A stretch of 64,000 bases of DNA. Origin: Chryseobacterium salivictor (GTDB lineage Bacteria; Bacteroidota; Bacteroidia; Flavobacteriales; Weeksellaceae). Under the pieces are notes generated by a model. That model had not been told where the DNA came from and searched no databases. It saw only the letters and a program-made list of their open reading frames with translations. This document shows positions 1-64,000 of this stretch, piece after piece; the first letter of the stretch is position 1, and the number at the start of each line of letters is the position of its first letter. The stretch covers positions 310,001-374,000 of the forward strand of contig NZ_CP037954.1 in NCBI RefSeq assembly GCF_004359195.1, read 5' to 3'. The position numbers and the translations under genes are program-made.

Positions 1-524
1 GTTCCGATAATACTGTAATACACTTCCGAATCGTCGGCTTTCGAAAAAACCAAATCACTGAATACGCCAAAAATACTGTTCTCCGGAAGGGTAACACTTG
101 GATTCGGCTCCTCCACATTCGGGTAATTTACTTTTCCCAACTGTGTCCTGTCAAAAGTAAGAACACCATTGCTGCCTACAATTACCTCGCTGTAATTTTT
201 TCCGAAATAACAAAAATTAAAAGGAATATTTATTTTACTGAAAAACAAATCATCCGCATCTGCATTTAGCGGCGTTCCGGCATTAAAATCACCATAGGGA
301 GTGAAATTTTCCGAAGAAACAAGGTACGAAGTCGTTTCAAAAAAAGTGGGATAGGTCACTTTTAATTGAAGACAGCTTCCGTCGAGTGGATAACTGCAGT
401 TTATAAAAGGATCTTCGTTGCCGTTAAGATCAGTTATTTTTACTGCATTACAAAATTGCTGACCAAATAAAGGCAGGCAGAACGCTAAAAAATATAATGT
501 TAAAAAAATTAATATTCTATGCAT
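1..524 (-). CDS. Secreted protein, N-terminal part (probable T9SS substrate), runs off the window
   Basis: The frame is open from an ATG at 524 to the window edge, giving 174 residues and no stop. Residues 1-21 are a signal peptide with a hydrophobic core ending in LPLFGQ. The mature part opens with a Cys-containing segment and then carries a 'YFGKNYSEVIVGSNGVLTF' stretch. This is typical of the N-terminal region of large flavobacterial surface proteins that end in a T9SS type B (gliding-motility-associated) sorting domain. That C-terminal domain lies outside the window, so the T9SS assignment is an inference. No close neighbour shares its strand except the kinase upstream, across a 720-bp gap. 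The start is chosen because the signal peptide follows it at once. Confidence 0.7.
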   Translation of the reverse strand, partial: MHRILIFLTLYFLAFCLPLFGQQFCNAVKITDLNGNEDPFINCSYPLDGSCLQLKVTYPTFFETTSYLVSSENFTPYGDFNAGTPLNADADDLFFSKINIPFNFCYFGKNYSEVIVGSNGVLTFDRTQLGKVNYPNVEEPNPSVTLPENSIFGVFSDLVFSKADDSEVYYSIIG

Positions 525-1245
525 AACATTATTTACAATTATTTATTATTTACCCCTCATAATTTGTGTTTTTCTCGAAAATAATCCCCCTTAATTCCGA
601 GGCCACAATTTACGATTATATTCCGAATTAATAATATTATGTTAAGTTAAATTTAATAAATCAAATTTTGTAATTTAGAAATAAATCTTGAAAAACCCTG
701 ACATAATGCTCATTACAAAGTTCGCCTACCATGCAAAAACAATATTTACGGCAATAGTGAAAACATTTCTGTTTTTGTAGCCAGGCAGCCATTTTCGGGG
801 ATTGAAAAGAAAATAAATCAGGTCTTTCAGACAAATACCTGACAATTACATTAATTAATATTATCTGACCTCCGACAGCTTATTTATCTTAAAAAAGAGG
901 ATTAAGATTAAAATAAATCTCATAATTTAAATATAATGTTTAAATATACCATTAGAAACAAATACTCTCTTTGAGACGATAAAACCGAGTTTAAAAACAA
1001 AAACAAAGTCGGTGTTTAAATAAAATGCCATTATTAGTTGAGAATCATCTTAACGCTCAAGGTCAAACGCATTATAATCGCACTGCTTTTTCAATAGAAT
1101 AACATTTAATTCTTCAATATAAAAGTTCGTAAATAATTTTGAATAAATTAAACTTCAAAGAACTGCATTTCTTTAATAAACAAAGCGCCTTTGTTTAACT
1201 TTAAAGCTTTCAGTCCTTTGTGTTTAACTAAAAAGAAATCCATCA
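525..1245. other. Intergenic region, no gene seen
   Basis: This AT-rich stretch of 721 bases separates two minus-strand genes. I find no open frame of useful size and no tRNA-like fold. An AAACAAAG/CTTTGTTT inverted repeat with a 3-base loop lies at 1178-1196, downstream of the kinase gene. It has no T-run on the minus strand, so I do not call it a terminator. The promoter of the truncated gene should be here, but no clean TAnnTTTG element stands out close to its start. Confidence 0.5.
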
Positions 1246-2040
1246 TTACTCTGCTAATGATAAAATGAATTGAAGATGTAACCCTTTTTCGGAAGGAAGG
1301 ATTTTAAATTGACCTTTCATCGCAGTCATTCTGCTTTCCATATTGGCAAATCCATTCCCTCCTGAGTGGTTGGAGCTCAGTCCGACTCCGTCATCTTTCA
1401 CGTCAAGTACAAAATGGTTTTCTTTCTGTTCAAAGTTAAGGAAGACATTTTCGGCTGAGCTGTGTTTGTAAATATTGTTCAGAGCTTCTTTGACACACAG
1501 ATACAAATTACGGCGAATAACAGTTCCCAGCACTATATTTTGGTGACCTTCATTATGGATATGCGGTTTTATTTTTGTTTTCTTAAAGAAATTCACTGCG
1601 TAAACGGTCACATAATTGATGAAACTTTCCAAGCTGTCATAACTTGAATTCAAACTCCACAACATTTCACGCATGGAATGATTCAGATGATCACAACCTG
1701 TTAATAAATCTTCAATATTCGCATCAATACTGCCATCGTGTTTTGAAAGTTTCAAAAATTCGATCTGAAGTTTCAAAGCGGAAATACCCGACCCAAAATC
1801 ATCATGCATATCGCGGGAGATCCGTTGCTTTTCTGCCTGTGCTTCTTTTTGCACTTCAATTTCTTTTTGCAGGATCAGATTTTTAAATTCTGCTTCTTTG
1901 AGTTCATTTTTCTTTTTCGACATCGCCTTTTTACGGTTAGTAAGAATGATCAAGAAAATGATAAAAACTGCAAATGTCACCATCATAAAAACAGTGAGAA
2001 GATGAGAAGGTCTTATCTCAAAAGGCAAATGTGTAACCAC
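1246..2040 (-). CDS. Sensor histidine kinase, HisKA_3 (NarX/LytS-like) type
   Basis: The protein is 264 residues with one N-terminal membrane segment (about 15-36), a charged coiled-coil linker (37-72), and a dimerisation/phosphoacceptor helix with 'RISRDMHDDFGSG' (His79). A HATPase_c domain follows, with an N-box 'CVKEALNNIYKHS', a G1 box 'DDGVGL' and a 'GNGFANMESRM' G2 box. This is the two-component kinase family that pairs with LuxR/NarL-type regulators. No response regulator lies beside it in the window and there is no periplasmic sensor domain, so the signal is unknown; it may sense through the membrane or a partner. The start shown is a GTG at 2040. An ATG at 1986 would give 246 residues beginning directly with the membrane helix and is equally plausible. 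Confidence 0.85.
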   Translation of the reverse strand: MVTHLPFEIRPSHLLTVFMMVTFAVFIIFLIILTNRKKAMSKKKNELKEAEFKNLILQKEIEVQKEAQAEKQRISRDMHDDFGSGISALKLQIEFLKLSKHDGSIDANIEDLLTGCDHLNHSMREMLWSLNSSYDSLESFINYVTVYAVNFFKKTKIKPHIHNEGHQNIVLGTVIRRNLYLCVKEALNNIYKHSSAENVFLNFEQKENHFVLDVKDDGVGLSSNHSGGNGFANMESRMTAMKGQFKILPSEKGLHLQFILSLAE

Positions 2041-2422
2041 AGGATACAGGTTTATTATATACGGACAACTGCGATGAAAAAGAAAAGAAAGATAATAAAA
2101 GTTGCCATTTTAAAAACGATATTAATTATTGCTTACCACCAAACTACTTCCTCCCAACTCTTATCGGTAAATCCAGCAGAGAAAAAATACTCCAAAAAAG
2201 CAGAGCATATACCCAAAAATTTCTTTTTAAATAATAAACCCCACCTAATTCTGCAATATAACTTAGATAAAAACGCCGGAAAGAAGAACATTAAAGATAC
2301 AAAATATAATCCCTTAGACCATTGAATAATTTTGCTTTTAGTTGAAAAATAAATGCGGCAACTTCTTATTTTACGAAAAAGAACACCAAAATATTCTACT
2401 TTTTAATTTCCTCACTTTTCGC
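2041..2422. other. Intergenic region between divergent kinase gene and glnS
   Basis: The kinase and glnS are divergently transcribed from this 382-base stretch. The kinase frame stays open for about 23 codons upstream of its GTG without an ATG. A plus-strand open frame crosses the area, but it is the low-complexity antisense of the kinase gene. No RNA gene or repeat is recognised. Confidence 0.4.
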
Positions 2423-2430
2423 TAAATTTG
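2423..2430 (+). promoter_or_regulatory. Promoter -7 element (TAAATTTG) of glnS
   Basis: TAAATTTG matches the Bacteroidota sigma-A -7 consensus TAnnTTTG exactly. It ends only four bases before the glnS ATG at 2435, so transcription would begin at or next to the start codon. No good TTTG -33 element lies 19-21 bases upstream. Confidence 0.5.
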
Positions 2431-2434
2431 CGCA

Positions 2435-4120
2435 ATGAACAATCCCATGGAAGAAGATAAAAAACCCCTCAATTTTATTGAGCAAATAATAGAAGAAGAT
2501 TTAGCGAATGGATTACCGAAAGAAAAATTACGTTTCCGTTTCCCGCCAGAACCCAATGGATACCTGCATGTAGGCCACACGAAAGCCATTTGCATCAACT
2601 TCGGGTTGGGCGAGAAATATGGTGCGCCTGTAAATCTTCGTTTTGATGACACCAATCCTGAAAAAGAAGAACAGGAATTTGTAGATGCCATCAAAGCTGA
2701 TATTGACTGGTTGGGTTTCAAATACGATCAGGAATTGTATGCTTCCGATTATTTCGACCAATTGTACGACTGGGCCGTTCAGATGATTAAAAACGGTAAG
2801 GCTTATATCGATGAGCAACCCTCTGAAAAAATTACTGAACAAAGAAAAAACCCTTTCGAAGATGGCGTTGAATCTCCATTTAGAAACCGTCCGGTTGAAG
2901 AGAGTTTAGCTCTTTTCGAAAAAATGAAAAACGGCGAGTTCGAAGAAGGTGCGATGTCGCTTCGTGCAAAAATCGATATGGCTTCTCCCAATATGAATAT
3001 GCGCGATCCTGTGATGTATAGGATTTTAAAAAGACCGCATCACCGAACCGGCGACAAATGGAAAATTTACCCGATGTACGATTGGGCGCACGGTGAATCC
3101 GATTATATCGAACAGATTTCTCACTCTTTATGCTCTTTAGAGTTTGAAAATCACCGGCCGTTATACGATTGGTATTTAGATCAGGTATACGTAAAAGATA
3201 CCACCAGAAACAAGCAACGTGAATTTGCGCGCATGAATGTTTCTTATATGATCACTTCTAAAAGAAAGTTACAGCGCTTGGTTGCCGAGAACGCCGTTAC
3301 AGGTTGGGATGATCCAAGAATGCCTACCATTTCGGGGATGCGCAGATTAGGTTTTACCCCGGCTTCCATTAAAAATTTTATTGAAAGAGTTGGTGTGGCG
3401 AAAAGAGAAAATCTGATCGACATTCAGTTGCTGGAATTTTTCGTACGTGAGGATTTGAATAAAATCGCAACCCGTGTAATGGCGGTAATCGATCCGGTAA
3501 AACTGGTCATTACCAATTACCCGGAAAACGAAGAAGAATGGCTGGAAACCGAGAATAATCCTGAGCAGGAAGATGCAGGAACAAGAACAGTTCCGTTCTC
3601 GAAAGAATTATATATCGAAAGAGAAGATTTCAAAGAAGAAGGAAACAAGAAATTCTTCCGTTTGAAATTAGGCGGGGAAGTCCGTTTGAAATCGGCCTAT
3701 ATCATTAAAGCAGAAAGTGTAGACAAAGATGAAAATGGTGAAATTACAACCATTTATGCAACTTACGACGAGAAAAGTAAATCCGGAAGTGGAACTGAAG
3801 AAAGTTTGCGAAAAGTAAAAGGAACACTCCATTGGGTTTCAGCAAAACATGCGCTGCCTGTTGAAGTACGAATTTACGACCGATTGTTTACTACGCCACA
3901 ACCCGATGCAGAGAAGGAAACAGATTTCATGGAATTCATTAATCCTGAAAGTTTAAAGATCGTTCAGGGATTTGCAGAACCCAGTTTAGAAAACGCTGAA
4001 ACCGGTCATCCTTATCAATTTCAAAGAATTGGCTATTTCACCAAAGACAGAGATTCTTCTGCGGAAAAAATCGTGTTTAACAGAACGGTAACTTTAAAAG
4101 ACGGTTTCAAGCCAGAGTAA
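2435..4120 (+). CDS. glnS: Glutaminyl-tRNA synthetase
   Basis: This class Ic aminoacyl-tRNA synthetase charges tRNA-Gln with glutamine in the cytoplasm. The 561 residues begin with a short tail, then a Rossmann catalytic domain with the HIGH-type motif 'PPEPNGYLHVGH' (about 36-47). The KMSKS-type loop 'MITSKRK' is near 272-278, and a C-terminal anticodon-binding double beta-barrel occupies roughly 340-561. Length and motif order fit bacterial GlnRS. A second in-frame ATG at 2447 is possible; the first is preferred because it directly follows the promoter-like element. There is no Shine-Dalgarno sequence. The gene appears monocistronic, with a hairpin terminator just downstream. Confidence 0.96.
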   Translation: MNNPMEEDKKPLNFIEQIIEEDLANGLPKEKLRFRFPPEPNGYLHVGHTKAICINFGLGEKYGAPVNLRFDDTNPEKEEQEFVDAIKADIDWLGFKYDQELYASDYFDQLYDWAVQMIKNGKAYIDEQPSEKITEQRKNPFEDGVESPFRNRPVEESLALFEKMKNGEFEEGAMSLRAKIDMASPNMNMRDPVMYRILKRPHHRTGDKWKIYPMYDWAHGESDYIEQISHSLCSLEFENHRPLYDWYLDQVYVKDTTRNKQREFARMNVSYMITSKRKLQRLVAENAVTGWDDPRMPTISGMRRLGFTPASIKNFIERVGVAKRENLIDIQLLEFFVREDLNKIATRVMAVIDPVKLVITNYPENEEEWLETENNPEQEDAGTRTVPFSKELYIEREDFKEEGNKKFFRLKLGGEVRLKSAYIIKAESVDKDENGEITTIYATYDEKSKSGSGTEESLRKVKGTLHWVSAKHALPVEVRIYDRLFTTPQPDAEKETDFMEFINPESLKIVQGFAEPSLENAETGHPYQFQRIGYFTKDRDSSAEKIVFNRTVTLKDGFKPE

Positions 4121-4140
4121 TTTTTTAAAGAAAACATTTA

Positions 4141-4167
4141 AAACTTCGGAATTTCCGGAGTTTTTCA
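4141..4167 (+). terminator. Rho-independent terminator of glnS
   Basis: A hairpin AACTtCGG-aattt-CCGgAGTT is followed by a run of Ts, about 20 bases after the glnS stop. Confidence 0.7.
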
Positions 4168-4319
4168 TTTTATTTGACTTAAATTTCAGATACATTGCTG
4201 AAAATCAAAATCTTTTGTTCCGCATTTTTTAACTCAAATGCTCAGATCACTTTAATTCAGCTCCTATTTTAACTCCCTTTTATAATATTATAATTAACTT
4301 CGCACCGAATTTTATTAAA

Positions 4320-5492
4320 ATGAAAAAAACGCTCACTTTCTTTTTCTTACTTATTTTCTTGATATCATTTTCTCAAGAGTCGATTAATTTTGAAAACACC
4401 AGTTTCAAAGAAGTTTTAGCAAAAGCAAAACGCGAAAAAAAACTGGTCTTTATGGATGCTTACGCTTCCTGGTGCGGACCCTGTAAATTAATGGAGAAAA
4501 ACATCTTTACCCTTCCCGCCGTAAAAGCATATTACAATGCCAATTTCATTAATGCAAGATTCGACATGGAAGTGGGAGAAGGCCGGGATATCGCCTTAAA
4601 ATATCAGATCCGCTCCTATCCCAGTTTTCTCTTTCTAAACGGTGATGGCGATGTGGTGATGAAAAACTACGGTTATATGGGAGAAGAAGATTTTATCGCA
4701 ATTGCGAAAGAAGCGAATAATCCTTTATTAGTAAACAGTAATCCAAAAGAACTTTTTGAAAAAGGAGAAAGTGATCCCGCATTTTTATTAAACATGATGC
4801 GCCAGAATGCACAGACCGATTACGAATTGGCAAAGAAAGTTTCCGAGCGTTATTTTAAAGTAAAAAAAGACCAGGAACTTACAAGAGACGACATCGGATT
4901 GCTGCTGTATTTCGTAAAAACGCCGGGCGACCCGAATTACCAGGTTTTTAAGGACAGAAAACCAAATATCGTTAAAGAAATGTCTGAAGATATTTACAAC
5001 CAGTTTGATGTGAATATTAAAATTTCTAAAATAATGGAAAATTCTCTGGATCAAAATTCAGGAATTATCAATGACGATTATTTTTACCAAAACGCAATTC
5101 CTTTAGTGGGAAAAGCAGAGGCAGAAACGGCGTTGAACAGAATGAAAATTATTTATTATCCCAATGTCGGCAATTTTAAGGAATATGAAAAAGCGGCCTT
5201 ACTCTATTATAAAAATGCAGAGGATTTCGCTCCTGAAGAATTATTGAAAGCAGCCTGGATTTTCAGTGAGCATGTGGACAATAAAACCTCCTTAAAAAAA
5301 GCCGAAGAATGGGCAGAAAAATCAGTAATGAAATCTGAAAACGCAGAAAACACTTATATTCTTGCCAAAATCTACCAAAAAACAGGAAAGAATGAAAATG
5401 CAAAAATATATGCCGAAATATCTAAAAACCTGGCCCAACAACAAGGGAAAGATTCTTCTGCAGCCATACAGCTTTTAGAAAATTTAAAATAA
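4320..5492 (+). CDS. Exported thioredoxin-fold protein with C-terminal helical repeats
   Basis: The 390-residue protein starts with a signal peptide (1-18, ending 'LISFSQ'). Residues 20-130 form a thioredoxin domain with the redox motif WCGPCK (W51, C52, C55) and the conserved cis-proline region 'RSYPSFLF'. The rest, about 135-390, is alpha-helical and ends with TPR-like helices ('AENTYILAKIYQKTGKNENA'). It probably acts as a periplasmic disulfide reductase or isomerase, a common class in Bacteroidota; the partner is unknown. The gene is followed after 10 bases by a predicted outer-membrane barrel gene, so the two may be co-transcribed. A weak promoter match TAACTTCG (4295-4302) lies 18 bases before the ATG. 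Confidence 0.85.
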   Translation: MKKTLTFFFLLIFLISFSQESINFENTSFKEVLAKAKREKKLVFMDAYASWCGPCKLMEKNIFTLPAVKAYYNANFINARFDMEVGEGRDIALKYQIRSYPSFLFLNGDGDVVMKNYGYMGEEDFIAIAKEANNPLLVNSNPKELFEKGESDPAFLLNMMRQNAQTDYELAKKVSERYFKVKKDQELTRDDIGLLLYFVKTPGDPNYQVFKDRKPNIVKEMSEDIYNQFDVNIKISKIMENSLDQNSGIINDDYFYQNAIPLVGKAEAETALNRMKIIYYPNVGNFKEYEKAALLYYKNAEDFAPEELLKAAWIFSEHVDNKTSLKKAEEWAEKSVMKSENAENTYILAKIYQKTGKNENAKIYAEISKNLAQQQGKDSSAAIQLLENLK

Positions 5493-5502
5493 ATTACTGA
5501 TT

Positions 5503-6126
5503 TTGAAAAAGACAATTCTGCTATTTGCCCTCTTAATTGGTCTTTTGGGTAATGCTCAAAACCAAAATACTGAAACTGCTAAAAATATCTTCGTCAAAGG
5601 AAATGCTCTTTTTCTTCCGCTGGGAATGTTAAATGCCGGTGCAGAATTCCAATTAAAAGAAAGGATAACACTGCAAGCCGATGTTTTTATATCGCCCTGG
5701 AAATCATTTATGGGGAAATATGCCCAGGTTTACATGATGGGTTTCGATGGCAGATATTATTTTGACGAAGCTTTTAAACATTGGTATGTAGGCGCTAATA
5801 TTTCGGCAGCACGCTTTATCATTCAAAAATTCAATTATTGGGGCGACGGTATTTCTCAGTTCACTCCCGAGTCACCAATTTATAACAGCAAAGATCTTTA
5901 CCAAGACGGTTTTGCTGTTATTCTAGGAGCAACAGTCGGATATCAGTTTCAATTGAGTGACCGGTGGAATATGGATCTGTATTTAGGAGCCGGCAGTTCG
6001 CAGGGTTTTTATAAAGGATATCACAAAGAATTGGGAATCCGTTATGATGACGATGGACGCCGCTGGGACAAAAGCGGCGAATGGATCCCGTACCGAGGTG
6101 GAATAATGATCGGCTATAAATTATAA
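5503..6126 (+). CDS. Small outer-membrane beta-barrel protein, DUF3575-like
   Basis: The protein has 207 residues: a signal peptide (1-18, 'LLIGLLGNAQ') followed by alternating hydrophobic/polar strands. These include aromatic-rich turns ('DGRYYFDEAFKHWYVGANI', 'GATVGYQFQLSDRWNMDLYLG'), and the last residues 'GGIMIGYKL' are a typical closing strand. This looks like the DUF3575 outer-membrane family of Bacteroidota; the function is unknown. The start is a TTG codon at 5503, chosen because the lysine-lysine signal-peptide head follows it directly and no ATG is available. It lies 10 bases after the thioredoxin-like gene and 2 bases before a small membrane-protein gene, suggesting one operon. Confidence 0.72.
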   Translation: MKKTILLFALLIGLLGNAQNQNTETAKNIFVKGNALFLPLGMLNAGAEFQLKERITLQADVFISPWKSFMGKYAQVYMMGFDGRYYFDEAFKHWYVGANISAARFIIQKFNYWGDGISQFTPESPIYNSKDLYQDGFAVILGATVGYQFQLSDRWNMDLYLGAGSSQGFYKGYHKELGIRYDDDGRRWDKSGEWIPYRGGIMIGYKL

Positions 6127-6128
6127 TC

Positions 6129-6332
6129 ATGAATATAAAAAGTACAAAATTTGCGGTCATTGCCGTACTGACCTTCATCATCTTATTCCTGTTTAATTAT
6201 ATCGGAAATACGCAGCCAGACAAAACAGAACGTGCCCTGATGACTGCTGTTGCAGGAGTCATCGGCTTAACCATCGGAATGTGGTTTGTTTATAAAAACT
6301 CTAAAGACGATACCCACCACGACTTTGATTAA
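6129..6332 (+). CDS. Small membrane protein, two transmembrane segments
   Basis: The protein has 67 residues with a lysine-containing head, a hydrophobic segment (about 6-27, 'AVIAVLTFIILFLFNYIG'), a short polar loop, and a second hydrophobic segment (about 38-57, 'MTAVAGVIGLTIGMWFVY'). It ends in an acidic tail rich in Asp and His. The family is not recognised. The ATG lies two bases after the stop of the barrel gene, so it is probably translated from the same mRNA. The closing D/H-rich tail faces the cytoplasm if the two helices form a hairpin. No function is proposed. Confidence 0.65.
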   Translation: MNIKSTKFAVIAVLTFIILFLFNYIGNTQPDKTERALMTAVAGVIGLTIGMWFVYKNSKDDTHHDFD

Positions 6333-6343
6333 AAAAGTAAAAT

Positions 6344-6371
6344 AGACTTCAGCTGAGGTCTGTTTTTTTTT
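6344..6371 (+). terminator. Rho-independent terminator
   Basis: A 9-bp hairpin AGACTTCAG/CTGAGGTCT is followed by eight Ts, closing the thioredoxin-like / barrel / small-membrane-protein unit. Confidence 0.75.
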
Positions 6372-6407
6372 ATAACAAACCTCTCCTGTTTTTCCTTTCA
6401 TAATTAA

Positions 6408-6415
6408 TATCTTTG
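6408..6415 (+). promoter_or_regulatory. Promoter -7 element (TATCTTTG) of dusB
   Basis: TATCTTTG fits TAnnTTTG and stands four bases before the dusB ATG at 6420, the same arrangement as at glnS. The mRNA would start at or within a few bases of the start codon. No clear -33 TTTG is present. Confidence 0.5.
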
Positions 6416-6419
6416 CACC

Positions 6420-7415
6420 ATGATAAAAATCGGAAATATAGAACTGCCCGAATTCCCATTGTTGCTCGCACCAATGGAGGATGTCTCGGATCCACCCTTT
6501 CGAAAGTTATGTAAAATGCACGGTGCAGACTTGATGTATTCTGAATTTATTTCTTCCGAAGGATTAATTCGCGATGCGATGAAAAGCATGAAGAAACTCG
6601 ATATTTTCGATTACGAAAGACCGGTTGGAATTCAGATTTTCGGCGGCGATGAAGAAGCGATGTCACTTTCAGCAAAAATTGTAGAAGCCGTAAATCCTGA
6701 TTTAGTTGATATTAATTTTGGCTGTCCGGTAAAAAAAGTAGTTTGTAAAGGAGCCGGCGCCGGCGTTCTGAAAGATATTGATCTGATGATTAAACTTACC
6801 AAAGCTGTGGTAAATTCCACCCATCTTCCTGTAACGGTAAAAACGCGGTTAGGCTGGGATACAGAAAGCATCAACATTATGGAAGTTGCCGAAAGACTGC
6901 AGGAAGCCGGAGTAAAAGCTTTGACGATTCATGCAAGAACGCGTGCTCAAATGTACAAAGGAGAAGCCGACTGGAATTACATTCATGCGGTAAAAAATAA
7001 TCCCAATATCGAAATCCCAATTTTCGGAAACGGTGATATCGATTCTGCGCAAAAAGCGTGGGAATATAAAAATAAATTCGACTGTGACGGCATCATGATC
7101 GGTCGTGGTGCAATTGGTTACCCCTGGATTTTCAATGAAGTAAAACATTTCTTCAAAACTGGAGAACTCCTTCCTGAACCTACCATTACCGAAAGACTGG
7201 AAGCCGTAAGACAACACGCTGAATGGTCCAAAGACTGGAAAGGCGAACGGCTTGGACTGATTGAAATGCGCCAACATTACAGTAATTATTTCCGCGGCAT
7301 TCCCCATTTTAAAGATTTCCGACGTCAGTTTTTGGAGGTTTTCACTTTAGAAGAAATGGATGCTGTGATCGCAGAAGCAGATGCTTTTTACAGGAATTTT
7401 GACTTTGTGAATTAA
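6420..7415 (+). CDS. dusB: tRNA-dihydrouridine synthase
   Basis: This flavoprotein reduces specific uridines in tRNA to dihydrouridine. The 331-residue protein carries the N-terminal 'LLAPMEDVSDPPFRKL' FMN-barrel signature (about 14-29) and the active-site region 'INFGCPVKKV' with the catalytic cysteine (about residue 101). It also has the Dus 'TVKTRLGW' and 'IHARTRAQ' motifs and the phosphate-binding 'GRGAIGYPWIF' near 225-235. A helical tRNA-binding domain follows. Length and motifs match DusB. It stands alone between a terminator and a 335-base spacer. Confidence 0.93.
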   Translation: MIKIGNIELPEFPLLLAPMEDVSDPPFRKLCKMHGADLMYSEFISSEGLIRDAMKSMKKLDIFDYERPVGIQIFGGDEEAMSLSAKIVEAVNPDLVDINFGCPVKKVVCKGAGAGVLKDIDLMIKLTKAVVNSTHLPVTVKTRLGWDTESINIMEVAERLQEAGVKALTIHARTRAQMYKGEADWNYIHAVKNNPNIEIPIFGNGDIDSAQKAWEYKNKFDCDGIMIGRGAIGYPWIFNEVKHFFKTGELLPEPTITERLEAVRQHAEWSKDWKGERLGLIEMRQHYSNYFRGIPHFKDFRRQFLEVFTLEEMDAVIAEADAFYRNFDFVN

Positions 7416-7561
7416 TATTAGTCTTAAAGAGCCAAGGTAAAAGTAAAAAGAGCCAAGTTTGTAATTCAGTGTTTGGGTTATTATTGAGTATTTGAACAAA
7501 CAAGTGTTTTCTTACTTTTCACTCAAACACCCGATTACGGAATTACACCAAAACTTCTACA
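7416..7561. other. Spacer with short degenerate repeats
   Basis: An imperfect direct repeat AAAGAGCCAAG occurs at about 7424 and 7450. A stretch of GTGTTTGGG/GAGTATTTGA-type octamers (about 7470-7495) resembles the 8-bp tandem repeat at 37804-37859. The minus-strand equivalent CACTCAAACACCCG follows near 7520. No gene is seen. Confidence 0.4.
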
Positions 7562-7680
7562 TAGCCCTGATTGTACGGCATTTTTGAGCTTCTTTTACAG
7601 ATTTCCAGATGGCATTTAGCGGTTGGGAGAATCCGTAAAAAGCGGGTACTGAAAGCATCCCGTCTTGAGGACGAGACGGC
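7562..7680 (+). ncRNA. Candidate structured RNA element, Flavo-1-like
   Basis: The stretch begins TAGCCCTGATTGTACGGC and later has TTTAGCGGTTGGGAG. It ends with a strong hairpin CCGTCT-tgaggacg-AGACGG (7660-7679), shortly before a TAACTTTTG promoter-like site and the ABC transporter gene. From memory, the 'AGCCCTGAT ... AGCGG' frame recurs upstream of many flavobacterial genes and resembles the Flavo-1 RNA motif. I could not test this against a covariance model, so the family name is tentative. Confidence 0.35.
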
Positions 7681-7750
7681 TTCTGAAAATTTGTCTTAAT
7701 TTCCGTAACTTTTGCCTTATTTAAAGGACTAATCATTTAAAATTATTTCG

Positions 7751-8680
7751 ATGCTCAAAGCAGAAAACGTTACTAAAACCTATAACGCAGGTAAAAAACT
7801 GGCGTTAGAGGATTTCTCCATAGATGTTCCGGAAGCCAGTATTTATGGACTTTTAGGTCCGAACGGTGCAGGAAAAACCACTTTCATCAGAATCATCAAT
7901 CAGATTACACAAGCCGATTCCGGTAATGTTTATATCAATAAACAAAAACTGAATCCCGACCATATCCGCCAAATTGGGTATATGCCCGAGGAGCGCGGTC
8001 TGTACAAAAACATGACCGTGGGCGACCAACTTTTATATTTCGGCGAACTCAAAGGAATGACCAAAAATGACGCATTAAAAGAAGCGAAATATTGGTTTGA
8101 GCAATTGGAAATCGACCAGTGGTGGAAGAAAAAACTGAGTGAGCTTTCAAAAGGAATGGCACAGAAAATTCAGTTTGTAGTGACGGTTTTGCACCGGCCG
8201 AAATTATTGATTCTGGATGAACCTTTTTCGGGTTTCGATCCTGTGAATGCGAATTTAATTAAAGATCAAATCCTTAATTTAAAGAAGAACGGAACGACGA
8301 TTATCCTCTCTACTCACCGCATGGAAAGTGTGGAGGAAATGTGTGATTATGTCGCACTGATCAACCAATCAAGAAAAGTTTTAGACGGAAAAGTATTTGA
8401 TGTCAGAGAACAGTTCAAGAAAAATATTTTCAATGTTACTTTAGCTGAAGTGGATCAGGAAAGATTTACTCAATTTAACAGTCAGTTTGAAATCCAGAAT
8501 TATTCCACAGAAAATCAACTGGTGTCATTCGATTTGAAAAATGATAAAGATCAAAATCTGTTATTGAATGAACTGATGAAAGTTGGAAAAATCCGTTCGT
8601 TTGATGAGAAAATTCCGAGCATGAACGAAGTCTTCATCAATGCGGTAAGTGGGACTGAAAAACCGGAATTCTCTTTATAA
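7751..8680 (+). CDS. ABC transporter ATP-binding protein (NatA-like)
   Basis: This 309-residue ATPase has Walker A 'GPNGAGKTT' (36-44), a Q-loop around 'IGYMPEERGLY', a signature 'LSKGMAQ' (about 133), Walker B 'LLILDEP' (about 153) and the H-loop 'LSTHRM'. The C-terminal 80 residues are an accessory domain of the DUF4162 type found in ABC-2 exporters. It would drive the permease encoded 30 bases downstream. The MPEERG variant after the Q-loop is typical of the NatA/YhaQ branch. The substrate cannot be read from sequence. Confidence 0.9.
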   Translation: MLKAENVTKTYNAGKKLALEDFSIDVPEASIYGLLGPNGAGKTTFIRIINQITQADSGNVYINKQKLNPDHIRQIGYMPEERGLYKNMTVGDQLLYFGELKGMTKNDALKEAKYWFEQLEIDQWWKKKLSELSKGMAQKIQFVVTVLHRPKLLILDEPFSGFDPVNANLIKDQILNLKKNGTTIILSTHRMESVEEMCDYVALINQSRKVLDGKVFDVREQFKKNIFNVTLAEVDQERFTQFNSQFEIQNYSTENQLVSFDLKNDKDQNLLLNELMKVGKIRSFDEKIPSMNEVFINAVSGTEKPEFSL

Positions 8681-8710
8681 TCCGGACTAAAACTTTAATT
8701 AAAAATATTT

Positions 8711-10027
8711 ATGAAAAATATATTCCTGATTACCAAGAGAGAATATCTGACGCAGGTTAAGAAAAAATCTTTTGTTATTTTGACGCTTTTAGCACCGGTT
8801 CTGATGATTGGTTTTGCCGCTTTGATTGCTTTTATGTTTAAAGCGAATGAAAGTACGAGCACCTTCAACGTGGTTGACAAAAGCGGACTTTTTGTAGGAA
8901 ATCTCAAAAGTACCGATAAAATTAAATATGTATTTGTGCCAGCAGTAAACGAAAAATCTCTCGTTGCTACGCTGAAAGATATGGATGGCATTGAAGGTTT
9001 ACTGATTATTCCGGAACTGAAAAATCAAAACTACGACGGGTTACAAAAAGATTCTAAGTTATTAATTAATAAGAAAATAGGTTTCGACACCAAAACAAAA
9101 GTAGCATCGGACCTCGCTAAAATCATACGGAAAGAAAAGATAAAAACGCTGGGCATTTCTGAAAACCAGATGAAAAATCTGGATGCAAATTTTGAACTGA
9201 ATACTCAGAATGTGGTGGATAATAAAAGTTCTGATAATGATTTATCGTTCGGCGTAAAATCCGGCTTGGCGATGGTTCTGATGTACGCCGTTTTTATGTT
9301 CATCATTATTTATGGAGTTCGGGTGATGCGCAGTGTTTTAGAAGAAAAAAACAACCGTGTGGTCGAAATCATCATTTCGTCGGTAAAACCATTTGAATTG
9401 ATGATGGGAAAAATCCTGGGCGTAACTTTGGTTGCATTAACGCAGTTCAGCATCTGGATTACGATGTCTGTAATCGGAGCCTTATTTCTGAATACAGGAT
9501 TTGCCGCGATGAACAATCAGATTCCCGGCGGAGAGCAGTCAGCGGAAATGATGCAGAAATTTGACTTTCAGCAAATCGCCGGAGAAGTTTCCCATATTCT
9601 TTTAGACATGAATGTCGCGTTGATTATCGGCGTATTTATCGTGTTCTTTCTGCTCGGATATATTTTCTACAGCTCGATGTACGCGGCAATTGGTTCTGCA
9701 GTTGATAACGAAACAGAAACCCAGCAGTTCACCATGTTTGCCATCATTCCACTGATGGTGGGAATGTACGGAAGTTTCACGATCATGAATAATCCTGAAG
9801 GCCCGCTTGGCTTTTGGTTGTCGATGATTCCGTTTACTTCACCTGTTGCGATGATTGCCAGGATTCCTTTTGGAGTGCCGGTTTGGCAAATTATACTTTC
9901 CGCTTCCTTGCTTTTAGTTTCCACTTTATTAATGATTTATATTGCTGCAAAAGTGTACCGTGTCGGCATTTTAATGTACGGAAATAAAGCGACCGCAAAG
10001 GAACTTTGGAAATGGATCAGAAGCTAG
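8711..10027 (+). CDS. ABC-2 type permease (NatB/YhaP-like)
   Basis: The 438-residue integral membrane protein has a first helix at about 22-44 and a large extracytoplasmic domain (about 45-175). Five or so further helices follow from residue 180, including 'GLAMVLMYAVFMFIIIYGV' and 'IVFFFLLGYIFYSSMYAAIG'. The motif 'VMRSVLEEKNNRVVEIIISSVKPFELMMGKILG' region around 205-237 is characteristic of ABC2_membrane_3 permeases. It pairs with the ATPase immediately upstream, forming a two-gene exporter operon. A terminator follows. Confidence 0.9.
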   Translation: MKNIFLITKREYLTQVKKKSFVILTLLAPVLMIGFAALIAFMFKANESTSTFNVVDKSGLFVGNLKSTDKIKYVFVPAVNEKSLVATLKDMDGIEGLLIIPELKNQNYDGLQKDSKLLINKKIGFDTKTKVASDLAKIIRKEKIKTLGISENQMKNLDANFELNTQNVVDNKSSDNDLSFGVKSGLAMVLMYAVFMFIIIYGVRVMRSVLEEKNNRVVEIIISSVKPFELMMGKILGVTLVALTQFSIWITMSVIGALFLNTGFAAMNNQIPGGEQSAEMMQKFDFQQIAGEVSHILLDMNVALIIGVFIVFFLLGYIFYSSMYAAIGSAVDNETETQQFTMFAIIPLMVGMYGSFTIMNNPEGPLGFWLSMIPFTSPVAMIARIPFGVPVWQIILSASLLLVSTLLMIYIAAKVYRVGILMYGNKATAKELWKWIRS

Positions 10028-10078
10028 GTGTTGGATGTAGATGTTAGTAAAAATTACAGGAAAGTTCCTACCAATAAG

Positions 10079-10106
10079 AAACGTCGCAATTACTGCGGCG
10101 TTTTTC
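10079..10106 (+). terminator. Rho-independent terminator of the ABC exporter operon
   Basis: Stem AACGTCGCA/TGCGGCGTT (one G-T pair) with a short loop, followed by TTTTT. Confidence 0.75.
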
Positions 10107-10123
10107 ATTTCTGATCTTTAAAT

Positions 10124-11155
10124 TTATTTATTAAATCTTTTCAAATCAACTTCTTTCATTAACTCGCGCCCATTTTCGATGTGCTCATACAATTCTTTGG
10201 AAAAATAGCAACCATTGAGAATACCTCTCGCTCCTAAACCGTTGAAAATATAATAATTTTGGTGTTCAGGAAGATTTCCGATAATCGGCCGGCGGTCTTT
10301 TACTGTCGGACGGAAACCGTAATTCACTTCTTCAACTTCAAAATCATGCGGATAGAAAGCAGAAAGTCCTTCTTTCAATTCTTCAGTTTTAAAATCATCA
10401 ATTTCATTTTCCCGTTCGTTGGGATCATAAGTTCCACCGTAATAGTAAATATCATTATTTAAAGGAAACAGAAAATGCTTTTTCTTTAAAGTATATTGAT
10501 GCTTCATTTTTTCTGACAGTTTCACTTTTAAATGATGACCTTTGTTTGCAATTACCTGAATATCGGCAAAAAAAGGATTTTCTCTGACGCCCATTCCTTC
10601 ACAAAAGACAATATTTTTAAAAGTAAATCCGTCATAAGATGAGCCTTCAATTTTAGAATAATCAAATTTTTCTTTCACTACCATTTCATTGTCCTGCAAA
10701 TAGGCCGAGATTCCTTTGAAAAAACCATTAACATCCAAACGGGCAGATTGATTTACCTCGCCGGTTCCAAATGGATTTATAATGGTTTCCAGCGTTTCGA
10801 AATCTGGATTTAGAAAGGGTTTCAGTTCATCGGTTTCCGCTTTCATTAACCATAACTCCTTTTCTCTTTCATCATGAAAAATACGGTGGATTTTTTCCTG
10901 AATTAAATAATTTTCACCGGTATACGTTTCAATTTCCGAAACTGTTTTGGTCAAAAATTCTATTTGCTCCGCAGCCAGCCAAAAAGTGGTAAATTTCTTT
11001 AGCACCAAAGGATTCACAATTCCTGCAGAAACCTGAGAAGCTCCTTTTTTATCCGCCGAAAACAAAACAAAAGATTTTTGATGAAGGATTAACTGATGGG
11101 CAAAAAAGAAAGCAGCGTAACCGTCGCCAACGATAATATAATCTACATTTTTCAT
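10124..11155 (-). CDS. FAD-dependent oxidoreductase, DAO family
   Basis: The 343-residue protein opens with a beta-alpha-beta dinucleotide-binding fold 'DYIIVGDGYAAFFFAHQL' (4-21), an atypical GxGxxA/G version. It continues with the conserved 'SAGIVNPLVLKKF' segment and a C-terminal FAD-contact region 'GFRPTVKDRRPIIGNLPEH' followed by 'FNGLGARGILNGCYFS'. It belongs to the D-amino-acid oxidase/glycine oxidase (DAO) superfamily; the substrate is unknown. No signal peptide is present. It is transcribed alone, and its promoter region also holds the gldN terminator. Confidence 0.82.
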   Translation of the reverse strand: MKNVDYIIVGDGYAAFFFAHQLILHQKSFVLFSADKKGASQVSAGIVNPLVLKKFTTFWLAAEQIEFLTKTVSEIETYTGENYLIQEKIHRIFHDEREKELWLMKAETDELKPFLNPDFETLETIINPFGTGEVNQSARLDVNGFFKGISAYLQDNEMVVKEKFDYSKIEGSSYDGFTFKNIVFCEGMGVRENPFFADIQVIANKGHHLKVKLSEKMKHQYTLKKKHFLFPLNNDIYYYGGTYDPNERENEIDDFKTEELKEGLSAFYPHDFEVEEVNYGFRPTVKDRRPIIGNLPEHQNYYIFNGLGARGILNGCYFSKELYEHIENGRELMKEVDLKRFNK

Positions 11156-11189
11156 TGATAATTTACTTAATAAAAGGGATTTTTCAACT

Positions 11190-11197
11190 CAAATATA
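11190..11197 (-). promoter_or_regulatory. Promoter -7 element (TATATTTG) of the FAD oxidoreductase
   Basis: On the minus strand TATATTTG fits TAnnTTTG and lies 34 bases before the ATG. The -33 box is not clear. Confidence 0.4.
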
Positions 11198-11202
11198 AGT
11201 TC

Positions 11203-11237
11203 AAAAAAAAACCTGAGTAAAGGTACTCAGGTTTTTG
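11203..11237 (-). terminator. Terminator of the gldKLMN unit
   Basis: Perfect 9-bp stem ACCTGAGTA/TACTCAGGT with a 4-base loop. On the minus strand it is followed by a run of nine Ts. It lies 20 bases after the gldN stop. Confidence 0.85.
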
Positions 11238-11257
11238 TTTATCTTCAAAGGAATTGA

Positions 11258-12328
11258 TTAATAATTCCACATATCGCTTTCCATCTGCAGGATTTGCGCT
11301 TTGATTCTTTCGCTCTCTTCTAACTGCTCGTCGGCATCATTCGGGATGTAATCCTTGATAATCCCATTTCCTAACCCGTTATCTGATTTATAGATAATGC
11401 TTGAAAATCTTCTGGCATTTAATAAATCATCAAAAGAAATATCGGAAGAAAGATTTTTATTATTAAAAGCCACGGCGTTCGCCAAAACATTTCTTGCATC
11501 TGGATAATACACCCAGAACAGGTCAATCAGTTCATCCTTAGAAGCAAGCGGCTGACCGTCTGGCCCAAACTGTCCCATCAATGAAGGATCCTGGCCCATT
11601 GCTGCAATCCCAAGTAATCTGTATTTCATCTGGCTATCTCTACGGTCGATATACCACATTCCTTTAATTTTTAAAACCTTTACATTTTCAGTTTTGGTTT
11701 CATACACATTGGTGAACTCCTTCATTTCCTCGGCAGTCAATTTACCGGCTTCATTAATCCGGTCAATTCCTGCGTTGCTCATCACCTCGTTTTTAATACG
11801 CGACTGAATTGCATCCGGTCTTAATCTTGTCTGGAACATTTCATCGTCATACACTTCTTTGATTCTGCCGTCGTTGATAGCATCAAACAAAAGTTGATAA
11901 AGTGATTTGTTTTCTGAGACCAATCCATCTTCGTTATGATAAAAAGGCTGATTGATCTTATCATTCATATCGATGACTTCCCACACCACCATACTCTTCA
12001 AAATGTCTTTATCTTCAATAAATCCATATTCTAAAGGAGTAATTTTGTTGGAAACCATAGAGTCACCCTGCTTGATTAAGTTCAAATCTCTATATTTTCT
12101 AAAGGATTCCGGAGATTTCGCATTTAAAATAGACATTGAATTAATCGGTGTATCATCTACCGACTCACCCTGATATTCCGCAGGCATTTGTGCAACCGGC
12201 TCCGCCTGTTCCACAGGTGTTGCAGGAACCGTCGTTTTAGGCGCAACTTTCTTTTTTGGTTTTTTCTTGGTTTGTGCTCCAACTGCGCTGAAACTCAGAG
12301 CAAGCACTATCAATATGAATTTTTTCAT
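11258..12328 (-). CDS. gldN: T9SS/gliding protein GldN (PorN)
   Basis: GldN is a periplasmic component of the type IX secretion machinery; with GldK it forms the ring under the outer membrane. The 356 residues start with a signal peptide (1-18, 'LALSFSAVGAQ'). A Lys/Ala/Pro-rich linker (20-45) follows, then the GldN domain from about residue 60, containing 'NSMSILNAKSPESFRKYR' and 'VKVLKIKGMWYIDRRDSQMKYRLLGI'. It is the last gene of gldKLMN, 51 bases after gldM, and ends at a strong terminator. Confidence 0.95.
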   Translation of the reverse strand: MKKFILIVLALSFSAVGAQTKKKPKKKVAPKTTVPATPVEQAEPVAQMPAEYQGESVDDTPINSMSILNAKSPESFRKYRDLNLIKQGDSMVSNKITPLEYGFIEDKDILKSMVVWEVIDMNDKINQPFYHNEDGLVSENKSLYQLLFDAINDGRIKEVYDDEMFQTRLRPDAIQSRIKNEVMSNAGIDRINEAGKLTAEEMKEFTNVYETKTENVKVLKIKGMWYIDRRDSQMKYRLLGIAAMGQDPSLMGQFGPDGQPLASKDELIDLFWVYYPDARNVLANAVAFNNKNLSSDISFDDLLNARRFSSIIYKSDNGLGNGIIKDYIPNDADEQLEESERIKAQILQMESDMWNY

Positions 12329-12379
12329 TCTAAATTATTTATACTAATGACAAGATATACTATCAAATCAATAACGTAA

Positions 12380-13939
12380 TTATTGTACGTTTATTACTAC
12401 CGGAGGAATCTGTTTTAAAGTTTGTCCACCAAGGCCAGTCGCTGTTGCATTAATATTATATACATACGCAATATCCCCGTTACGAAGATTTTTCGTGAGA
12501 TTCGCTACAGAACTCAGTGAGTTTCCATTAATCAACATTCCCGCTTTTCCTGGTACTCTAAACATAAAACTGTTTACGGTAAAACTTACCGGGAAATCGA
12601 AGTCCGGCATCACTACAGAAACTTTTTGGTTCGGGATTGAACTTGCAGGCATCGAAACCACATAATTTCCCTGAATTTGTCCAACTGGCGCCGGCACACT
12701 TTTAATTCTGAACGGGAATGCCTGTGAAATAACACCACCTTTCGGATCACGTCCTGAAATCGTTAAGGTCACCGTGCTTCCACCTCCAGGTGTAACGGTC
12801 CATTTTCCTCCGCCTCCGCTTACAGATGCTCCCGGTGCAGATAAAGAAATCCCTGACATATCTGCTCCTAAGATTGATCCTGAAATTGGATTCGGCAATC
12901 CACGGTACAGCACATTCATTTTATCGGCAGTTACAAGTGCTCCTTTTTGTGCTTTCAATTCCTGTGCACCAGCGATTACTTTATAAGTATGGTTGTATTT
13001 TAAAGGAATGACTTTGCCGTTTACGTCGGTAAATGAAATTTCTCCGCTAAAGGTTTTTTCACCTAATGTACCTGTTTCTAAATTCTTAATTCCCTGACCA
13101 TTTTCAACGGTCAAACCTGGCATCGATAATCCCGGAACATTGCTGGAATAGTTACCAATGGCGACTTTACCCTGTGCCGGTTCTCCCTGAATAACCGTTG
13201 CCGGTGCGGAGACAATCGCAGAGTAAGCATCAAACTTGATATCTGCATCCACTTTTTCCTGAAGCATTACCGATAAAGCATCACCCTGAATTCCTCTTGC
13301 AGAAGACTGGATTACTTCTAAATTCGATAAGGCAGCAATTAAAGGCTGGTTATAAAATTTATATTGATTGAAATTTTTATTGTTTTTAGGTTTTGCAAAC
13401 TCCGAAATCATTTGTTGATTCGTTCTGTCAACCAAAGCTTTCATCAACGGGTTTGACCCGAAAGTCTGGTTTACATAATTTCTAAAAGCATCAATCTTTG
13501 TTTTTAAATCAAGTGCTATTTTGGATGGTTTTGTTTCATCGCCTCCAACAAAAAACATATTGGTAGAAGGTTCTGTATTATTTAGTGCAGCAAAACTTTC
13601 CTGAATTTCATTTTTAGTATCGTATTCTGCGTCCTTACTTAAATTTCTTTTTAACTCTTCGATTGATCCCACTAAATCGTCAGCTTTCGCTTCCAGTCCT
13701 TTATAGTTATCCAGAGGTGCAGTAAATGTTTCTGGAGATTTTTCAGCTTTTACTTCGAGAGTCTTTTTAAATATCGCATTATTACTCTCCGTCAACACCC
13801 TGGTCTCTTCCAAAGAACCGGTCGTATCTTTATAGGATCTGATGATTTCCTGATCGATCTGCATTGCAAGCATCGCAATGAAAACCAAATACATCAAGTT
13901 GATCATCTTCTGACGAGGTGTCTGTTTTCCTTGTGCCAT
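12380..13939 (-). CDS. gldM: T9SS motor/periplasmic shaft protein GldM (PorM)
   Basis: The 519-residue protein has an N-terminal cytoplasmic stub 'AQGKQTPRQKMINLMYLVF' leading into a single membrane helix (about 12-30). A long periplasmic region of four successive domains (D1 helical to about 220, D2-D4 beta-rich after 225) follows. Family members dimerise and couple the GldL inner-membrane motor to the GldKN ring; length and the Gly/Ser-rich 'GASVSGGGGKWTVTPGGG' segment fit. It lies 51 bases after gldL and 51 before gldN. Confidence 0.95.
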   Translation of the reverse strand: MAQGKQTPRQKMINLMYLVFIAMLAMQIDQEIIRSYKDTTGSLEETRVLTESNNAIFKKTLEVKAEKSPETFTAPLDNYKGLEAKADDLVGSIEELKRNLSKDAEYDTKNEIQESFAALNNTEPSTNMFFVGGDETKPSKIALDLKTKIDAFRNYVNQTFGSNPLMKALVDRTNQQMISEFAKPKNNKNFNQYKFYNQPLIAALSNLEVIQSSARGIQGDALSVMLQEKVDADIKFDAYSAIVSAPATVIQGEPAQGKVAIGNYSSNVPGLSMPGLTVENGQGIKNLETGTLGEKTFSGEISFTDVNGKVIPLKYNHTYKVIAGAQELKAQKGALVTADKMNVLYRGLPNPISGSILGADMSGISLSAPGASVSGGGGKWTVTPGGGSTVTLTISGRDPKGGVISQAFPFRIKSVPAPVGQIQGNYVVSMPASSIPNQKVSVVMPDFDFPVSFTVNSFMFRVPGKAGMLINGNSLSSVANLTKNLRNGDIAYVYNINATATGLGGQTLKQIPPVVINVQ

Positions 13940-13990
13940 TTTAATAAATTTTGTTAATAGTTTAAATTTTAAATATAAATGGTAAGAAAA

Positions 13991-14677
13991 CTATGATTTC
14001 ATTGCGCTAAGCATTCCGCCGTAAACTCTGTTAAGACTATTAAGGTTAGAAGTTAATCCTGATAATTCTTCGTTAAATTTCTCTGAATGTAAAGCAGATT
14101 TCTGCATGTCTTCTACATACTTTTTGCTATATTCAGTTTGCGTTTTTCCGTGCTCCAACTGGAGTGCGTATAATGCATTCATGCTTTCAAGATGACTTGC
14201 TGCCAACATCAGCTGATCGTTATATTTTGCGGTAGAACCACTAACATCCACTGTTTGATTGATTTGATCTACAGAACTTGAGAATTTTTCGATTCCTGTT
14301 CTTAACCGGTCAAATAAGTTTACATCCAATTTAGCATCAGCAAGCATTTTATCTAATTTATCCGACAAAGAAACCTCCAGTTCTTTCACTTCTGCCAATT
14401 GCATTGCACCGGAAGAATGTTTTGGATTTGGAGTGGCATGGCTATCTAAAAGTTCCGGATACACGTTTTCCCAAGCATAAGATTCTTCAGATTTTGGAGC
14501 ATCAAATGCGAAGATCGTAAAAATAACCGCCTCAGTAATCAAACCGATCGCCAAAGTTACATTACCTGTAAGCGGACCAATACTCCAGTGGGTCATTTTG
14601 AAAAGTGCTCCTAAAATTACGATTGCAGCCCCAATTGAGTAGATGAAATTATAAGTTGCTTCTTTAGTTTTAAACAT
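13991..14677 (-). CDS. gldL: T9SS inner-membrane motor protein GldL (PorL)
   Basis: The 228-residue protein has two N-terminal membrane helices (about 9-27 and 37-58) and a long cytoplasmic coiled-coil tail. The motif 'LFKMTHWSIGPLTGN' between the helices is a family hallmark. Glu49 in the second helix ('IGLITEAVIF') aligns with the glutamate implicated in converting proton-motive force in characterised GldL. With GldM it forms the rotary motor that powers secretion and gliding. Neighbour spacing (45 bases from gldK, 51 to gldM) indicates one operon. Confidence 0.95.
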   Translation of the reverse strand: MFKTKEATYNFIYSIGAAIVILGALFKMTHWSIGPLTGNVTLAIGLITEAVIFTIFAFDAPKSEESYAWENVYPELLDSHATPNPKHSSGAMQLAEVKELEVSLSDKLDKMLADAKLDVNLFDRLRTGIEKFSSSVDQINQTVDVSGSTAKYNDQLMLAASHLESMNALYALQLEHGKTQTEYSKKYVEDMQKSALHSEKFNEELSGLTSNLNSLNRVYGGMLSAMKS

Positions 14678-14722
14678 GTGCTATGATTTTATTAGTGGTT
14701 ATTAAGTAATTACTGTTTTTTT

Positions 14723-16126
14723 TTAATTTGTTCTCTTCTTGTATTTAGCAGTTCCCTCAGGAATATCCTGAACTGTTCTAAAACCAATATAACTTCTTGC
14801 CGAATCTTTTCTCTCGTAATCTCTAGATCCGGTCATTAACAAATAACCGATATCTTTCCAAGATCCACCGCGTACTGTTTTCCGAGGCTCTCTGTATGCT
14901 TGATTGGACAAATAAGGATTCAAGGTAGACGCAAACTGGTAAGTTGAATTATTGTAAGGAGATTCCGTCCATTCTGCAACGTTCCCTGCCATATCATAAA
15001 GCCCAAATCCGTTTTTAGGGAATTTCTTTACGGGAGCAGTATAGGTGTACGTTCCTTTCTTTTCATCTTCGATATAATTACCTCTTTTCGGTTTAAAGTT
15101 TGCCAAATAACATCCTCTGTCATCTTGCAGATAAGGCCCACCCCAAGGATAGGTTGCGTTCTCTTTACCTCCTCTGGCCGCATATTCCCATTCAGCTTCA
15201 GTCGGAAGACGGAATGACATTGCTTTTTGCTTTTTCTTTTTCAAAGATTCGTTATAATCGGATTTTAACTTTGATTTAAAATTACAAAACGCTCTTGCCT
15301 GATCCCAGGTTACTCCGACTACAGGATAATTTTTGTAAGCACTGTGCCAAAAATAGCCATCATACAGAGGTTCGTTATATGCATAATTAAAATCCTTTAA
15401 CCAAACCGTGGTATCGGGATAAACGGCGATACTTTCTTTTTTCAAATATTTAGCACCTCTTGATTTATCTTTAACTGCAGACTCAATATCTTCCCAATTG
15501 TAAGCGTACTTCAGTTTTCTGGTATCAATAATTCGCTCATTATTGATTCTTTCTGCCGGCGGAAGGTACACTGATTCTAAAATCTCTGCATACTGAGCAT
15601 CCGGATAATCCGAAGTTCTCCATTTCAACGGAACGCTCCAATCTAATTTTTTAGACTCGTCATAACCATCTCTTCCCCCCTGGGACTCCATAAACTCCTG
15701 GTAAGCATTGGGAGTGGTACCTGCTTTTTTAGAAGCGTAGGCAAAACTACCAATCCCTGCTCCTGAACCGTCGCCAGCTGCTTCAGCTAATAAAGAGCGC
15801 ACGACACTATCCCGAACATAATTAATAAAAACTCTATACTCGGCATTAGTGATTTCGGTTTCATCCATAAAGAACGAAGAAACAGTAACCGTTTTAAGCG
15901 TTGCCTTTTCGGGAGTATTGGTAAAATCCTGATCAGCTAAACCCATCACATAAGACCCGGCAGGAATTGCCACCATACCGTAAGGTCTTTCTGAAACAAA
16001 GGATTTTGATTTGTTTCTAGGTATCAACTCTCCTTTGGATCCTCCCTTGCCGGCTGAGCTTCCCCCGCTTTTTGAACACGAGATTACTACAGTAGCTGAT
16101 AATAATATAAGGAATACTCTTTTCAT
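14723..16126 (-). CDS. gldK: T9SS outer-membrane ring lipoprotein GldK (PorK)
   Basis: The 467-residue lipoprotein has a lipobox ending at Cys17 ('LLSATVVISCSKSGG') followed by a Gly/Ser/Lys-rich linker. A formylglycine-generating-enzyme (FGE/SUMF1-like) fold then has 'PAGSYVMG', 'DETEITNAEYRVF', 'FRLPTEAEWEYAARGG', 'MAGNVAEWTESPY' and the closing 'RGGSWKD...IGFRTVQD'. In GldK this fold is structural, forming the periplasmic ring with GldN. It is the first of the four gld genes and starts 107 bases after glmS, with an inverted repeat in that gap. Confidence 0.95.
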   Translation of the reverse strand: MKRVFLILLSATVVISCSKSGGSSAGKGGSKGELIPRNKSKSFVSERPYGMVAIPAGSYVMGLADQDFTNTPEKATLKTVTVSSFFMDETEITNAEYRVFINYVRDSVVRSLLAEAAGDGSGAGIGSFAYASKKAGTTPNAYQEFMESQGGRDGYDESKKLDWSVPLKWRTSDYPDAQYAEILESVYLPPAERINNERIIDTRKLKYAYNWEDIESAVKDKSRGAKYLKKESIAVYPDTTVWLKDFNYAYNEPLYDGYFWHSAYKNYPVVGVTWDQARAFCNFKSKLKSDYNESLKKKKQKAMSFRLPTEAEWEYAARGGKENATYPWGGPYLQDDRGCYLANFKPKRGNYIEDEKKGTYTYTAPVKKFPKNGFGLYDMAGNVAEWTESPYNNSTYQFASTLNPYLSNQAYREPRKTVRGGSWKDIGYLLMTGSRDYERKDSARSYIGFRTVQDIPEGTAKYKKRTN

Positions 16127-16161
16127 TCTAATAATTGAAATTAAGCGGTAAATATATAATT

Positions 16162-16195
16162 TTTTGGAAAAACATTTATGATTTTTTTTCCAAAA
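16162..16195. repeat. Inverted repeat between glmS and gldK
   Basis: Perfect 11-bp arms TTTTGGAAAAA/TTTTTCCAAAA with a 12-base loop. It lacks a T-run directly after the stem in the minus direction, so it is not a classical terminator. It could be a weak attenuator or an mRNA-end stabiliser between glmS and the gld genes. Confidence 0.45.
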
Positions 16196-16233
16196 CGTAA
16201 AAATGTCTGTATTATTTTACAATCATTTACTTT

Positions 16234-18087
16234 TTATTCAACAGTAACTGATTTTGCAAGGTTTCTCGGTTGGTCAACATTGGCTCCTCGGTACACTGCA
16301 ATATAATAAGCCAGTAATTGTAAAGGTACGGAGGCGATAATTGGGGAGAAACATTCTGAAGTTTCCGGGAATTCAATTACATAATCTGCCACAGAAGCAA
16401 CTTGCGTGTCACCCTTGTTTACCACTGCAATAACTTTACCTTTTCGCGCTTTAATTTCCTGAACGTTACTTACAATTTTGTCATAATGCCCTTTTTTCGG
16501 AGCGATAATAACGATTGGCATATTTTCATCGATCAAAGCGATCGGACCATGCTTCATTTCGGCTGCAGGATATCCTTCTGCATGAATATAAGAGATTTCT
16601 TTTAACTTCAAAGCTCCTTCCAGCGCCGCAGGGAAATTATATCCTCTTCCTAAATAAAGGAAATTCTGGGCATCAACAAAGTTCTTTGCAATTTCCTTTG
16701 TAATTTCGTGGGTGGTTTCTAAAACTTCCTGAACTTTTTGCGGAATGGTATCCAGTTCGGTGATTAATCTCATGAACTCCTGATTGCTCAAATGTCCGTT
16801 GTGCTTCCCTAATTTTAAAGCAATCAAAGAAAGAACGGTCAACTGGGCAGTAAACGCTTTTGTTGAAGCAACACCGATTTCCGGTCCTGCGTGCGTATAA
16901 GAGCCTGCATCAGTAACTCTTGAAATGGAGGAATCGACGACGTTACAAATTCCGTACACGAAAGCGCCTCTCTCTTTAGCCATTTTAATAGCGGCCATCG
17001 TATCGGCAGTTTCACCTGACTGTGAAATTGCAATCACGATATCTTTTTCAGAAATAATTGGATTTCTATATCTAAATTCCGAAGCATATTCTACTTCTAC
17101 AGGGATTCTTGCAAACTCCTCGATTAAATATTCTCCGATAAGACCGGCATGCCAAGAAGTACCACAAGCGATAATGGTGATTTTCTGTGCTTGGTTTAAT
17201 CTTTCCAGGTTATCCCAGATTCCGGCCATTTTGATGATCCCTTCTTCTACCAATAGTCTGCCTCTTAAAGTATCGTGAATTGATTTTGGCTGTTCGAAAA
17301 TTTCCTTTAACATGAAATGTTCGTAACCTCCTTTTTCAATCTGCTCCAAACTCAGTTTTAACTGTTGAACTTCCGGGGTAATTTTTACATTATCTTTAAT
17401 ATTTCTGATGTCAACACCGTTTTCTAAAGAAATAGTAGCCATGTGACCTTCTTCTAAATAAACGGCCTCTTTTGTAAATTCAACAAAAGGAGAAGCATCC
17501 GAAGCAATGAAATATTCATTATTTCCTAAACCGATGGCTAAAGGAGAACCTAATCTGGCAACCACCAATACTCCGGGAAAATCTTCGTGCATCACTGTAA
17601 TTGCATACGCACCGAAAACTTCATTTAAAGCATAACGAACTGCCGTAGGGAAATCCATTTCCTCATTAATATCCATAATATATTGGATGAGATTCACCAA
17701 TACTTCTGTGTCTGTTTCTGACTGAAAAGTAAATCCTTTCTCGGTCAACATAATTTTCAGGGTATCATAGTTTTCGATAATCCCATTATGAACCAAAGCG
17801 ATTTTTTCATTATTTGAAAGATGTGGATGTGAATTTCTATCACTTGGAACCCCGTGTGTTGCCCATCGGGTATGCCCCATTCCTATATGTGCGGTACCTG
17901 CTAAATTTCCTGAAATAGCGACCAAATCATCTACTTTACCTTTCGTCTTTGAAACACTAAAAACTGAATTATCATTTTCGAGTACAATTCCCGCACTGTC
18001 ATATCCTCTATACTCTAATCTGCGAAGCCCATTGATTACAACTTCATAAGCATCCTGAAAACCAGTATATCCTACAATTCCACACAT
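16234..18087 (-). CDS. glmS: Glutamine--fructose-6-phosphate aminotransferase (isomerizing)
   Basis: GlmS makes glucosamine-6-phosphate from fructose-6-phosphate and glutamine, the first step to UDP-GlcNAc. The 617 residues start MCGIVGYTG, so Cys2 becomes the N-terminal glutaminase nucleophile. The class II amidotransferase domain runs to about 240 with 'GHTRWATHG' and 'HNGIIENY'. Two SIS sugar-isomerase domains follow ('ACGTSWHAG', 'ISQSGETADT', 'LGRGYNFPAALEGALKLKE'), and the chain ends with the conserved '...NLAKSVTVE'. It lies 34 bases after the DUF4270 gene and 107 before gldK. The product feeds peptidoglycan, LPS and the GlcNAc-derived sugars of the glycan locus at 35-62 kb. Confidence 0.97.
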   Translation of the reverse strand: MCGIVGYTGFQDAYEVVINGLRRLEYRGYDSAGIVLENDNSVFSVSKTKGKVDDLVAISGNLAGTAHIGMGHTRWATHGVPSDRNSHPHLSNNEKIALVHNGIIENYDTLKIMLTEKGFTFQSETDTEVLVNLIQYIMDINEEMDFPTAVRYALNEVFGAYAITVMHEDFPGVLVVARLGSPLAIGLGNNEYFIASDASPFVEFTKEAVYLEEGHMATISLENGVDIRNIKDNVKITPEVQQLKLSLEQIEKGGYEHFMLKEIFEQPKSIHDTLRGRLLVEEGIIKMAGIWDNLERLNQAQKITIIACGTSWHAGLIGEYLIEEFARIPVEVEYASEFRYRNPIISEKDIVIAISQSGETADTMAAIKMAKERGAFVYGICNVVDSSISRVTDAGSYTHAGPEIGVASTKAFTAQLTVLSLIALKLGKHNGHLSNQEFMRLITELDTIPQKVQEVLETTHEITKEIAKNFVDAQNFLYLGRGYNFPAALEGALKLKEISYIHAEGYPAAEMKHGPIALIDENMPIVIIAPKKGHYDKIVSNVQEIKARKGKVIAVVNKGDTQVASVADYVIEFPETSECFSPIIASVPLQLLAYYIAVYRGANVDQPRNLAKSVTVE

Positions 18088-18121
18088 ATAATATCTTATT
18101 TTTTAGTTATTGTTTTTCTAA

Positions 18122-19711
18122 TTATTGTTTTTGTCCGTAAGTCAGGATCAATCTTGCACTTTTATCATTGCCTGGATTTGTAAGATCGGTTCCTACCAAT
18201 ACCGCTCTGTTAGGGGTGTAACTTCTGGTATTAAAATTCTGAGCACCTAAAGAAGGATATAAAGATCCTACTAAATTACCTCCGGCATCTGTAGTATAAG
18301 CACCAACATTTAATATCAGATCGTAATTGCGTTCTTGTTTTTCAATAATATTTTTAAAGGTCTGCGTAATTCCAATATCATAGTATGCTGGATTTTTTTG
18401 CAAATCATAGGCTTTCACCAAATTATAAATTCCGGTGCCTGCTAAAGCACTCATGTCAAGCAAATAATTGTCAAGATATTCTTTCTCCCCTGGTTTAGGA
18501 GCTAAGTTTCTTTGTCTTACAACAAAATAATTAGGTTTTGCGTAATTATTAGACCAACTGGATACATCAGTATAGATACGGATTTTGGCTGAAATAATAC
18601 CAATCTTATTATTGTTAAATAAAGTTCTGATATTGGCAACATCTGCAGCTGGAACCCGAAGACCAATTCCCGGGCCTCCCATTCCCTGTGCAAAAAGCTT
18701 TGCATCACCGGTTATTTGGTTTGTTGTCGCTAAAGCAGTTGCCGAAGGTGTTCCTGTACGGTTGAAAGCAATCTGATTAAAAAACGCATTAGAACCTCCC
18801 ATATTCATCATGTACACCGACTGCTCTCTGGTGGTTACTCCATTAGTGACTTTATCATTTTTGTAATAAAGATTAAGCTCTGTGGTAGTAGGATCAAAAT
18901 TAAGAAGATAGCCGTCGTTTTCATCAACAGAAACTTTAATCCCTTTAAAATATCTTATAAATGAAGCTGCATCGGCAAGCTCCGGAGAAGAGGCTTTATT
19001 AATAATCTTATTCGCAAAAAACGCACTGTCTAAAGGGATTCTCAGTGCAGCACTTCTTTCAAACAATACTGTATCATCACTCGTTTTGGTCACTTTAACC
19101 AAATGAACATTTCCGTCAAAAGTTTTTGCGCCAATCTGCGCACCTGTATTCACAACTTTGTTAGAATAAACGACATCCGTATTTGAACCTAAAAAGTCGG
19201 TAACTTCATAAACCTTAAAGTTCAAAAGCGTTTTCCCTCCAATTTTGGTATTACCATATTTAATCACTGGATAGGTACTGACAACTTTTTTCGACGGTAC
19301 AGCACCTTCCGGATAAATATATTTATCATTGGTCACTGTAGTCACAGAATCTGCTGCATACTGCGGCTTAATGACCAATACCGCTGAATCCAGTTTTGCA
19401 TTGGTTCCAAAATCGGGATTTGCTCCAGATAATCTAACCTGAGAAACGTATGCAGATTTCTGCATTCCAAATTGAGACTCCGAAAAAGCGCCCAAAGTTG
19501 CACTTTGCAACCGCGCCGCATCTGTTCTTATGGAATCGTGATTATTGGAATTATAAGCGATAATGGGGTAAGATACTTCCTTCCCTTTCGCTCCGTCTTG
19601 AAAAAATTGTGAACCCAACTGATCTGCATCCGGTTCACAATTCACTAAAATTAAACTCCCAATTACTAATGTTGCAGTAATTTTGAATAATTCTTGGATA
19701 TTTCTTATCAT
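18122..19711 (-). CDS. DUF4270 lipoprotein
   Basis: The 529-residue protein has a lipoprotein signal ('LVIGSLILVNCEPDADQLG', Cys at about 25) and a long beta-rich body. The family signature sits near the N-terminus ('SQFGMQKSAYVSQVRLS', 'DSAVLVIKPQY') and a conserved C-terminal '...GNDKSARLILTYGQKQ' ends it. DUF4270 proteins are predicted envelope lipoproteins of Bacteroidota with no established function. In this window it sits between the GT5-like gene (15 bases upstream) and glmS (34 bases downstream), in the same run of genes that ends with gldKLMN, so a role in envelope or T9SS biology is a reasonable inference. Confidence 0.88.
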   Translation of the reverse strand: MIRNIQELFKITATLVIGSLILVNCEPDADQLGSQFFQDGAKGKEVSYPIIAYNSNNHDSIRTDAARLQSATLGAFSESQFGMQKSAYVSQVRLSGANPDFGTNAKLDSAVLVIKPQYAADSVTTVTNDKYIYPEGAVPSKKVVSTYPVIKYGNTKIGGKTLLNFKVYEVTDFLGSNTDVVYSNKVVNTGAQIGAKTFDGNVHLVKVTKTSDDTVLFERSAALRIPLDSAFFANKIINKASSPELADAASFIRYFKGIKVSVDENDGYLLNFDPTTTELNLYYKNDKVTNGVTTREQSVYMMNMGGSNAFFNQIAFNRTGTPSATALATTNQITGDAKLFAQGMGGPGIGLRVPAADVANIRTLFNNNKIGIISAKIRIYTDVSSWSNNYAKPNYFVVRQRNLAPKPGEKEYLDNYLLDMSALAGTGIYNLVKAYDLQKNPAYYDIGITQTFKNIIEKQERNYDLILNVGAYTTDAGGNLVGSLYPSLGAQNFNTRSYTPNRAVLVGTDLTNPGNDKSARLILTYGQKQ

Positions 19712-19726
19712 TAAATATAAATTGAT

Positions 19727-20497
19727 TTAGTATAATTTGTTGATTGAATCAGCGTCGATATATTCTGATTTGGCCGTTTTAGTATCGGTGAAAGCTTTGT
19801 TAAGATCCTCTTCAAGGAATTCATCACCTTTTATTACTAAATCAACCATATCGATACTTTCGATAACGAAACTCTGAAAACTTGGATTTTTAAACGCTTT
19901 TAGTCCGGTTATATTGTCGAACTTCATTTTTTCTTCTACAGATTCAGATAATGCCATGTTATCCTCATTATAAACAGAAAGCACTATTTTTGAATCATTA
20001 AAATAAGAATCATTTTTGTAAAAAGTCTTTAAATAAACCGGTATAAATGAGGCCATCCATCCATTCAGGTGAATCACATCGGGCACCCAGTTAAGCTTTT
20101 TGATGGTTTCGATCACTCCTCTGGCAAAGAAAATCGCACGTTCATCATTATCGGTGAAAGGCTGTCCTTTATCGTCGATGTAGAATTGTTTTCTCTTGAA
20201 ATACTCTTCATTGTCGATGAAATAAACCTGCAATCTCTCTCCCGGTAAGGATGCTACCTTAATAATCAGGGGTTGATCCAAATCATTAATAATAATATTC
20301 ATTCCGGATAGACGAATTACCTCATGCAATTGAAATTTTCTTTCGCTGATCTGGCCAAATTTTGGCATAAACACTCTCACATCATTTCCGTCTTGGTGCA
20401 TTTTGAGTGCCATTTTACTCACCATTGTCGCCATATTGTTATCTTCCTGATAAGGAGACATCTCCGTGGTTACATATAAAATCTTTTGGTTCGGCAT
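19727..20497 (-). CDS. GT5-like N-terminal-domain protein (annotated elsewhere as glycogen/starch synthase)
   Basis: The 256-residue protein resembles only the N-terminal Rossmann half of GT5 glycogen synthases: 'KILYVTTEMSPY' (5-16), 'DVRVFMPKFGQI' (39-50) and 'PDVIHLNGWMASFIPVYL' (about 135-152). The usual ADP-glucose-binding KxGGL motif after the first strand is replaced by 'QEDNNMATMVSKMA', and the whole C-terminal donor-binding domain is missing. Full GT5 enzymes are about 470 residues. It therefore is unlikely to synthesise glycogen. It heads the run DUF4270 - glmS - gldKLMN and is divergent from panC. Confidence 0.8.
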   Translation of the reverse strand: MPNQKILYVTTEMSPYQEDNNMATMVSKMALKMHQDGNDVRVFMPKFGQISERKFQLHEVIRLSGMNIIINDLDQPLIIKVASLPGERLQVYFIDNEEYFKRKQFYIDDKGQPFTDNDERAIFFARGVIETIKKLNWVPDVIHLNGWMASFIPVYLKTFYKNDSYFNDSKIVLSVYNEDNMALSESVEEKMKFDNITGLKAFKNPSFQSFVIESIDMVDLVIKGDEFLEEDLNKAFTDTKTAKSEYIDADSINKLY

Positions 20498-20543
20498 AAA
20501 TTCTAACTTTCTTCTAAATTTTTGGGCAGAATATTCTACAAGG

Positions 20544-20551
20544 CAAATTTA
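20544..20551 (-). promoter_or_regulatory. Promoter -7 element (TAAATTTG) of the GT5-like/DUF4270/glmS unit
   Basis: An exact TAnnTTTG match on the minus strand, 46 bases before the start codon. No good -33 element is seen in the AT-rich upstream region. Confidence 0.45.
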
Positions 20552-20693
20552 CGAAATTTTAATGTAATAATTTTTAATTAACATTAATTAAGATTATTAC
20601 CCAAAAAAAATGACAGTATTCTAAAAAAATCATAAAAATTTACCTGCCCGTTTGCGGGAAATTGTTATTTTTACAAGGATAATCTAATTAATT

Positions 20694-21542
20694 ATGGAAA
20701 TTTTCAGAGACAAAAAAACACTTATAGATTACGTCGAAAGACAGAAAGAAATGGGCAAAAAAATCGGTTTTGCTCCAACAATGGGTGCATTACACGAAGG
20801 CCATCTTTCACTATACAAAATAGCCGCCGCAGAAAACGATCTGGTTATTTCCTCCATTTTCGTGAATCCTACTCAATTCAATAATCCTGATGATTTAACC
20901 AAATACCCGCGTGATACCGAACGGGATATTGCGCTGCTGAAAAACACCGGAATTGTTGATGCCTTATATCTGCCAGAAGTTGCCGATCTCTATCCAGACG
21001 GACTAAAAAGTAAATCCTATGATTTCGATGGTCTGGAAAATGAAATGGAAGGTAAGTTTCGTCCCGGACATTTTGATGGAGTAGGAACAGTAGTAGAAGA
21101 ACTGTTAAGACAGGTAAAACCCAACAATGCTTATTTCGGGGAAAAAGATTATCAACAATTGGCTATTATCGAAAAGCTGGTCGACCAGCTACACCTTCCT
21201 GTGAAAATCCACGGTGCACCAATTTATCGGGAAGCAAATGGGCTCGCCATGAGTTCTCGAAATGAAAGACTAACCCCTGTTCAAAGAGATGCAGCCAAAG
21301 TGATTCACGATACTTTGTTAAAAGTAAATGACTGGTTCCGGGTCATTACCGTTCCTGAAATAAATAAACGCGTGAAAGATATTTTTGATGACCAGCGCGG
21401 AATGACTTTAGAATATTTTGAAATCGCCGATGAAAAAACTTTAAAACAAACCGATTTCTTTTATAAAGATAAAAAGTACCGCGCGTTTATCGTCGTAAAT
21501 GTTGGTACAGTGCGGTTAATTGACAATTTGCATTTGGATTAA
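20694..21542 (+). CDS. panC: Pantothenate synthetase (pantoate--beta-alanine ligase)
   Basis: PanC joins pantoate and beta-alanine with ATP to make pantothenate, the vitamin precursor of CoA. The 282 residues show the N-terminal ATP-binding signature 'GFAPTMGALHEGHLSLYK' (HxGH at about 34-37). They also show 'SIFVNPTQFNNPDDLTKYPR', 'FGEKDYQQLAII' and 'REANGLAMSSRNERL'. Length and motifs match bacterial PanC. It is divergent from the GT5-like gene and has its own terminator. Confidence 0.96.
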   Translation: MEIFRDKKTLIDYVERQKEMGKKIGFAPTMGALHEGHLSLYKIAAAENDLVISSIFVNPTQFNNPDDLTKYPRDTERDIALLKNTGIVDALYLPEVADLYPDGLKSKSYDFDGLENEMEGKFRPGHFDGVGTVVEELLRQVKPNNAYFGEKDYQQLAIIEKLVDQLHLPVKIHGAPIYREANGLAMSSRNERLTPVQRDAAKVIHDTLLKVNDWFRVITVPEINKRVKDIFDDQRGMTLEYFEIADEKTLKQTDFFYKDKKYRAFIVVNVGTVRLIDNLHLD

Positions 21543-21632
21543 ATTCTTTGAAACCTAAAAAAGAGTGTACTTATATTGATGCTCAACTCCGAATATTTGA
21601 AAAATAAATGACAACCTATAAATACTTTTCAT

Positions 21633-21668
21633 AAATTCCCCTGGGTATCCATCTTAAGGGGATTTTTT
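21633..21668 (+). terminator. Rho-independent terminator of panC
   Basis: AAATTCCCC and GGGGATTTTTT form a stem with a 16-base loop and a T-run, about 90 bases after the panC stop. Confidence 0.6.
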
Positions 21669-21714
21669 GTATGTTTAACTTTTTATTAATTAACCTCTTA
21701 TCAAAAACGAAAAC

Positions 21715-22281
21715 ATGAAAGCACTGCTCTATCTTGCACTCCTGCTTCCCGTCAATTTTCTGGCGCAGGAAAAAACAAATTCCGAAAAATTCTGGACACA
21801 ATTAGCAGCACATTGCGGAAAAGCGTATGAAGGTGAAATAATTTCCGGAGGTGCTGAAGGCGACGGATTTACCGGCAAAAAACTCATAATGCACGTTCGG
21901 TCATGTGAAAAAAAAGAGATCAAAATTCCTTTTTTCGTAGGTGACGATAAATCCCGAACGTGGGTCCTGCATATGAATCCCGATAAAATTTTAAGTTTAA
22001 AACACGACCACCGAAATCCCGACGGAACCGAAGAAAAAGTAACGCAATATGGTGGCACAAGTTCAAATGTAGGTCTGGAGAACCTTCAAATGTTTCCTGC
22101 TGATGCACATACCACCCAGATGTTGCCGAAAGCAGCTACCAATATTTGGTGGTTCACCATTGATGGTGAAAGTTTCACTTATAACCTTCGCAGAGTCGGA
22201 AGCGACCGTTTGTTCACCGTACGATTTGATTTGACTAAAACGATTGAAACACCAGGCGCGCCTTGGGGAACAAAAAATTAA
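21715..22281 (+). CDS. Secreted protein of unknown function
   Basis: The 188-residue protein has a signal peptide (1-18, 'LLLPVNFLAQ'), then a mature domain that I do not recognise. Visible features are 'WTQLAAHCGKAYEGEI' with a conserved-looking cysteine, a second cysteine in 'HVRSCEKKEIKIPF' that could form a disulfide, and 'SRTWVLHMNPDKILSLKHDHRNPDGTEE'. A late segment 'FTYNLRRVGSDRLFTVRFDL' follows. The pattern of short strands suggests a small beta-barrel or lipocalin-like fold, but this is only an impression. It stands between the panC terminator and a bidirectional terminator, so it is a single-gene unit. Confidence 0.7.
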   Translation: MKALLYLALLLPVNFLAQEKTNSEKFWTQLAAHCGKAYEGEIISGGAEGDGFTGKKLIMHVRSCEKKEIKIPFFVGDDKSRTWVLHMNPDKILSLKHDHRNPDGTEEKVTQYGGTSSNVGLENLQMFPADAHTTQMLPKAATNIWWFTIDGESFTYNLRRVGSDRLFTVRFDLTKTIETPGAPWGTKN

Positions 22282-22308
22282 AATCAATCGCTAAATCATA
22301 AATCCAGT

Positions 22309-22352
22309 ATAAAAAACATCCATTTTGAGTCTACAAAATGGATGTTTTTTAT
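22309..22352. terminator. Bidirectional terminator between convergent genes
   Basis: Perfect 13-bp stem AACATCCATTTTG/CAAAATGGATGTT with a 6-base loop and T-runs on both strands. It serves the secreted-protein gene (+) and dodecin (-). Confidence 0.9.
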
Positions 22353-22366
22353 TGCCGAATAGCTGA

Positions 22367-22564
22367 TTATTCAACCCTGAAAGAAACCTTACAAACGCAT
22401 CCGTAAGTTGAAATTTCACCATCTTTCACATGGCATTTCATATCTTTTACATAAACGCTGTCGATGTTTTTTATGGTTCTCGAAACTTCTTTTACGGCAT
22501 TTCTCACAGCGTCATCGAAACTAATTTCTGAAGTAGCAATTACTTCAAGTACTTTTACAATCAT
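22367..22564 (-). CDS. Dodecin-family flavin-binding protein
   Basis: The 65-residue protein matches dodecins, small dodecameric proteins that bind and buffer riboflavin/FMN. The fold is beta-alpha-beta-beta: 'VKVLEVIATSEISFDDAVRNAVKEVSRTIKNIDSVYV' (helix about 16-31), then two strands. Family features present are the 'S-x-x-S-xx-DA' stretch before the helix. Unusual are two cysteines in 'GCVCKVSFRV'. The usual tryptophan that stacks on flavin (typically near residue 36-38) is not seen in 'NIDSVYVKDM', so ligand preference may differ. Transcribed alone. Confidence 0.85.
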   Translation of the reverse strand: MIVKVLEVIATSEISFDDAVRNAVKEVSRTIKNIDSVYVKDMKCHVKDGEISTYGCVCKVSFRVE

Positions 22565-22897
22565 AACAGGTGTTTTTAGGTTACCCTAAATTTAATTTAA
22601 ACATTTCAAACCAAAGAAGATTTAACAAACTTTAATACAATACATTAAGGAATAAATTTTAATCTAATCATTAGGTGCTCAGATAAAAATCCCATACAAA
22701 AACAGAAAAATTAATGATCAAATCTGAACCAGTCATTCTGAAATCTGCGATTATCAACTCCAAAATTTGAGCTTAAACGATAAAATAACAATACCTATTT
22801 TTTAAATAAAGCGAAATCATAAAAAAATACTGTTACTATTTAAATCTACTTATAAATCAATAGTTTAAAAAAAAAACGTAAAATGTAACTGGCATTT

Positions 22898-22928
22898 TTT
22901 GGAGATTCAAAATATTTATATAGATTTG
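22898..22928 (+). promoter_or_regulatory. Promoter of the SAM-riboswitch leader and metY
   Basis: TTTG (22898-22901), a 19-base spacer, and TAGATTTG (22921-22928) match the Bacteroidota consensus TTTG-N19-TAnnTTTG. Transcription should start near 22934, about 25 bases before the riboswitch aptamer. Confidence 0.8.
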
Positions 22929-22958
22929 CAGTCTTAAACGTTCTTTAAAACATCGCAA

Positions 22959-23060
22959 CTTATTCAGAAAAGTGGAGGGAATTGACCCTATGAAACTTTG
23001 GCAACCTGTTTAGAAATAAATAAGGTGCAAAATTCAACTCGCCAGCGCGGGAAAGATAAG
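22959..23060 (+). promoter_or_regulatory. SAM-I (S-box) riboswitch aptamer
   Basis: The region carries the S-box landmarks in order: CTTATT..AGAAAAGTGGAGGGA, the GACCCTATGAAAC segment, TTTGGCAACC, AAGGTGCAAAATTC, and the closing GATAAG that pairs with the 5' CTTATT/ACTTAT strand as P1. S-box RNAs bind S-adenosylmethionine and turn off methionine/sulfur genes when SAM is plentiful. It sits directly upstream of metY, which fits. Two downstream hairpins form the likely expression platform. Confidence 0.9.
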
Positions 23061-23100
23061 TCAGATATTAAAATTTAGAAAATAGAATTTCTATATATTA

Positions 23101-23147
23101 AGCTCTTTTGATTTGTCGAAAGAGCTTTTTTTATGCTCTTTCGACAA
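23101..23147 (+). terminator. Riboswitch terminator overlapping a second hairpin
   Basis: Hairpin 1 is AGCTCTTT (23101-23108) with AAAGAGCT (23119-23126), followed by seven Ts: an intrinsic terminator. Its 3' arm is also part of TTGTCGAAAGAGC (23113-23125), which pairs perfectly over 13 bp with GCTCTTTCGACAA (23135-23147). That second hairpin places the T-run in its loop. The two are mutually exclusive, as expected for a terminator/antiterminator pair. Confidence 0.75.
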
Positions 23148-23192
23148 GTATTTTCAAAGGATAAGTTGCAAAATTTAAAACAAATTAATTAA

Positions 23193-24491
<1,299 letters not shown>

Positions 24492-24507
24492 TTATTAAAG
24501 TTAAAAG

Positions 24508-24537
24508 AAAAGAGTGAATAATTTCACTCTTTTTTTA
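24508..24537 (+). terminator. Rho-independent terminator of metY
   Basis: AAAGAGTGA/TCACTCTTT 9-bp stem with a 6-base loop and a run of Ts, 17 bases after the stop. Confidence 0.85.
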
Positions 24538-24784
24538 TTTAATAAATATTTAGTTTATAATCTAACAGAGGAAATTTAGCCATTTTATTTTTCTCAAGTT
24601 TCCTTGTAAAACTACTTCAATCATCGAAGTACAAATGCATCCGCAGAATCTTTCAACGCAAAAAATTAAAAAATTCAGAAGCAACTTCAGAGGAGTCAGA
24701 GATCGGGCGTTTTTTCTATTCAGACTACAAAATATTTTGGTAGTGTCTTAAAGAGTGTGTAAAAAAAATGTTGTCGTTGTTGTT

Positions 24785-24853
24785 GATTTGGTTTAGAAAT
24801 GTGGGTAACTTTAAGCGAAGCGTAAAAAAGTTATCCATATTTCTAAATCAAAC
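24785..24853 (-). repeat. Long hairpin inside the IS, downstream of the transposase
   Basis: The segments around TTTAGAAATGTGGGTAACTTT and AAAGTTATCCATATTTCTAAA can pair over about 20 positions with few mismatches, leaving a loop of about 14 bases. It lies within the element between the transposase stop and the left inverted repeat. It could terminate transcription at the element's edge or block incoming transcripts. Confidence 0.6.
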
Positions 24854-24861
24854 CGCTACTT

Positions 24862-26082
24862 CTATGTTTGCTTTTTTTTAAGTTCCTCTATTTCTCGAAA
24901 CGTTGTTACTGGATAACTGTAAGATTTATATTCTTTTTCCATCGCAACAGAACCCATTAAAAAAAGTATTGATTCTGGACTAGACATCGCTCCACGCATT
25001 TTCAAAACCCTTTTGTAATCCCTGTTCAAGCGCTCGATCCAGTTCGTTGTATAAATCCTTCGCTGGATCGAGGGTGGATAATTTAAGTAGGTAAAATAAG
25101 CGATGTTTCGCTCGTTTGAGAACGATTTCAAACTTGAATAACTTTTTTGGTACTTCTCTACAAAACTACACAAATTTTTAAATGCTTCTACAGCAGTGAT
25201 ACTTTTTGTTTCAATAGCAAATGTTTCCAGTAGTTCTTTACCAATTTCCAGTCTTTTTGTACGTGGAAAAACTGCTAATATATTCCGTTTGATATGCACC
25301 ACACAAAGCTGATGTGAAGCATTGGGAAAGGATTCTGCAATCGCATTCTCAATTGAAGTCAAACCATCTGAGGCAATTAATCCAACACTTTGTACACCTC
25401 TTTCTTTTAGGGATTCCAGTTCCATTTGCCACAATGTAGCACCTTCTGTTGGATGATTGACAATACTCAGAACTTCTCTTGATCCGTCTTCTTTGATCCC
25501 CAAAATCGTGTAATAACCTTCTTTACTAACTGATTTGTCTCTTCGTGTATGTACAAAAGTAGCATCAATATAAAGTACCAAATAATGTGATTCTAATTTT
25601 CGTTTTAGCCAAATATCAACTTCCTCACGACTATCTTTCATCAGATAACTAATCTGCTGTTTGCTGTATTCTTTGCCATAAATCTCTTCGTATACATCGC
25701 TAACCTGCTCCGTGGTTAAGCCACGACGATATAAACTGAAAATTAATTTGCGGCGTTCTTCATCTTCGTTGCGAAGTACATTTAATAAAACTGGATAAAA
25801 TGTACCATTTCTTGTTCTTGGTACTTTTAAAATCATCTCTTTGCCAAATCCCCTGGCTTTTCTCTCCCGGTATCCATTGCCATAGTCTCCTTCATTCTCC
25901 TGCTGATGAAGATGTCTTTCACTTTTCATAAAAGCATTTAAGGTTAATTGCATCAATAAGTTGCTCCCATTTTCAGAATTTGCGACATTTAATAATAAAT
26001 CCGAAATTTGTTCTGTGTAAAGTTCATAAGTCTGTACATTTATTTGTTGTAATTTAAAAATACAACTTTTTACTTTACACAC
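24862..26082 (-). CDS. IS256-family transposase
   Basis: The protein has about 400 residues with the Transposase_mut architecture. It carries an N-terminal 'VANSENGSNLLMQLTLNAFMKSER' region, then DDE catalytic residues in 'LVLYIDATFVHTRRD' (first Asp), 'VGLIASDGLTSIENAIAESF' (second Asp) and 'YTTNWIERLNRDYKRVLKMRGA' (Glu). The C/(2)H-like 'HQLCVVHIKRNI' segment is typical for the family. The coordinates use a GTG at 26082 that lies inside the right inverted repeat. No in-frame ATG precedes the conserved N-terminal part, so the true start is uncertain. The reading frame is intact, so the element may be active. Confidence 0.92.
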   Translation of the reverse strand: MCKVKSCIFKLQQINVQTYELYTEQISDLLLNVANSENGSNLLMQLTLNAFMKSERHLHQQENEGDYGNGYRERKARGFGKEMILKVPRTRNGTFYPVLLNVLRNEDEERRKLIFSLYRRGLTTEQVSDVYEEIYGKEYSKQQISYLMKDSREEVDIWLKRKLESHYLVLYIDATFVHTRRDKSVSKEGYYTILGIKEDGSREVLSIVNHPTEGATLWQMELESLKERGVQSVGLIASDGLTSIENAIAESFPNASHQLCVVHIKRNILAVFPRTKRLEIGKELLETFAIETKSITAVEAFKNLCSFVEKYQKSYSSLKSFSNERNIAYFTYLNYPPSIQRRIYTTNWIERLNRDYKRVLKMRGAMSSPESILFLMGSVAMEKEYKSYSYPVTTFREIEELKKKQT

Positions 26083-26177
26083 TTTTTTAGTACAGTATCA
26101 ACTTTTTGCTTAGTCCCCAAGTTTTGAAACTGATCCTTTTCTTTTTTATTTCAGTATTTTCTCTGATTTCAGGTCAC

Positions 26178-26212
26178 AAAAAAAAGCCCATCAAAATAAA
26201 TTGATGAGCTTT
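26178..26212 (-). terminator. Terminator of the rRNA operon
   Basis: On the minus strand AAGCTCATCAA-tttat-TTTTGATGGGCTT forms a hairpin followed by eight Ts, directly after the 5S gene. Confidence 0.85.
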
Positions 26213-26218
26213 AAAAAA

Positions 26219-26327
<109 letters not shown>

Positions 26328-26499
26328 GGTTGTTTTGTACAAAAGGTTGTACAGTATATGTATATTAGTAGGTTATAGATGCTAGGTGGTAGACCGTGGT
26401 CTATCATCTATCCGTCTATCATCTTTTAGTCTAACTAAAAAATCGATAAAAACGTTCACAAAGAGCAAACCTTGTTGCACTTCCAAGTACCTTAATTAG
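26328..26499 (-). other. 23S-5S spacer with heptad-like repeats
   Basis: It contains GATAGAC/GATAGAT-type units on the minus strand (about 26370-26425: AGATGATAGACGGATAGATG...). Part of this can fold as TAGATGnTAG.../...CTATCATCTA. It is similar in style to the short periodic repeats in the other rrn spacers. No gene is present. Confidence 0.5.
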
Positions 26500-29256
<2,757 letters not shown>

Positions 29257-29628
29257 TCTTTCCTAATAATATATTAGTTCAGTTTTTTGTCTAACATTGC
29301 TGTTAGACTAGTTTTATTTAAACTCGGCACTCGAAAGTGCTCGGTTTTCTCTTTGTGATGTTCTTATCGTTAATGTCAATGATCTTGTATCTTATTAATC
29401 GTCTAATGAACAGAAATTGTTTTTGGCTCTTTCCGTAACTTTTAAACTAAACGCTTAATACGTGAATAATTAAGGTATCGCTCCTTATAATAAACATTCT
29501 ATTATGTCTATTCTGCCTCCTCTGGCATCATTCTTAATTCTATATTGTAAATATCTTCTGTGCTTGCTTCTTTTTGAAGCGTTTCGTTACATCTCTGTAA
29601 CTATTCTCACTATATTGCTATAGTATCG
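29257..29628 (-). other. tRNA-Ala to 23S spacer
   Basis: A 372-base spacer without a gene. It holds hairpins GTCTAAC/GTTAGAC (about 29296-29315) and GCACTcgaaAGTGC (about 29325-29340), likely part of the 23S precursor processing region. Confidence 0.6.
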
Positions 29629-29702
29629 TGGAGAATAAGGGAGTCGAACCCTTGACCTCCTGCGTGCAAGGCAGGCGCTCTAGCCAACTGAGCTAATTCC
29701 CC
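29629..29702 (-). tRNA. tRNA-Ala (anticodon TGC)
   Basis: The minus strand begins GGGGAATTAGCTCAGTTGGC. It carries the anticodon loop CCTTGCACG (TGC) and the T-loop GGTTCGACTCC, and ends ATTCTCCA without encoded CCA. It lies between tRNA-Ile and 23S. Confidence 0.97.
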
Positions 29703-29795
29703 GCTAGTCTGAGTAGGTGAGTGATCAGTAATTGAGTCTTTGAGTACTGCTACTCTACAACTCATCTATTTTACAACTCCTGTACTCGCAATTAG
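29703..29795 (-). other. tRNA-Ile to tRNA-Ala spacer with octamer-type repeats
   Basis: On the plus strand it has GAGTAGGTGAGTGATCAGT and TTGAGTCTTTGAGTACTG, short GAGTnnTT-like units of the same style as the tandem repeat at 37804-37859. Confidence 0.45.
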
Positions 29796-29869
29796 TAGTC
29801 TCGGGCAGGCTCGAACTGCCGACCTCTACATTATCAGTGTAGCGCTCTAACCAGCTGAGCTACGAGACT
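29796..29869 (-). tRNA. tRNA-Ile (anticodon GAT)
   Basis: The minus strand begins AGTCTCGTAGCTCAGCTGG. It has the anticodon GAT in CACTGATAATG and the T-loop GTTCGAGCC, and ends CGAGACTA. The acceptor stem AGTCTCG/CGAGACT is complete. Confidence 0.97.
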
Positions 29870-30079
29870 CTCAATGAGTAATGGGTGATGGGTAATTAGT
29901 AATGTTTTTACTTAATTCCTCCCTCATACTCTATCTCTTTCCCTGATTACTAATCCTAGTGGGTATATTTTTAAATAATCAACCGTCCAAATAAGAAAAA
30001 ACTGAAGCTAACTTTGAGCAAGTGCTCTGATACTTGCGTATCGTGTTGTTTGTTTATACTCTCCTAACGGAGAGTCTCA

Positions 30080-31595
<1,516 letters not shown>

Positions 31596-31737
31596 GTATG
31601 TTTGTCTGACTCACTCAAAGTTATTACCGCTTTAGTTTTTCCTTACTTTTTTGGTTGTTATTTGTATGTCAATGATCTATTGTTCTTTTCGCGTATATCC
31701 GGAAACTCTTTCTGTCGTTGGTTCCGAATTGCGAGTG

Positions 31738-31769
31738 CAAAAGTATAACGTTTTTTATTAATGACCAAA
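31738..31769 (-). promoter_or_regulatory. rrn promoter (proximal)
   Basis: Minus strand: TTTG (31766-31769), 20-base spacer, TACTTTTG (31738-31745). Matches the Bacteroidota sigma-A consensus, about 140 bases upstream of the 16S gene. Confidence 0.75.
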
Positions 31770-31874
31770 TGTTTTTGAAAGAAATTTAAAAGTTTTTTAA
31801 GTAACCAATAATCTCTCCTCATACCCATCCAATCCGCTTCTCCTTCGCTCCCATACTCTTTCGATTTGGGATTG

Positions 31875-31905
31875 CAAAGATAAGAAGTTTTTGTTAATCC
31901 ACAAG
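31875..31905 (-). promoter_or_regulatory. rrn promoter (middle)
   Basis: Minus strand: CTTG (31902-31905), 19-base spacer, TATCTTTG (31875-31882). Second of three tandem matches. Confidence 0.65.
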
Positions 31906-31998
31906 CTTTTTTAAAATTAAATAAAAGAAATCTAACCCTCCTACCCTTTCTACATTACCTGCTCTGTCTACTTCGCTACTCTGTTTATTAGAGTGGTG

Positions 31999-32030
31999 CA
32001 AATGTAGTTCTACTATCTGTATCCCGCAAC
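31999..32030 (-). promoter_or_regulatory. rrn promoter (distal)
   Basis: Minus strand: GTTG (32027-32030), 20-base spacer, TACATTTG (31999-32006). Third tandem match, about 400 bases from the 16S gene. Confidence 0.6.
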
Positions 32031-32039
32031 TTATTTTGG

Positions 32040-32957
32040 GACTAATTAGGAAATGTGAATAACTAATATTGCAACTTATTAATTAATAGTAAAATACAAA
32101 ATATTTGGAGTTATCCACTTTATGTCAAAATACCGCAAGGGACTGGATCTATAGAAAAACAGCACTCAAACTACGGACAGGAGCGGGGGTTTGGACAGGA
32201 AAAACTGCAGATATTGGAAAATAGTTCATCTATATAAGAGGGTTTCCGAAAAATCTCAAAAAAGCGTACCTTATTTTTCTGCATCCATTTTAATCATAAA
32301 GTAAATTTCCGTGTAAGATTTCTTCTTATGAGGGGAATTCTTCAGGGATAATATTACTCTGGACGCTGATTGGAAGGTTCTGATTTAGTTGTGGACATTA
32401 TCCGACTAGCTATCGCTGACCTTATTTCAAAATTAGAGTGTACTTCTTTTAAAAACACGTAATACTATATGAGAAAGCCAATATTAAGGATCTGTATCAA
32501 AATATCTCTATGATATACCGTTTTACTCATCCTGCAAAAATTTCAGATAAAATTTAAAAAATTGGTTTAAATGAAATTTATGCATAGTCATATACTTTTA
32601 TTATTTTTGTTCAATGACAAATCGCTTTGCACACTATTAATTATGTTTACTAGAGTTTATTGCGGAAGTCTTTCAATTTACCAGCACAGAATATTCTGAT
32701 CCGTTCTTTTCTATTTTTAAGAAAAAACAAGTCATATCATTTCTGGTCAGATTGCAATCTTTTCATTATAAAGCCACCTTCATACCTTACGAGTCAGCAT
32801 ACAGTCAGCATACACTACAAGTTGGTATAGGGTTGGGTGCAATAGAATCCGGTTAACAGGCGTTTGAAGGGCGCGGTTTTATTCCGCACCGAACCCATTT
32901 AATTTTTCTCATGAAGTTTTGTGCCTAGTTTAAGGAGAGGCGGCTCAGTTTTTCCCA
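32040..32957. other. Gene-poor region between rrn promoters and rlpA
   Basis: About 900 bases without a convincing gene on either strand. I looked for signatures of RNase P RNA, tmRNA, SRP RNA and 6S RNA and found none. Visible structure is an 11-bp tandem duplication AGTCAGCATAC (32792-32813) and a long hairpin at 32830-32896. A 42-codon plus-strand frame at 32571-32699 has no homology that I recognise. Confidence 0.5.
32830..32896. other. Unexplained long-range hairpin
   Basis: GGGTTGGGTGC (32830-32840) and GCACCGAACCC (32886-32896) pair at 10 of 11 positions and enclose 45 bases that include a second GC-rich arm (GGGCGCGGTTTTATTCCGC). On the plus strand it is followed by ATTTAATTTTTC. It may be a small structured RNA or the remnant of one; no family is recognised. 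Confidence 0.3.
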
Positions 32958-32990
32958 ATAAAAAAGCCGACTCCTATGAGACGGCTTTGG
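32958..32990 (-). terminator. Terminator of the rlpA-like gene
   Basis: AAAGCCG/CGGCTTT stem with a 12-base loop, followed on the minus strand by a T-run; 24 bases after the stop. Confidence 0.75.
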
Positions 32991-33014
32991 TTGTTTTTAA
33001 CGTAAAAGTTAATG

Positions 33015-33392
33015 TTAATCGACTTCGATAATTTCGTATTCAACGGGCATTGTTCCTTTTCTAGGATCGCCGATTGATTGGTACGCTGCCTTAGAAAGAT
33101 CGAGTGCTCTTGAAGAATGAAAAGGACCGCGGTCATTTATTTCTACAATTACACTTTTTCCTGATCTCAGGTTGGTAACTTTTACCATTGTCCCGAAAGG
33201 AAGCGTTCTGTTGGCGGCAGTTAATTTTTCATTACTGAAAACTTCCCCGCTTGCTGTTTTTTTACCATTAAACTTATCGTGGTAAAACGATGCAAAACTT
33301 GTTTTTTTAGCATCTTCGGCAGTTGTTTTAAAAGAAAACAGGCCGAGTGTTGAAATCATCATTATGATTAGGAGTATTCCTCTTTTCATCAT
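33015..33392 (-). CDS. rlpA: RlpA-like septal/cell-wall protein
   Basis: The 125-residue protein has a signal peptide (1-22, 'MMISTLGLFSFKTTA') and one double-psi beta-barrel domain: 'SFASFYHDKFNGKKTASGE' (about 32-50), 'AANRTLPFGTMVKVTNL', 'VIVEINDRGPF' (about 101-111) and 'ALDLSKAAYQSIG'. This domain in RlpA proteins is a lytic transglycosylase acting on denuded peptidoglycan; the 'NDRGP' catalytic-site motif is intact. There is no SPOR domain, which is common in short Bacteroidota versions. Either of two adjacent ATGs (33392 or 33389) may start it. Transcribed alone. Confidence 0.9.
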   Translation of the reverse strand: MMKRGILLIIMMISTLGLFSFKTTAEDAKKTSFASFYHDKFNGKKTASGEVFSNEKLTAANRTLPFGTMVKVTNLRSGKSVIVEINDRGPFHSSRALDLSKAAYQSIGDPRKGTMPVEYEIIEVD

Positions 33393-33423
33393 TTTGAATT
33401 TATTTTTATGGGTTTTGACTCTG

Positions 33424-33453
33424 CAAATTTATCCCGAAATTGACTTATACAAC
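33424..33453 (-). promoter_or_regulatory. Promoter of the rlpA-like gene
   Basis: Minus strand: GTTG (33450-33453), 18-base spacer, TAAATTTG (33424-33431), 31 bases before the start codon. Confidence 0.6.
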
Positions 33454-33648
33454 ACTCCGACAGTTAAACAGTCTTAACGAATTGTTAAATTTTTGTTAAC
33501 AACTCCCGCATTCCCTTTAATACCAGTGATCTACAAACTATGTTAAATTGTGTTAAAAAATAGGTTTAAATGTTAACAATATTAACTAATCATTACATAG
33601 CGACCAGACTTAGTTAGTTACAATCAACTGAACGACAGATCATTAAAT
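33454..33648. other. Spacer between rlpA-like promoter and rimO terminator
   Basis: AT-rich, with many GTTAAN/TTAACA-type repeats (TGTTAAATTGTGTTAAAAAA, GTTAACAATATTAACTAA). No gene is seen. Confidence 0.4.
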
Positions 33649-33684
33649 AAAAAATACTTCCGGAAAATCCAGAAGTATTTTTTC
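33649..33684 (-). terminator. Terminator of rimO
   Basis: AATACTTC/GAAGTATT stem with an 11-base loop, followed on both strands by T-runs; about 50 bases after the rimO stop. Confidence 0.75.
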
Positions 33685-33735
33685 ACTAATTACCTTTACA
33701 CAATTGTCAAAAAAATGACCAAATATTGCAATATC

Positions 33736-35037
33736 TTAAACTAATTCTCCGTACAAATCAAACTCTTCTGCGGAAGTAATTTTGATATCGGCAAATTCAC
33801 CGATGGACAAATAGGTATTTTCTGCCGGAACCAAAACGGTATTGTCAACATCCGGAGAATCGAACTCTGTTCTTCCCACGAAATAATTTCCTTCTTTACG
33901 GTCAAAAATACACCGGTACACTTTCCCGATTCTTTCCTGATTTTTCTCCCAGGAAATCTGTGACTGCAATTCCATAATTTCTTCAACTCTTGCTTCCTTT
34001 ACTTCCTGTGGAACGTCGTCCTCCAGAACGTAAGCGGTCGTATTTTCTTCATGGGAATAGGTAAAGCAACCTAATCGGTCGAATCTCTGTTCCCTAACCC
34101 ACTCTTTCATCTCCTGAAATCTCTCTTCTGTTTCGCCAGGGAAACCGACAATCAGAGTTGTTCTGATCGCCATATTGGGAACTTTTTCTCTGAATTTATC
34201 CAACAATGCATTGGTTTTTTCGTGAGAAGTTCCACGTTTCATGGCTTTCAACAAATCAGAATTGATGTGTTGTAACGGGATATCGATGTAGTTACAAACT
34301 TTCGGTTCGTTTTTAATGATCTCTAAAACATCTTCGGGGAAACCAGTTGGGAACGCGTAATGCAAACGGATCCATTCAATTCCTTCTACTGTTACCAAAC
34401 GCAAAAGCAAATCGCCCAAGGCTCTTTTCTTATATAAATCTAAACCATAATAAGTTAAATCCTGCGCAATTAAAATGAGTTCTTTAACTCCCTTTTTCGC
34501 TAATTTTTCTGCTTCAACCACTAAGTTTTCAATTGGTGTTGAAATATTTTTTCCTCTCATTAAAGGAATCGCGCAGAAAGAACAGGGGCGGTCACATCCT
34601 TCAGAAATCTTCAAATAAGCGTAATGTCTTGGCGTGGTCACCATTCTCTCGCCCACCAGTTCGTGTTTGTAATCGGCGCCCAAATGTTTTAATAATAAAG
34701 GTAAATCACGGGTACCGAAATATTGATCAACATCCGGGATTTCTCTTATTAAATCCGGTTTGTATCTCTCTGATAAACAGCCCGTCACAAAAACCTGCTC
34801 TACTTCGCCTCTGTTTTTCGCCTCAACAAATTCCAGAATGGTATTGATGCTTTCCTCTTTGGCATTATCGATAAAACCGCAGGTATTGATAACCACGATA
34901 TCGCCTTTTTCTTCGTGTACCACCTCTTTTCCGTTGGCTTGCAGTTGTCCCATCAACACTTCAGAATCATATACATTTTTGGAACAGCCTAATGTTACGA
35001 TATTGATTTTCTTTTTTCCGACGGATTTTGTACGCAT
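33736..35037 (-). CDS. rimO: Ribosomal protein uS12 methylthiotransferase
   Basis: RimO adds a methylthio group to the conserved aspartate of ribosomal protein uS12. The 433-residue radical-SAM enzyme has an N-terminal UPF0004 domain with three cluster cysteines ('TLGCSKNVYDSE' C18, 'VINTCGF', 'TGCLSERY'). The radical SAM motif 'SEGCDRPCSFCAIP' (CxxxCxxC, about 147-158) and a C-terminal TRAM domain (about 365-433) follow. The N-terminal 'GCSKN' and length separate it from the tRNA-modifying MiaB. It stands alone with its own promoter and terminator. Confidence 0.95.
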   Translation of the reverse strand: MRTKSVGKKKINIVTLGCSKNVYDSEVLMGQLQANGKEVVHEEKGDIVVINTCGFIDNAKEESINTILEFVEAKNRGEVEQVFVTGCLSERYKPDLIREIPDVDQYFGTRDLPLLLKHLGADYKHELVGERMVTTPRHYAYLKISEGCDRPCSFCAIPLMRGKNISTPIENLVVEAEKLAKKGVKELILIAQDLTYYGLDLYKKRALGDLLLRLVTVEGIEWIRLHYAFPTGFPEDVLEIIKNEPKVCNYIDIPLQHINSDLLKAMKRGTSHEKTNALLDKFREKVPNMAIRTTLIVGFPGETEERFQEMKEWVREQRFDRLGCFTYSHEENTTAYVLEDDVPQEVKEARVEEIMELQSQISWEKNQERIGKVYRCIFDRKEGNYFVGRTEFDSPDVDNTVLVPAENTYLSIGEFADIKITSAEEFDLYGELV

Positions 35038-35085
35038 ATTTTTAATATAATAAGTTGATTAGCAATTGCTAATTTTTTGTGGGTG

Positions 35086-35093
35086 CAAATTTA
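35086..35093 (-). promoter_or_regulatory. Promoter -7 element (TAAATTTG) of rimO
   Basis: Exact TAnnTTTG match on the minus strand, 48 bases before the rimO ATG. Confidence 0.5.
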
Positions 35094-35138
35094 GTGATTT
35101 ATTTGTTAGAGAAAACCAAAATAACTTTGAAGATTTAA

Positions 35139-35180
35139 AAGAAAAAATCCTTTCAGCGACAGTTCGCTCAAAGGATTTTA
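35139..35180 (-). terminator. Terminator at the end of the surface-glycan locus
   Basis: A two-part stem AAATCCTTT-c-AGCGA-cagt-TCGCT-c-AAAGGATTT (35145-35178) is followed by a T-run on the minus strand. It lies about 210 bases after rfbA, the last gene of the locus; nothing else is recognised in the 35181-35388 spacer. Confidence 0.8.
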
Positions 35181-35388
35181 AATATTCTTAGCGGTTCAAA
35201 ATTTTGTTTTAAAAACCACAAAGGCACAATAGCTATGTTATTTTTTAAGTTTTTTAAAAGAACAAATAAGGAAACTGCCCTAAAAAGGTGTCTTTTTACT
35301 CTTTCAGAAGTTTTTATTTCCAGATTATTGTGATTTAAATATTTTTTTCATTTCAAAACAGGCCTATTGAAATTTCGAAATAAAAGTT

Positions 35389-36246
35389 TTACACCAGCTT
35401 CTTCAGATAATCACCATAACCGCTTTTTCCGTATTTTTCGGCAGATTTCAGCAACTCTTCTTTATTAATGAAACCTTTCACGTAAGCGATTTCTTCGATA
35501 CAGGAAATTTTGAATCCCTGCCTTTTCTCCAAAACCTTGACAAACTCTGAAGCTTCATGCAAAGAATCGAAAGTTCCGGTGTCTAACCAAGCCGTTCCAC
35601 GAGACATTACACCGACTTCCAACTGTCCTTTTTCAAGGTAAATTCTGTTGACATCTGTAATTTCCAGTTCTCCTCTTGGTGAAGGTTTCAGGTTTTTTGC
35701 AATTTCCACTACCGAATTATCATAGAAATATAATCCCGGAACGGCAAAGTTAGATTTCGGATCTTCCGGTTTTTCTTCGATAGAAACTGCTTTTAAATTT
35801 TCGTCAAATTCAACGACGCCGTATCTTTCAGGATCTGAAACCTGATAAGCGAAAACGCAACCTCCTTCTACACTGGTTTTACTTTCCAAAAGCTCCGGCA
35901 AACCCGCACCGTAGAAAATATTATCTCCCAAAACCAAGGCAACAGAATCGTCACCAATAAACTCTTCGCCCAAAATAAACGCCTGGGCTAAACCGTCTGG
36001 ACTCGGTTGCACTTTATACTGAATCGTACAGCCTATCGCCGAACCATCTCCCAAAAGCTTAATGAATCCTTCCTGATCGTGAGGTGTTGTAATAATTAAA
36101 ATATCCTTAATCCCGGCCAACAACAATGTCGAAAGCGGATAATAAATCATCGGCTTGTCGTAAACCGGCATTAACTGCTTGCTAACCGCGATGGTTAATG
36201 GATAAAGTCTTGTTCCGGAGCCGCCGGCGAGTATTATTCCCTTCAT
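35389..36246 (-). CDS. rfbA: Glucose-1-phosphate thymidylyltransferase
   Basis: RfbA makes dTDP-glucose from glucose-1-phosphate and dTTP. The 285 residues carry the nucleotidyltransferase signature '[16 protein letters not shown]' (3-18), '[17 protein letters not shown]', 'LGDNIFYG' and '[20 protein letters not shown]'. The allosteric C-terminal part contains '[13 protein letters not shown]'. Length is normal. It is the last gene of the glycan locus, separated from rfbB by a GxxExxY gene. Confidence 0.96.
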
Positions 36247-36278
36247 TTTAAAACAAATTACACGAATTATTACGAATT

Positions 36279-36696
36279 ACTCGAATTTTCGTTTTGGTTA
36301 TAAATTAATTATTCTTTTGTATTTTAAAGATTTTTCACCAAAATTGATGAGTAATCCTAATTTTTTATTGGTCGCTTTCAGATAATTCAGCGTCTGCTTC
36401 GTAAAATTTTCGTGCAAAAATGACACGGATTTTACTTCCAAAATAATGTTATCAAAACAGACAAAATCTGCTTTGTATTTTTTATCTAGTTTCTCACCGT
36501 TGAAAAATAAATCTAATTTTACTTCTCTTTGATATGGAATTTCATTTTTAATGAATTCCTTTTCTAAAACTTCGCAGTAAACCGCTTCCAAAAAACCATT
36601 TCCCATTGTGGAATGAATATTCATACAAATTCCGATAATTCTGTAACTTTCTTCTTTATATAAAATTTTCTCTTCCATCATTCGAGAAATTCGAGT
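36279..36696. repeat. Inverted repeats flanking the GxxExxY gene
   Basis: ACTCGAATTT (36279-36288) and AAATTCGAGT (36687-36696) are perfect 10-bp inverted copies. They lie 10 bases beyond the stop and 6 bases before the start of the GxxExxY gene, and one touches the rfbB stop codon. Further TTACGAATTA/CACGAATTA copies lie beside the first arm. The layout looks like the ends of an inserted cassette. Confidence 0.6.
36298..36681 (-). CDS. GxxExxY protein
   Basis: The 127-residue protein contains the family's naming motif as 'GNGFLEAVYCEVLEKEF' (G-x-x-E-x-x-Y, about 27-43). The PD-(D/E)XK-nuclease-like core follows: 'LDKKYKADFVCFDNIILEVKS' with D and ExK (about 72-92). GxxExxY proteins are common in Bacteroidota and often interrupt polysaccharide operons or rRNA genes; their function is not established. 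Here it sits between rfbB and rfbA, and 10-bp perfect inverted repeats lie just outside it. It starts at the first of two consecutive ATGs. Confidence 0.9.
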   Translation of the reverse strand: MMEEKILYKEESYRIIGICMNIHSTMGNGFLEAVYCEVLEKEFIKNEIPYQREVKLDLFFNGEKLDKKYKADFVCFDNIILEVKSVSFLHENFTKQTLNYLKATNKKLGLLINFGEKSLKYKRIINL

Positions 36697-37787
36697 TAAT
36701 TAGCGGAATCCGTATATTGCTCTGCATAATAATTCTGATAATCTCCCGAAGTTACATTTTCCAGCCATTCTTTATTCTCCAGGAACCAGTCGATTGTTTT
36801 GCTTAATCCCTGTTCAAAAGTTACGGAGGGTTTCCAGCCCAATTCTTTGTTGAGTTTTGTAGCATCGATGGCGTAACGAAGATCATGACCTGGACGATCT
36901 TTCACATAAGTGATGAGTTTTTCTGAGTGACCCGTTGGATTCCCTAATTTTTCATCCATTTGTTTGATGAGTTCTTTGACCAAATCAATGTTTTTCCATT
37001 CGTTGAAACCACCGATATTGTATGTTTCTCCGGTTTTTGCTTCAAAAAATATCTGATGGATTGCTTTGGCGTGATCGATAACGTACAGCCAATCTCTGGT
37101 ATATTTACCGTCACCGTAGATTGGAAGCGGTTTTCCATTCAAAATATTAGAAATACACAATGGAATTAATTTTTCCGGGAAATGATTGGGACCATAATTA
37201 TTGGAACAGTTTGAAATAATAAACGGCATTCCATACGTGTTTCCGTAAGCGCGGACCAAATGATCAGATGCTGCTTTACTGGCGGAATAAGGAGATTTTG
37301 GATCGTAAGCCGTGGTTTCTAGAAAGAAACCCGTCTCGCCTAAACTCCCGTAAACTTCATCGGTAGAAACGTGATAGAATAAATTTTTTCTTGTTTCATC
37401 AGGGAAATTCCCGTGTTGATGATCTGGGTTCAGAGTCCAGAATTCTTTGGCTAAATTCAAAAGATTTGCTGTTCCGTTGACATTGGTATTAATAAATGCA
37501 TTTGGATCGGTGATGCTTCTGTCCACATGACTTTCTGCTGCCAAATGGATAATTGCGTCGGGATTGTATTTTTCGAAAACTCTTCGCAATTCATCCACAT
37601 TGGTAATGTCTGCTTTTTCGAAAACATAATTCGGTTCGTTTTCAATGTCTTTTAAATTTTCAAGATTCCCGGCGTAGGTCAAAGCATCGAGATTGATGAT
37701 TTTGGATTCAGGATGGTTCTTTACAAATTCACGAACGACGTGAGATCCGATAAACCCGGCTCCACCGGTGATGATTATGTTTTTCAT
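36696..37787 (-). CDS. rfbB: dTDP-glucose 4,6-dehydratase
   Basis: RfbB converts dTDP-glucose to dTDP-4-keto-6-deoxyglucose. The 363-residue extended SDR has 'IITGGAGFIGSHVV' (5-18), 'HLAAESHVDRSI', 'HVSTDEVYGSLG' with the catalytic Asp-Glu pair, the 'YSASKAASDHLVRAY' YxxxK motif (about 165-179) and 'SNCSNNYGPNHFPEKLIP'. The spacer upstream of it holds an 8-bp tandem repeat. Confidence 0.96.
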   Translation of the reverse strand: MKNIIITGGAGFIGSHVVREFVKNHPESKIINLDALTYAGNLENLKDIENEPNYVFEKADITNVDELRRVFEKYNPDAIIHLAAESHVDRSITDPNAFINTNVNGTANLLNLAKEFWTLNPDHQHGNFPDETRKNLFYHVSTDEVYGSLGETGFFLETTAYDPKSPYSASKAASDHLVRAYGNTYGMPFIISNCSNNYGPNHFPEKLIPLCISNILNGKPLPIYGDGKYTRDWLYVIDHAKAIHQIFFEAKTGETYNIGGFNEWKNIDLVKELIKQMDEKLGNPTGHSEKLITYVKDRPGHDLRYAIDATKLNKELGWKPSVTFEQGLSKTIDWFLENKEWLENVTSGDYQNYYAEQYTDSAN

Positions 37788-37803
37788 AGAAATTGAATGC
37801 TTA

Positions 37804-37859
37804 GTATTTGAGTGTTTGGGTGTTTGGGTGTTTGAGTATTTGAGTATTTGAGTATTTGA
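37804..37859. repeat. 8-bp tandem repeat, seven units
   Basis: Seven contiguous octamers: GTATTTGA, GTGTTTGG, GTGTTTGG, GTGTTTGA, then GTATTTGA three times. It fills half of the spacer between rfbC and rfbB. Similar octamers occur near 7470-7495 and in rrn spacers. Confidence 0.85.
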
Positions 37860-37897
37860 GTTAAAACCGTTTAAATTAATTCAAAAATACAGAAATC

Positions 37898-38443
37898 TTA
37901 AAAATTCATTTCTGCAAAGGTCGGCAAATTTTGGTCTTTTTCAGAAAGAATGATTGCGTCCTTGGGAAGTTTCCAGTCGATATTCAAATCTTTATCATTC
38001 CAGATGACACTTCCTTCGGATTCTTTATCATAGAAATTATCGCACTTGTAGGAGAATATGGCAGTTTCACTTAAAACTGAAAAGCCGTGTCCAAAACCTC
38101 TTGGCACATAGAGCTGCAATTTGTTTTCAGGAGTCAATTCTACGCCGAACCATTTCCCGAAAGTGGGAGAATCTTTCCGTAAATCTACGGCCACATCGAA
38201 AACCTTTCCTTCTAAACAAGAAACGAGTTTTGCCTGAGCATGTTCGCCTTTTTGCAAATGAAGTCCTCTCAAAACCCCGTAGAAAGATTTAGAAATATTA
38301 TCCTGAACGAAATGACCGTTTAAGCCGGTTAATTCTTCAAATTTCTGTTCGTTGAATTTTTCATAAAAATAACCCCGCTCATCTTCAAAAACGGTGGGTT
38401 CTATGATGTAGCAGTCTTTTAAGGGAGTTTCTTTAATTTTCAT
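37898..38443 (-). CDS. rfbC: dTDP-4-dehydrorhamnose 3,5-epimerase
   Basis: RfbC epimerises dTDP-4-keto-6-deoxyglucose at C3 and C5 on the way to dTDP-L-rhamnose. The 181-residue cupin protein shows 'DERGYFYEKFNEQKF' (22-36) and 'NISKSFYGVLRGLHLQKGEHAQAKLVSC' with the catalytic His (about 62). The Asp/Tyr region 'VPRGFGHGFSVLSETAIFSYKC' also fits. Length is standard. It lies 6 bases after the Gfo/Idh gene. No rfbD gene for the final reduction lies in this locus. Confidence 0.95.
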   Translation of the reverse strand: MKIKETPLKDCYIIEPTVFEDERGYFYEKFNEQKFEELTGLNGHFVQDNISKSFYGVLRGLHLQKGEHAQAKLVSCLEGKVFDVAVDLRKDSPTFGKWFGVELTPENKLQLYVPRGFGHGFSVLSETAIFSYKCDNFYDKESEGSVIWNDKDLNIDWKLPKDAIILSEKDQNLPTFAEMNF

Positions 38444-38449
38444 CTGGCT

Positions 38450-39460
38450 TTAATTTGAGGAATAAATATTTTCTATCATTTTCAGTACTTTCACACTGTC
38501 GTCTGTGGTGGTCTGAATTTCTTTCCCGTGGCGTAAAAAATCGATTATGTTCCTGTAGAGATGCTGGTGATTCTGGGCAGAACCTTTAAAGCTTCCGTAA
38601 TCATTGGCTCCGTTCGTTGCGGGTAATTCGGGTGCGGTATAATCTTTAATTATACATTTTTCCACATGGTTCATGTATTGTCCGCCCACTTTCACAGAAC
38701 CGTTTTCGGCAATAATGGTGAGGGAACTTTCCAGATTTTCATTCCACACGGAAGTCGAAAAGGTAAAACTTCCCATACCTCCGGAGGCGAAATCAAAAGT
38801 GATGATGCCGCTGTCTTCAAACTCTGTTAAATGAGAATGGTTGAAGTCGGCAAATTTGGATTTGATATTGGTAATATCGCCAAAAAGCCAGAACATAATA
38901 TCCAGATAATGGGAAAACTGCGTATAAAGCGTCCCGCCATCCATATTTTTGGTTCCGCGCCATGAGCCTTTTGCATAATAATGTTCATTTCTGTTCCAAA
39001 AACAAGCAATCTGCACCATAAATAAATTCCCTAAAATTTCGGATTCAATTAAATCTTTCAACCACAAGGCCGGTGGCGAAAACCGATTTTGCATGACCGG
39101 GAAAATATGAACTTTTTTTTGGTGCGCTAATTTTTCCAATTCCTCCGCTTCTTCCGAACTGAGCGCGACGGGTTTTTCGATAATCACATCAATTCCATCT
39201 TCAATCAGGGTTTTTGCCTGTTCAAAATGCAGACCATTTGGCGTACATACTGCAACGACATCAGCCGTTAAAGGACTGTTTAAAAAATCCTGCAAAGAAT
39301 GGAAACAGGGAACCGGATTTTGACGCTCCATTTCCGCTGTTGTAAATTTTGGATCGATTAAGGCTAGCAGTTCACAGTCTTGATTTTGAAAGACCATGTC
39401 TGCATGCTTTTTACCGATATGCCCATAACCTAAGATGGCTATTTTTACTTTTTTTTCCAT
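38450..39460 (-). CDS. Gfo/Idh/MocA-family oxidoreductase
   Basis: The 336-residue NAD(P)-dependent sugar oxidoreductase has an N-terminal Rossmann domain 'KIAILGYGHIGKKHADMV' (6-23), the 'VIIEKPVALSSEEAEEL' EKP motif (about 97-113), and a C-terminal alpha/beta domain. The latter has 'DGGTLYTQFSHYLDIMFWLFGD' and the catalytic His in 'SHYLD'. It is related to WlbA-type nucleotide-sugar dehydrogenases. Its place directly before rfbC suggests action on a nucleotide sugar of the locus, perhaps as the missing ketoreductase; that is inference. Confidence 0.85.
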   Translation of the reverse strand: MEKKVKIAILGYGHIGKKHADMVFQNQDCELLALIDPKFTTAEMERQNPVPCFHSLQDFLNSPLTADVVAVCTPNGLHFEQAKTLIEDGIDVIIEKPVALSSEEAEELEKLAHQKKVHIFPVMQNRFSPPALWLKDLIESEILGNLFMVQIACFWNRNEHYYAKGSWRGTKNMDGGTLYTQFSHYLDIMFWLFGDITNIKSKFADFNHSHLTEFEDSGIITFDFASGGMGSFTFSTSVWNENLESSLTIIAENGSVKVGGQYMNHVEKCIIKDYTAPELPATNGANDYGSFKGSAQNHQHLYRNIIDFLRHGKEIQTTTDDSVKVLKMIENIYSSN

Positions 39461-39539
39461 TGAAAACCAGGATATTTTTTACAAATAGTTATTTTTTTTG
39501 AATTTAGCAGACGGTCAGTATGTTTTTCAGAATCTACGA

Positions 39540-40130
39540 TTAGTGCCTGATAATCGTGTAAAATGTATCAAAAATGATTTTAATATCTTTAAATACATTA
39601 TTATCATTAATGTATTTCATATTCAAATCTAATTTTTCAGGCATTATCTGTTCAATATATAATTTCTCCGGTGTGTTGCTCGCCGAGAGCAAATCATTCT
39701 CATTTCTAAACTTTATAGAAGCATAATCGGTGATTCCCGGAAGAACAGACAATACTTTTTTCTGTTCGTCATTGTATAAATCGGTGTATTTTTTAACTTC
39801 CGGTCTGGGACCTACAAAAGACATCTCACCAAAAAGCACGTTGAAAAGTTGTGGTAATTCATCTAATTTATATTTACGAAGATAATAACCAATACCGGTT
39901 ATTCTAGGATCCCGACTTCCGACTGTGAGTGCTCCTTTTGAAAAAGAATTAGGTCTCATGGTTCTAAATTTAAAAACTTTGAAAATTTGACCATTCAATC
40001 CAACTCTTTCCTGTTTATATAAAATTCCGCCTTTACTGTCTGACCATATTAAAAGTGAAACTATTATATAAAACGGTGAGAGTATTATAATCCCTATAAC
40101 AGAGAAAATTACATCAAAAATCCTTTTCAT
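39540..40130 (-). CDS. Phosphoglycosyl transferase (PglC-like), initiating enzyme 2
   Basis: The 196-residue monotopic membrane enzyme transfers a sugar-1-phosphate from a UDP-sugar to undecaprenyl phosphate. It has an N-terminal re-entrant hydrophobic helix (about 4-26), 'QERVGLNGQIFKVFKFRTM' (41-59), the catalytic Asp-Glu dyad in 'YKLDELPQLFNVLFGEMSFVGPRPE', and 'VLPGITDYASIKFRNE' near the substrate loop. 'DYASIKFRNENDLL' in place of the usual 'GWAQVNGRN' separates it from the second enzyme at 61643. It overlaps the DegT gene by one base (TAATG). Confidence 0.92.
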   Translation of the reverse strand: MKRIFDVIFSVIGIIILSPFYIIVSLLIWSDSKGGILYKQERVGLNGQIFKVFKFRTMRPNSFSKGALTVGSRDPRITGIGYYLRKYKLDELPQLFNVLFGEMSFVGPRPEVKKYTDLYNDEQKKVLSVLPGITDYASIKFRNENDLLSASNTPEKLYIEQIMPEKLDLNMKYINDNNVFKDIKIIFDTFYTIIRH

Positions 40131-41347
40131 TAAATGATCTTTTTATATGCTTTTTCAACGGATTTACAGATAAAATCAATTTGTTCAGCAGTCAATTGCG
40201 GATAAATTGGCAGTGAAATCTCTCTCGAATAATTATGATAAGCGTTTGGATAATCATCGATCCTATAACCCAAATCTTTAAATAAAGTCAATAAAGGCAT
40301 TGGGATGAAGTGTACGTTTACCGCAACTTCATCTTCTGCTATAGAAATCATCATCGTATCCCTTTGTTCCTCCGTGATATTATTTATTCTTAATGCATAT
40401 AAGTGAAAAGATGAAGTCCTGGTGTCATCTTTAGTTATCGGTAATTGGGCCCATTCTCTCTTGCTGAAAAACTCATGATATTGCTCGGCAACTCTTTTTC
40501 TTTCGGGTAAAATTGCTGTATTATATTTTCTTATTTGAGCTAATCCCAATGCAGCGCATATATCCGGCATATTTATTTTTAAACCTTGAAAAATAATATC
40601 ATATTTCCAACTGCTTCCACCCCCTTGTGATTTTGTGAAAGCATCTTTCGTTTGACCGTTAAGGGTCCAGAGTCTCATTGTTTTATACTCCTCTTCATTG
40701 TTAAAAGGTTTCGGTAGATTGATGCAGATTGCACCCCCTTCGGCAGTTGTAATATTTTTCACTGCATGAAATGAAAAAATTGTGATATCGGTAAGTGATC
40801 CTGCCGGCTTATTGTTATAAAATGCACCCACTGAATGAGCTGCATCGGAAAGAATTAGAATTCTACCCAGCTTTTTTTGATTCTCAGAATGAGCATGAAA
40901 AAGACTTTTAATTTCGGGAAGATTAACCATTTGATTAATGGAATCATAATCGCATGGGAGTCCGGCAATATCGACCGGCATAATTACTTTTGTTTTTTCT
41001 GTAATTGCCTGTCTAATTTTTTCAGGATCTACGGTGAAATCGTCTTTCACATCTACCATTACAGGAGTTCCGCCGCAATGCAATACTGCAAGAGCAGTAG
41101 CACTATAGGTGTAGGCGGGAATGATCACCTCGTCACCCTCTTTGATACCAAACCATTTTAAAATCAAAATTGCTCCTGAAGTCCACGAATTAACACAAAG
41201 CACATGAGGTACTCCAGTAAGTTTTGCCACTTCTTCTTCAAGTGCTTTTACTTTTGGACCTGTTGTAATCCAACCCGATTTTAAAGTATTTACTACTTCA
41301 GCGATAATATCTTCATCGATAAAAGGGGGTGCGAAAGATATTTTCAT
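40130..41347 (-). CDS. DegT/DnrJ/EryC1-family nucleotide-sugar aminotransferase
   Basis: The 405-residue PLP enzyme aminates a keto-sugar nucleotide. Features are 'NTLKSGWITTGPKVKALEEEV' (23-43), 'GDEVIIPAYTYSATALAVLHCGGTPV', 'ILILSDAAHSVGA' with the PLP-contacting Asp, and the Schiff-base Lys in 'FSFHAVKNITTAEGGAI' (about residue 206). It is longer than PglE-like enzymes and closest in look to ArnB/WbpE-type C4/C3 aminotransferases. Its genetic partners are a GNAT acetyltransferase (1-base overlap upstream) and the phosphoglycosyl transferase (1-base overlap downstream). Together they suggest a 4-acetamido sugar made and loaded here. Confidence 0.92.
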   Translation of the reverse strand: MKISFAPPFIDEDIIAEVVNTLKSGWITTGPKVKALEEEVAKLTGVPHVLCVNSWTSGAILILKWFGIKEGDEVIIPAYTYSATALAVLHCGGTPVMVDVKDDFTVDPEKIRQAITEKTKVIMPVDIAGLPCDYDSINQMVNLPEIKSLFHAHSENQKKLGRILILSDAAHSVGAFYNNKPAGSLTDITIFSFHAVKNITTAEGGAICINLPKPFNNEEEYKTMRLWTLNGQTKDAFTKSQGGGSSWKYDIIFQGLKINMPDICAALGLAQIRKYNTAILPERKRVAEQYHEFFSKREWAQLPITKDDTRTSSFHLYALRINNITEEQRDTMMISIAEDEVAVNVHFIPMPLLTLFKDLGYRIDDYPNAYHNYSREISLPIYPQLTAEQIDFICKSVEKAYKKII

Positions 41348-41940
41348 TATTTCTTTACGATATTTTTTATAAAACGATACATTTTTCTATTTTGATAACT
41401 CTCGAAAATCTGATAAACTTCATAGCCACTTTCTTTATAAAATCCGATTGCCTTTTCATTTTCGTCGAAATCTGTGGTTAAAGATAATGGTAAATTTTCT
41501 ATATTTTCCTTTGCAATTTCCTTTTCGAATTCTGCAAGTAGTATTTTACCATACCCTTTCTTATTTGCAAGCGTTGCAATACTTAGAAGCTCTGCATAAA
41601 TGAGGTTATTTTTCTCTGATTTACTAACATTAAAGGCCATCCTTTTCAAAGCTAAAGGTTTGCTAAATAATATTTTTATGCCAGCCCATGTAAATTGAAA
41701 AAAACTATTTTTAATTAGTATCCTGAAAAACCCACGGTTATCTCTGCTTCCAGCGGCAAACCCCTTAATTTCATTACTATCTTCCAATACCAAAAGTACA
41801 CCGGGATTTTTCAGGAATCCTGTGTAAAAAACGGCAAGAAAATCTTTTCCAAGAGTAGATAGAAAGAAAGCTGGAAATCTCTCCTCATGAATTTTCACAA
41901 TTACGTGAACATCTTGCAAGCTTGCTCTTCTAACTTTCAT
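41347..41940 (-). CDS. GNAT-family N-acetyltransferase
   Basis: The 197-residue protein has the GNAT fold: 'MKVRRASLQDVHVIVKIHEERFP' (1-23), a central 'YAELLSIATLANKKGYGKILLAEFE' acetyl-CoA motif (Q/RxxGxG/A version, about 115-139), and 'FYKESGYEVYQ' near the C-terminus. Within the locus it likely acetylates the amino sugar made by the neighbouring DegT enzyme; similar GNATs serve in Fuc4NAc or bacillosamine-like pathways. It overlaps the next gene by one base and the previous glycosyltransferase by four. Confidence 0.8.
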   Translation of the reverse strand: MKVRRASLQDVHVIVKIHEERFPAFFLSTLGKDFLAVFYTGFLKNPGVLLVLEDSNEIKGFAAGSRDNRGFFRILIKNSFFQFTWAGIKILFSKPLALKRMAFNVSKSEKNNLIYAELLSIATLANKKGYGKILLAEFEKEIAKENIENLPLSLTTDFDENEKAIGFYKESGYEVYQIFESYQNRKMYRFIKNIVKK

Positions 41941-43151
41941 AAATAGTTTTTAATAAATTTCTCAAGACGATCAATACCGGCTTTTCTGGAAAATTTTTCA
42001 GAATACAATTTTGCACTTCTTTGTTTAATTTCACGAATATCATCAATCTTTAAGTCAGAAATTTTCAATGCCGCGTTTTGAAAATCTATTATGTTCTGAG
42101 GTTCAAAGACTTGACCCAGCCTATTTTCTGTAATTAAGTTTCGTGCCTCACCTTCTACTCCGCCAAGAATTGGTTTTCCAACTTCAATATAGGCCTGTAA
42201 TTTTGACGGGATTATAGATTCATAAATCGGATCTTTAATTAAATGTAAAAATAAAACATCAGCAGCTTCCAAATATTTTCCAATTTCGGTGGTAGAAACG
42301 CGCCCATGAAGAATTATGTTTTCATTTTGTTTCACCAAACTTTTCAATATTTCAAAATCTGTACCGTCTCCAAATAAATGAAAGTGAATTTTTGGATTAT
42401 TCTCTATTACATTAAACATCCCTTGAAAAAGTGTCGATATACCTTGATGCACCCCGATATTACCCGCATAAACAATATTAATTCCCGAATTTGGAAACGA
42501 AAAATCTATTACCGAGGGCGCCGCTGAACTTTTTTCTACCATGGACCAATTATAAAGGGTCAATATACGTCTTAATCCAATGTTTTTTTTAGCGATTATA
42601 TTGCGGAAACTTTCTGATACGGTCACAAATAAATCAAAAGATTTGTAATAAAAATTATTTAAGAAAAAATCTAATAAACTAATAATCCAAGTGGATTTAA
42701 CATATCCTGAGATTCGAATATTTTCCGGAAAAACATCCTGAATATCAAGTAAAGTTTTTGATTTTTTCTTACAAACATTTACAGTCCATGCGCAAAGAAC
42801 AACAAAAGGTGAAGATTGCAGGATATAATAAAAACTTTCTTTTTTTCCGAACTTAAAAATTGCTATCGACGCAAATAATGCAAAAACAAAATAATTTAGC
42901 GCTCTTTTAAAAGCATTCAAACTGTGGTCTGCATACGTATAGACCCGAATTACCCGAACTCCATCCATCATTTCCTCGGCAAAAAATTTATTTGAGTACC
43001 CCTTATAAATTATGCCCTTCGGATAATTTGGAAATCCTGTTATTACAACGGGCTCCCAGCCTTTTCCTTTTATATCTTTAATAAACTGAATATCTTTAAG
43101 GTAAGGTTCTGGTGTAAAATACTGGGCGATATAAAAAAAATTATTTGTCAT
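41937..43151 (-). CDS. Glycosyltransferase family 4, WbuB-like (L-FucNAc transferase)
   Basis: The 404-residue GT-B enzyme has an N-terminal part 'FYIAQYFTPEPYLKDIQF' with 'VVITGFPNYPKGIIYKGYSNK' (about 35-55), characteristic of WbuB. A C-terminal donor domain follows with 'IVYAGNIGVHQGISTLFQG', 'HLFGDGTDF' and the 'ESIIPSKLQAYIEVGKPILGG' E(x7)E-type motif. WbuB transfers N-acetyl-L-fucosamine, which fits the CapE/F/G cassette just upstream. It overlaps wecB by one base and the GNAT gene by four. Confidence 0.88.
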   Translation of the reverse strand: MTNNFFYIAQYFTPEPYLKDIQFIKDIKGKGWEPVVITGFPNYPKGIIYKGYSNKFFAEEMMDGVRVIRVYTYADHSLNAFKRALNYFVFALFASIAIFKFGKKESFYYILQSSPFVVLCAWTVNVCKKKSKTLLDIQDVFPENIRISGYVKSTWIISLLDFFLNNFYYKSFDLFVTVSESFRNIIAKKNIGLRRILTLYNWSMVEKSSAAPSVIDFSFPNSGINIVYAGNIGVHQGISTLFQGMFNVIENNPKIHFHLFGDGTDFEILKSLVKQNENIILHGRVSTTEIGKYLEAADVLFLHLIKDPIYESIIPSKLQAYIEVGKPILGGVEGEARNLITENRLGQVFEPQNIIDFQNAALKISDLKIDDIREIKQRSAKLYSEKFSRKAGIDRLEKFIKNYL

Positions 43152-44287
43152 TATCCTTTACTCCAAACTACTCTATTTACATAGTCAGTGTAACTCAAAA
43201 TAATTCGAACGACCTTTTCTGAAACATTCGGCATTGAATAATCTGCAACCCGACGGTAATTTCTTTCGTTGCCTATTTTCTGTTGTTGCAATTGGATTAA
43301 AGCCTGCAGGATTCTTTCAGGATTCATTCCGACCATCATCACGCTTGCTTCTTCCATGGCTTCGGGTCTTTCGTGCGCGTCTCTGATATTGAGAGCACAG
43401 AAATTTAAGATAGAAGATTCTTCAGAAATAGTTCCTGAATCTGATAAAACCGCGTAACTTCTCATTTGCAAAGCATTGTAATCGTGGAAACCTAGTGGTT
43501 TTAAGAACTGAATTTCCTGGCGTGTTTTTATCTGCATTTTATCAATCATATTTTTCGTTCGCGGATGCGTTGAAACAATGATTGGGTATTGATATTTTTC
43601 CGCGATAGCATTTAAAGAAGTCATCAGTCCACGGAAATTTTTCTCGGAATTGATGTTTTCTTCGCGGTGTGAACTTACTACGAAATATTTTCCTTCTTCT
43701 AAATTCAATCTCGATAAAACATCAGATTTTTGAATATCCGGTAAATAATGATTTAAAACTTCAAACATCGGCGAACCGGTTTTAATGATCCGGTCTGCAG
43801 GAAGTCCTTCTCTTAAAAGATATTCGCGGGCAATATCGCTGTAGGTTAAGTTAATATCGGAAGTATGGTCTACAATTTTCCGGTTGGTTTCTTCGGGAAC
43901 TCTCTGGTCAAAACACCGGTTTCCGGCTTCCATGTGAAAAATCGGGATTTGTCTTTTTTTAGCAGGAATTGCACACAAACAAGAGTTCGTATCTCCTAGT
44001 ACCAAAAAAGCTTCGGGTTGCAGTTCTTCTAAAAGGGGATCTATTTTGATTAGAATATTTCCTACGGTTTCAGTGGCCGTCTTCCCGGCTGCTTCTAAAA
44101 AATAATCAGGTTTTCGCAAACCCAAATCCTCGAAAAATATCTGATTGAGTTCATAATCGTAGTTTTGACCGGTATGAACAATAATGTGCTCTACCGCTTC
44201 GGAATTATCGAGAGCAGTAAGAACCCTTGCCAATCTGATTATTTCGGGACGGGTTCCCACCACTGTCATTACTTTGAGTTTCTTCAT
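43151..44287 (-). CDS. wecB: UDP-N-acetylglucosamine 2-epimerase family, CapG/FnlC-type
   Basis: The 378-residue non-hydrolysing epimerase has 'MTVVGTRPEIIRLARVL' (7-23), 'HTGQNYDYELNQIFF', 'LVLGDTNSCLCAIPA', 'HMEAGNRCFDQRVPEE' (His and Glu in the active site) and 'SDSGTISEESS'. Alone it could be WecB. Its place after CapE and CapF indicates the third step of UDP-L-FucNAc synthesis, C2 epimerisation of UDP-N-acetyl-L-pneumosamine (CapG). A terminator-like hairpin separates it from capF. Confidence 0.93.
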   Translation of the reverse strand: MKKLKVMTVVGTRPEIIRLARVLTALDNSEAVEHIIVHTGQNYDYELNQIFFEDLGLRKPDYFLEAAGKTATETVGNILIKIDPLLEELQPEAFLVLGDTNSCLCAIPAKKRQIPIFHMEAGNRCFDQRVPEETNRKIVDHTSDINLTYSDIAREYLLREGLPADRIIKTGSPMFEVLNHYLPDIQKSDVLSRLNLEEGKYFVVSSHREENINSEKNFRGLMTSLNAIAEKYQYPIIVSTHPRTKNMIDKMQIKTRQEIQFLKPLGFHDYNALQMRSYAVLSDSGTISEESSILNFCALNIRDAHERPEAMEEASVMMVGMNPERILQALIQLQQQKIGNERNYRRVADYSMPNVSEKVVRIILSYTDYVNRVVWSKG

Positions 44288-44302
44288 ATTTTTTAATAAT
44301 TA

Positions 44303-44310
44303 CAAAAATA
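44303..44310 (-). promoter_or_regulatory. Possible internal promoter -7 element (TATTTTTG)
   Basis: Minus-strand TAnnTTTG match between the 44331-44363 terminator and the wecB start, 16 bases from the ATG. The -33 region overlaps the T-run and is weak. Confidence 0.35.
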
Positions 44311-44330
44311 ACATAAATTGATTAAGATAA

Positions 44331-44363
44331 ATAAAAAAAATTGGCTTAAAGCTCTTTAAGCCA
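44331..44363 (-). terminator. Intrinsic terminator inside the glycan locus
   Basis: TGGCTTAAA-gagc-TTTAAGCCA, a perfect 9-bp stem, followed on the minus strand by a T-rich run of ten bases. It lies 9 bases after the capF stop. Confidence 0.8.
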
Positions 44364-44371
44364 CGTACTTT

Positions 44372-45496
44372 TTACACCTCTACAAAATACGTGTCGGCAT
44401 CATCTGCATTAAAAGGCTCATTGATCCAAAATACGGTTAAAAGTTCTTCATCACCAATGTTTTTAATATTATGCGTGTACCAAACCGGCATGTCTACATA
44501 AGCTGGTTCATTTCCATCGAGATAAAAGTTTAAAATTTTATCAGAATCAATTTTTCGCAGCTGAATTAGCGCTTTTCCTTTAATGACGGCAAAGCGTTCA
44601 ATCTTGCGGGTATGGAAATGATTCCCTCGGGTAATACCGGGCACAGTGGTTGAATATGAACACTGACCACCGATTCCCAGCCTTATAATTTCTACAAATG
44701 CACCGCGCGGATCGATATTCTGTTTGAATTTTACAGGATAATGCGCAGCAATATCAAAATAACTACGGAATGTATTGAATAACTGATAATCAAACTGCGT
44801 TGTAAGCACTGGGATTTCACCGCCTTCAAAATAAAGTTCTTTATAATGAACCAGTTTTGCCAGTACTTCTGAGACTTTAATATAAGTGGTAAAAGGCACG
44901 ATATATTCTTCCGCCGTTTTTCCCGATTTGATCTGATTGATGATTTCCTGCACCAGTTCGCCCACATAAATCAGTTTTACTTCACCGTCAACATCGATAA
45001 CTGGGCTTTCACCGTGGGTGAGTTGATGACAGAAGGTAGCGATGAACGAGTTGTAATTCGCGAGCCCGAAAGGCCCAAAAACATTAGGAATAATTAATCC
45101 TGAGAAAACTCCGTCATTTTTATTTGCCCATTCTGCCAATAATCTTCTGCCTTCCTTTTTAGAGGCTCCGTATCGGTTGTCTCTTTCTTCCTGCGATGAG
45201 GAGGAAAAGATAAGATGTGCTTTTGAACCGGTTCTCTCCAATGAATTGACAAGCTTTTTTACCAGATCTACATTATTATGGTAAATCAATTCCGGATCAG
45301 GGTTACGGTTCATCGCTGCCAAATGTACGATGACATCACATTGCTGTACAAAATGATCAAGTGTTTCAGCGTTGTCAAAATATTCTTTATGAAAATCTAT
45401 CCTTTCAAATTCTTCAGGATTTAATCCTAACGTGTTATAGAGATGTGAGCCAACAAACCCTTTCTGTCCTGTAATTCCAATTTTTATCATTAGCAA
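44372..45496 (-). CDS. capF: CapF/FnlB: UDP-2-acetamido-2,6-dideoxy-hexulose reductase with cupin domain
   Basis: The 374-residue bifunctional protein joins an N-terminal SDR domain ('KIGITGQKGFVGSHLYNTLG', 'VIVHLAAMNRN', 'RYGASKKEGRRLL' YxxxK, about 130) to a C-terminal cupin. The cupin (about 260-374) carries the metal-binding histidines 'GITRGNHFHTRKIERFAVIKG'. In the S. aureus CapF route the cupin performs C3 epimerisation and the SDR reduces C4, giving UDP-N-acetyl-L-talosamine/pneumosamine for CapG. It starts 9 bases after the WxcM-like gene. A second methionine at residue 3 could also be the start. Confidence 0.93.
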   Translation of the reverse strand: MLMIKIGITGQKGFVGSHLYNTLGLNPEEFERIDFHKEYFDNAETLDHFVQQCDVIVHLAAMNRNPDPELIYHNNVDLVKKLVNSLERTGSKAHLIFSSSSQEERDNRYGASKKEGRRLLAEWANKNDGVFSGLIIPNVFGPFGLANYNSFIATFCHQLTHGESPVIDVDGEVKLIYVGELVQEIINQIKSGKTAEEYIVPFTTYIKVSEVLAKLVHYKELYFEGGEIPVLTTQFDYQLFNTFRSYFDIAAHYPVKFKQNIDPRGAFVEIIRLGIGGQCSYSTTVPGITRGNHFHTRKIERFAVIKGKALIQLRKIDSDKILNFYLDGNEPAYVDMPVWYTHNIKNIGDEELLTVFWINEPFNADDADTYFVEV

Positions 45497-45505
45497 AAAT
45501 ATTGT

Positions 45506-45922
45506 TTAAAATTTAAAATAATCCTTCGGAAACCTGTATTCGTCCTGTATTTCACCAAGCTGGTAATCTGCAAACACCATTAGTCGGGAGTTATCTTCGG
45601 AAGCCTGAATCGAAGTGACAAATCCTGGCGGTACATGAAGGACATCCAAATTTTCAGAATATAAAGTGAATTCAAGAATAGGCAGCTCAGGGGAAGGCTT
45701 ATCCCAATGGTCTATTTTAATCAGCTTTATCTTAAAAACGCCTTTTACAGGTGAGAACCAGCGCTGCTCGACTTGATGCCCCTGCCATGCCCGGATAAAC
45801 CCGACATCTGCATTTTCAATAAGGTAAACTCTTTTAATCCCAAGAACATCAAAACCGTTATTGAAACGGATAATTCCTCTTTCATCCTGATGATGGTTTC
45901 CTTTGATAACGGTTGGATTCAT
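45506..45922 (-). CDS. WxcM-like cupin (sugar epimerase/ketoisomerase family)
   Basis: The 138-residue single-domain protein has 'HHQDERGIIRFNNGFDVLGIKRVYLIEN' (10-37) and 'RAWQGHQVEQRWFSPVKGVF'. The late 'VLHVPPGFVTSIQASEDNSRLMVFADYQ' also fits the WxcM/FdtA-like cupins that isomerise or epimerise keto-sugar nucleotides. It lies between capE and capF in the UDP-L-FucNAc cassette. One option is that it helps with a C3/C5 epimerisation there; another is action in a side branch. The substrate is not known. Confidence 0.8.
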   Translation of the reverse strand: MNPTVIKGNHHQDERGIIRFNNGFDVLGIKRVYLIENADVGFIRAWQGHQVEQRWFSPVKGVFKIKLIKIDHWDKPSPELPILEFTLYSENLDVLHVPPGFVTSIQASEDNSRLMVFADYQLGEIQDEYRFPKDYFKF

Positions 45923-45935
45923 AAAATTTTCTTTT

Positions 45936-46967
45936 TTATGGATACTGCATCACATTCTCCCCGAAAATTTCTTTTCGGATTAAAGGCAAAGTAGACAGTA
46001 ATGATTTTAATCCTTCTATTCCCTTTTGTTCAGCGTTGTGAGAATGGTAATCTTCTATTATGGAAACATCTTGTTCACCTTCAGAAAAATATTTCGCATA
46101 ATTCAAATCACGGTTATCCGCCGGCACTCTGTAGAAATCTCCCATATCTTCAGCCTTCACCATTTCTTCTCTGGTGCAGAGTGTCTCGTATAATTTCTCA
46201 CCATGTCGTGTTCCAATAATTTTCATTGCTACTTCTTTACCGGAAAGTTCCATTAACGCTTGAGCCAAATCACCAATTTTGCCCGCAGGCGCTTTATTCA
46301 CAAAAAGATCTCCTGCATTTCCATTTTCAAACGCAAATAAAACCAAATCTACAGCATCTTCCAAAGACATGAAAAACCTTGACATATTAGGATCGGTAAT
46401 GGTTATTTCTTCTCCTTTCTGAATTTGATTTAAAAACAAAGGAATCACTGAACCTCTTGATGCCATTACGTTGCCGTAACGGGTTAAACATACTACGGTA
46501 TCGGTTAGACTTCTTGATTCGGCCACCGCTACCTTTTCCATCATCGCTTTGGAAATTCCCATAGCATTGATCGGATAAGCGGCTTTATCGGTACTTAAAC
46601 AGATGACCTTCTGCACTTTATTGAAAGCAGCCGCACGGATCACGTTCTGTGTGCCTTCCACGTTGGTCTTCACCGCCTGCATCGGAAAAAACTCACAGGA
46701 AGGAACCTGTTTCAGTGCGGCGGCATGGAAGACATAATCTACACCCCTAGTGGCCGGTTCTACACTGGTATAATCGCGAACGTCGCCGATATAATATTTT
46801 ATTTTATCGTTTCTGTAGAGGTTACGCATATCGTCCTGCTTTTTTTCGTCGCGGGAAAAAATACGGATTTCTTTAAAATGATCAGTTTTCAGAAAACGGT
46901 TGAGGACAGCGGTTCCGAATGAGCCGGTTCCACCGGTGATGAGGAGGGTTTTATTTTGGATTTTCAT
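45936..46967 (-). CDS. capE: CapE/FnlA: UDP-GlcNAc 4,6-dehydratase/5-epimerase
   Basis: The 343-residue soluble SDR starts UDP-L-FucNAc synthesis by dehydrating and inverting UDP-GlcNAc. It has 'LLITGGTGSFGTAVLNRFL' (8-26), 'YIGDVRDYTS' and 'HAAALKQVPSCEFFPMQAVKTN'. The active-site segment 'LSTDKAAYPINAMGISKAMMEK' (about 122-143) has Met where classical SDRs have the catalytic Tyr, as in other CapE/WbpM relatives. The C-terminal latch region 'RVPADNRDLNYAKYFSEGE' is present. It overlaps the DUF4838 gene by 17 bases. Confidence 0.94.
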   Translation of the reverse strand: MKIQNKTLLITGGTGSFGTAVLNRFLKTDHFKEIRIFSRDEKKQDDMRNLYRNDKIKYYIGDVRDYTSVEPATRGVDYVFHAAALKQVPSCEFFPMQAVKTNVEGTQNVIRAAAFNKVQKVICLSTDKAAYPINAMGISKAMMEKVAVAESRSLTDTVVCLTRYGNVMASRGSVIPLFLNQIQKGEEITITDPNMSRFFMSLEDAVDLVLFAFENGNAGDLFVNKAPAGKIGDLAQALMELSGKEVAMKIIGTRHGEKLYETLCTREEMVKAEDMGDFYRVPADNRDLNYAKYFSEGEQDVSIIEDYHSHNAEQKGIEGLKSLLSTLPLIRKEIFGENVMQYP

Positions 46968-49149
46968 TTGCGGGCGTTAATTCGATATAGTCTATAAGCA
47001 GTTGGTCTATACATTGGCAATTGCCGTCTACATAGAACCAAAGCTGGTCTTGCTCGTTAATTTTTATTGGAGGTAAAGATAAGGTTACATATTTGTTATT
47101 TACAAATTTTTCAATAGGCAAATTTTTAACGGTTTTATTCTTTTGGGAATCTGCGCTATAAACACCTACATTCAAAAGGATATTGTCTTTTTTTTCCTTT
47201 ATTTTTATTCGCACCTTAGCAGTGATGATCCACTCTTTTTCCTGAAGCACAGGGAGGTATTTGGAAAACCAGACCGTTATTCCCCAAAGCAGATTATTAC
47301 CATTAAGATAGGCCACCTTTTTTCCCTGATCTGTCTTGATTCCGGCGATGGAAGGATCACCGTAAATCTGAAATTCATCCTCCTGAATGATGATTGATTT
47401 TTGAACATTCAATGAAGAATCCTGGAAACTTAGATTTGTGATAAGCTGCAATATTTTTCTTTCAGATTCCAGAGTGAGATTAAGATTTTTCAAGTTTGCA
47501 GTGAGCTTTAGTTTTTTAGCAGTAAAATCACCGGCGCTGTCCGTTTTCATGTCGCGGAATTTTTTCTGAACATTCAACGTTTTAAAGAGATAGAGTTCCG
47601 CGAAATTAAAAAGAAACTGCTCCCTTTCTATTTTTCTTCTCACCACCGGATCGGCTGCTGTTTTCTGTAAAGCATCAGCCAGTAATTTTTTGCCTGCATC
47701 CAGTACACGATCTGTAAGATAATTAAAATGTGCATCGTATGTAGGCAGGTTGATATTGTTCACTGCATTTTCTATCAGGTTATAAAGCTGATCCATCTCC
47801 CTGTAAGCTGCCCCATAATTGTTCTTAATGAAAAAGCTAATGAGCATCTCCTGATGCTGATCAGGATTCCACAGGAGTCTGGACAGGACCCAGGTTTTCA
47901 TATCCGTCATAAAACCAAATTCATCATTATAAAGGTAACTTTGTACGAAATACCCCTCCATTCCAGCTTTTTTTAAATACTGCAGATCTTTCCCGATTCG
48001 GCGAAAACCCGGTTGTGGCATTAAAAATCCGGCAGGATGCGAATTAAGGGCATAATCCCAGTAGATAAAATCCCGTGATAGGGCCGCCCACGAATCAATA
48101 AGTCTTTTCTTATTCACATTCCTTAAATCATCAATTGGATGTCCGATTTCACTGTTAATGAGCGCCAGCCGTACGATCACATTTTTGCGGGGTCTTACCG
48201 TTGGCGGCTCGATCGCATCTGCGTAAAAAAGGGTTTCCAGAAAAACATCGGGATATTCTATTTCAATTTCTTGTGCTATCCTGTTGATAAATTCAAGAAG
48301 CTGAGTGGACTTGTTTTTTTTTGAAGTACAGGCGGTGCATTCACAAAAAACTCCCCCGTCATTTTGGGATACTGAAAATACGGTCTCGCCCGAGTTCTTC
48401 TGAATAACAGCAAGCAGGTTTTTTACAAACTGTCTGTACGCTTCGGGATCGCTAAGACAGAGCTGTACTTCCTGATCATTGAAGCCGGGTTTCATCTTTT
48501 TGATCTGACCGGAAGATAAAAACCATTCAGGGTGTTGTTTAAAATATTTGCTGGCAGGAAGAATCTGCGCAAAAGTATGCACAAAACCCACTAAGGTGTA
48601 CGGTTTACCAAACACCGCATCGGGAGCAAAATCCCCATCCTCCCGAAGAACGGCATTGAATTCTTTGGAATAATTGGAACCGTAGGAGTAATCTCTCCGG
48701 TAGATGAATGGACTGGAATAGTGCAAGTCGGTTTCAGAAACGTTGGCGGGAATCAGTTTCTCCACCGTGGGAGTAAATCGGTAAATGCCCAGAAAATCCT
48801 CTAGAAAAGTGTATCCCGCATACAGTAAATCTTTATTTTCTTTCCCATGAATAAATACACTCGATTCCGAAAATTCAATATTAATAGGATCTCTTGGCAC
48901 TGCCTTGCCTGCAGGCAAACGGCCGATTACTATAGATTTTGGTGGTGGGTTATCCTGCGGATAGATTTTCATCGTTTTCTGATAATGGATCTGGATCTTA
49001 TCTTTAATAAGCCTCGCCATATATTTTTCCTGTTCCGTAGGTCTTGCCGGTACGCTAATCTGGGAGTAACTGGCGATATGGAAAGCTTTATGCTGCGCAG
49101 GAGCACACAGCGGCAGAATGATGACTAGTAAAATCAAGATGGTTCTCAT
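46951..49149 (-). CDS. Secreted DUF4838 protein, glycoside-hydrolase-like
   Basis: The 732-residue protein has a signal peptide (1-18, 'LLVIILPLCAPAQ'). A GH20b-like N-terminal domain includes 'AGYTFLEDFLGIYRFTPTVEKLIP'. A DUF4838 barrel (about 170-450) has 'QLCLSDPEAYRQFV', 'VFSVSQNDGGVFCECTACTSKK' (CxCxxC) and 'FLETLFYADAIEPPTVRPRKNVIVRLALI'. The C-terminal 160 residues look like a beta-sandwich carbohydrate-binding module. DUF4838 proteins are thought to act on glycans, usually in polysaccharide-use loci. Placement inside a biosynthetic locus is unusual and suggests trimming or remodelling of the exported polymer. It overlaps both neighbours (17 and 4 bases). Confidence 0.85.
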   Translation of the reverse strand: MRTILILLVIILPLCAPAQHKAFHIASYSQISVPARPTEQEKYMARLIKDKIQIHYQKTMKIYPQDNPPPKSIVIGRLPAGKAVPRDPINIEFSESSVFIHGKENKDLLYAGYTFLEDFLGIYRFTPTVEKLIPANVSETDLHYSSPFIYRRDYSYGSNYSKEFNAVLREDGDFAPDAVFGKPYTLVGFVHTFAQILPASKYFKQHPEWFLSSGQIKKMKPGFNDQEVQLCLSDPEAYRQFVKNLLAVIQKNSGETVFSVSQNDGGVFCECTACTSKKNKSTQLLEFINRIAQEIEIEYPDVFLETLFYADAIEPPTVRPRKNVIVRLALINSEIGHPIDDLRNVNKKRLIDSWAALSRDFIYWDYALNSHPAGFLMPQPGFRRIGKDLQYLKKAGMEGYFVQSYLYNDEFGFMTDMKTWVLSRLLWNPDQHQEMLISFFIKNNYGAAYREMDQLYNLIENAVNNINLPTYDAHFNYLTDRVLDAGKKLLADALQKTAADPVVRRKIEREQFLFNFAELYLFKTLNVQKKFRDMKTDSAGDFTAKKLKLTANLKNLNLTLESERKILQLITNLSFQDSSLNVQKSIIIQEDEFQIYGDPSIAGIKTDQGKKVAYLNGNNLLWGITVWFSKYLPVLQEKEWIITAKVRIKIKEKKDNILLNVGVYSADSQKNKTVKNLPIEKFVNNKYVTLSLPPIKINEQDQLWFYVDGNCQCIDQLLIDYIELTPANENPK

Positions 49150-50210
49150 GTTATTTCCTCAATAATTTGCTGAATGGTATTGGTTACTTTCGAGTAACTT
49201 GGCGGCAACTCATGGTGCAATGCATAGGCTAAACTTTCAGCAATCGCATTCTTTTCATCCGGATTAAAGGTCAGGCTTGGGATACAGACCTCATGAAGAT
49301 ATTCCAGATCCGCACCGATAACCTTACATCCTGCCTCAATGCCTTCAACCAAACCCAGGCCAAAACTTTCTGCCAGACTAGGATAAATGACAAATTCAGC
49401 TTCCGCATAGACCTTTTTCAACGCACCCCTCTGAATAAAGCCTAAGTTTACAATTGGATAGTTTTGACTGACCTTGCGGTTGATCAATGCGACCACCTCC
49501 GGATAGACATCGCTTACTGTCAGTATTAACTGCCCAATCTGATGCTGTTCGTAAAATGCACAAAACTGCTCAATTAATAAAACATGGTTTTTGTGGGGAT
49601 TTGCTGTACTCACGTACAAAAAAGTATTCTTAGTTTTTTCAGAAGAGCCTTCAAAACCAAACGTTTTGTAAAAAGGTCTTATCAGTACCTGATGGGCCGG
49701 AATACGGTACTTGTGAGCGAGTGCCTTTTTCATACTTTCATTCTGCACCATCCAGAAATCGGCATTCTTTCTGATGGAATACAGTATTTCAGTTTTAATC
49801 CAATACTTCAATTGGGCAAGTCGCCCCATATCGGTGGGGAGCGTGAGAAAAAGTTTCTGATGAAAATAAGTATAGGTTTTTGCGCTGAGTCTGATGTTGG
49901 GAGGCAGGTTACCAAAACAGAGCACGGAACTGAATTGATGGCGATTTTTACGATAAAACTGCGCGCGTTTCAAAAAGCCTGCTTCCAGAAATAAAACAGT
50001 ATTCCGTTGGGAAATCAAAGGGGCTTGATTTTCAATTGTTTTGTCCAGAAGATAAAAAATTTCTCTGTCTGTTTTTTCGAGCTCTTCGGTCAGATAATCC
50101 AGCAGGATTTTTCCGCCACCGCCATTTACAAAAAGTGCATCAACCAGTATCAATAGTAAACCGTTTAATTTTAATAATAATTTTACCGGCCAGTTTCTGC
50201 GAGAATGCAT
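49146..50210 (-). CDS. Glycosyltransferase, GT4-like
   Basis: The 354-residue GT-B protein has an N-terminal 'KLNGLLLILVDALFVNGGGGKILLDYL' (about 12-38), a typical opening for family 4 transferases acting on capsule repeats. The C-terminal domain has 'TFLYVSTANPHKNHVLLIEQF' (about 195-215), 'LILTVSDVYPE', and the 'AEAEFVIYPSLAESFGLGLVEGIEAGCKVIG' donor-binding E(x7)E motif (about 277-307). The sugar is not predictable. Its stop overlaps the DUF4838 start by four bases (ATGA), indicating coupled translation. Confidence 0.86.
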   Translation of the reverse strand: MHSRRNWPVKLLLKLNGLLLILVDALFVNGGGGKILLDYLTEELEKTDREIFYLLDKTIENQAPLISQRNTVLFLEAGFLKRAQFYRKNRHQFSSVLCFGNLPPNIRLSAKTYTYFHQKLFLTLPTDMGRLAQLKYWIKTEILYSIRKNADFWMVQNESMKKALAHKYRIPAHQVLIRPFYKTFGFEGSSEKTKNTFLYVSTANPHKNHVLLIEQFCAFYEQHQIGQLILTVSDVYPEVVALINRKVSQNYPIVNLGFIQRGALKKVYAEAEFVIYPSLAESFGLGLVEGIEAGCKVIGADLEYLHEVCIPSLTFNPDEKNAIAESLAYALHHELPPSYSKVTNTIQQIIEEIT

Positions 50211-50348
50211 TAAAAAAGACCCGTTTACAAAAATACTTAATAATTCTCAGATGTTGATAAATAACGCTGTAACTGTTTAAATTAGAGAGCATACTCTTTT
50301 GCAGATAGGACGCCAAAGAAATTAAAATACAACTGTAAAACTAAGCTT

Positions 50349-51425
50349 TCAAATACTGTTTTGAGCGATGATCTTCTCAAAATTACTTTGCCAGATTTCA
50401 TTTTTCTCCGCGATGAGAGACTCCAAATCTCGGTTCAGGAGAAATTCTTTTAAACTTATATAATCATCAAACAGAAGGCCCACATCACCGTACTTTTTGA
50501 AATAATTTCTAAAATAGCTGTTGGTTACTGCCAGAACGGGAATTTTGTATTTTACGGCATCCAAGAAAGCGGCGCTTGCGGTATAGGCGTATTCTTTTTC
50601 GTCCAGAAAAAAAGCGGCTGCATCGGTGCGTGAAAGCGCAAGGTTATAGTCAGAGGAAGAGACAAAACGTTCTTTGAAATATTTGATTTGATCATGCAAG
50701 AGTGGTTCCAGCTTAGGATCAGCAAGTGCACCAATAATCTCAAATCTGAGTTTTGGATTCCTGTTTTCCCGGGCCAGTTCAATAAAATGATGGGTGCCTT
50801 TATTGAAGGATGCAGAACCGAGGACCGCCAGTCGGATATGTTGCGGATCTTTTACTTTTTCCAAAACATCTTTAAAATCATAAGGATGCTCAACACATAC
50901 CATTTCCTCAGGCTGAAGCCAGTTTTTTGACACTACCGTTTCCTTGATATTCTCACCAAGCACCACATATTTTAGATGCTGCACTTTGTGAAGCAGTGCC
51001 TGCTTTAAAAATTTCCCCAAAACCTTTAACAGAGCATTGGAGTAAACTTCTATCTGTTTCAGTTCACCATGCAGTACGATATATTTTTCAGCGGATGATA
51101 GAAAAAAGAACCGTTTGACTAAAAAGTGCGTCACCGGGAATAAACTCGTAAAAACAATTTCGTCTTCGGACCGGGACGCGATGAGCTGTTTCAAAATAAT
51201 AAAGAAATGATATATCACATAAAACGGAAGCTGCCATTTTTTAGCAAAATGCTGAACCTTGATGTAATTCCTGTTTTTAATGGCAATTCTTCTGTTCAGC
51301 GCTGATATCTGTGACCTTTCACCTACATACACAAAATCCTGGCCGGATGCGAAATGTTTAATCATTGCAAGATTGATCATCAGGTGACCCTCACCCTGCA
51401 TTTGGGTTTCTATTAATCTAACCAT
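50349..51425 (-). CDS. Glycosyltransferase-like protein, GT-B fold
   Basis: The protein has 358 residues from an ATG at 51425, four bases beyond the Wzy stop; the longer frame from 51482 would run 53 bases into wzy and is less likely. Features: 'MQGEGHLMINLAMIKHF' near the N-terminus, a central 'LKYVVLGENIKETVV', then a donor-like domain 'IRLAVLGSASFNKGTHHFIELAR' with 'FEIIGALAD' and 'YAYTASAAFLDAVKYKIPVLAV'. The overall pattern is a GT-B glycosyltransferase with weak family resemblance. It probably adds one sugar of the repeat unit. A 138-base gap follows it. Confidence 0.7.
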   Translation of the reverse strand: MVRLIETQMQGEGHLMINLAMIKHFASGQDFVYVGERSQISALNRRIAIKNRNYIKVQHFAKKWQLPFYVIYHFFIILKQLIASRSEDEIVFTSLFPVTHFLVKRFFFLSSAEKYIVLHGELKQIEVYSNALLKVLGKFLKQALLHKVQHLKYVVLGENIKETVVSKNWLQPEEMVCVEHPYDFKDVLEKVKDPQHIRLAVLGSASFNKGTHHFIELARENRNPKLRFEIIGALADPKLEPLLHDQIKYFKERFVSSSDYNLALSRTDAAAFFLDEKEYAYTASAAFLDAVKYKIPVLAVTNSYFRNYFKKYGDVGLLFDDYISLKEFLLNRDLESLIAEKNEIWQSNFEKIIAQNSI

Positions 51426-51429
51426 GTTT

Positions 51430-52548
51430 CTAATAAGGTATTCTGGGAATATATTTATCGAAAATCCAGTAATAAGGATCATACAGATCCAGGTAGGTAT
51501 TCAGCGACACAAAAATCCTGAAGCCCATATAAATGGCAAAAAAGACAAACAACAGGAACTGCTTTCTCTTATCTTTTTGAATACGGAGTACCATGGCAAT
51601 AATTAAAATCTCGATCACTGTAAAATAAGAAGTAAACCTTACAAACACAATGGATACTTGTGACAAAGTGAAAAAAATTACATTGCTGAATGTAAAAAGA
51701 TTAATGTAACCGTCATATACTGCACTTTGTACATCCTTTCTAAAATAAAGAATAATTGGCAAAATAATGACCCTTCTCAATGCACTGATGAGAAAAGCAA
51801 CATTGCTGTCGATCTTTGATGCTGAAACTTCAGTAGTATAGGCATCCAATTTGCCGGCAATTCTCTCTGAATCCGCGCCACCAAAACCTTCGATTAAAAA
51901 CTGAAATTTACTTAGCAGTAGATTCATCACCCCCGAAACACCCAGAAACAGGGACAACACAATGATAACAACGGTCGTTTTGTTATTAATCTTTACATAA
52001 AACAGGGGATATGCCAGAAAAAGCACCACCGCAGAATTATGTACAAGCGTTGCAACAATCACCGAAATCAGGAAAAAAAGTTTTTTCTGCTTAATAATAT
52101 AATAAAAGCTGAACAATGAAATTGAGATCGCCAAACTTTGCCGTACGGCAAATAAGTCACCAATGAACAGGGAATAGTAAGCAAAAAGCGACACCATAAA
52201 AAATGGCTCTAACTTTTTAATCATTATCGCTTTTATTCCAATTATAATCGTTGCCGAAATCATAAGAAAGACCGAATATGAATCGGTAAAACTTTTTATA
52301 AGATAAGTATAGGTGGCATAAAGAATCTCAAATTGACCGTTATTAAACTCGCCGAAACGGTCATACATGGTAAAGTAATAGTAATATAGATCCCAGTCTG
52401 TTCCAGTTTTCCAGCGGAAGCCGCTGAGTAAAATCAGCAGACACACGCCAAAATAGTAGACCGTAGTTTTCACCTCGGTTTTCACTTTTTCGATATCGAA
52501 AAAACTTAAGAAAAAGAAAAACAAAAATAAACTGTAATATAAAACCAT
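51430..52548 (-). CDS. wzy: EpsG-family polysaccharide polymerase (Wzy)
   Basis: The 372-residue integral membrane protein has about ten predicted helices. The EpsG-type opening 'MVLYYSLFLFFFFLSFFDIEKVK' and 'VCLLILLSGFRWKTGTDWDLYYYYF' (about 34-58) are diagnostic: the 'GTDWDxYY' motif is conserved in the family. 'FAVRQSLAISISLFSFYYI' (about 133-151) is the second signature (RQxLAxxxxLF). It joins repeat units in the periplasm. The gene is 1 base after wzx and 4 before the next glycosyltransferase. Confidence 0.88.
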   Translation of the reverse strand: MVLYYSLFLFFFFLSFFDIEKVKTEVKTTVYYFGVCLLILLSGFRWKTGTDWDLYYYYFTMYDRFGEFNNGQFEILYATYTYLIKSFTDSYSVFLMISATIIIGIKAIMIKKLEPFFMVSLFAYYSLFIGDLFAVRQSLAISISLFSFYYIIKQKKLFFLISVIVATLVHNSAVVLFLAYPLFYVKINNKTTVVIIVLSLFLGVSGVMNLLLSKFQFLIEGFGGADSERIAGKLDAYTTEVSASKIDSNVAFLISALRRVIILPIILYFRKDVQSAVYDGYINLFTFSNVIFFTLSQVSIVFVRFTSYFTVIEILIIAMVLRIQKDKRKQFLLFVFFAIYMGFRIFVSLNTYLDLYDPYYWIFDKYIPRIPY

Positions 52549-52549
52549 T

Positions 52550-53818
52550 TTAGGAAGCTAGGGAAAAAATGAAGCGTAAATATATAATTTTAATCATAGA
52601 AGCCGCGAATAAAGCAAATGCCGCCACTGGAAGACCATATAGAGGCAAGAAAAATACATTGATTGAAACTACTGCAACTGCAGAAATAATATTGGCAAAA
52701 AGTATGATTTTGGTTTTGTTCTCTGCATAAAAAATCATCTCTAAAAAATAACCTGCGGTGATGATTCCGTAGGAAATACAACTCCAAAAAATCAGAAAAA
52801 AACCATCCTCATAAGCCTTGGATAAAAACAGCATCCCAATAGGTTTCTCAAAAAAGTATATAAAAACTCCTGCGCTTAGAATAAGGACAATATAAATTTT
52901 AAGATACCGGTCAATCTGTGTCTTTCGATCTTTCAATGATATACTCGGATTAAATACCACTGGAGTCAGCAACGTAAGGAATAGCGGACCGATCATGAGA
53001 AAAACTTTTGAGCCAAGCCCAACATTAGCGTTATAAATACCAACTGTTTTCAGATCTAACAATTTTTCAATGATAAAACGATCTGCATAACTGTTGATCC
53101 AGTTCCAGAAAGACAGAATCATCAGTGGTCCCATGTAGATAAAAATCTCCGTTAATAACTTACGACCTCCAATGGCCGGTATATCAGCAATCCCTAATCT
53201 GTACCATTTCAGTACATAGTATAATGCGGCAAAAAAACCCACAATTTGGGCCCACCAAAGCAACACATAACCGTCCGAAGGCATAAAGCCAATGACAAAC
53301 ACAAATACCATCAGAAATATAATAGGCAGAGCGTTTTTAAACAGATTAAGCCCAGAAATCTTCCTGAATTCGCCCCTAAGGGAAAAATAGTCATTCATGA
53401 GCATAAAGATGGAATTGAGAATCAGCGTAGTAACAACAAAAAGAATGATCCAAAAATGTTCGTTAAAATAAAGCCGGAAAATCATCACAATCAGAATGCT
53501 ACTTACTGTCACAAACAGGATATAAAACCTAAGGAGGTGGCTGAAAGCACCTAAATTTTTCAGATGTTGAAAGTTAGATTTAATATACTGAAGAAAGGGT
53601 TGCAGAAGCAAGCTAAACACAAAAAAATATGCTGCATTCTGAATATTAAATGTTCCAAATGCTTCGGGAGTTACATGCAATGCTACAAGTTTGCCAAAAA
53701 TAATTGAAAGAAAGGCATTAAAAAACTGAAAAAAAATTAAGTAATTTCTTTCTCTGTTTTTTAAAAAGGTCAGTTTTTCTTTAATCAATCTCACAATATG
53801 GCCACAAATTATTATCAT
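52550..53818 (-). CDS. wzx: Oligosaccharide flippase (Wzx-like)
   Basis: A membrane protein of about 422 residues with 12 predicted helices and no long loops, of the MOP/polysaccharide-synthase type. It begins 'FLKNRERNYLIFFQFFNAFLSIIFGKLVAL' and has the mid-protein 'NSYADRFIIEKLLDLKTVGIYNANVGLGSKV' (about 250-280) typical of Wzx. It would flip undecaprenyl-linked repeat units across the inner membrane. The ATG at 53818 is preferred. A TTG at 53854 would add twelve residues (MYKSCSQFLDKV) of no obvious use. The stop is two bases before wzy. Confidence 0.86.
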   Translation of the reverse strand: MIIICGHIVRLIKEKLTFLKNRERNYLIFFQFFNAFLSIIFGKLVALHVTPEAFGTFNIQNAAYFFVFSLLLQPFLQYIKSNFQHLKNLGAFSHLLRFYILFVTVSSILIVMIFRLYFNEHFWIILFVVTTLILNSIFMLMNDYFSLRGEFRKISGLNLFKNALPIIFLMVFVFVIGFMPSDGYVLLWWAQIVGFFAALYYVLKWYRLGIADIPAIGGRKLLTEIFIYMGPLMILSFWNWINSYADRFIIEKLLDLKTVGIYNANVGLGSKVFLMIGPLFLTLLTPVVFNPSISLKDRKTQIDRYLKIYIVLILSAGVFIYFFEKPIGMLFLSKAYEDGFFLIFWSCISYGIITAGYFLEMIFYAENKTKIILFANIISAVAVVSINVFFLPLYGLPVAAFALFAASMIKIIYLRFIFSLAS

Positions 53819-53957
53819 AACCTTATCAAGAAATTGACTGCAACTCTTATACAAGGTAATTCTAAACTTCTGATAATATTTCTATTTCAGTTCTAACGAA
53901 AGAATATTTTTTTTAAAAAAAAGGGTTGCCCTATTATCCAGGTCAGGATATATTTTT

Positions 53958-54299
53958 TTATTTCCTGTTGTAATCATCTTCTATGCGCACAATATCATCT
54001 TCCCCAAAATAGGTACCATATTGCACTTCAATAAATACAACAGGTTCGGAAGTTCTGTTCTCCATCCGGTGGTGCGCTCCCTGCGGGATCTGTGCTACCT
54101 CCCCTACGGTATAGTCTCTTATGCTGTCATTAATGGTGATGGTCCCTACCCCTGAAACTACCGTCCAAACCTCGGCTCTTTTAAAATGATACTGCAAAGA
54201 AAGTCTTCCACCCGGATTCACCTTTATCCTTTTTACTTTATGTGTTTCCGCAACTTCAATCACCCAATATTCTCCCCAAGGTCTTTTATCGTGTTCCAT
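53958..54299 (-). CDS. Cupin mannose-6-phosphate isomerase-like protein
   Basis: The 113-residue protein matches the cupin PMI domain found at the C-terminus of ManC/type II phosphomannose isomerases: 'RPWGEYWVIE' (6-15), 'HKVKRIKVNPGGRLSLQYHFKRAEVWTVVSGVGTI' with metal His and Glu residues (about 39-45), and 'QIPQGAHHRMENRTSEPVVFIEVQYG'. Stand-alone versions isomerise mannose-6-P/fructose-6-P or related sugars. No GDP-mannose pyrophosphorylase half is present. It lies 11 bases after wzc. Confidence 0.85.
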   Translation of the reverse strand: MEHDKRPWGEYWVIEVAETHKVKRIKVNPGGRLSLQYHFKRAEVWTVVSGVGTITINDSIRDYTVGEVAQIPQGAHHRMENRTSEPVVFIEVQYGTYFGEDDIVRIEDDYNRK

Positions 54300-54310
54300 A
54301 ATCTACGTGA

Positions 54311-56674
54311 TCAAAACTTGTCTTTTATCTTCTGCCAAAGGCTTTGTTCCTGAGCACTATATCCATACCCATATTTATTTCCGTAGCCGAAATAATCTTT
54401 GTCCACATCATTCAGCACAAAAGCAGCGTTTTTAATCTTCTTTGAGTCAATCTGCTTGTTGGCAAACTCAATCAATGGTTTTTCGGTAATACCGGAGCGC
54501 GTAACATATAAGGTGGCATCCGCTAAATAAGAAGTGATCAGGGTATCTGTTACCAACATCAGTGGTGCCGTATCGATGATGATATAATCATATAATATTT
54601 TAAGTTCGTTGATGAGCATCTCATACCTACCGTTCGAAAGCAGTTCTGTAGGATTTGGAGGGATACTTCCCGAATAGATAATATCACAGTACTTATTAAA
54701 TAAGGAAACATGAATGATATCTTCAATTTTTTCATTCTCATTATAGAGGAACTCTGTAAGACCGTCTGATCCTTTTTTTGCAGGATCATACCTCTGCAAC
54801 TGTGGATTCCGGATATCGGAGCCAATGATAATTACTTTGTTTTTCGGCGACGCTATGGTTAAGGCGAGATTCACAGAAACAAAAGTTTTCCCTTCCCCTT
54901 TTATGGTTGAGGTAACAAAAACGACTTTTCCCTTTTCCTTTCTAGGTAACATGAAAGTCATATTGGTAATTAAAATCCTGAAAGCTTCTGCCATCGGCGA
55001 CAGATCATTCATTTCGACCAGCTCATTCTGACCTTTTCCAACGCTTGGCAATTCACCCAGGATAGGAGCATGGGAAAGTTTTTCAAGATCATGTTTAGAA
55101 CGGATTTTATTGTTAAAGAGTTCTCTTAAATAGATATAACTGAGTGGCATCAGTATTCCAAGCAAAAGGCTCGCGCCCAAAACGATCATTTTTTTTGGAG
55201 ACACCGGTTTTTCTGATGCGTACGCAGTATCGATAATTCTGGCTTTAGGTGCCGTGATGGCTAAAGAAATGGCGGCTTCTTCTCTTTTCTGCAGGAGCAG
55301 GAGGTAAAGGTTTTCCTTTATCTGCTGCTGTCTTTCTATGCTTCGGAAGAGTTTTTCCTGTGCAGGGATCTTGGCGATTTTGGTATTGATTACATTCTGT
55401 TCGCCTCCAATCTGGTTTCTGGCAGTTTCCAGTGCCACTCTGTTTTTCACCAGACCATCAAGCACAGATGAGCGCAACACGGTAATCTGTTTACTCAGAT
55501 CAGCTACCACAGGATTCTGGGGCGTTGCATTTTCGAGCAGACTGTTTCTTTCAAGGATCAACTGATTGTAGGCATTGATGTTGGCCGAAGCGGTTGGATT
55601 GCTCAGCCCTACGCTGGAGGGCAAAGTTTGGTTGCTTCCTAATTTCGACATGTAGGAAATCAGATCATTGGTCAGCTGCAATTGCGTTTCTGTCTCAAGA
55701 ATTCTTGCGCGAGCGGTTGCTGAACTTCCAAGTGTTAATGAGGCTTCAGTAGGAATATCTGTGATCTTATTTGCTACTTTAAACTGTTCTTTCTGACTCT
55801 CCACTTCGCCAAGTTCACTAGCAATAATACCAATCCGTTCATCGATAAAATCCTTTGTTTTTCTGGATTCAGAATTTTTGTCGTTAATAGCATCACTGTT
55901 ATAGGCTTCCACCAGTTTATTGATGACCTGTTTCCCTTTTGCAACATTGGCATAATCAATAGACAGCTCCAACACTGTTGCATCTTTGTTGACCAAATCA
56001 ACTTTCGTCATCTTCTGAAATGAATTTATGGTAGCATCAGTAGGTAAATAACGTATCTGCAGCTCTCCCAACTCCACCATTTCAGACGGTTCATAAGCAG
56101 GATTTTTAAGAATCATGATATTCGCGTAAGGAAGACTGATGGTTTTTTTGTAAGTTGCAACAATTGTTTTCGGAAATTCTTCGGAAGAAACTTCGAGTTT
56201 GTCCCCGGAAATTTTCAGAATGATCGGTTTTATAGTGCGTTCATCATAGGGTTTTTCACTGATCAACTGAATCAATACGGGTGAAGTTTTACCATAGAGC
56301 TCATTAGTACGCAGACCATTTTTGTTGATAACCGAAGTCTGCAGACCTAAATCTGCTACCACGTCATGCATCAATTTTTTAGATTTCAGAACTTCAATTT
56401 CGTTTTCGATGCTATTGGTACCCACACTTCCGAAGCCCCCAAGTTGAGACAACATTCCCATGTCGGCGGATGGGGTTTTTTTTGTATCCTTAATCAGCGC
56501 AGTAGACTTAATACTGTAAACCGGTGTTGCAATTTTAATATAAAAAATGGCCAATGCCAGAAAAGCACATACAGAGAAGATAAACCACCACCATTTGTTG
56601 ATATAGGGTTTTATAATTTCATTAAGATTAATATCGGTAGAAGCTTCCACTTCCGCACTTGGGATCTGACTCAT
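54311..56674 (-). CDS. wzc: Wzc-like polysaccharide co-polymerase and bacterial tyrosine kinase
   Basis: The 787-residue protein is an inner-membrane regulator of chain length. It has a Wzz domain between two membrane helices (about 32-50 and 503-525) with a long periplasmic coiled-coil region. A cytoplasmic BY-kinase domain follows with Walker A '[17 protein letters not shown]' (about 591), Walker A' '[14 protein letters not shown]' and Walker B '[12 protein letters not shown]'. The C-terminal tail '[16 protein letters not shown]' is a Tyr/Gly cluster, the likely autophosphorylation site. With Wza (16 bases upstream) it forms the export machine. The phosphatase partner (Wzb) is not in the window. 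Confidence 0.94.
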
Positions 56675-56690
56675 TTATTCTGTTATGAAG

Positions 56691-57479
56691 TTATTTTTTA
56701 AAAATGGTGATGAAGATCCCAGCCAGCCCGATAATAGTACCGGCAACAGCGATATAAATACCTGTATTGGGATCCTGTCTTGCAATTTTTTCCTTGGTCT
56801 GATTGGCCGACACATAGATGACATCGCCCTGCTTCAACTGAAAAAAAGGAGAATTGATAAAATTGGCATCCATAAGATTGATGCGTTCCTTGGTAATGGT
56901 ACCGTTTTCATTTCTGACCATCAGGATATCATCTCTCTTTCCGTAGATAGTCAAATCACCCGCTAACCCGATGGCATTAAGCAAAGTAGTCTGTCCTTCA
57001 GGAATGGTATATTGGCCGGGCCGTGCAACTTCGCCTAAAACAGTGACTTTAAAATTGATCAGCCGAACGGTCACAGTAGGATTTTTAACATAAGCTGTTA
57101 CCCTTTGCGTCAACTCAGCCTTTACGTCCTCCACGGTTTTATCCGCGGTCGCAATGCGGCCCAGAAGTGGGAAATCGATGGTTCCTTCAGAATCGACCAG
57201 ATAGATTTTCTCAGTATTAGGTGCGGTTGTAGCGGCAGGATTTTGGGTTGTATAATATCCCTGATTGAAAGGTCTTACGACCTCCATATTCTTAGCTGAA
57301 ACAAAAATCACAAGCTGATCACCCTTCTGAATGGTAGATGTTGAACTTCTCAACGCCACATCGGAGGCCATTTGTTCTACATTTTGCATGTAATTCAGTT
57401 CACTGGCTTTCTCCTTTGTTTTACAGGAAGTTAGTATAAGAAATACACTGAGAAAAAGGAGCGCTCTATTTTTATTCAT
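56691..57479 (-). CDS. wza: Polysaccharide export outer-membrane lipoprotein (Wza-like)
   Basis: The 262-residue lipoprotein has a lipobox 'VFLILTSCKTKEKASE' (Cys19). Its poly_export domain shows 'IQKGDQLVIFVSAKNMEVVRPFNQ' (about 55-78), followed by SLBB domains ('LVDSEGTIDFPLLGRIATADKTVEDVKAEL', 'VTVLGEVARPGQYTIPEGQTTLLNAIGLAG'). The C-terminal 'IAVAGTIIGLAGIFITIF' (about 242-259) is a helix that would insert in the outer membrane, as in Wza. It lies 16 bases before wzc. Confidence 0.94.
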   Translation of the reverse strand: MNKNRALLFLSVFLILTSCKTKEKASELNYMQNVEQMASDVALRSSTSTIQKGDQLVIFVSAKNMEVVRPFNQGYYTTQNPAATTAPNTEKIYLVDSEGTIDFPLLGRIATADKTVEDVKAELTQRVTAYVKNPTVTVRLINFKVTVLGEVARPGQYTIPEGQTTLLNAIGLAGDLTIYGKRDDILMVRNENGTITKERINLMDANFINSPFFQLKQGDVIYVSANQTKEKIARQDPNTGIYIAVAGTIIGLAGIFITIFKK

Positions 57480-57506
57480 TGATAGTCATTTAAATATGCA
57501 GAATTA

Positions 57507-57514
57507 CAAATATA
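57507..57514 (-). promoter_or_regulatory. Possible promoter -7 element (TATATTTG) of wza-wzc
   Basis: Minus-strand TAnnTTTG match in the 45-base wbpM-wza gap, 27 bases before the wza ATG. The -33 box would lie within the wbpM 3' end and is weak. Confidence 0.4.
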
Positions 57515-57524
57515 CAATTCTCTA

Positions 57525-59465
57525 TCACTTATCCAAAACTTCGTAGACCGAATTATTGCTTTTAAATTCGGGGACGATGTCTTTTAAAATCTGTACTACC
57601 TCCATTTTTTCTCTTCTCAACGCAGCCTTTACAATTTTATTGCAATGGCTGTCAATATTTTGGTACCCCATGGTAGGGTCTTTGGAAATCAGTATCTTTT
57701 CGTGGTGGGTTGGCATGGTGGCGGCATCGTCACTTAGCAGTTCTTCGTAGAGCTTCTCCCCTGGTCTTAAGCCGGTATAGATGATTTTGATATCAACATG
57801 AGGTTCCAGGCCGGAAAGTTTAATCATGCGTTCTGCCAAATCGACTATTTTCACGGGCTTTCCCATATCAAAGACGAAGATCTCACCACCTTTTCCCATC
57901 GTTCCTGCCTGTAAAACCAAATCACAAGCTTCCGGAATGGTCATAAAATAGCGGGTGATATCCGCATGCGTAATGGTGACAGGACCGCCATTCTCAATTT
58001 GTTTCTTGAAGTGCGGGATTACCGAACCGTTAGAGCCTAAAACATTGCCAAAGCGCGTCGTAATAAATTTGGTTGAATTGTTTCCGGTTTTCTGCAATGC
58101 CTGCACGAAGAGTTCGGCTGTTCTTTTGGAGGCGCCCATAACATTAGTTGGTTTCACGGCTTTATCGGTGGATACCATGACAAAACGGTTTACTTTATGA
58201 CGGGAGGCCAAAGTCGCCAAATTTTTGGTTCCCAGTATATTGACCAAAATGGCTTCGTGCGGATTTTCTTCAATCAAGGGAACGTGTTTATAAGCCGCGG
58301 CATGGTAGACCATGGAAAACTGATACTTCCGAAACAGGGGTTCAATACGGTGTCTATTTGAAATATCTGCCAGGACAAATTTAAATGAAAGCATTGGAAA
58401 AGTTTTTCGCATTTCCATTTCGATCTCATAAAGAGGGGTCTCCGCCTGATCCAACACAACGATTAATTCCGGGTTAAAAAGAGCAACCTGTCTTACGATT
58501 TCACTGCCAATCGACCCTGCACCGCCGGTAATTAATATGGTTTTTCCGAAGTGCCTCATTCTGACCTCTTCATTTTCAATCTTAATAGGTTTGCGGTTCA
58601 GCAAATCTTCAATCTGTAATTTTTTAATTGTCGGTTCGTAATCGTTTTCCTTTAATTTCTGCAAAGATGGTGCTTTGAATACTTGTAGGTCTTTTTCCAG
58701 AAACAGGGTTACCCAGTAATTCATTTCTTCCTTGCTCATCAACTCCTGAAGGAGGAGAACTCCATCTAAAATTAAATCTTGCTTGGAATTCTGCTCTATT
58801 TTTTCTTTAGTATAAATAGGCTTACCCAATAAGCTCGCCCTATTGGAATCGTGCCGCTGCGTAAGGAAACCCACCACGTGATAAGGTAAATTTGGATTAT
58901 CGATTACTGCACGTGCCATGGCAACAGACTGCTCCGTAATCCCCAACACCAAGATTCTCTTGCGCAGGGTACTTCTGCGAATCTGTCTGATGAAATGAAA
59001 AAATTCCTTTACAAACAACCGCAACAGGAACATCAACATAAACGATGCGGTGCAGAAGATGACCAGAAATGGCACCGACATATAAATTAAGCGCTCTCCC
59101 TTTACTAAATAGTATGAAAAACTTATGACAGCAACCAAAGCGGTTGTACTGAAAGTAGCGAGAAACAATTTGAAAAGGTCAATAAAAGTAGAATGTCGGA
59201 TAATTCCCGCATAAGTCCGGAACAGGAACATAAACATCACACTGATTACAATAATCATTACCACCATCATATTACCATGCGGAAAAACTGGATTTGAACC
59301 GTAGCTCAGTTTTTCAATCAGATAACAGGAAAAATAAATGGAGAAGGTGATAAAGAGAATATCGATACTTAAAATAATCCAACGCGGCAGATACCGCAAA
59401 TCGGAAAGTCCCATTAAATTATCGCCGCCATAGATTCTCTTGTTGAATTTTCTGTTAATACTCAT
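57525..59465 (-). CDS. wbpM: Membrane UDP-GlcNAc 4,6-dehydratase (WbpM/PglF/CapD family)
   Basis: The 646-residue protein has four N-terminal membrane helices (about 28-50, 63-82, 97-120, 127-150), an intermediate Rossmann-like domain, and an SDR catalytic domain. The latter has 'ILITGGAGSIGSEIVRQ' (about 309), 'YHAAAYKHVPLIEENP' and 'VSTDKAVKPTNVMGASKRTAEL', where Met replaces the usual Tyr (the S-M-K type triad of WbpM). It makes UDP-4-keto-6-deoxy-GlcNAc with retained C5 configuration, the substrate for the PglE-like enzyme at 59906. Confidence 0.95.
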   Translation of the reverse strand: MSINRKFNKRIYGGDNLMGLSDLRYLPRWIILSIDILFITFSIYFSCYLIEKLSYGSNPVFPHGNMMVVMIIVISVMFMFLFRTYAGIIRHSTFIDLFKLFLATFSTTALVAVISFSYYLVKGERLIYMSVPFLVIFCTASFMLMFLLRLFVKEFFHFIRQIRRSTLRKRILVLGITEQSVAMARAVIDNPNLPYHVVGFLTQRHDSNRASLLGKPIYTKEKIEQNSKQDLILDGVLLLQELMSKEEMNYWVTLFLEKDLQVFKAPSLQKLKENDYEPTIKKLQIEDLLNRKPIKIENEEVRMRHFGKTILITGGAGSIGSEIVRQVALFNPELIVVLDQAETPLYEIEMEMRKTFPMLSFKFVLADISNRHRIEPLFRKYQFSMVYHAAAYKHVPLIEENPHEAILVNILGTKNLATLASRHKVNRFVMVSTDKAVKPTNVMGASKRTAELFVQALQKTGNNSTKFITTRFGNVLGSNGSVIPHFKKQIENGGPVTITHADITRYFMTIPEACDLVLQAGTMGKGGEIFVFDMGKPVKIVDLAERMIKLSGLEPHVDIKIIYTGLRPGEKLYEELLSDDAATMPTHHEKILISKDPTMGYQNIDSHCNKIVKAALRREKMEVVQILKDIVPEFKSNNSVYEVLDK

Positions 59466-59905
59466 TTTTTACCCATATTATTAAATGAATAAATGAACGT
59501 ACGATTGCATTGCTTAATTTCATTTTCGGATCATTGTTGTTTTTGCAAATTTACAAAATATATGCCAACAATCAGGATTGTGGCAAAGAGCAATGCCTAA
59601 ATATCAATATTATATTTATTTTCAACACCTAAAAAACAGATTGCATGAGTTGAGAAAAGCTTTAACTTTTTAAAAATAAGGCGTCTATTTTTTTGAGACA
59701 AATATTTTAAACCCTTATGACAAATCAATTTAAAATAGATCTAAACAAACTTTAAGAGCCGGTATAAATTTCACTCTAACTGATTTTAATATTTTTTCAA
59801 CGTTTAAGTACGTGGTTTCCGATCTTCAAATTTATATTTTTTCTTCAACCGGTCTTTCTTTTACCCTTCTCCGGCTTTTGCTTTAATTTTAAATCTAAAC
59901 CAACG
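59466..59905 (-). other. Spacer between PglE- and WbpM-type genes
   Basis: A 440-base AT-rich break in the locus with no gene. Two TAnnTTTG (-7) matches on the minus strand lie at 59827-59834 and 59546-59553 (both TAAATTTG). The second is 81 bases before wbpM and may start a separate transcript. No terminator hairpin was found after pglE. Confidence 0.5.
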
Positions 59906-61036
59906 CTACATCAAAACCTTTTTAAAAACGCCGGCTATCCTCGCCCGGTCAGAATCGGACAAATTAGATCCTGATGGCAAACACAGCCCGTTATTAAATA
60001 ATTTTTCTGATAAATCAGAACCAAAAAAAGCCGCATTTCTGAATACCGGCTGCAGATGCATCGGCTTCCAGATAGGGCGGGTTTCTATCTCTTCTTCTGT
60101 AAATTTCTCCATCAGTTCTGCCCTGGTAATTCCGAGTTCCGGAGAAAGACAAGCCACACTGAGCCAATGGTTGGAGAAATAATCTGCGGTGGGCTCTGTA
60201 TGCAAAGTTACTGACAGGTGATCCTGAAACAGCTCCTGATAAAACCGGTGATTGGCGCGCCGCTGTTGAATCCGCTCCTCCAGCATCTCCATCTGCCCTC
60301 TGCCAATTCCCGCACATACATTACTCATGCGGTAATTGTACCCTATACTCGTATGCTCATAATGGGGAGCATTGTCTTTGGCTTGGGTTGCCAGGAAAAC
60401 CGCTTTATCTTTAAACTCTTTATTTTTTACCGTTAGGCACCCTCCAACGGAAGTCGTAATAATTTTATTGCCATTAAAACTAATCACTGAAAGATCTCCG
60501 AAAGTGCCGCATTTCTGATTTTTATAACTGCTTCCCAGAGCCTCTGCGCTATCCTCAATAACCGGGATATCATACCGCTTGCTCAGCGCACTGATCTCCT
60601 CTGCTTTGTAGGGCATTCCGTATAAATTGACGGTGATAATGGCTTTGGGTTTTTTCCCTTTAGAAATCCCGAATTTAATGGCATCCTCTACGGCATTGGG
60701 ACAAAGGTTCCAGGTGTCTTTTTCGCTGTCCACAAAAACAGGATGAGCACCCATGTAAATAATAGGATTGGCAGACGCTGAAAAGGTTAAGCTTTGGCAA
60801 ATCACAAAATCACCTGTTTCTACGCCTAATAAAATAAGGGACAGGTGCAGGGCGGCAGTACCGGAGCTCAAGGCCGCGACATGCACCCCTTCGCCCAAAT
60901 AGGTTTCCAGATCATTTTCCAGACCGTTGACATTTGGTCCCAGAGGAGCGATCCAGTTTTCATCGAATGCCTGCTGAATATATTTCATCTCGCCTCCACC
61001 CATGTGCGGTGAAGAAAGCCATATTTTTTTATCCAT
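59906..61036 (-). CDS. pglE: UDP-4-amino sugar aminotransferase, PglE-like
   Basis: The 376-residue DegT/DnrJ/EryC1 enzyme converts UDP-4-keto-6-deoxy-GlcNAc to the 4-amino sugar with glutamate. Motifs: 'KIWLSSPHMGGGEMKYIQQAFDENW' (3-27), 'VAALSSGTAALHLSLILLG', 'VIEDSAEALGSSYKNQKCGTFGD' and the PLP Lys in 'ISFNGNKIITTSVGG' (about 184). The start at 61036 is chosen because 'ATGGATAA' overlaps the stop of the acetyltransferase; a start at 61063 would add nine residues and a larger overlap. Confidence 0.93.
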   Translation of the reverse strand: MDKKIWLSSPHMGGGEMKYIQQAFDENWIAPLGPNVNGLENDLETYLGEGVHVAALSSGTAALHLSLILLGVETGDFVICQSLTFSASANPIIYMGAHPVFVDSEKDTWNLCPNAVEDAIKFGISKGKKPKAIITVNLYGMPYKAEEISALSKRYDIPVIEDSAEALGSSYKNQKCGTFGDLSVISFNGNKIITTSVGGCLTVKNKEFKDKAVFLATQAKDNAPHYEHTSIGYNYRMSNVCAGIGRGQMEMLEERIQQRRANHRFYQELFQDHLSVTLHTEPTADYFSNHWLSVACLSPELGITRAELMEKFTEEEIETRPIWKPMHLQPVFRNAAFFGSDLSEKLFNNGLCLPSGSNLSDSDRARIAGVFKKVLM

Positions 61037-61646
61037 TATTTTCTGCTCCAACAAATCTAACAATTCTTCCGGGATTTCCTACCACTACTGCATAATCGGG
61101 AACATCCTGCAGCACGACAGCACCAGCACCGATAACGGCATTTTTTCCAATGGTAATGCCTTGAATAATATTAGCTCCCAGACCGACATGCGCTCCTTTT
61201 TTAATGAGAATATTTCCCGCCAGAGCGGCTTTAGGCGAAATATGTACAAAGTCTTCAATCACACATTCATGTTCGATAACACTCGCGGTATTGATGATAC
61301 AGTGTTTGCCAATCTTCACTTCGGCATTGATGCAGACATTGGGCATAATCACCGTACCTTCTCCCACTTCCGTAAAGCGGGAAACATAAGCGCTGTAATG
61401 CTGCATAATTTCAAACCGGCACCACTCTTTTATCTGATGATAAATTACCTCTCTCACTTTGTTATCCCCTATTGCAATGATGACCTCTTTATTTTGAAGC
61501 AGCGCCTGGGTGGGTTTAAAAATTTCGAGATGATGCGGAAAATGATCAGGCGGATGATCATCCACCAGATACTCTAACAGTTGATTATTCGAAAGAATAA
61601 GGTCATAAATAACTTTTGCCTGTCCTCTGGCACCGTATAAAATCAT
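61029..61646 (-). CDS. pglD: Sugar O/N-acyltransferase, PglD-like
   Basis: The 205-residue protein has an N-terminal Rossmann-like 'ILYGARGQAKVIYDLI' (2-17) and a left-handed beta-helix with hexapeptide repeats ('GTVIMPNVCINAEVKIGKHCIINTASVIEHECVIEDF'). The acetyltransferase His lies in 'VIEHEC', as in PglD (about residue 122-126). It would acetylate C4 of the UDP-4-amino sugar to give UDP-N,N'-diacetylbacillosamine. It overlaps pglC by four bases and pglE by eight. Confidence 0.92.
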   Translation of the reverse strand: MILYGARGQAKVIYDLILSNNQLLEYLVDDHPPDHFPHHLEIFKPTQALLQNKEVIIAIGDNKVREVIYHQIKEWCRFEIMQHYSAYVSRFTEVGEGTVIMPNVCINAEVKIGKHCIINTASVIEHECVIEDFVHISPKAALAGNILIKKGAHVGLGANIIQGITIGKNAVIGAGAVVLQDVPDYAVVVGNPGRIVRFVGAENNG

Positions 61647-62251
61647 GCTGCATTTCCTTTAAAAGCGTCCATAGTCATATAATTATTCACATTGACGCCA
61701 TGTCTTCTCACTACTTTTGACAGGGTAATCCAAACGATCTGGGCATCTAGCCCCGGAGATATTTTATCGACGTATTCTACATCAAACCTGAATTTTTCTT
61801 CCCATGACAATGCATTTCGCCCATTAACCTGTGCCCAGCCGGTTATCCCGGGTTTAACATCGTGCCTCCTTTTCTGTTCTTCATTGTACAGATGCAGATA
61901 TTCAGGTAAGAGCGGTCTGGGTCCTATCAGACTCATTTCGCCTTTCAGAACATTGATTAATTGCGGGAGCTCATCCAACGATGTTTTCCGTATCGCTTTT
62001 CCGATGAAGGTTAAACGCTCGTAATCGGAGAGCAAAATACCGTTTTCACACACCTTATCATTCATGGTTTTGAATTTGATGATGTGAAAAATAGCGCCGT
62101 CTTTACCAGGTCTTTTCTGCACAAAAAATGCACTTCCTTTATTATTAAAGAATAACACAACGGTTATTACGATAAATAAAGGGCTCACTACCAGTAATGC
62201 GCAACTGGCAATAGAGCGGTCCAAAATTGGTTTTAGAACATTTCGATACAT
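61643..62251 (-). CDS. pglC: Phosphoglycosyl transferase (PglC-like), initiating enzyme 1
   Basis: The 202-residue enzyme has a re-entrant helix (about 12-32, 'SIASCALLVVSPLFIVITVVLFF'), 'QKRPGKDGAIFHIIKFKTMND' (about 41-61), the Asp-Glu dyad in 'KTSLDELPQLINVLKGEMSLIGPRPLLPEYL' and 'DVKPGITGWAQVNGRNALSWEEK'. The GWAQVNGRN loop is typical of PglC/WcaJ-like enzymes that use diNAcBac or GlcNAc-type substrates. Following genes pglD, pglE and wbpM supply diNAcBac, so this is the matching initiator. Confidence 0.94.
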   Translation of the reverse strand: MYRNVLKPILDRSIASCALLVVSPLFIVITVVLFFNNKGSAFFVQKRPGKDGAIFHIIKFKTMNDKVCENGILLSDYERLTFIGKAIRKTSLDELPQLINVLKGEMSLIGPRPLLPEYLHLYNEEQKRRHDVKPGITGWAQVNGRNALSWEEKFRFDVEYVDKISPGLDAQIVWITLSKVVRRHGVNVNNYMTMDAFKGNAA

Positions 62252-62288
62252 GTAAAGGATGCTAAAGCGTCAACTTTCGTTAACACTT

Positions 62289-62582
62289 TTATGGGTTATT
62301 GGTTAAGTAGTTTTTTTTCTTGCGTAGGGTATAAACAATGATGCCTACGGCGGTAACGGCGAGTGCGGGAAGGCAATCGTCAATGGGGGTAGGATCACCA
62401 ACATTACCACCACCAGAATCACCAGGGGTATCTGTGGTAGCAGTATTTCCTGCTGGTTCAATAGCAGTCTTTGATCCGAAAGCACTGTGTTCTTTCTCAG
62501 ATTCTTCGAATGGATTGGCAGTACCCTGTGCAAAATACAAGGTACCGAGCAGTAAAATAAATATATAAAACGTTTTTTTCAT
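62289..62582 (-). CDS. Small secreted protein with PID-CTERM-like tail
   Basis: The protein has 97 residues from the ATG at 62582 (a longer frame to 62669 has no merit since the signal peptide starts at 62582). It has a signal peptide (1-19, 'IFILLLGTLYFAQG'), a low-complexity Asn/Glu/Thr/Gly region with 'TTDTPGDSGGGNVGDP', then 'TPIDDCLPALAVTAVGIIVYTLRKKKNYL'. That is a short motif, a hydrophobic helix and a basic end. This three-part tail resembles C-terminal sorting signals such as PEP-CTERM and the flavobacterial PID-type ones. It heads the glycan locus, 37 bases before pglC. The function is unknown. Confidence 0.75.
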   Translation of the reverse strand: MKKTFYIFILLLGTLYFAQGTANPFEESEKEHSAFGSKTAIEPAGNTATTDTPGDSGGGNVGDPTPIDDCLPALAVTAVGIIVYTLRKKKNYLTNNP

Positions 62583-62594
62583 TATAGTGTTTGG

Positions 62595-62602
62595 CAAATA
62601 TA
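62595..62602 (-). promoter_or_regulatory. Promoter -7 element (TATATTTG) at the head of the glycan locus
   Basis: Minus-strand TAnnTTTG match 12 bases before the ATG of the PID-tail protein. A start near 62590 would give a 5' leader of under ten bases. The -33 box is weak. Confidence 0.5.
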
Positions 62603-62925
62603 TTAATTCAATCTTAAAGATACCTATTTTATAAGCTAATTTTTTATTATTTTGTTGATAATAAGGCAATCTTATTGATTAATACCTAAAATAGATCTTT
62701 AGATTAAAATCATTACGAAACCTCGCTCAATCTCTACATTCAGCGTTTCGCGAAAAAGCCTTTTTTGTTCTTAAAATCATATTTTTTATCTATACTTTAC
62801 AAAAGTAAACAATGATACCCTAAATTTCACAAAAAGCTATTAACTAACCCTATCATTTTTTCCCTTTTTCACTTCCTATTCAAGATAAATCAGACCTCAC
62901 TACTATTATCAGAAATTAAGAATTG
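62603..62925. other. Spacer between the PID-tail gene and T9SS substrate terminator
   Basis: AT-rich, about 320 bases, no gene or repeat seen. Regulatory sites for the glycan locus are expected here but I do not recognise any. Confidence 0.4.
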
Positions 62926-62956
62926 AAAAAGCAACGTCTGTGGACATTGCTTTTTT
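62926..62956 (-). terminator. Terminator of the T9SS substrate gene
   Basis: GCAACGTC/GACATTGC stem (one mismatch) with a 4-base loop and T-runs, 23 bases after the stop. Confidence 0.7.
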
Positions 62957-62978
62957 ATAATCATTGGTTGTGAGTCTC

Positions 62979-64000
62979 TTAGCGCAGTATTTTCTTAATT
63001 ACAACTGCACCATTACAAACAATTTTCAGCACATATATTCCGTTGACCAGCGAAGCGGCAGGTAGGCGGACTTCTTTCTGATTAGGTATTGAGCTGTTTA
63101 TCAATCTTCCCGCTGCATCATAAACCTCTAAAGCGGTAATTATCTTGCTTTGTGATTTTATGACAAAATCATCACCGTTTTTGTAAACAGCAAGGTTCTC
63201 TTTTATATTTGAGTCAGTTGCCAAAACCGTTTCCGGTTGGTAAATAATTTCGAATCTACCTGTACTTTCTCCTGCGTTAGTTTCAAAAGTGTAATTACCT
63301 GCACTTAAGTTGGTGATGATTCCCGCTTGCTTATCTTTTAAGTAGATATTTTGTCCATTAGCGAAGATGCCTTCGGTAGTGTCAAGTTCAATTTTATACT
63401 GGCCGGCCTCGAAATGCCTGCTGCCCAGCGGAACAGAATCACTGTTGCTAAAGGAACTGCGTCCGTTGATGGTAACGTTACGATCCTCCACGACCGAGTA
63501 CAGTTCATCAGAGCCTCCTAGAGAGGTTGAGTCGTCCCTGGTAAAACCGTTATTTCCACCTTCAAAATATACGACAGCGATATTGGAAGCAACATTTTTT
63601 GGCGTAATCATATTCAGCCAGTAGCGGTCTACCGGCGGACGGTTTCCTCTTTTACCAAAGAAAGCAGTGCCGGTTTCTTTGGTCCGAATGGTATTATTAA
63701 AGATCAGTTGCTGGTTGGCCACACTGGTCTTGACCATAAAGCCCTGTCCGACTTTTACGCTTTCCGTTGGCACTGCAGTACCAGCCAGTCCATGATCACC
63801 AACGGCTGCCCGGGTGCCCGTTCCAACTTCAGGCGGAGTTACCGCATTGAAAACCGCATAAGCCTGACTTCCGTACTGATCGCCCATTTGCACCGTCTGG
63901 CTGTTTGCACGGTTGTCCCACAGATTAAAAGTAGGGCTTAATGTCCCCCCTGTTTTATTGAGGTTATAAAAAGTAATAAGATCAATGTTTGACGGATAGG
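62979..64000 (-). CDS. Secreted protein with T9SS type A sorting domain, C-terminal part
   Basis: The frame is open to the window edge (about 340 residues visible) and has no true start here; a GTG at 63893 is internal. It begins in the visible part with 'YPSNIDLITFYNLN' and 'TFNLWDNRANSQ'. These are repeats of the kind found in large flavobacterial secreted proteins ('GNPYPSAIDL' type). It ends with the classical T9SS type A (Por) tail: 'ALEVYDAAGRLINSS', 'NGIYVLKIV' and a basic end 'VVIKKILR'. The gldKLMN machine in this window would secrete it. Function of the passenger is unknown. Confidence 0.9.
   Translation of the reverse strand, partial: YPSNIDLITFYNLNKTGGTLSPTFNLWDNRANSQTVQMGDQYGSQAYAVFNAVTPPEVGTGTRAAVGDHGLAGTAVPTESVKVGQGFMVKTSVANQQLIFNNTIRTKETGTAFFGKRGNRPPVDRYWLNMITPKNVASNIAVVYFEGGNNGFTRDDSTSLGGSDELYSVVEDRNVTINGRSSFSNSDSVPLGSRHFEAGQYKIELDTTEGIFANGQNIYLKDKQAGIITNLSAGNYTFETNAGESTGRFEIIYQPETVLATDSNIKENLAVYKNGDDFVIKSQSKIITALEVYDAAGRLINSSIPNQKEVRLPAASLVNGIYVLKIVCNGAVVIKKILR

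Follow-up and report, generated by a model that had tools for sequence, protein, structure and literature searches.

Terminator-type riboswitches of the SAM-I (S box) class are known, e.g., from Bacillus subtilis. For Bacteroidota, in which Shine-Dalgarno use is weak, riboswitch control of translation is poorly described. Terminator platforms, sequestor/antisequestor platforms and the exchange of P1 strands have all been described already (PMC2258182, PMC10907184, PMC7270179). The SAM-I riboswitch of the met operon of Xanthomonas campestris acts primarily on translation and involves a Shine-Dalgarno (SD) sequence and a tRNA-binding anti-SD strand (PMC7270179). In dual expression platforms, the ribosome binding site (RBS) is part of the terminator hairpin and the terminator is located at most 10 nt from the start codon (PMC2258182). 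In strand-exchange riboswitches, a switching sequence of the first helix has mutually exclusive partners (PMC10907184).

In this study, we analyzed the leader of metY in Chryseobacterium salivictor, in which both strands of the aptamer helix P1 have an alternative partner, and compared it with SAM-I leaders of related and more distant bacteria.

Materials and methods

The window, i.e., the whole stretch of DNA analyzed, comprises 64,000 nt of C. salivictor (GCF_004359195.1, NZ_CP037954.1, positions 310,001–374,000, forward strand); coordinates below are window positions unless a leader (L) or genome (G) is named. For the comparison, 61 leaders of the family were used, which precede metY, metX, metH, a cystathionine-synthase-like gene, genes for TonB-dependent receptors and others. 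Segments of the aptamer region were scored for unusual complementarity to the downstream leader.

Results

The metY gene (23196–24491, + strand) encodes an O-acetylhomoserine aminocarboxypropyltransferase/cysteine synthase of 431 aa (TIGR01326, 682.7 bits). Upstream of it, an aptamer was found at 22957–23062 (+), which belongs to the SAM-I (S box) class with an Rfam score of 75.6 bits for RF00162 against a gathering score of 44.4; its position upstream of a methionine-pathway gene also agrees with this assignment. A probable promoter of the flavobacterial type, TTTG-N19-TAGATTTG, was located at 22898–22928 (+) by a pattern match for which about 3.6 chance matches are expected per window. TAGATTTG is kept at the same place in the metY leaders of the genus, and the match fits TTTG...TANNTTTG, which we take to be the flavobacterial promoter consensus. 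Between metY and the rRNA operon, there is a gene for a Mutator-family transposase (PF00872; 24862–26082).

The aptamer is followed by an intrinsic terminator with a stem of 12 pairs and a U-run (23100–23134, +), which is conserved in metY leaders (0.89). The sequence GATAAGTC (23055–23062, +) contains the P1 3′ strand and also is the anti-terminator strand: its partner within the terminator is GATTTGTC, and this pairing and P1 exclude each other, which is the standard anti-terminator arrangement. The relatives compared have a similar anti-terminator duplex, with GACTTGTC in most of them. The strand CGAAAGAGC takes part in two hairpins (23100–23148), namely that of the terminator and a longer one formed with GCTCTTTCGACAA further downstream; the latter requires read-through and would disrupt the terminator stem. 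A dual platform with the RBS in the terminator hairpin was not found in this leader; the U-run ends near 23134 and the metY ATG begins at 23196. Hiding of a Shine-Dalgarno sequence was considered and rejected, as AAAGGA (23156–23161) precedes the ATG by 34 bases and is not conserved among the relatives.

The initial annotation had reported a complementarity between the 5′ side of the aptamer and the region close to metY, and both letters and coordinates were confirmed: GCAACTTAT (22955–22963) is the exact reverse complement of ATAAGTTGC (23161–23169), with 26 bases separating position 23169 from the ATG at 23196. The helix grows to 11 pairs by U22964·G23160 and C22965–G23159 (one G·U) and then connects the aptamer 5′ edge GCAACTTATTC (22955–22965, +), which includes the P1 5′ strand, with GGATAAGTTGC (23159–23169, +), here called the competitor. 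The aptamer's own P1 is shorter, as had been pointed out, with 7 pairs including one U·G between 22958–22964 and 23055–23061. Upon unconstrained folding of the read-through leader, the 11-bp helix was obtained with a probability of about 0.97–0.98 per pair. The fold with the aptamer imposed was 5.8 kcal/mol less stable, ligand energy excluded, in a calculation that leaves out the aptamer pseudoknot, SAM, co-transcriptional folding and the ribosome. The polymerase reaches the competitor only past the terminator; the competitor therefore cannot influence termination, and any effect it has would be on read-through RNA.

When the downstream part of the leader was randomized by dinucleotide shuffling, at least 9 Watson-Crick pairs with the 15-base 5′ edge of the aptamer occurred in 28 of 4000 cases, and at least 11 pairs with G·U allowed, for the same query, in 5 of 4000. 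If both 9-mers may lie anywhere in this A+T-rich leader, a match was present in 224 of 500 shuffles, and therefore the observation in the single sequence is weak and suggestive only. The comparative data make the predicted 11-bp helix secure.

Both strands of the helix are unchanged in the window and in six other metY leaders of the genus. The competitor is also present in metY leaders of seven further genera of the family (g7, g11, g12, g20, g24, g27, g32), 80–96 nt past the aptamer and downstream of the terminator, which makes eight genera including that of the window. A ninth genus, g28, is better excluded, with a match (L168) that is shorter, differently placed and equalled in 12 of 200 shuffles. 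For L167, a more distant leader from g22, no significant competitor was found. In the g9 metY leaders, the terminator is present and the competitor absent, so that the translational stage proposed below would be dispensable in g9. Conservation of the downstream 9-mer, suggested in the initial annotation as a check, was clearly seen: in metY leaders, the mean column identity of the competitor is 0.88 versus 0.46 for the upstream and 0.67 for the downstream flank, and the distance from the competitor to the metY ATG is nearly constant (38–47 nt).

Covariation between the strands, the second check suggested there, is present and modest, with compensatory or G·U changes that keep the helix in relatives. 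Pair 10 changes from U·G to C–G or U–A, and pair 1 from G–C to A–U in L161; only the inner 8 pairs remain in g24 and g32. For 11 distinct sequences, 90.1% of the cells pair versus 83.6% in shuffles (none of 500 as high), and this drops to 27–47% when the strands are slid against each other. Cells changed on both sides number 6 versus 2.5 expected (5 of 500 shuffles as high). Counting instead the pairs in which both sides have changed gives a value that is not exceptional (156 of 500 shuffles), and four of the 11 pairs are invariant; covariation is therefore supportive, not overwhelming.

The same layout was detected before other genes. The aptamer 5′ edge (−8 to +14) is captured by a downstream strand in 50 of the 61 family leaders, against 1–3 for four control segments, and a shorter segment (−6 to +9) in 41 of 61 from 21 genera, against 0–5 for eight other segments; as the set contains related sequences, these counts are not independent events. 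Other leaders of Flavobacteriales outside the family gave 16 of 41 for the 5′ edge (controls 0–3). For leaders outside the order, the 5′ edge was captured in 5 of 63, no more than the controls, and the shorter segment was likewise not enriched. Capture of the 5′ edge is thus restricted to Flavobacteriales within the sampled leaders, which rules out a feature of all Bacteroidota SAM-I leaders. The downstream strand differs by gene type, being GGATAAGTTGC for metY, GTAGCATTTTCAA for metX and metH, and TTTCTTGATGACAT for metH of another family, and hence this is one design in several sequences and not one repeat.

SAM riboswitches also precede genes for TonB-dependent receptors in several genera (L125, L172, L173, L175, L177, L188, L204), where L125 was called by its Plug domain (PF07715; aptamer at about 1500–1603) and the others by N-terminal sequence only. 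The leaders of these genes contain TTTCTTGAT-like strands complementary to ATCAAGAAA of the aptamer. The presence of SAM riboswitches before these receptor genes suggests SAM-controlled uptake of a methionine-related compound. Also, SAM riboswitches were observed in pairs of opposite orientation, separated by a few hundred bases and apparently controlling divergent genes (G056 C1 2381419–2382024; G122 C3 129114–129757; G096 C5 18169–18650). A metY relative in Ignavibacteria has a SAM-I/IV riboswitch (RF01725; L055 1172–1276) upstream instead of SAM-I.

Besides the aptamer 5′ edge, the competitor strand can pair with the start region of the gene. This was the case in 14 of 18 metX and 4 of 9 metH leaders (at most 10 of 200 shuffles), and only 5 of 14 metY leaders have a significant duplex of this kind. 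In L193, a 13-base pairing of CATTTTCAAAATT with AATTTTGAAAATG includes the ATG, and TTGAAAATG is found again in the aptamer edge; the corresponding partners in L179 are GTAGCATTTT and AAAATGCTAC. When P1 was imposed, the probability that the start codon is unpaired fell from 0.88 to 0.00 (L193), 0.82 to 0.00 (L179), 0.59 to 0.00 (L194), 0.69 to 0.00 (L246) and, for the metY leader L169, from 0.83 to 0.24. In most folds tried, forcing P1 thus occludes the modelled start codon. Exceptions are the metX of the genome that contains the window, L197 and L207, whose starts are occluded even without the P1 constraint, and L156 and L158, in which the AUG changes little when P1 is imposed. Longer duplexes between competitor and start at metY are found in L156, L158, L160 and L169. 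A sequestor/antisequestor arrangement is clear in most metX leaders, in many metH leaders and in the metY leader L169. The metX of several genera seems to begin with TTG, a codon inside the potential pairing partner of the competitor (L002 497–1447, minus strand; also L181, L199, L201, L207, L211).

In the window, TAAGTTGC (23162–23169) of the competitor pairs with GCAATTTA (23200–23207, +), which covers metY codons 2–5, by 8 pairs with a probability of about 0.95 when the aptamer is imposed. This duplex is not significant alone, being equalled by 23 of 200 shuffles, and the metY AUG changes little between the two folds; the start-sequestering half is therefore inferred here mainly from relatives.

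Discussion

From these data we propose that metY is controlled by a two-stage OFF switch, in which termination is followed by a translational strand exchange with the aptamer 5′ strand as a decoy of the start region. We assign this reading, based on comparison and folding models, a probability of about two thirds. In the first stage, P1 would hold GATAAGTC when SAM is bound and the terminator would form, while without SAM GATAAGTC would pair with GATTTGTC in the terminator and the polymerase would read through. In the second stage, GGATAAGTTGC of the read-through RNA would choose between the aptamer 5′ edge (11 pairs) and the metY start. Without SAM, the 5′ edge would hold GGATAAGTTGC as a decoy, so that translation could begin; upon binding of SAM, P1 would retake the 5′ edge and the freed GGATAAGTTGC would cover metY codons 2–5. 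SAM would thus drive the exchange and access of the ribosome would be the controlled step, in the order given, which probably applies to metY of the window as well.

An extra expression platform beyond the usual terminator, as envisaged in the initial annotation, is supported as a prediction by the conserved 9-mer, by the helix kept through changes and by the recurrence of the design before other genes; the terminator with its anti-terminator is present and conserved in addition. The long-range helix between the aptamer 5′ edge and the start region would serve as such a platform. To this we add that the helix, formed in the ON state, most likely releases the start region and does not block it, given that the competitor, once freed, is itself able to pair with the start.

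The main rival explanation is a competitor which captures the P1 5′ strand in read-through RNA without control of ribosome access at metY; the aptamer would be kept from re-forming and binding SAM, and the ON decision would be fixed. The strong and conserved 5′-strand helix at metY and the place of the competitor downstream of the terminator agree with this, as does the weak pairing of competitor and start in most metY leaders. However, re-binding of SAM after read-through would matter only given a later translational step, in metX and metH a strand of this type does pair with the start codon, and long competitor:start duplexes do exist at metY in four leaders. We consider such a mere fixation unlikely and prefer the decoy exchange.

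A role in mRNA stability, with protection from nucleases through pairing of the transcript 5′ end to the region upstream of the gene, would suit a helix with one strand close to where the transcript probably begins, but leaves both the match of the competitor to the start codon of metX and metH and the near-constant spacing to the metY ATG unexplained, and appears quite improbable. Lower still we rank a functionless complementarity, arising by chance in an A+T-rich leader or left over from a duplicated P1 strand. A single 9-mer match is indeed not rare in shuffles of the leader; nevertheless, the conservation peak at the competitor, the pairing kept through changes and the enrichment confined to the aptamer 5′ edge and to Flavobacteriales lead us to reject chance on comparative grounds. 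The core of the competitor is similar to the P1 3′ strand, but the two vary independently: g12 has GATAGGTC in P1 and GATAAGTTG in the competitor, and L158 the reverse, so that a mere duplicate is not favored.

Beyond metY, we lean slightly towards the view that SAM-I leaders of Flavobacteriales share a translational platform, in which the aptamer 5′ strand mimics the gene start and decoys an anti-start strand. At metY, this platform would be stacked behind an intrinsic terminator, and thus both P1 strands would be re-used in separate decisions. To the question of how riboswitches control translation in Bacteroidota, the conserved layout offers an answer that is direct and testable and that covers SAM-I throughout one order; at metY, it suggests a two-stage switch acting on transcription first and on translation second. 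Platform classification which seeks terminators and otherwise defaults to translation control (PMC2258182) would miss it. In the open-licence literature, we found no report of the P1 5′ strand serving as a decoy of the start region throughout an order.

Compared with known systems, the metY leader shares the RF00162 aptamer, the intrinsic terminator and the anti-terminator using the P1 3′ strand with terminator-type SAM-I riboswitches, but has a second conserved partner, for the P1 5′ strand, between terminator and start codon. As in X. campestris (PMC7270179), there is a SAM-I aptamer, and in our model a platform hairpin would likewise hide the start region in the SAM-bound state; in contrast, a terminator precedes it and the proposed anti-start strand complements the aptamer 5′ edge. 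With dual platforms (PMC2258182), it would have in common that one riboswitch controls both transcription and translation, whereas terminator and start-sequestering strand are separate here and about 60 nt lie between the end of the U-run and the ATG. Like strand-exchange riboswitches (PMC10907184), it has a sequence in the first helix that switches between partners excluding each other; unlike in these, each P1 strand has an alternative partner of its own and the 5′ strand resembles the gene start.
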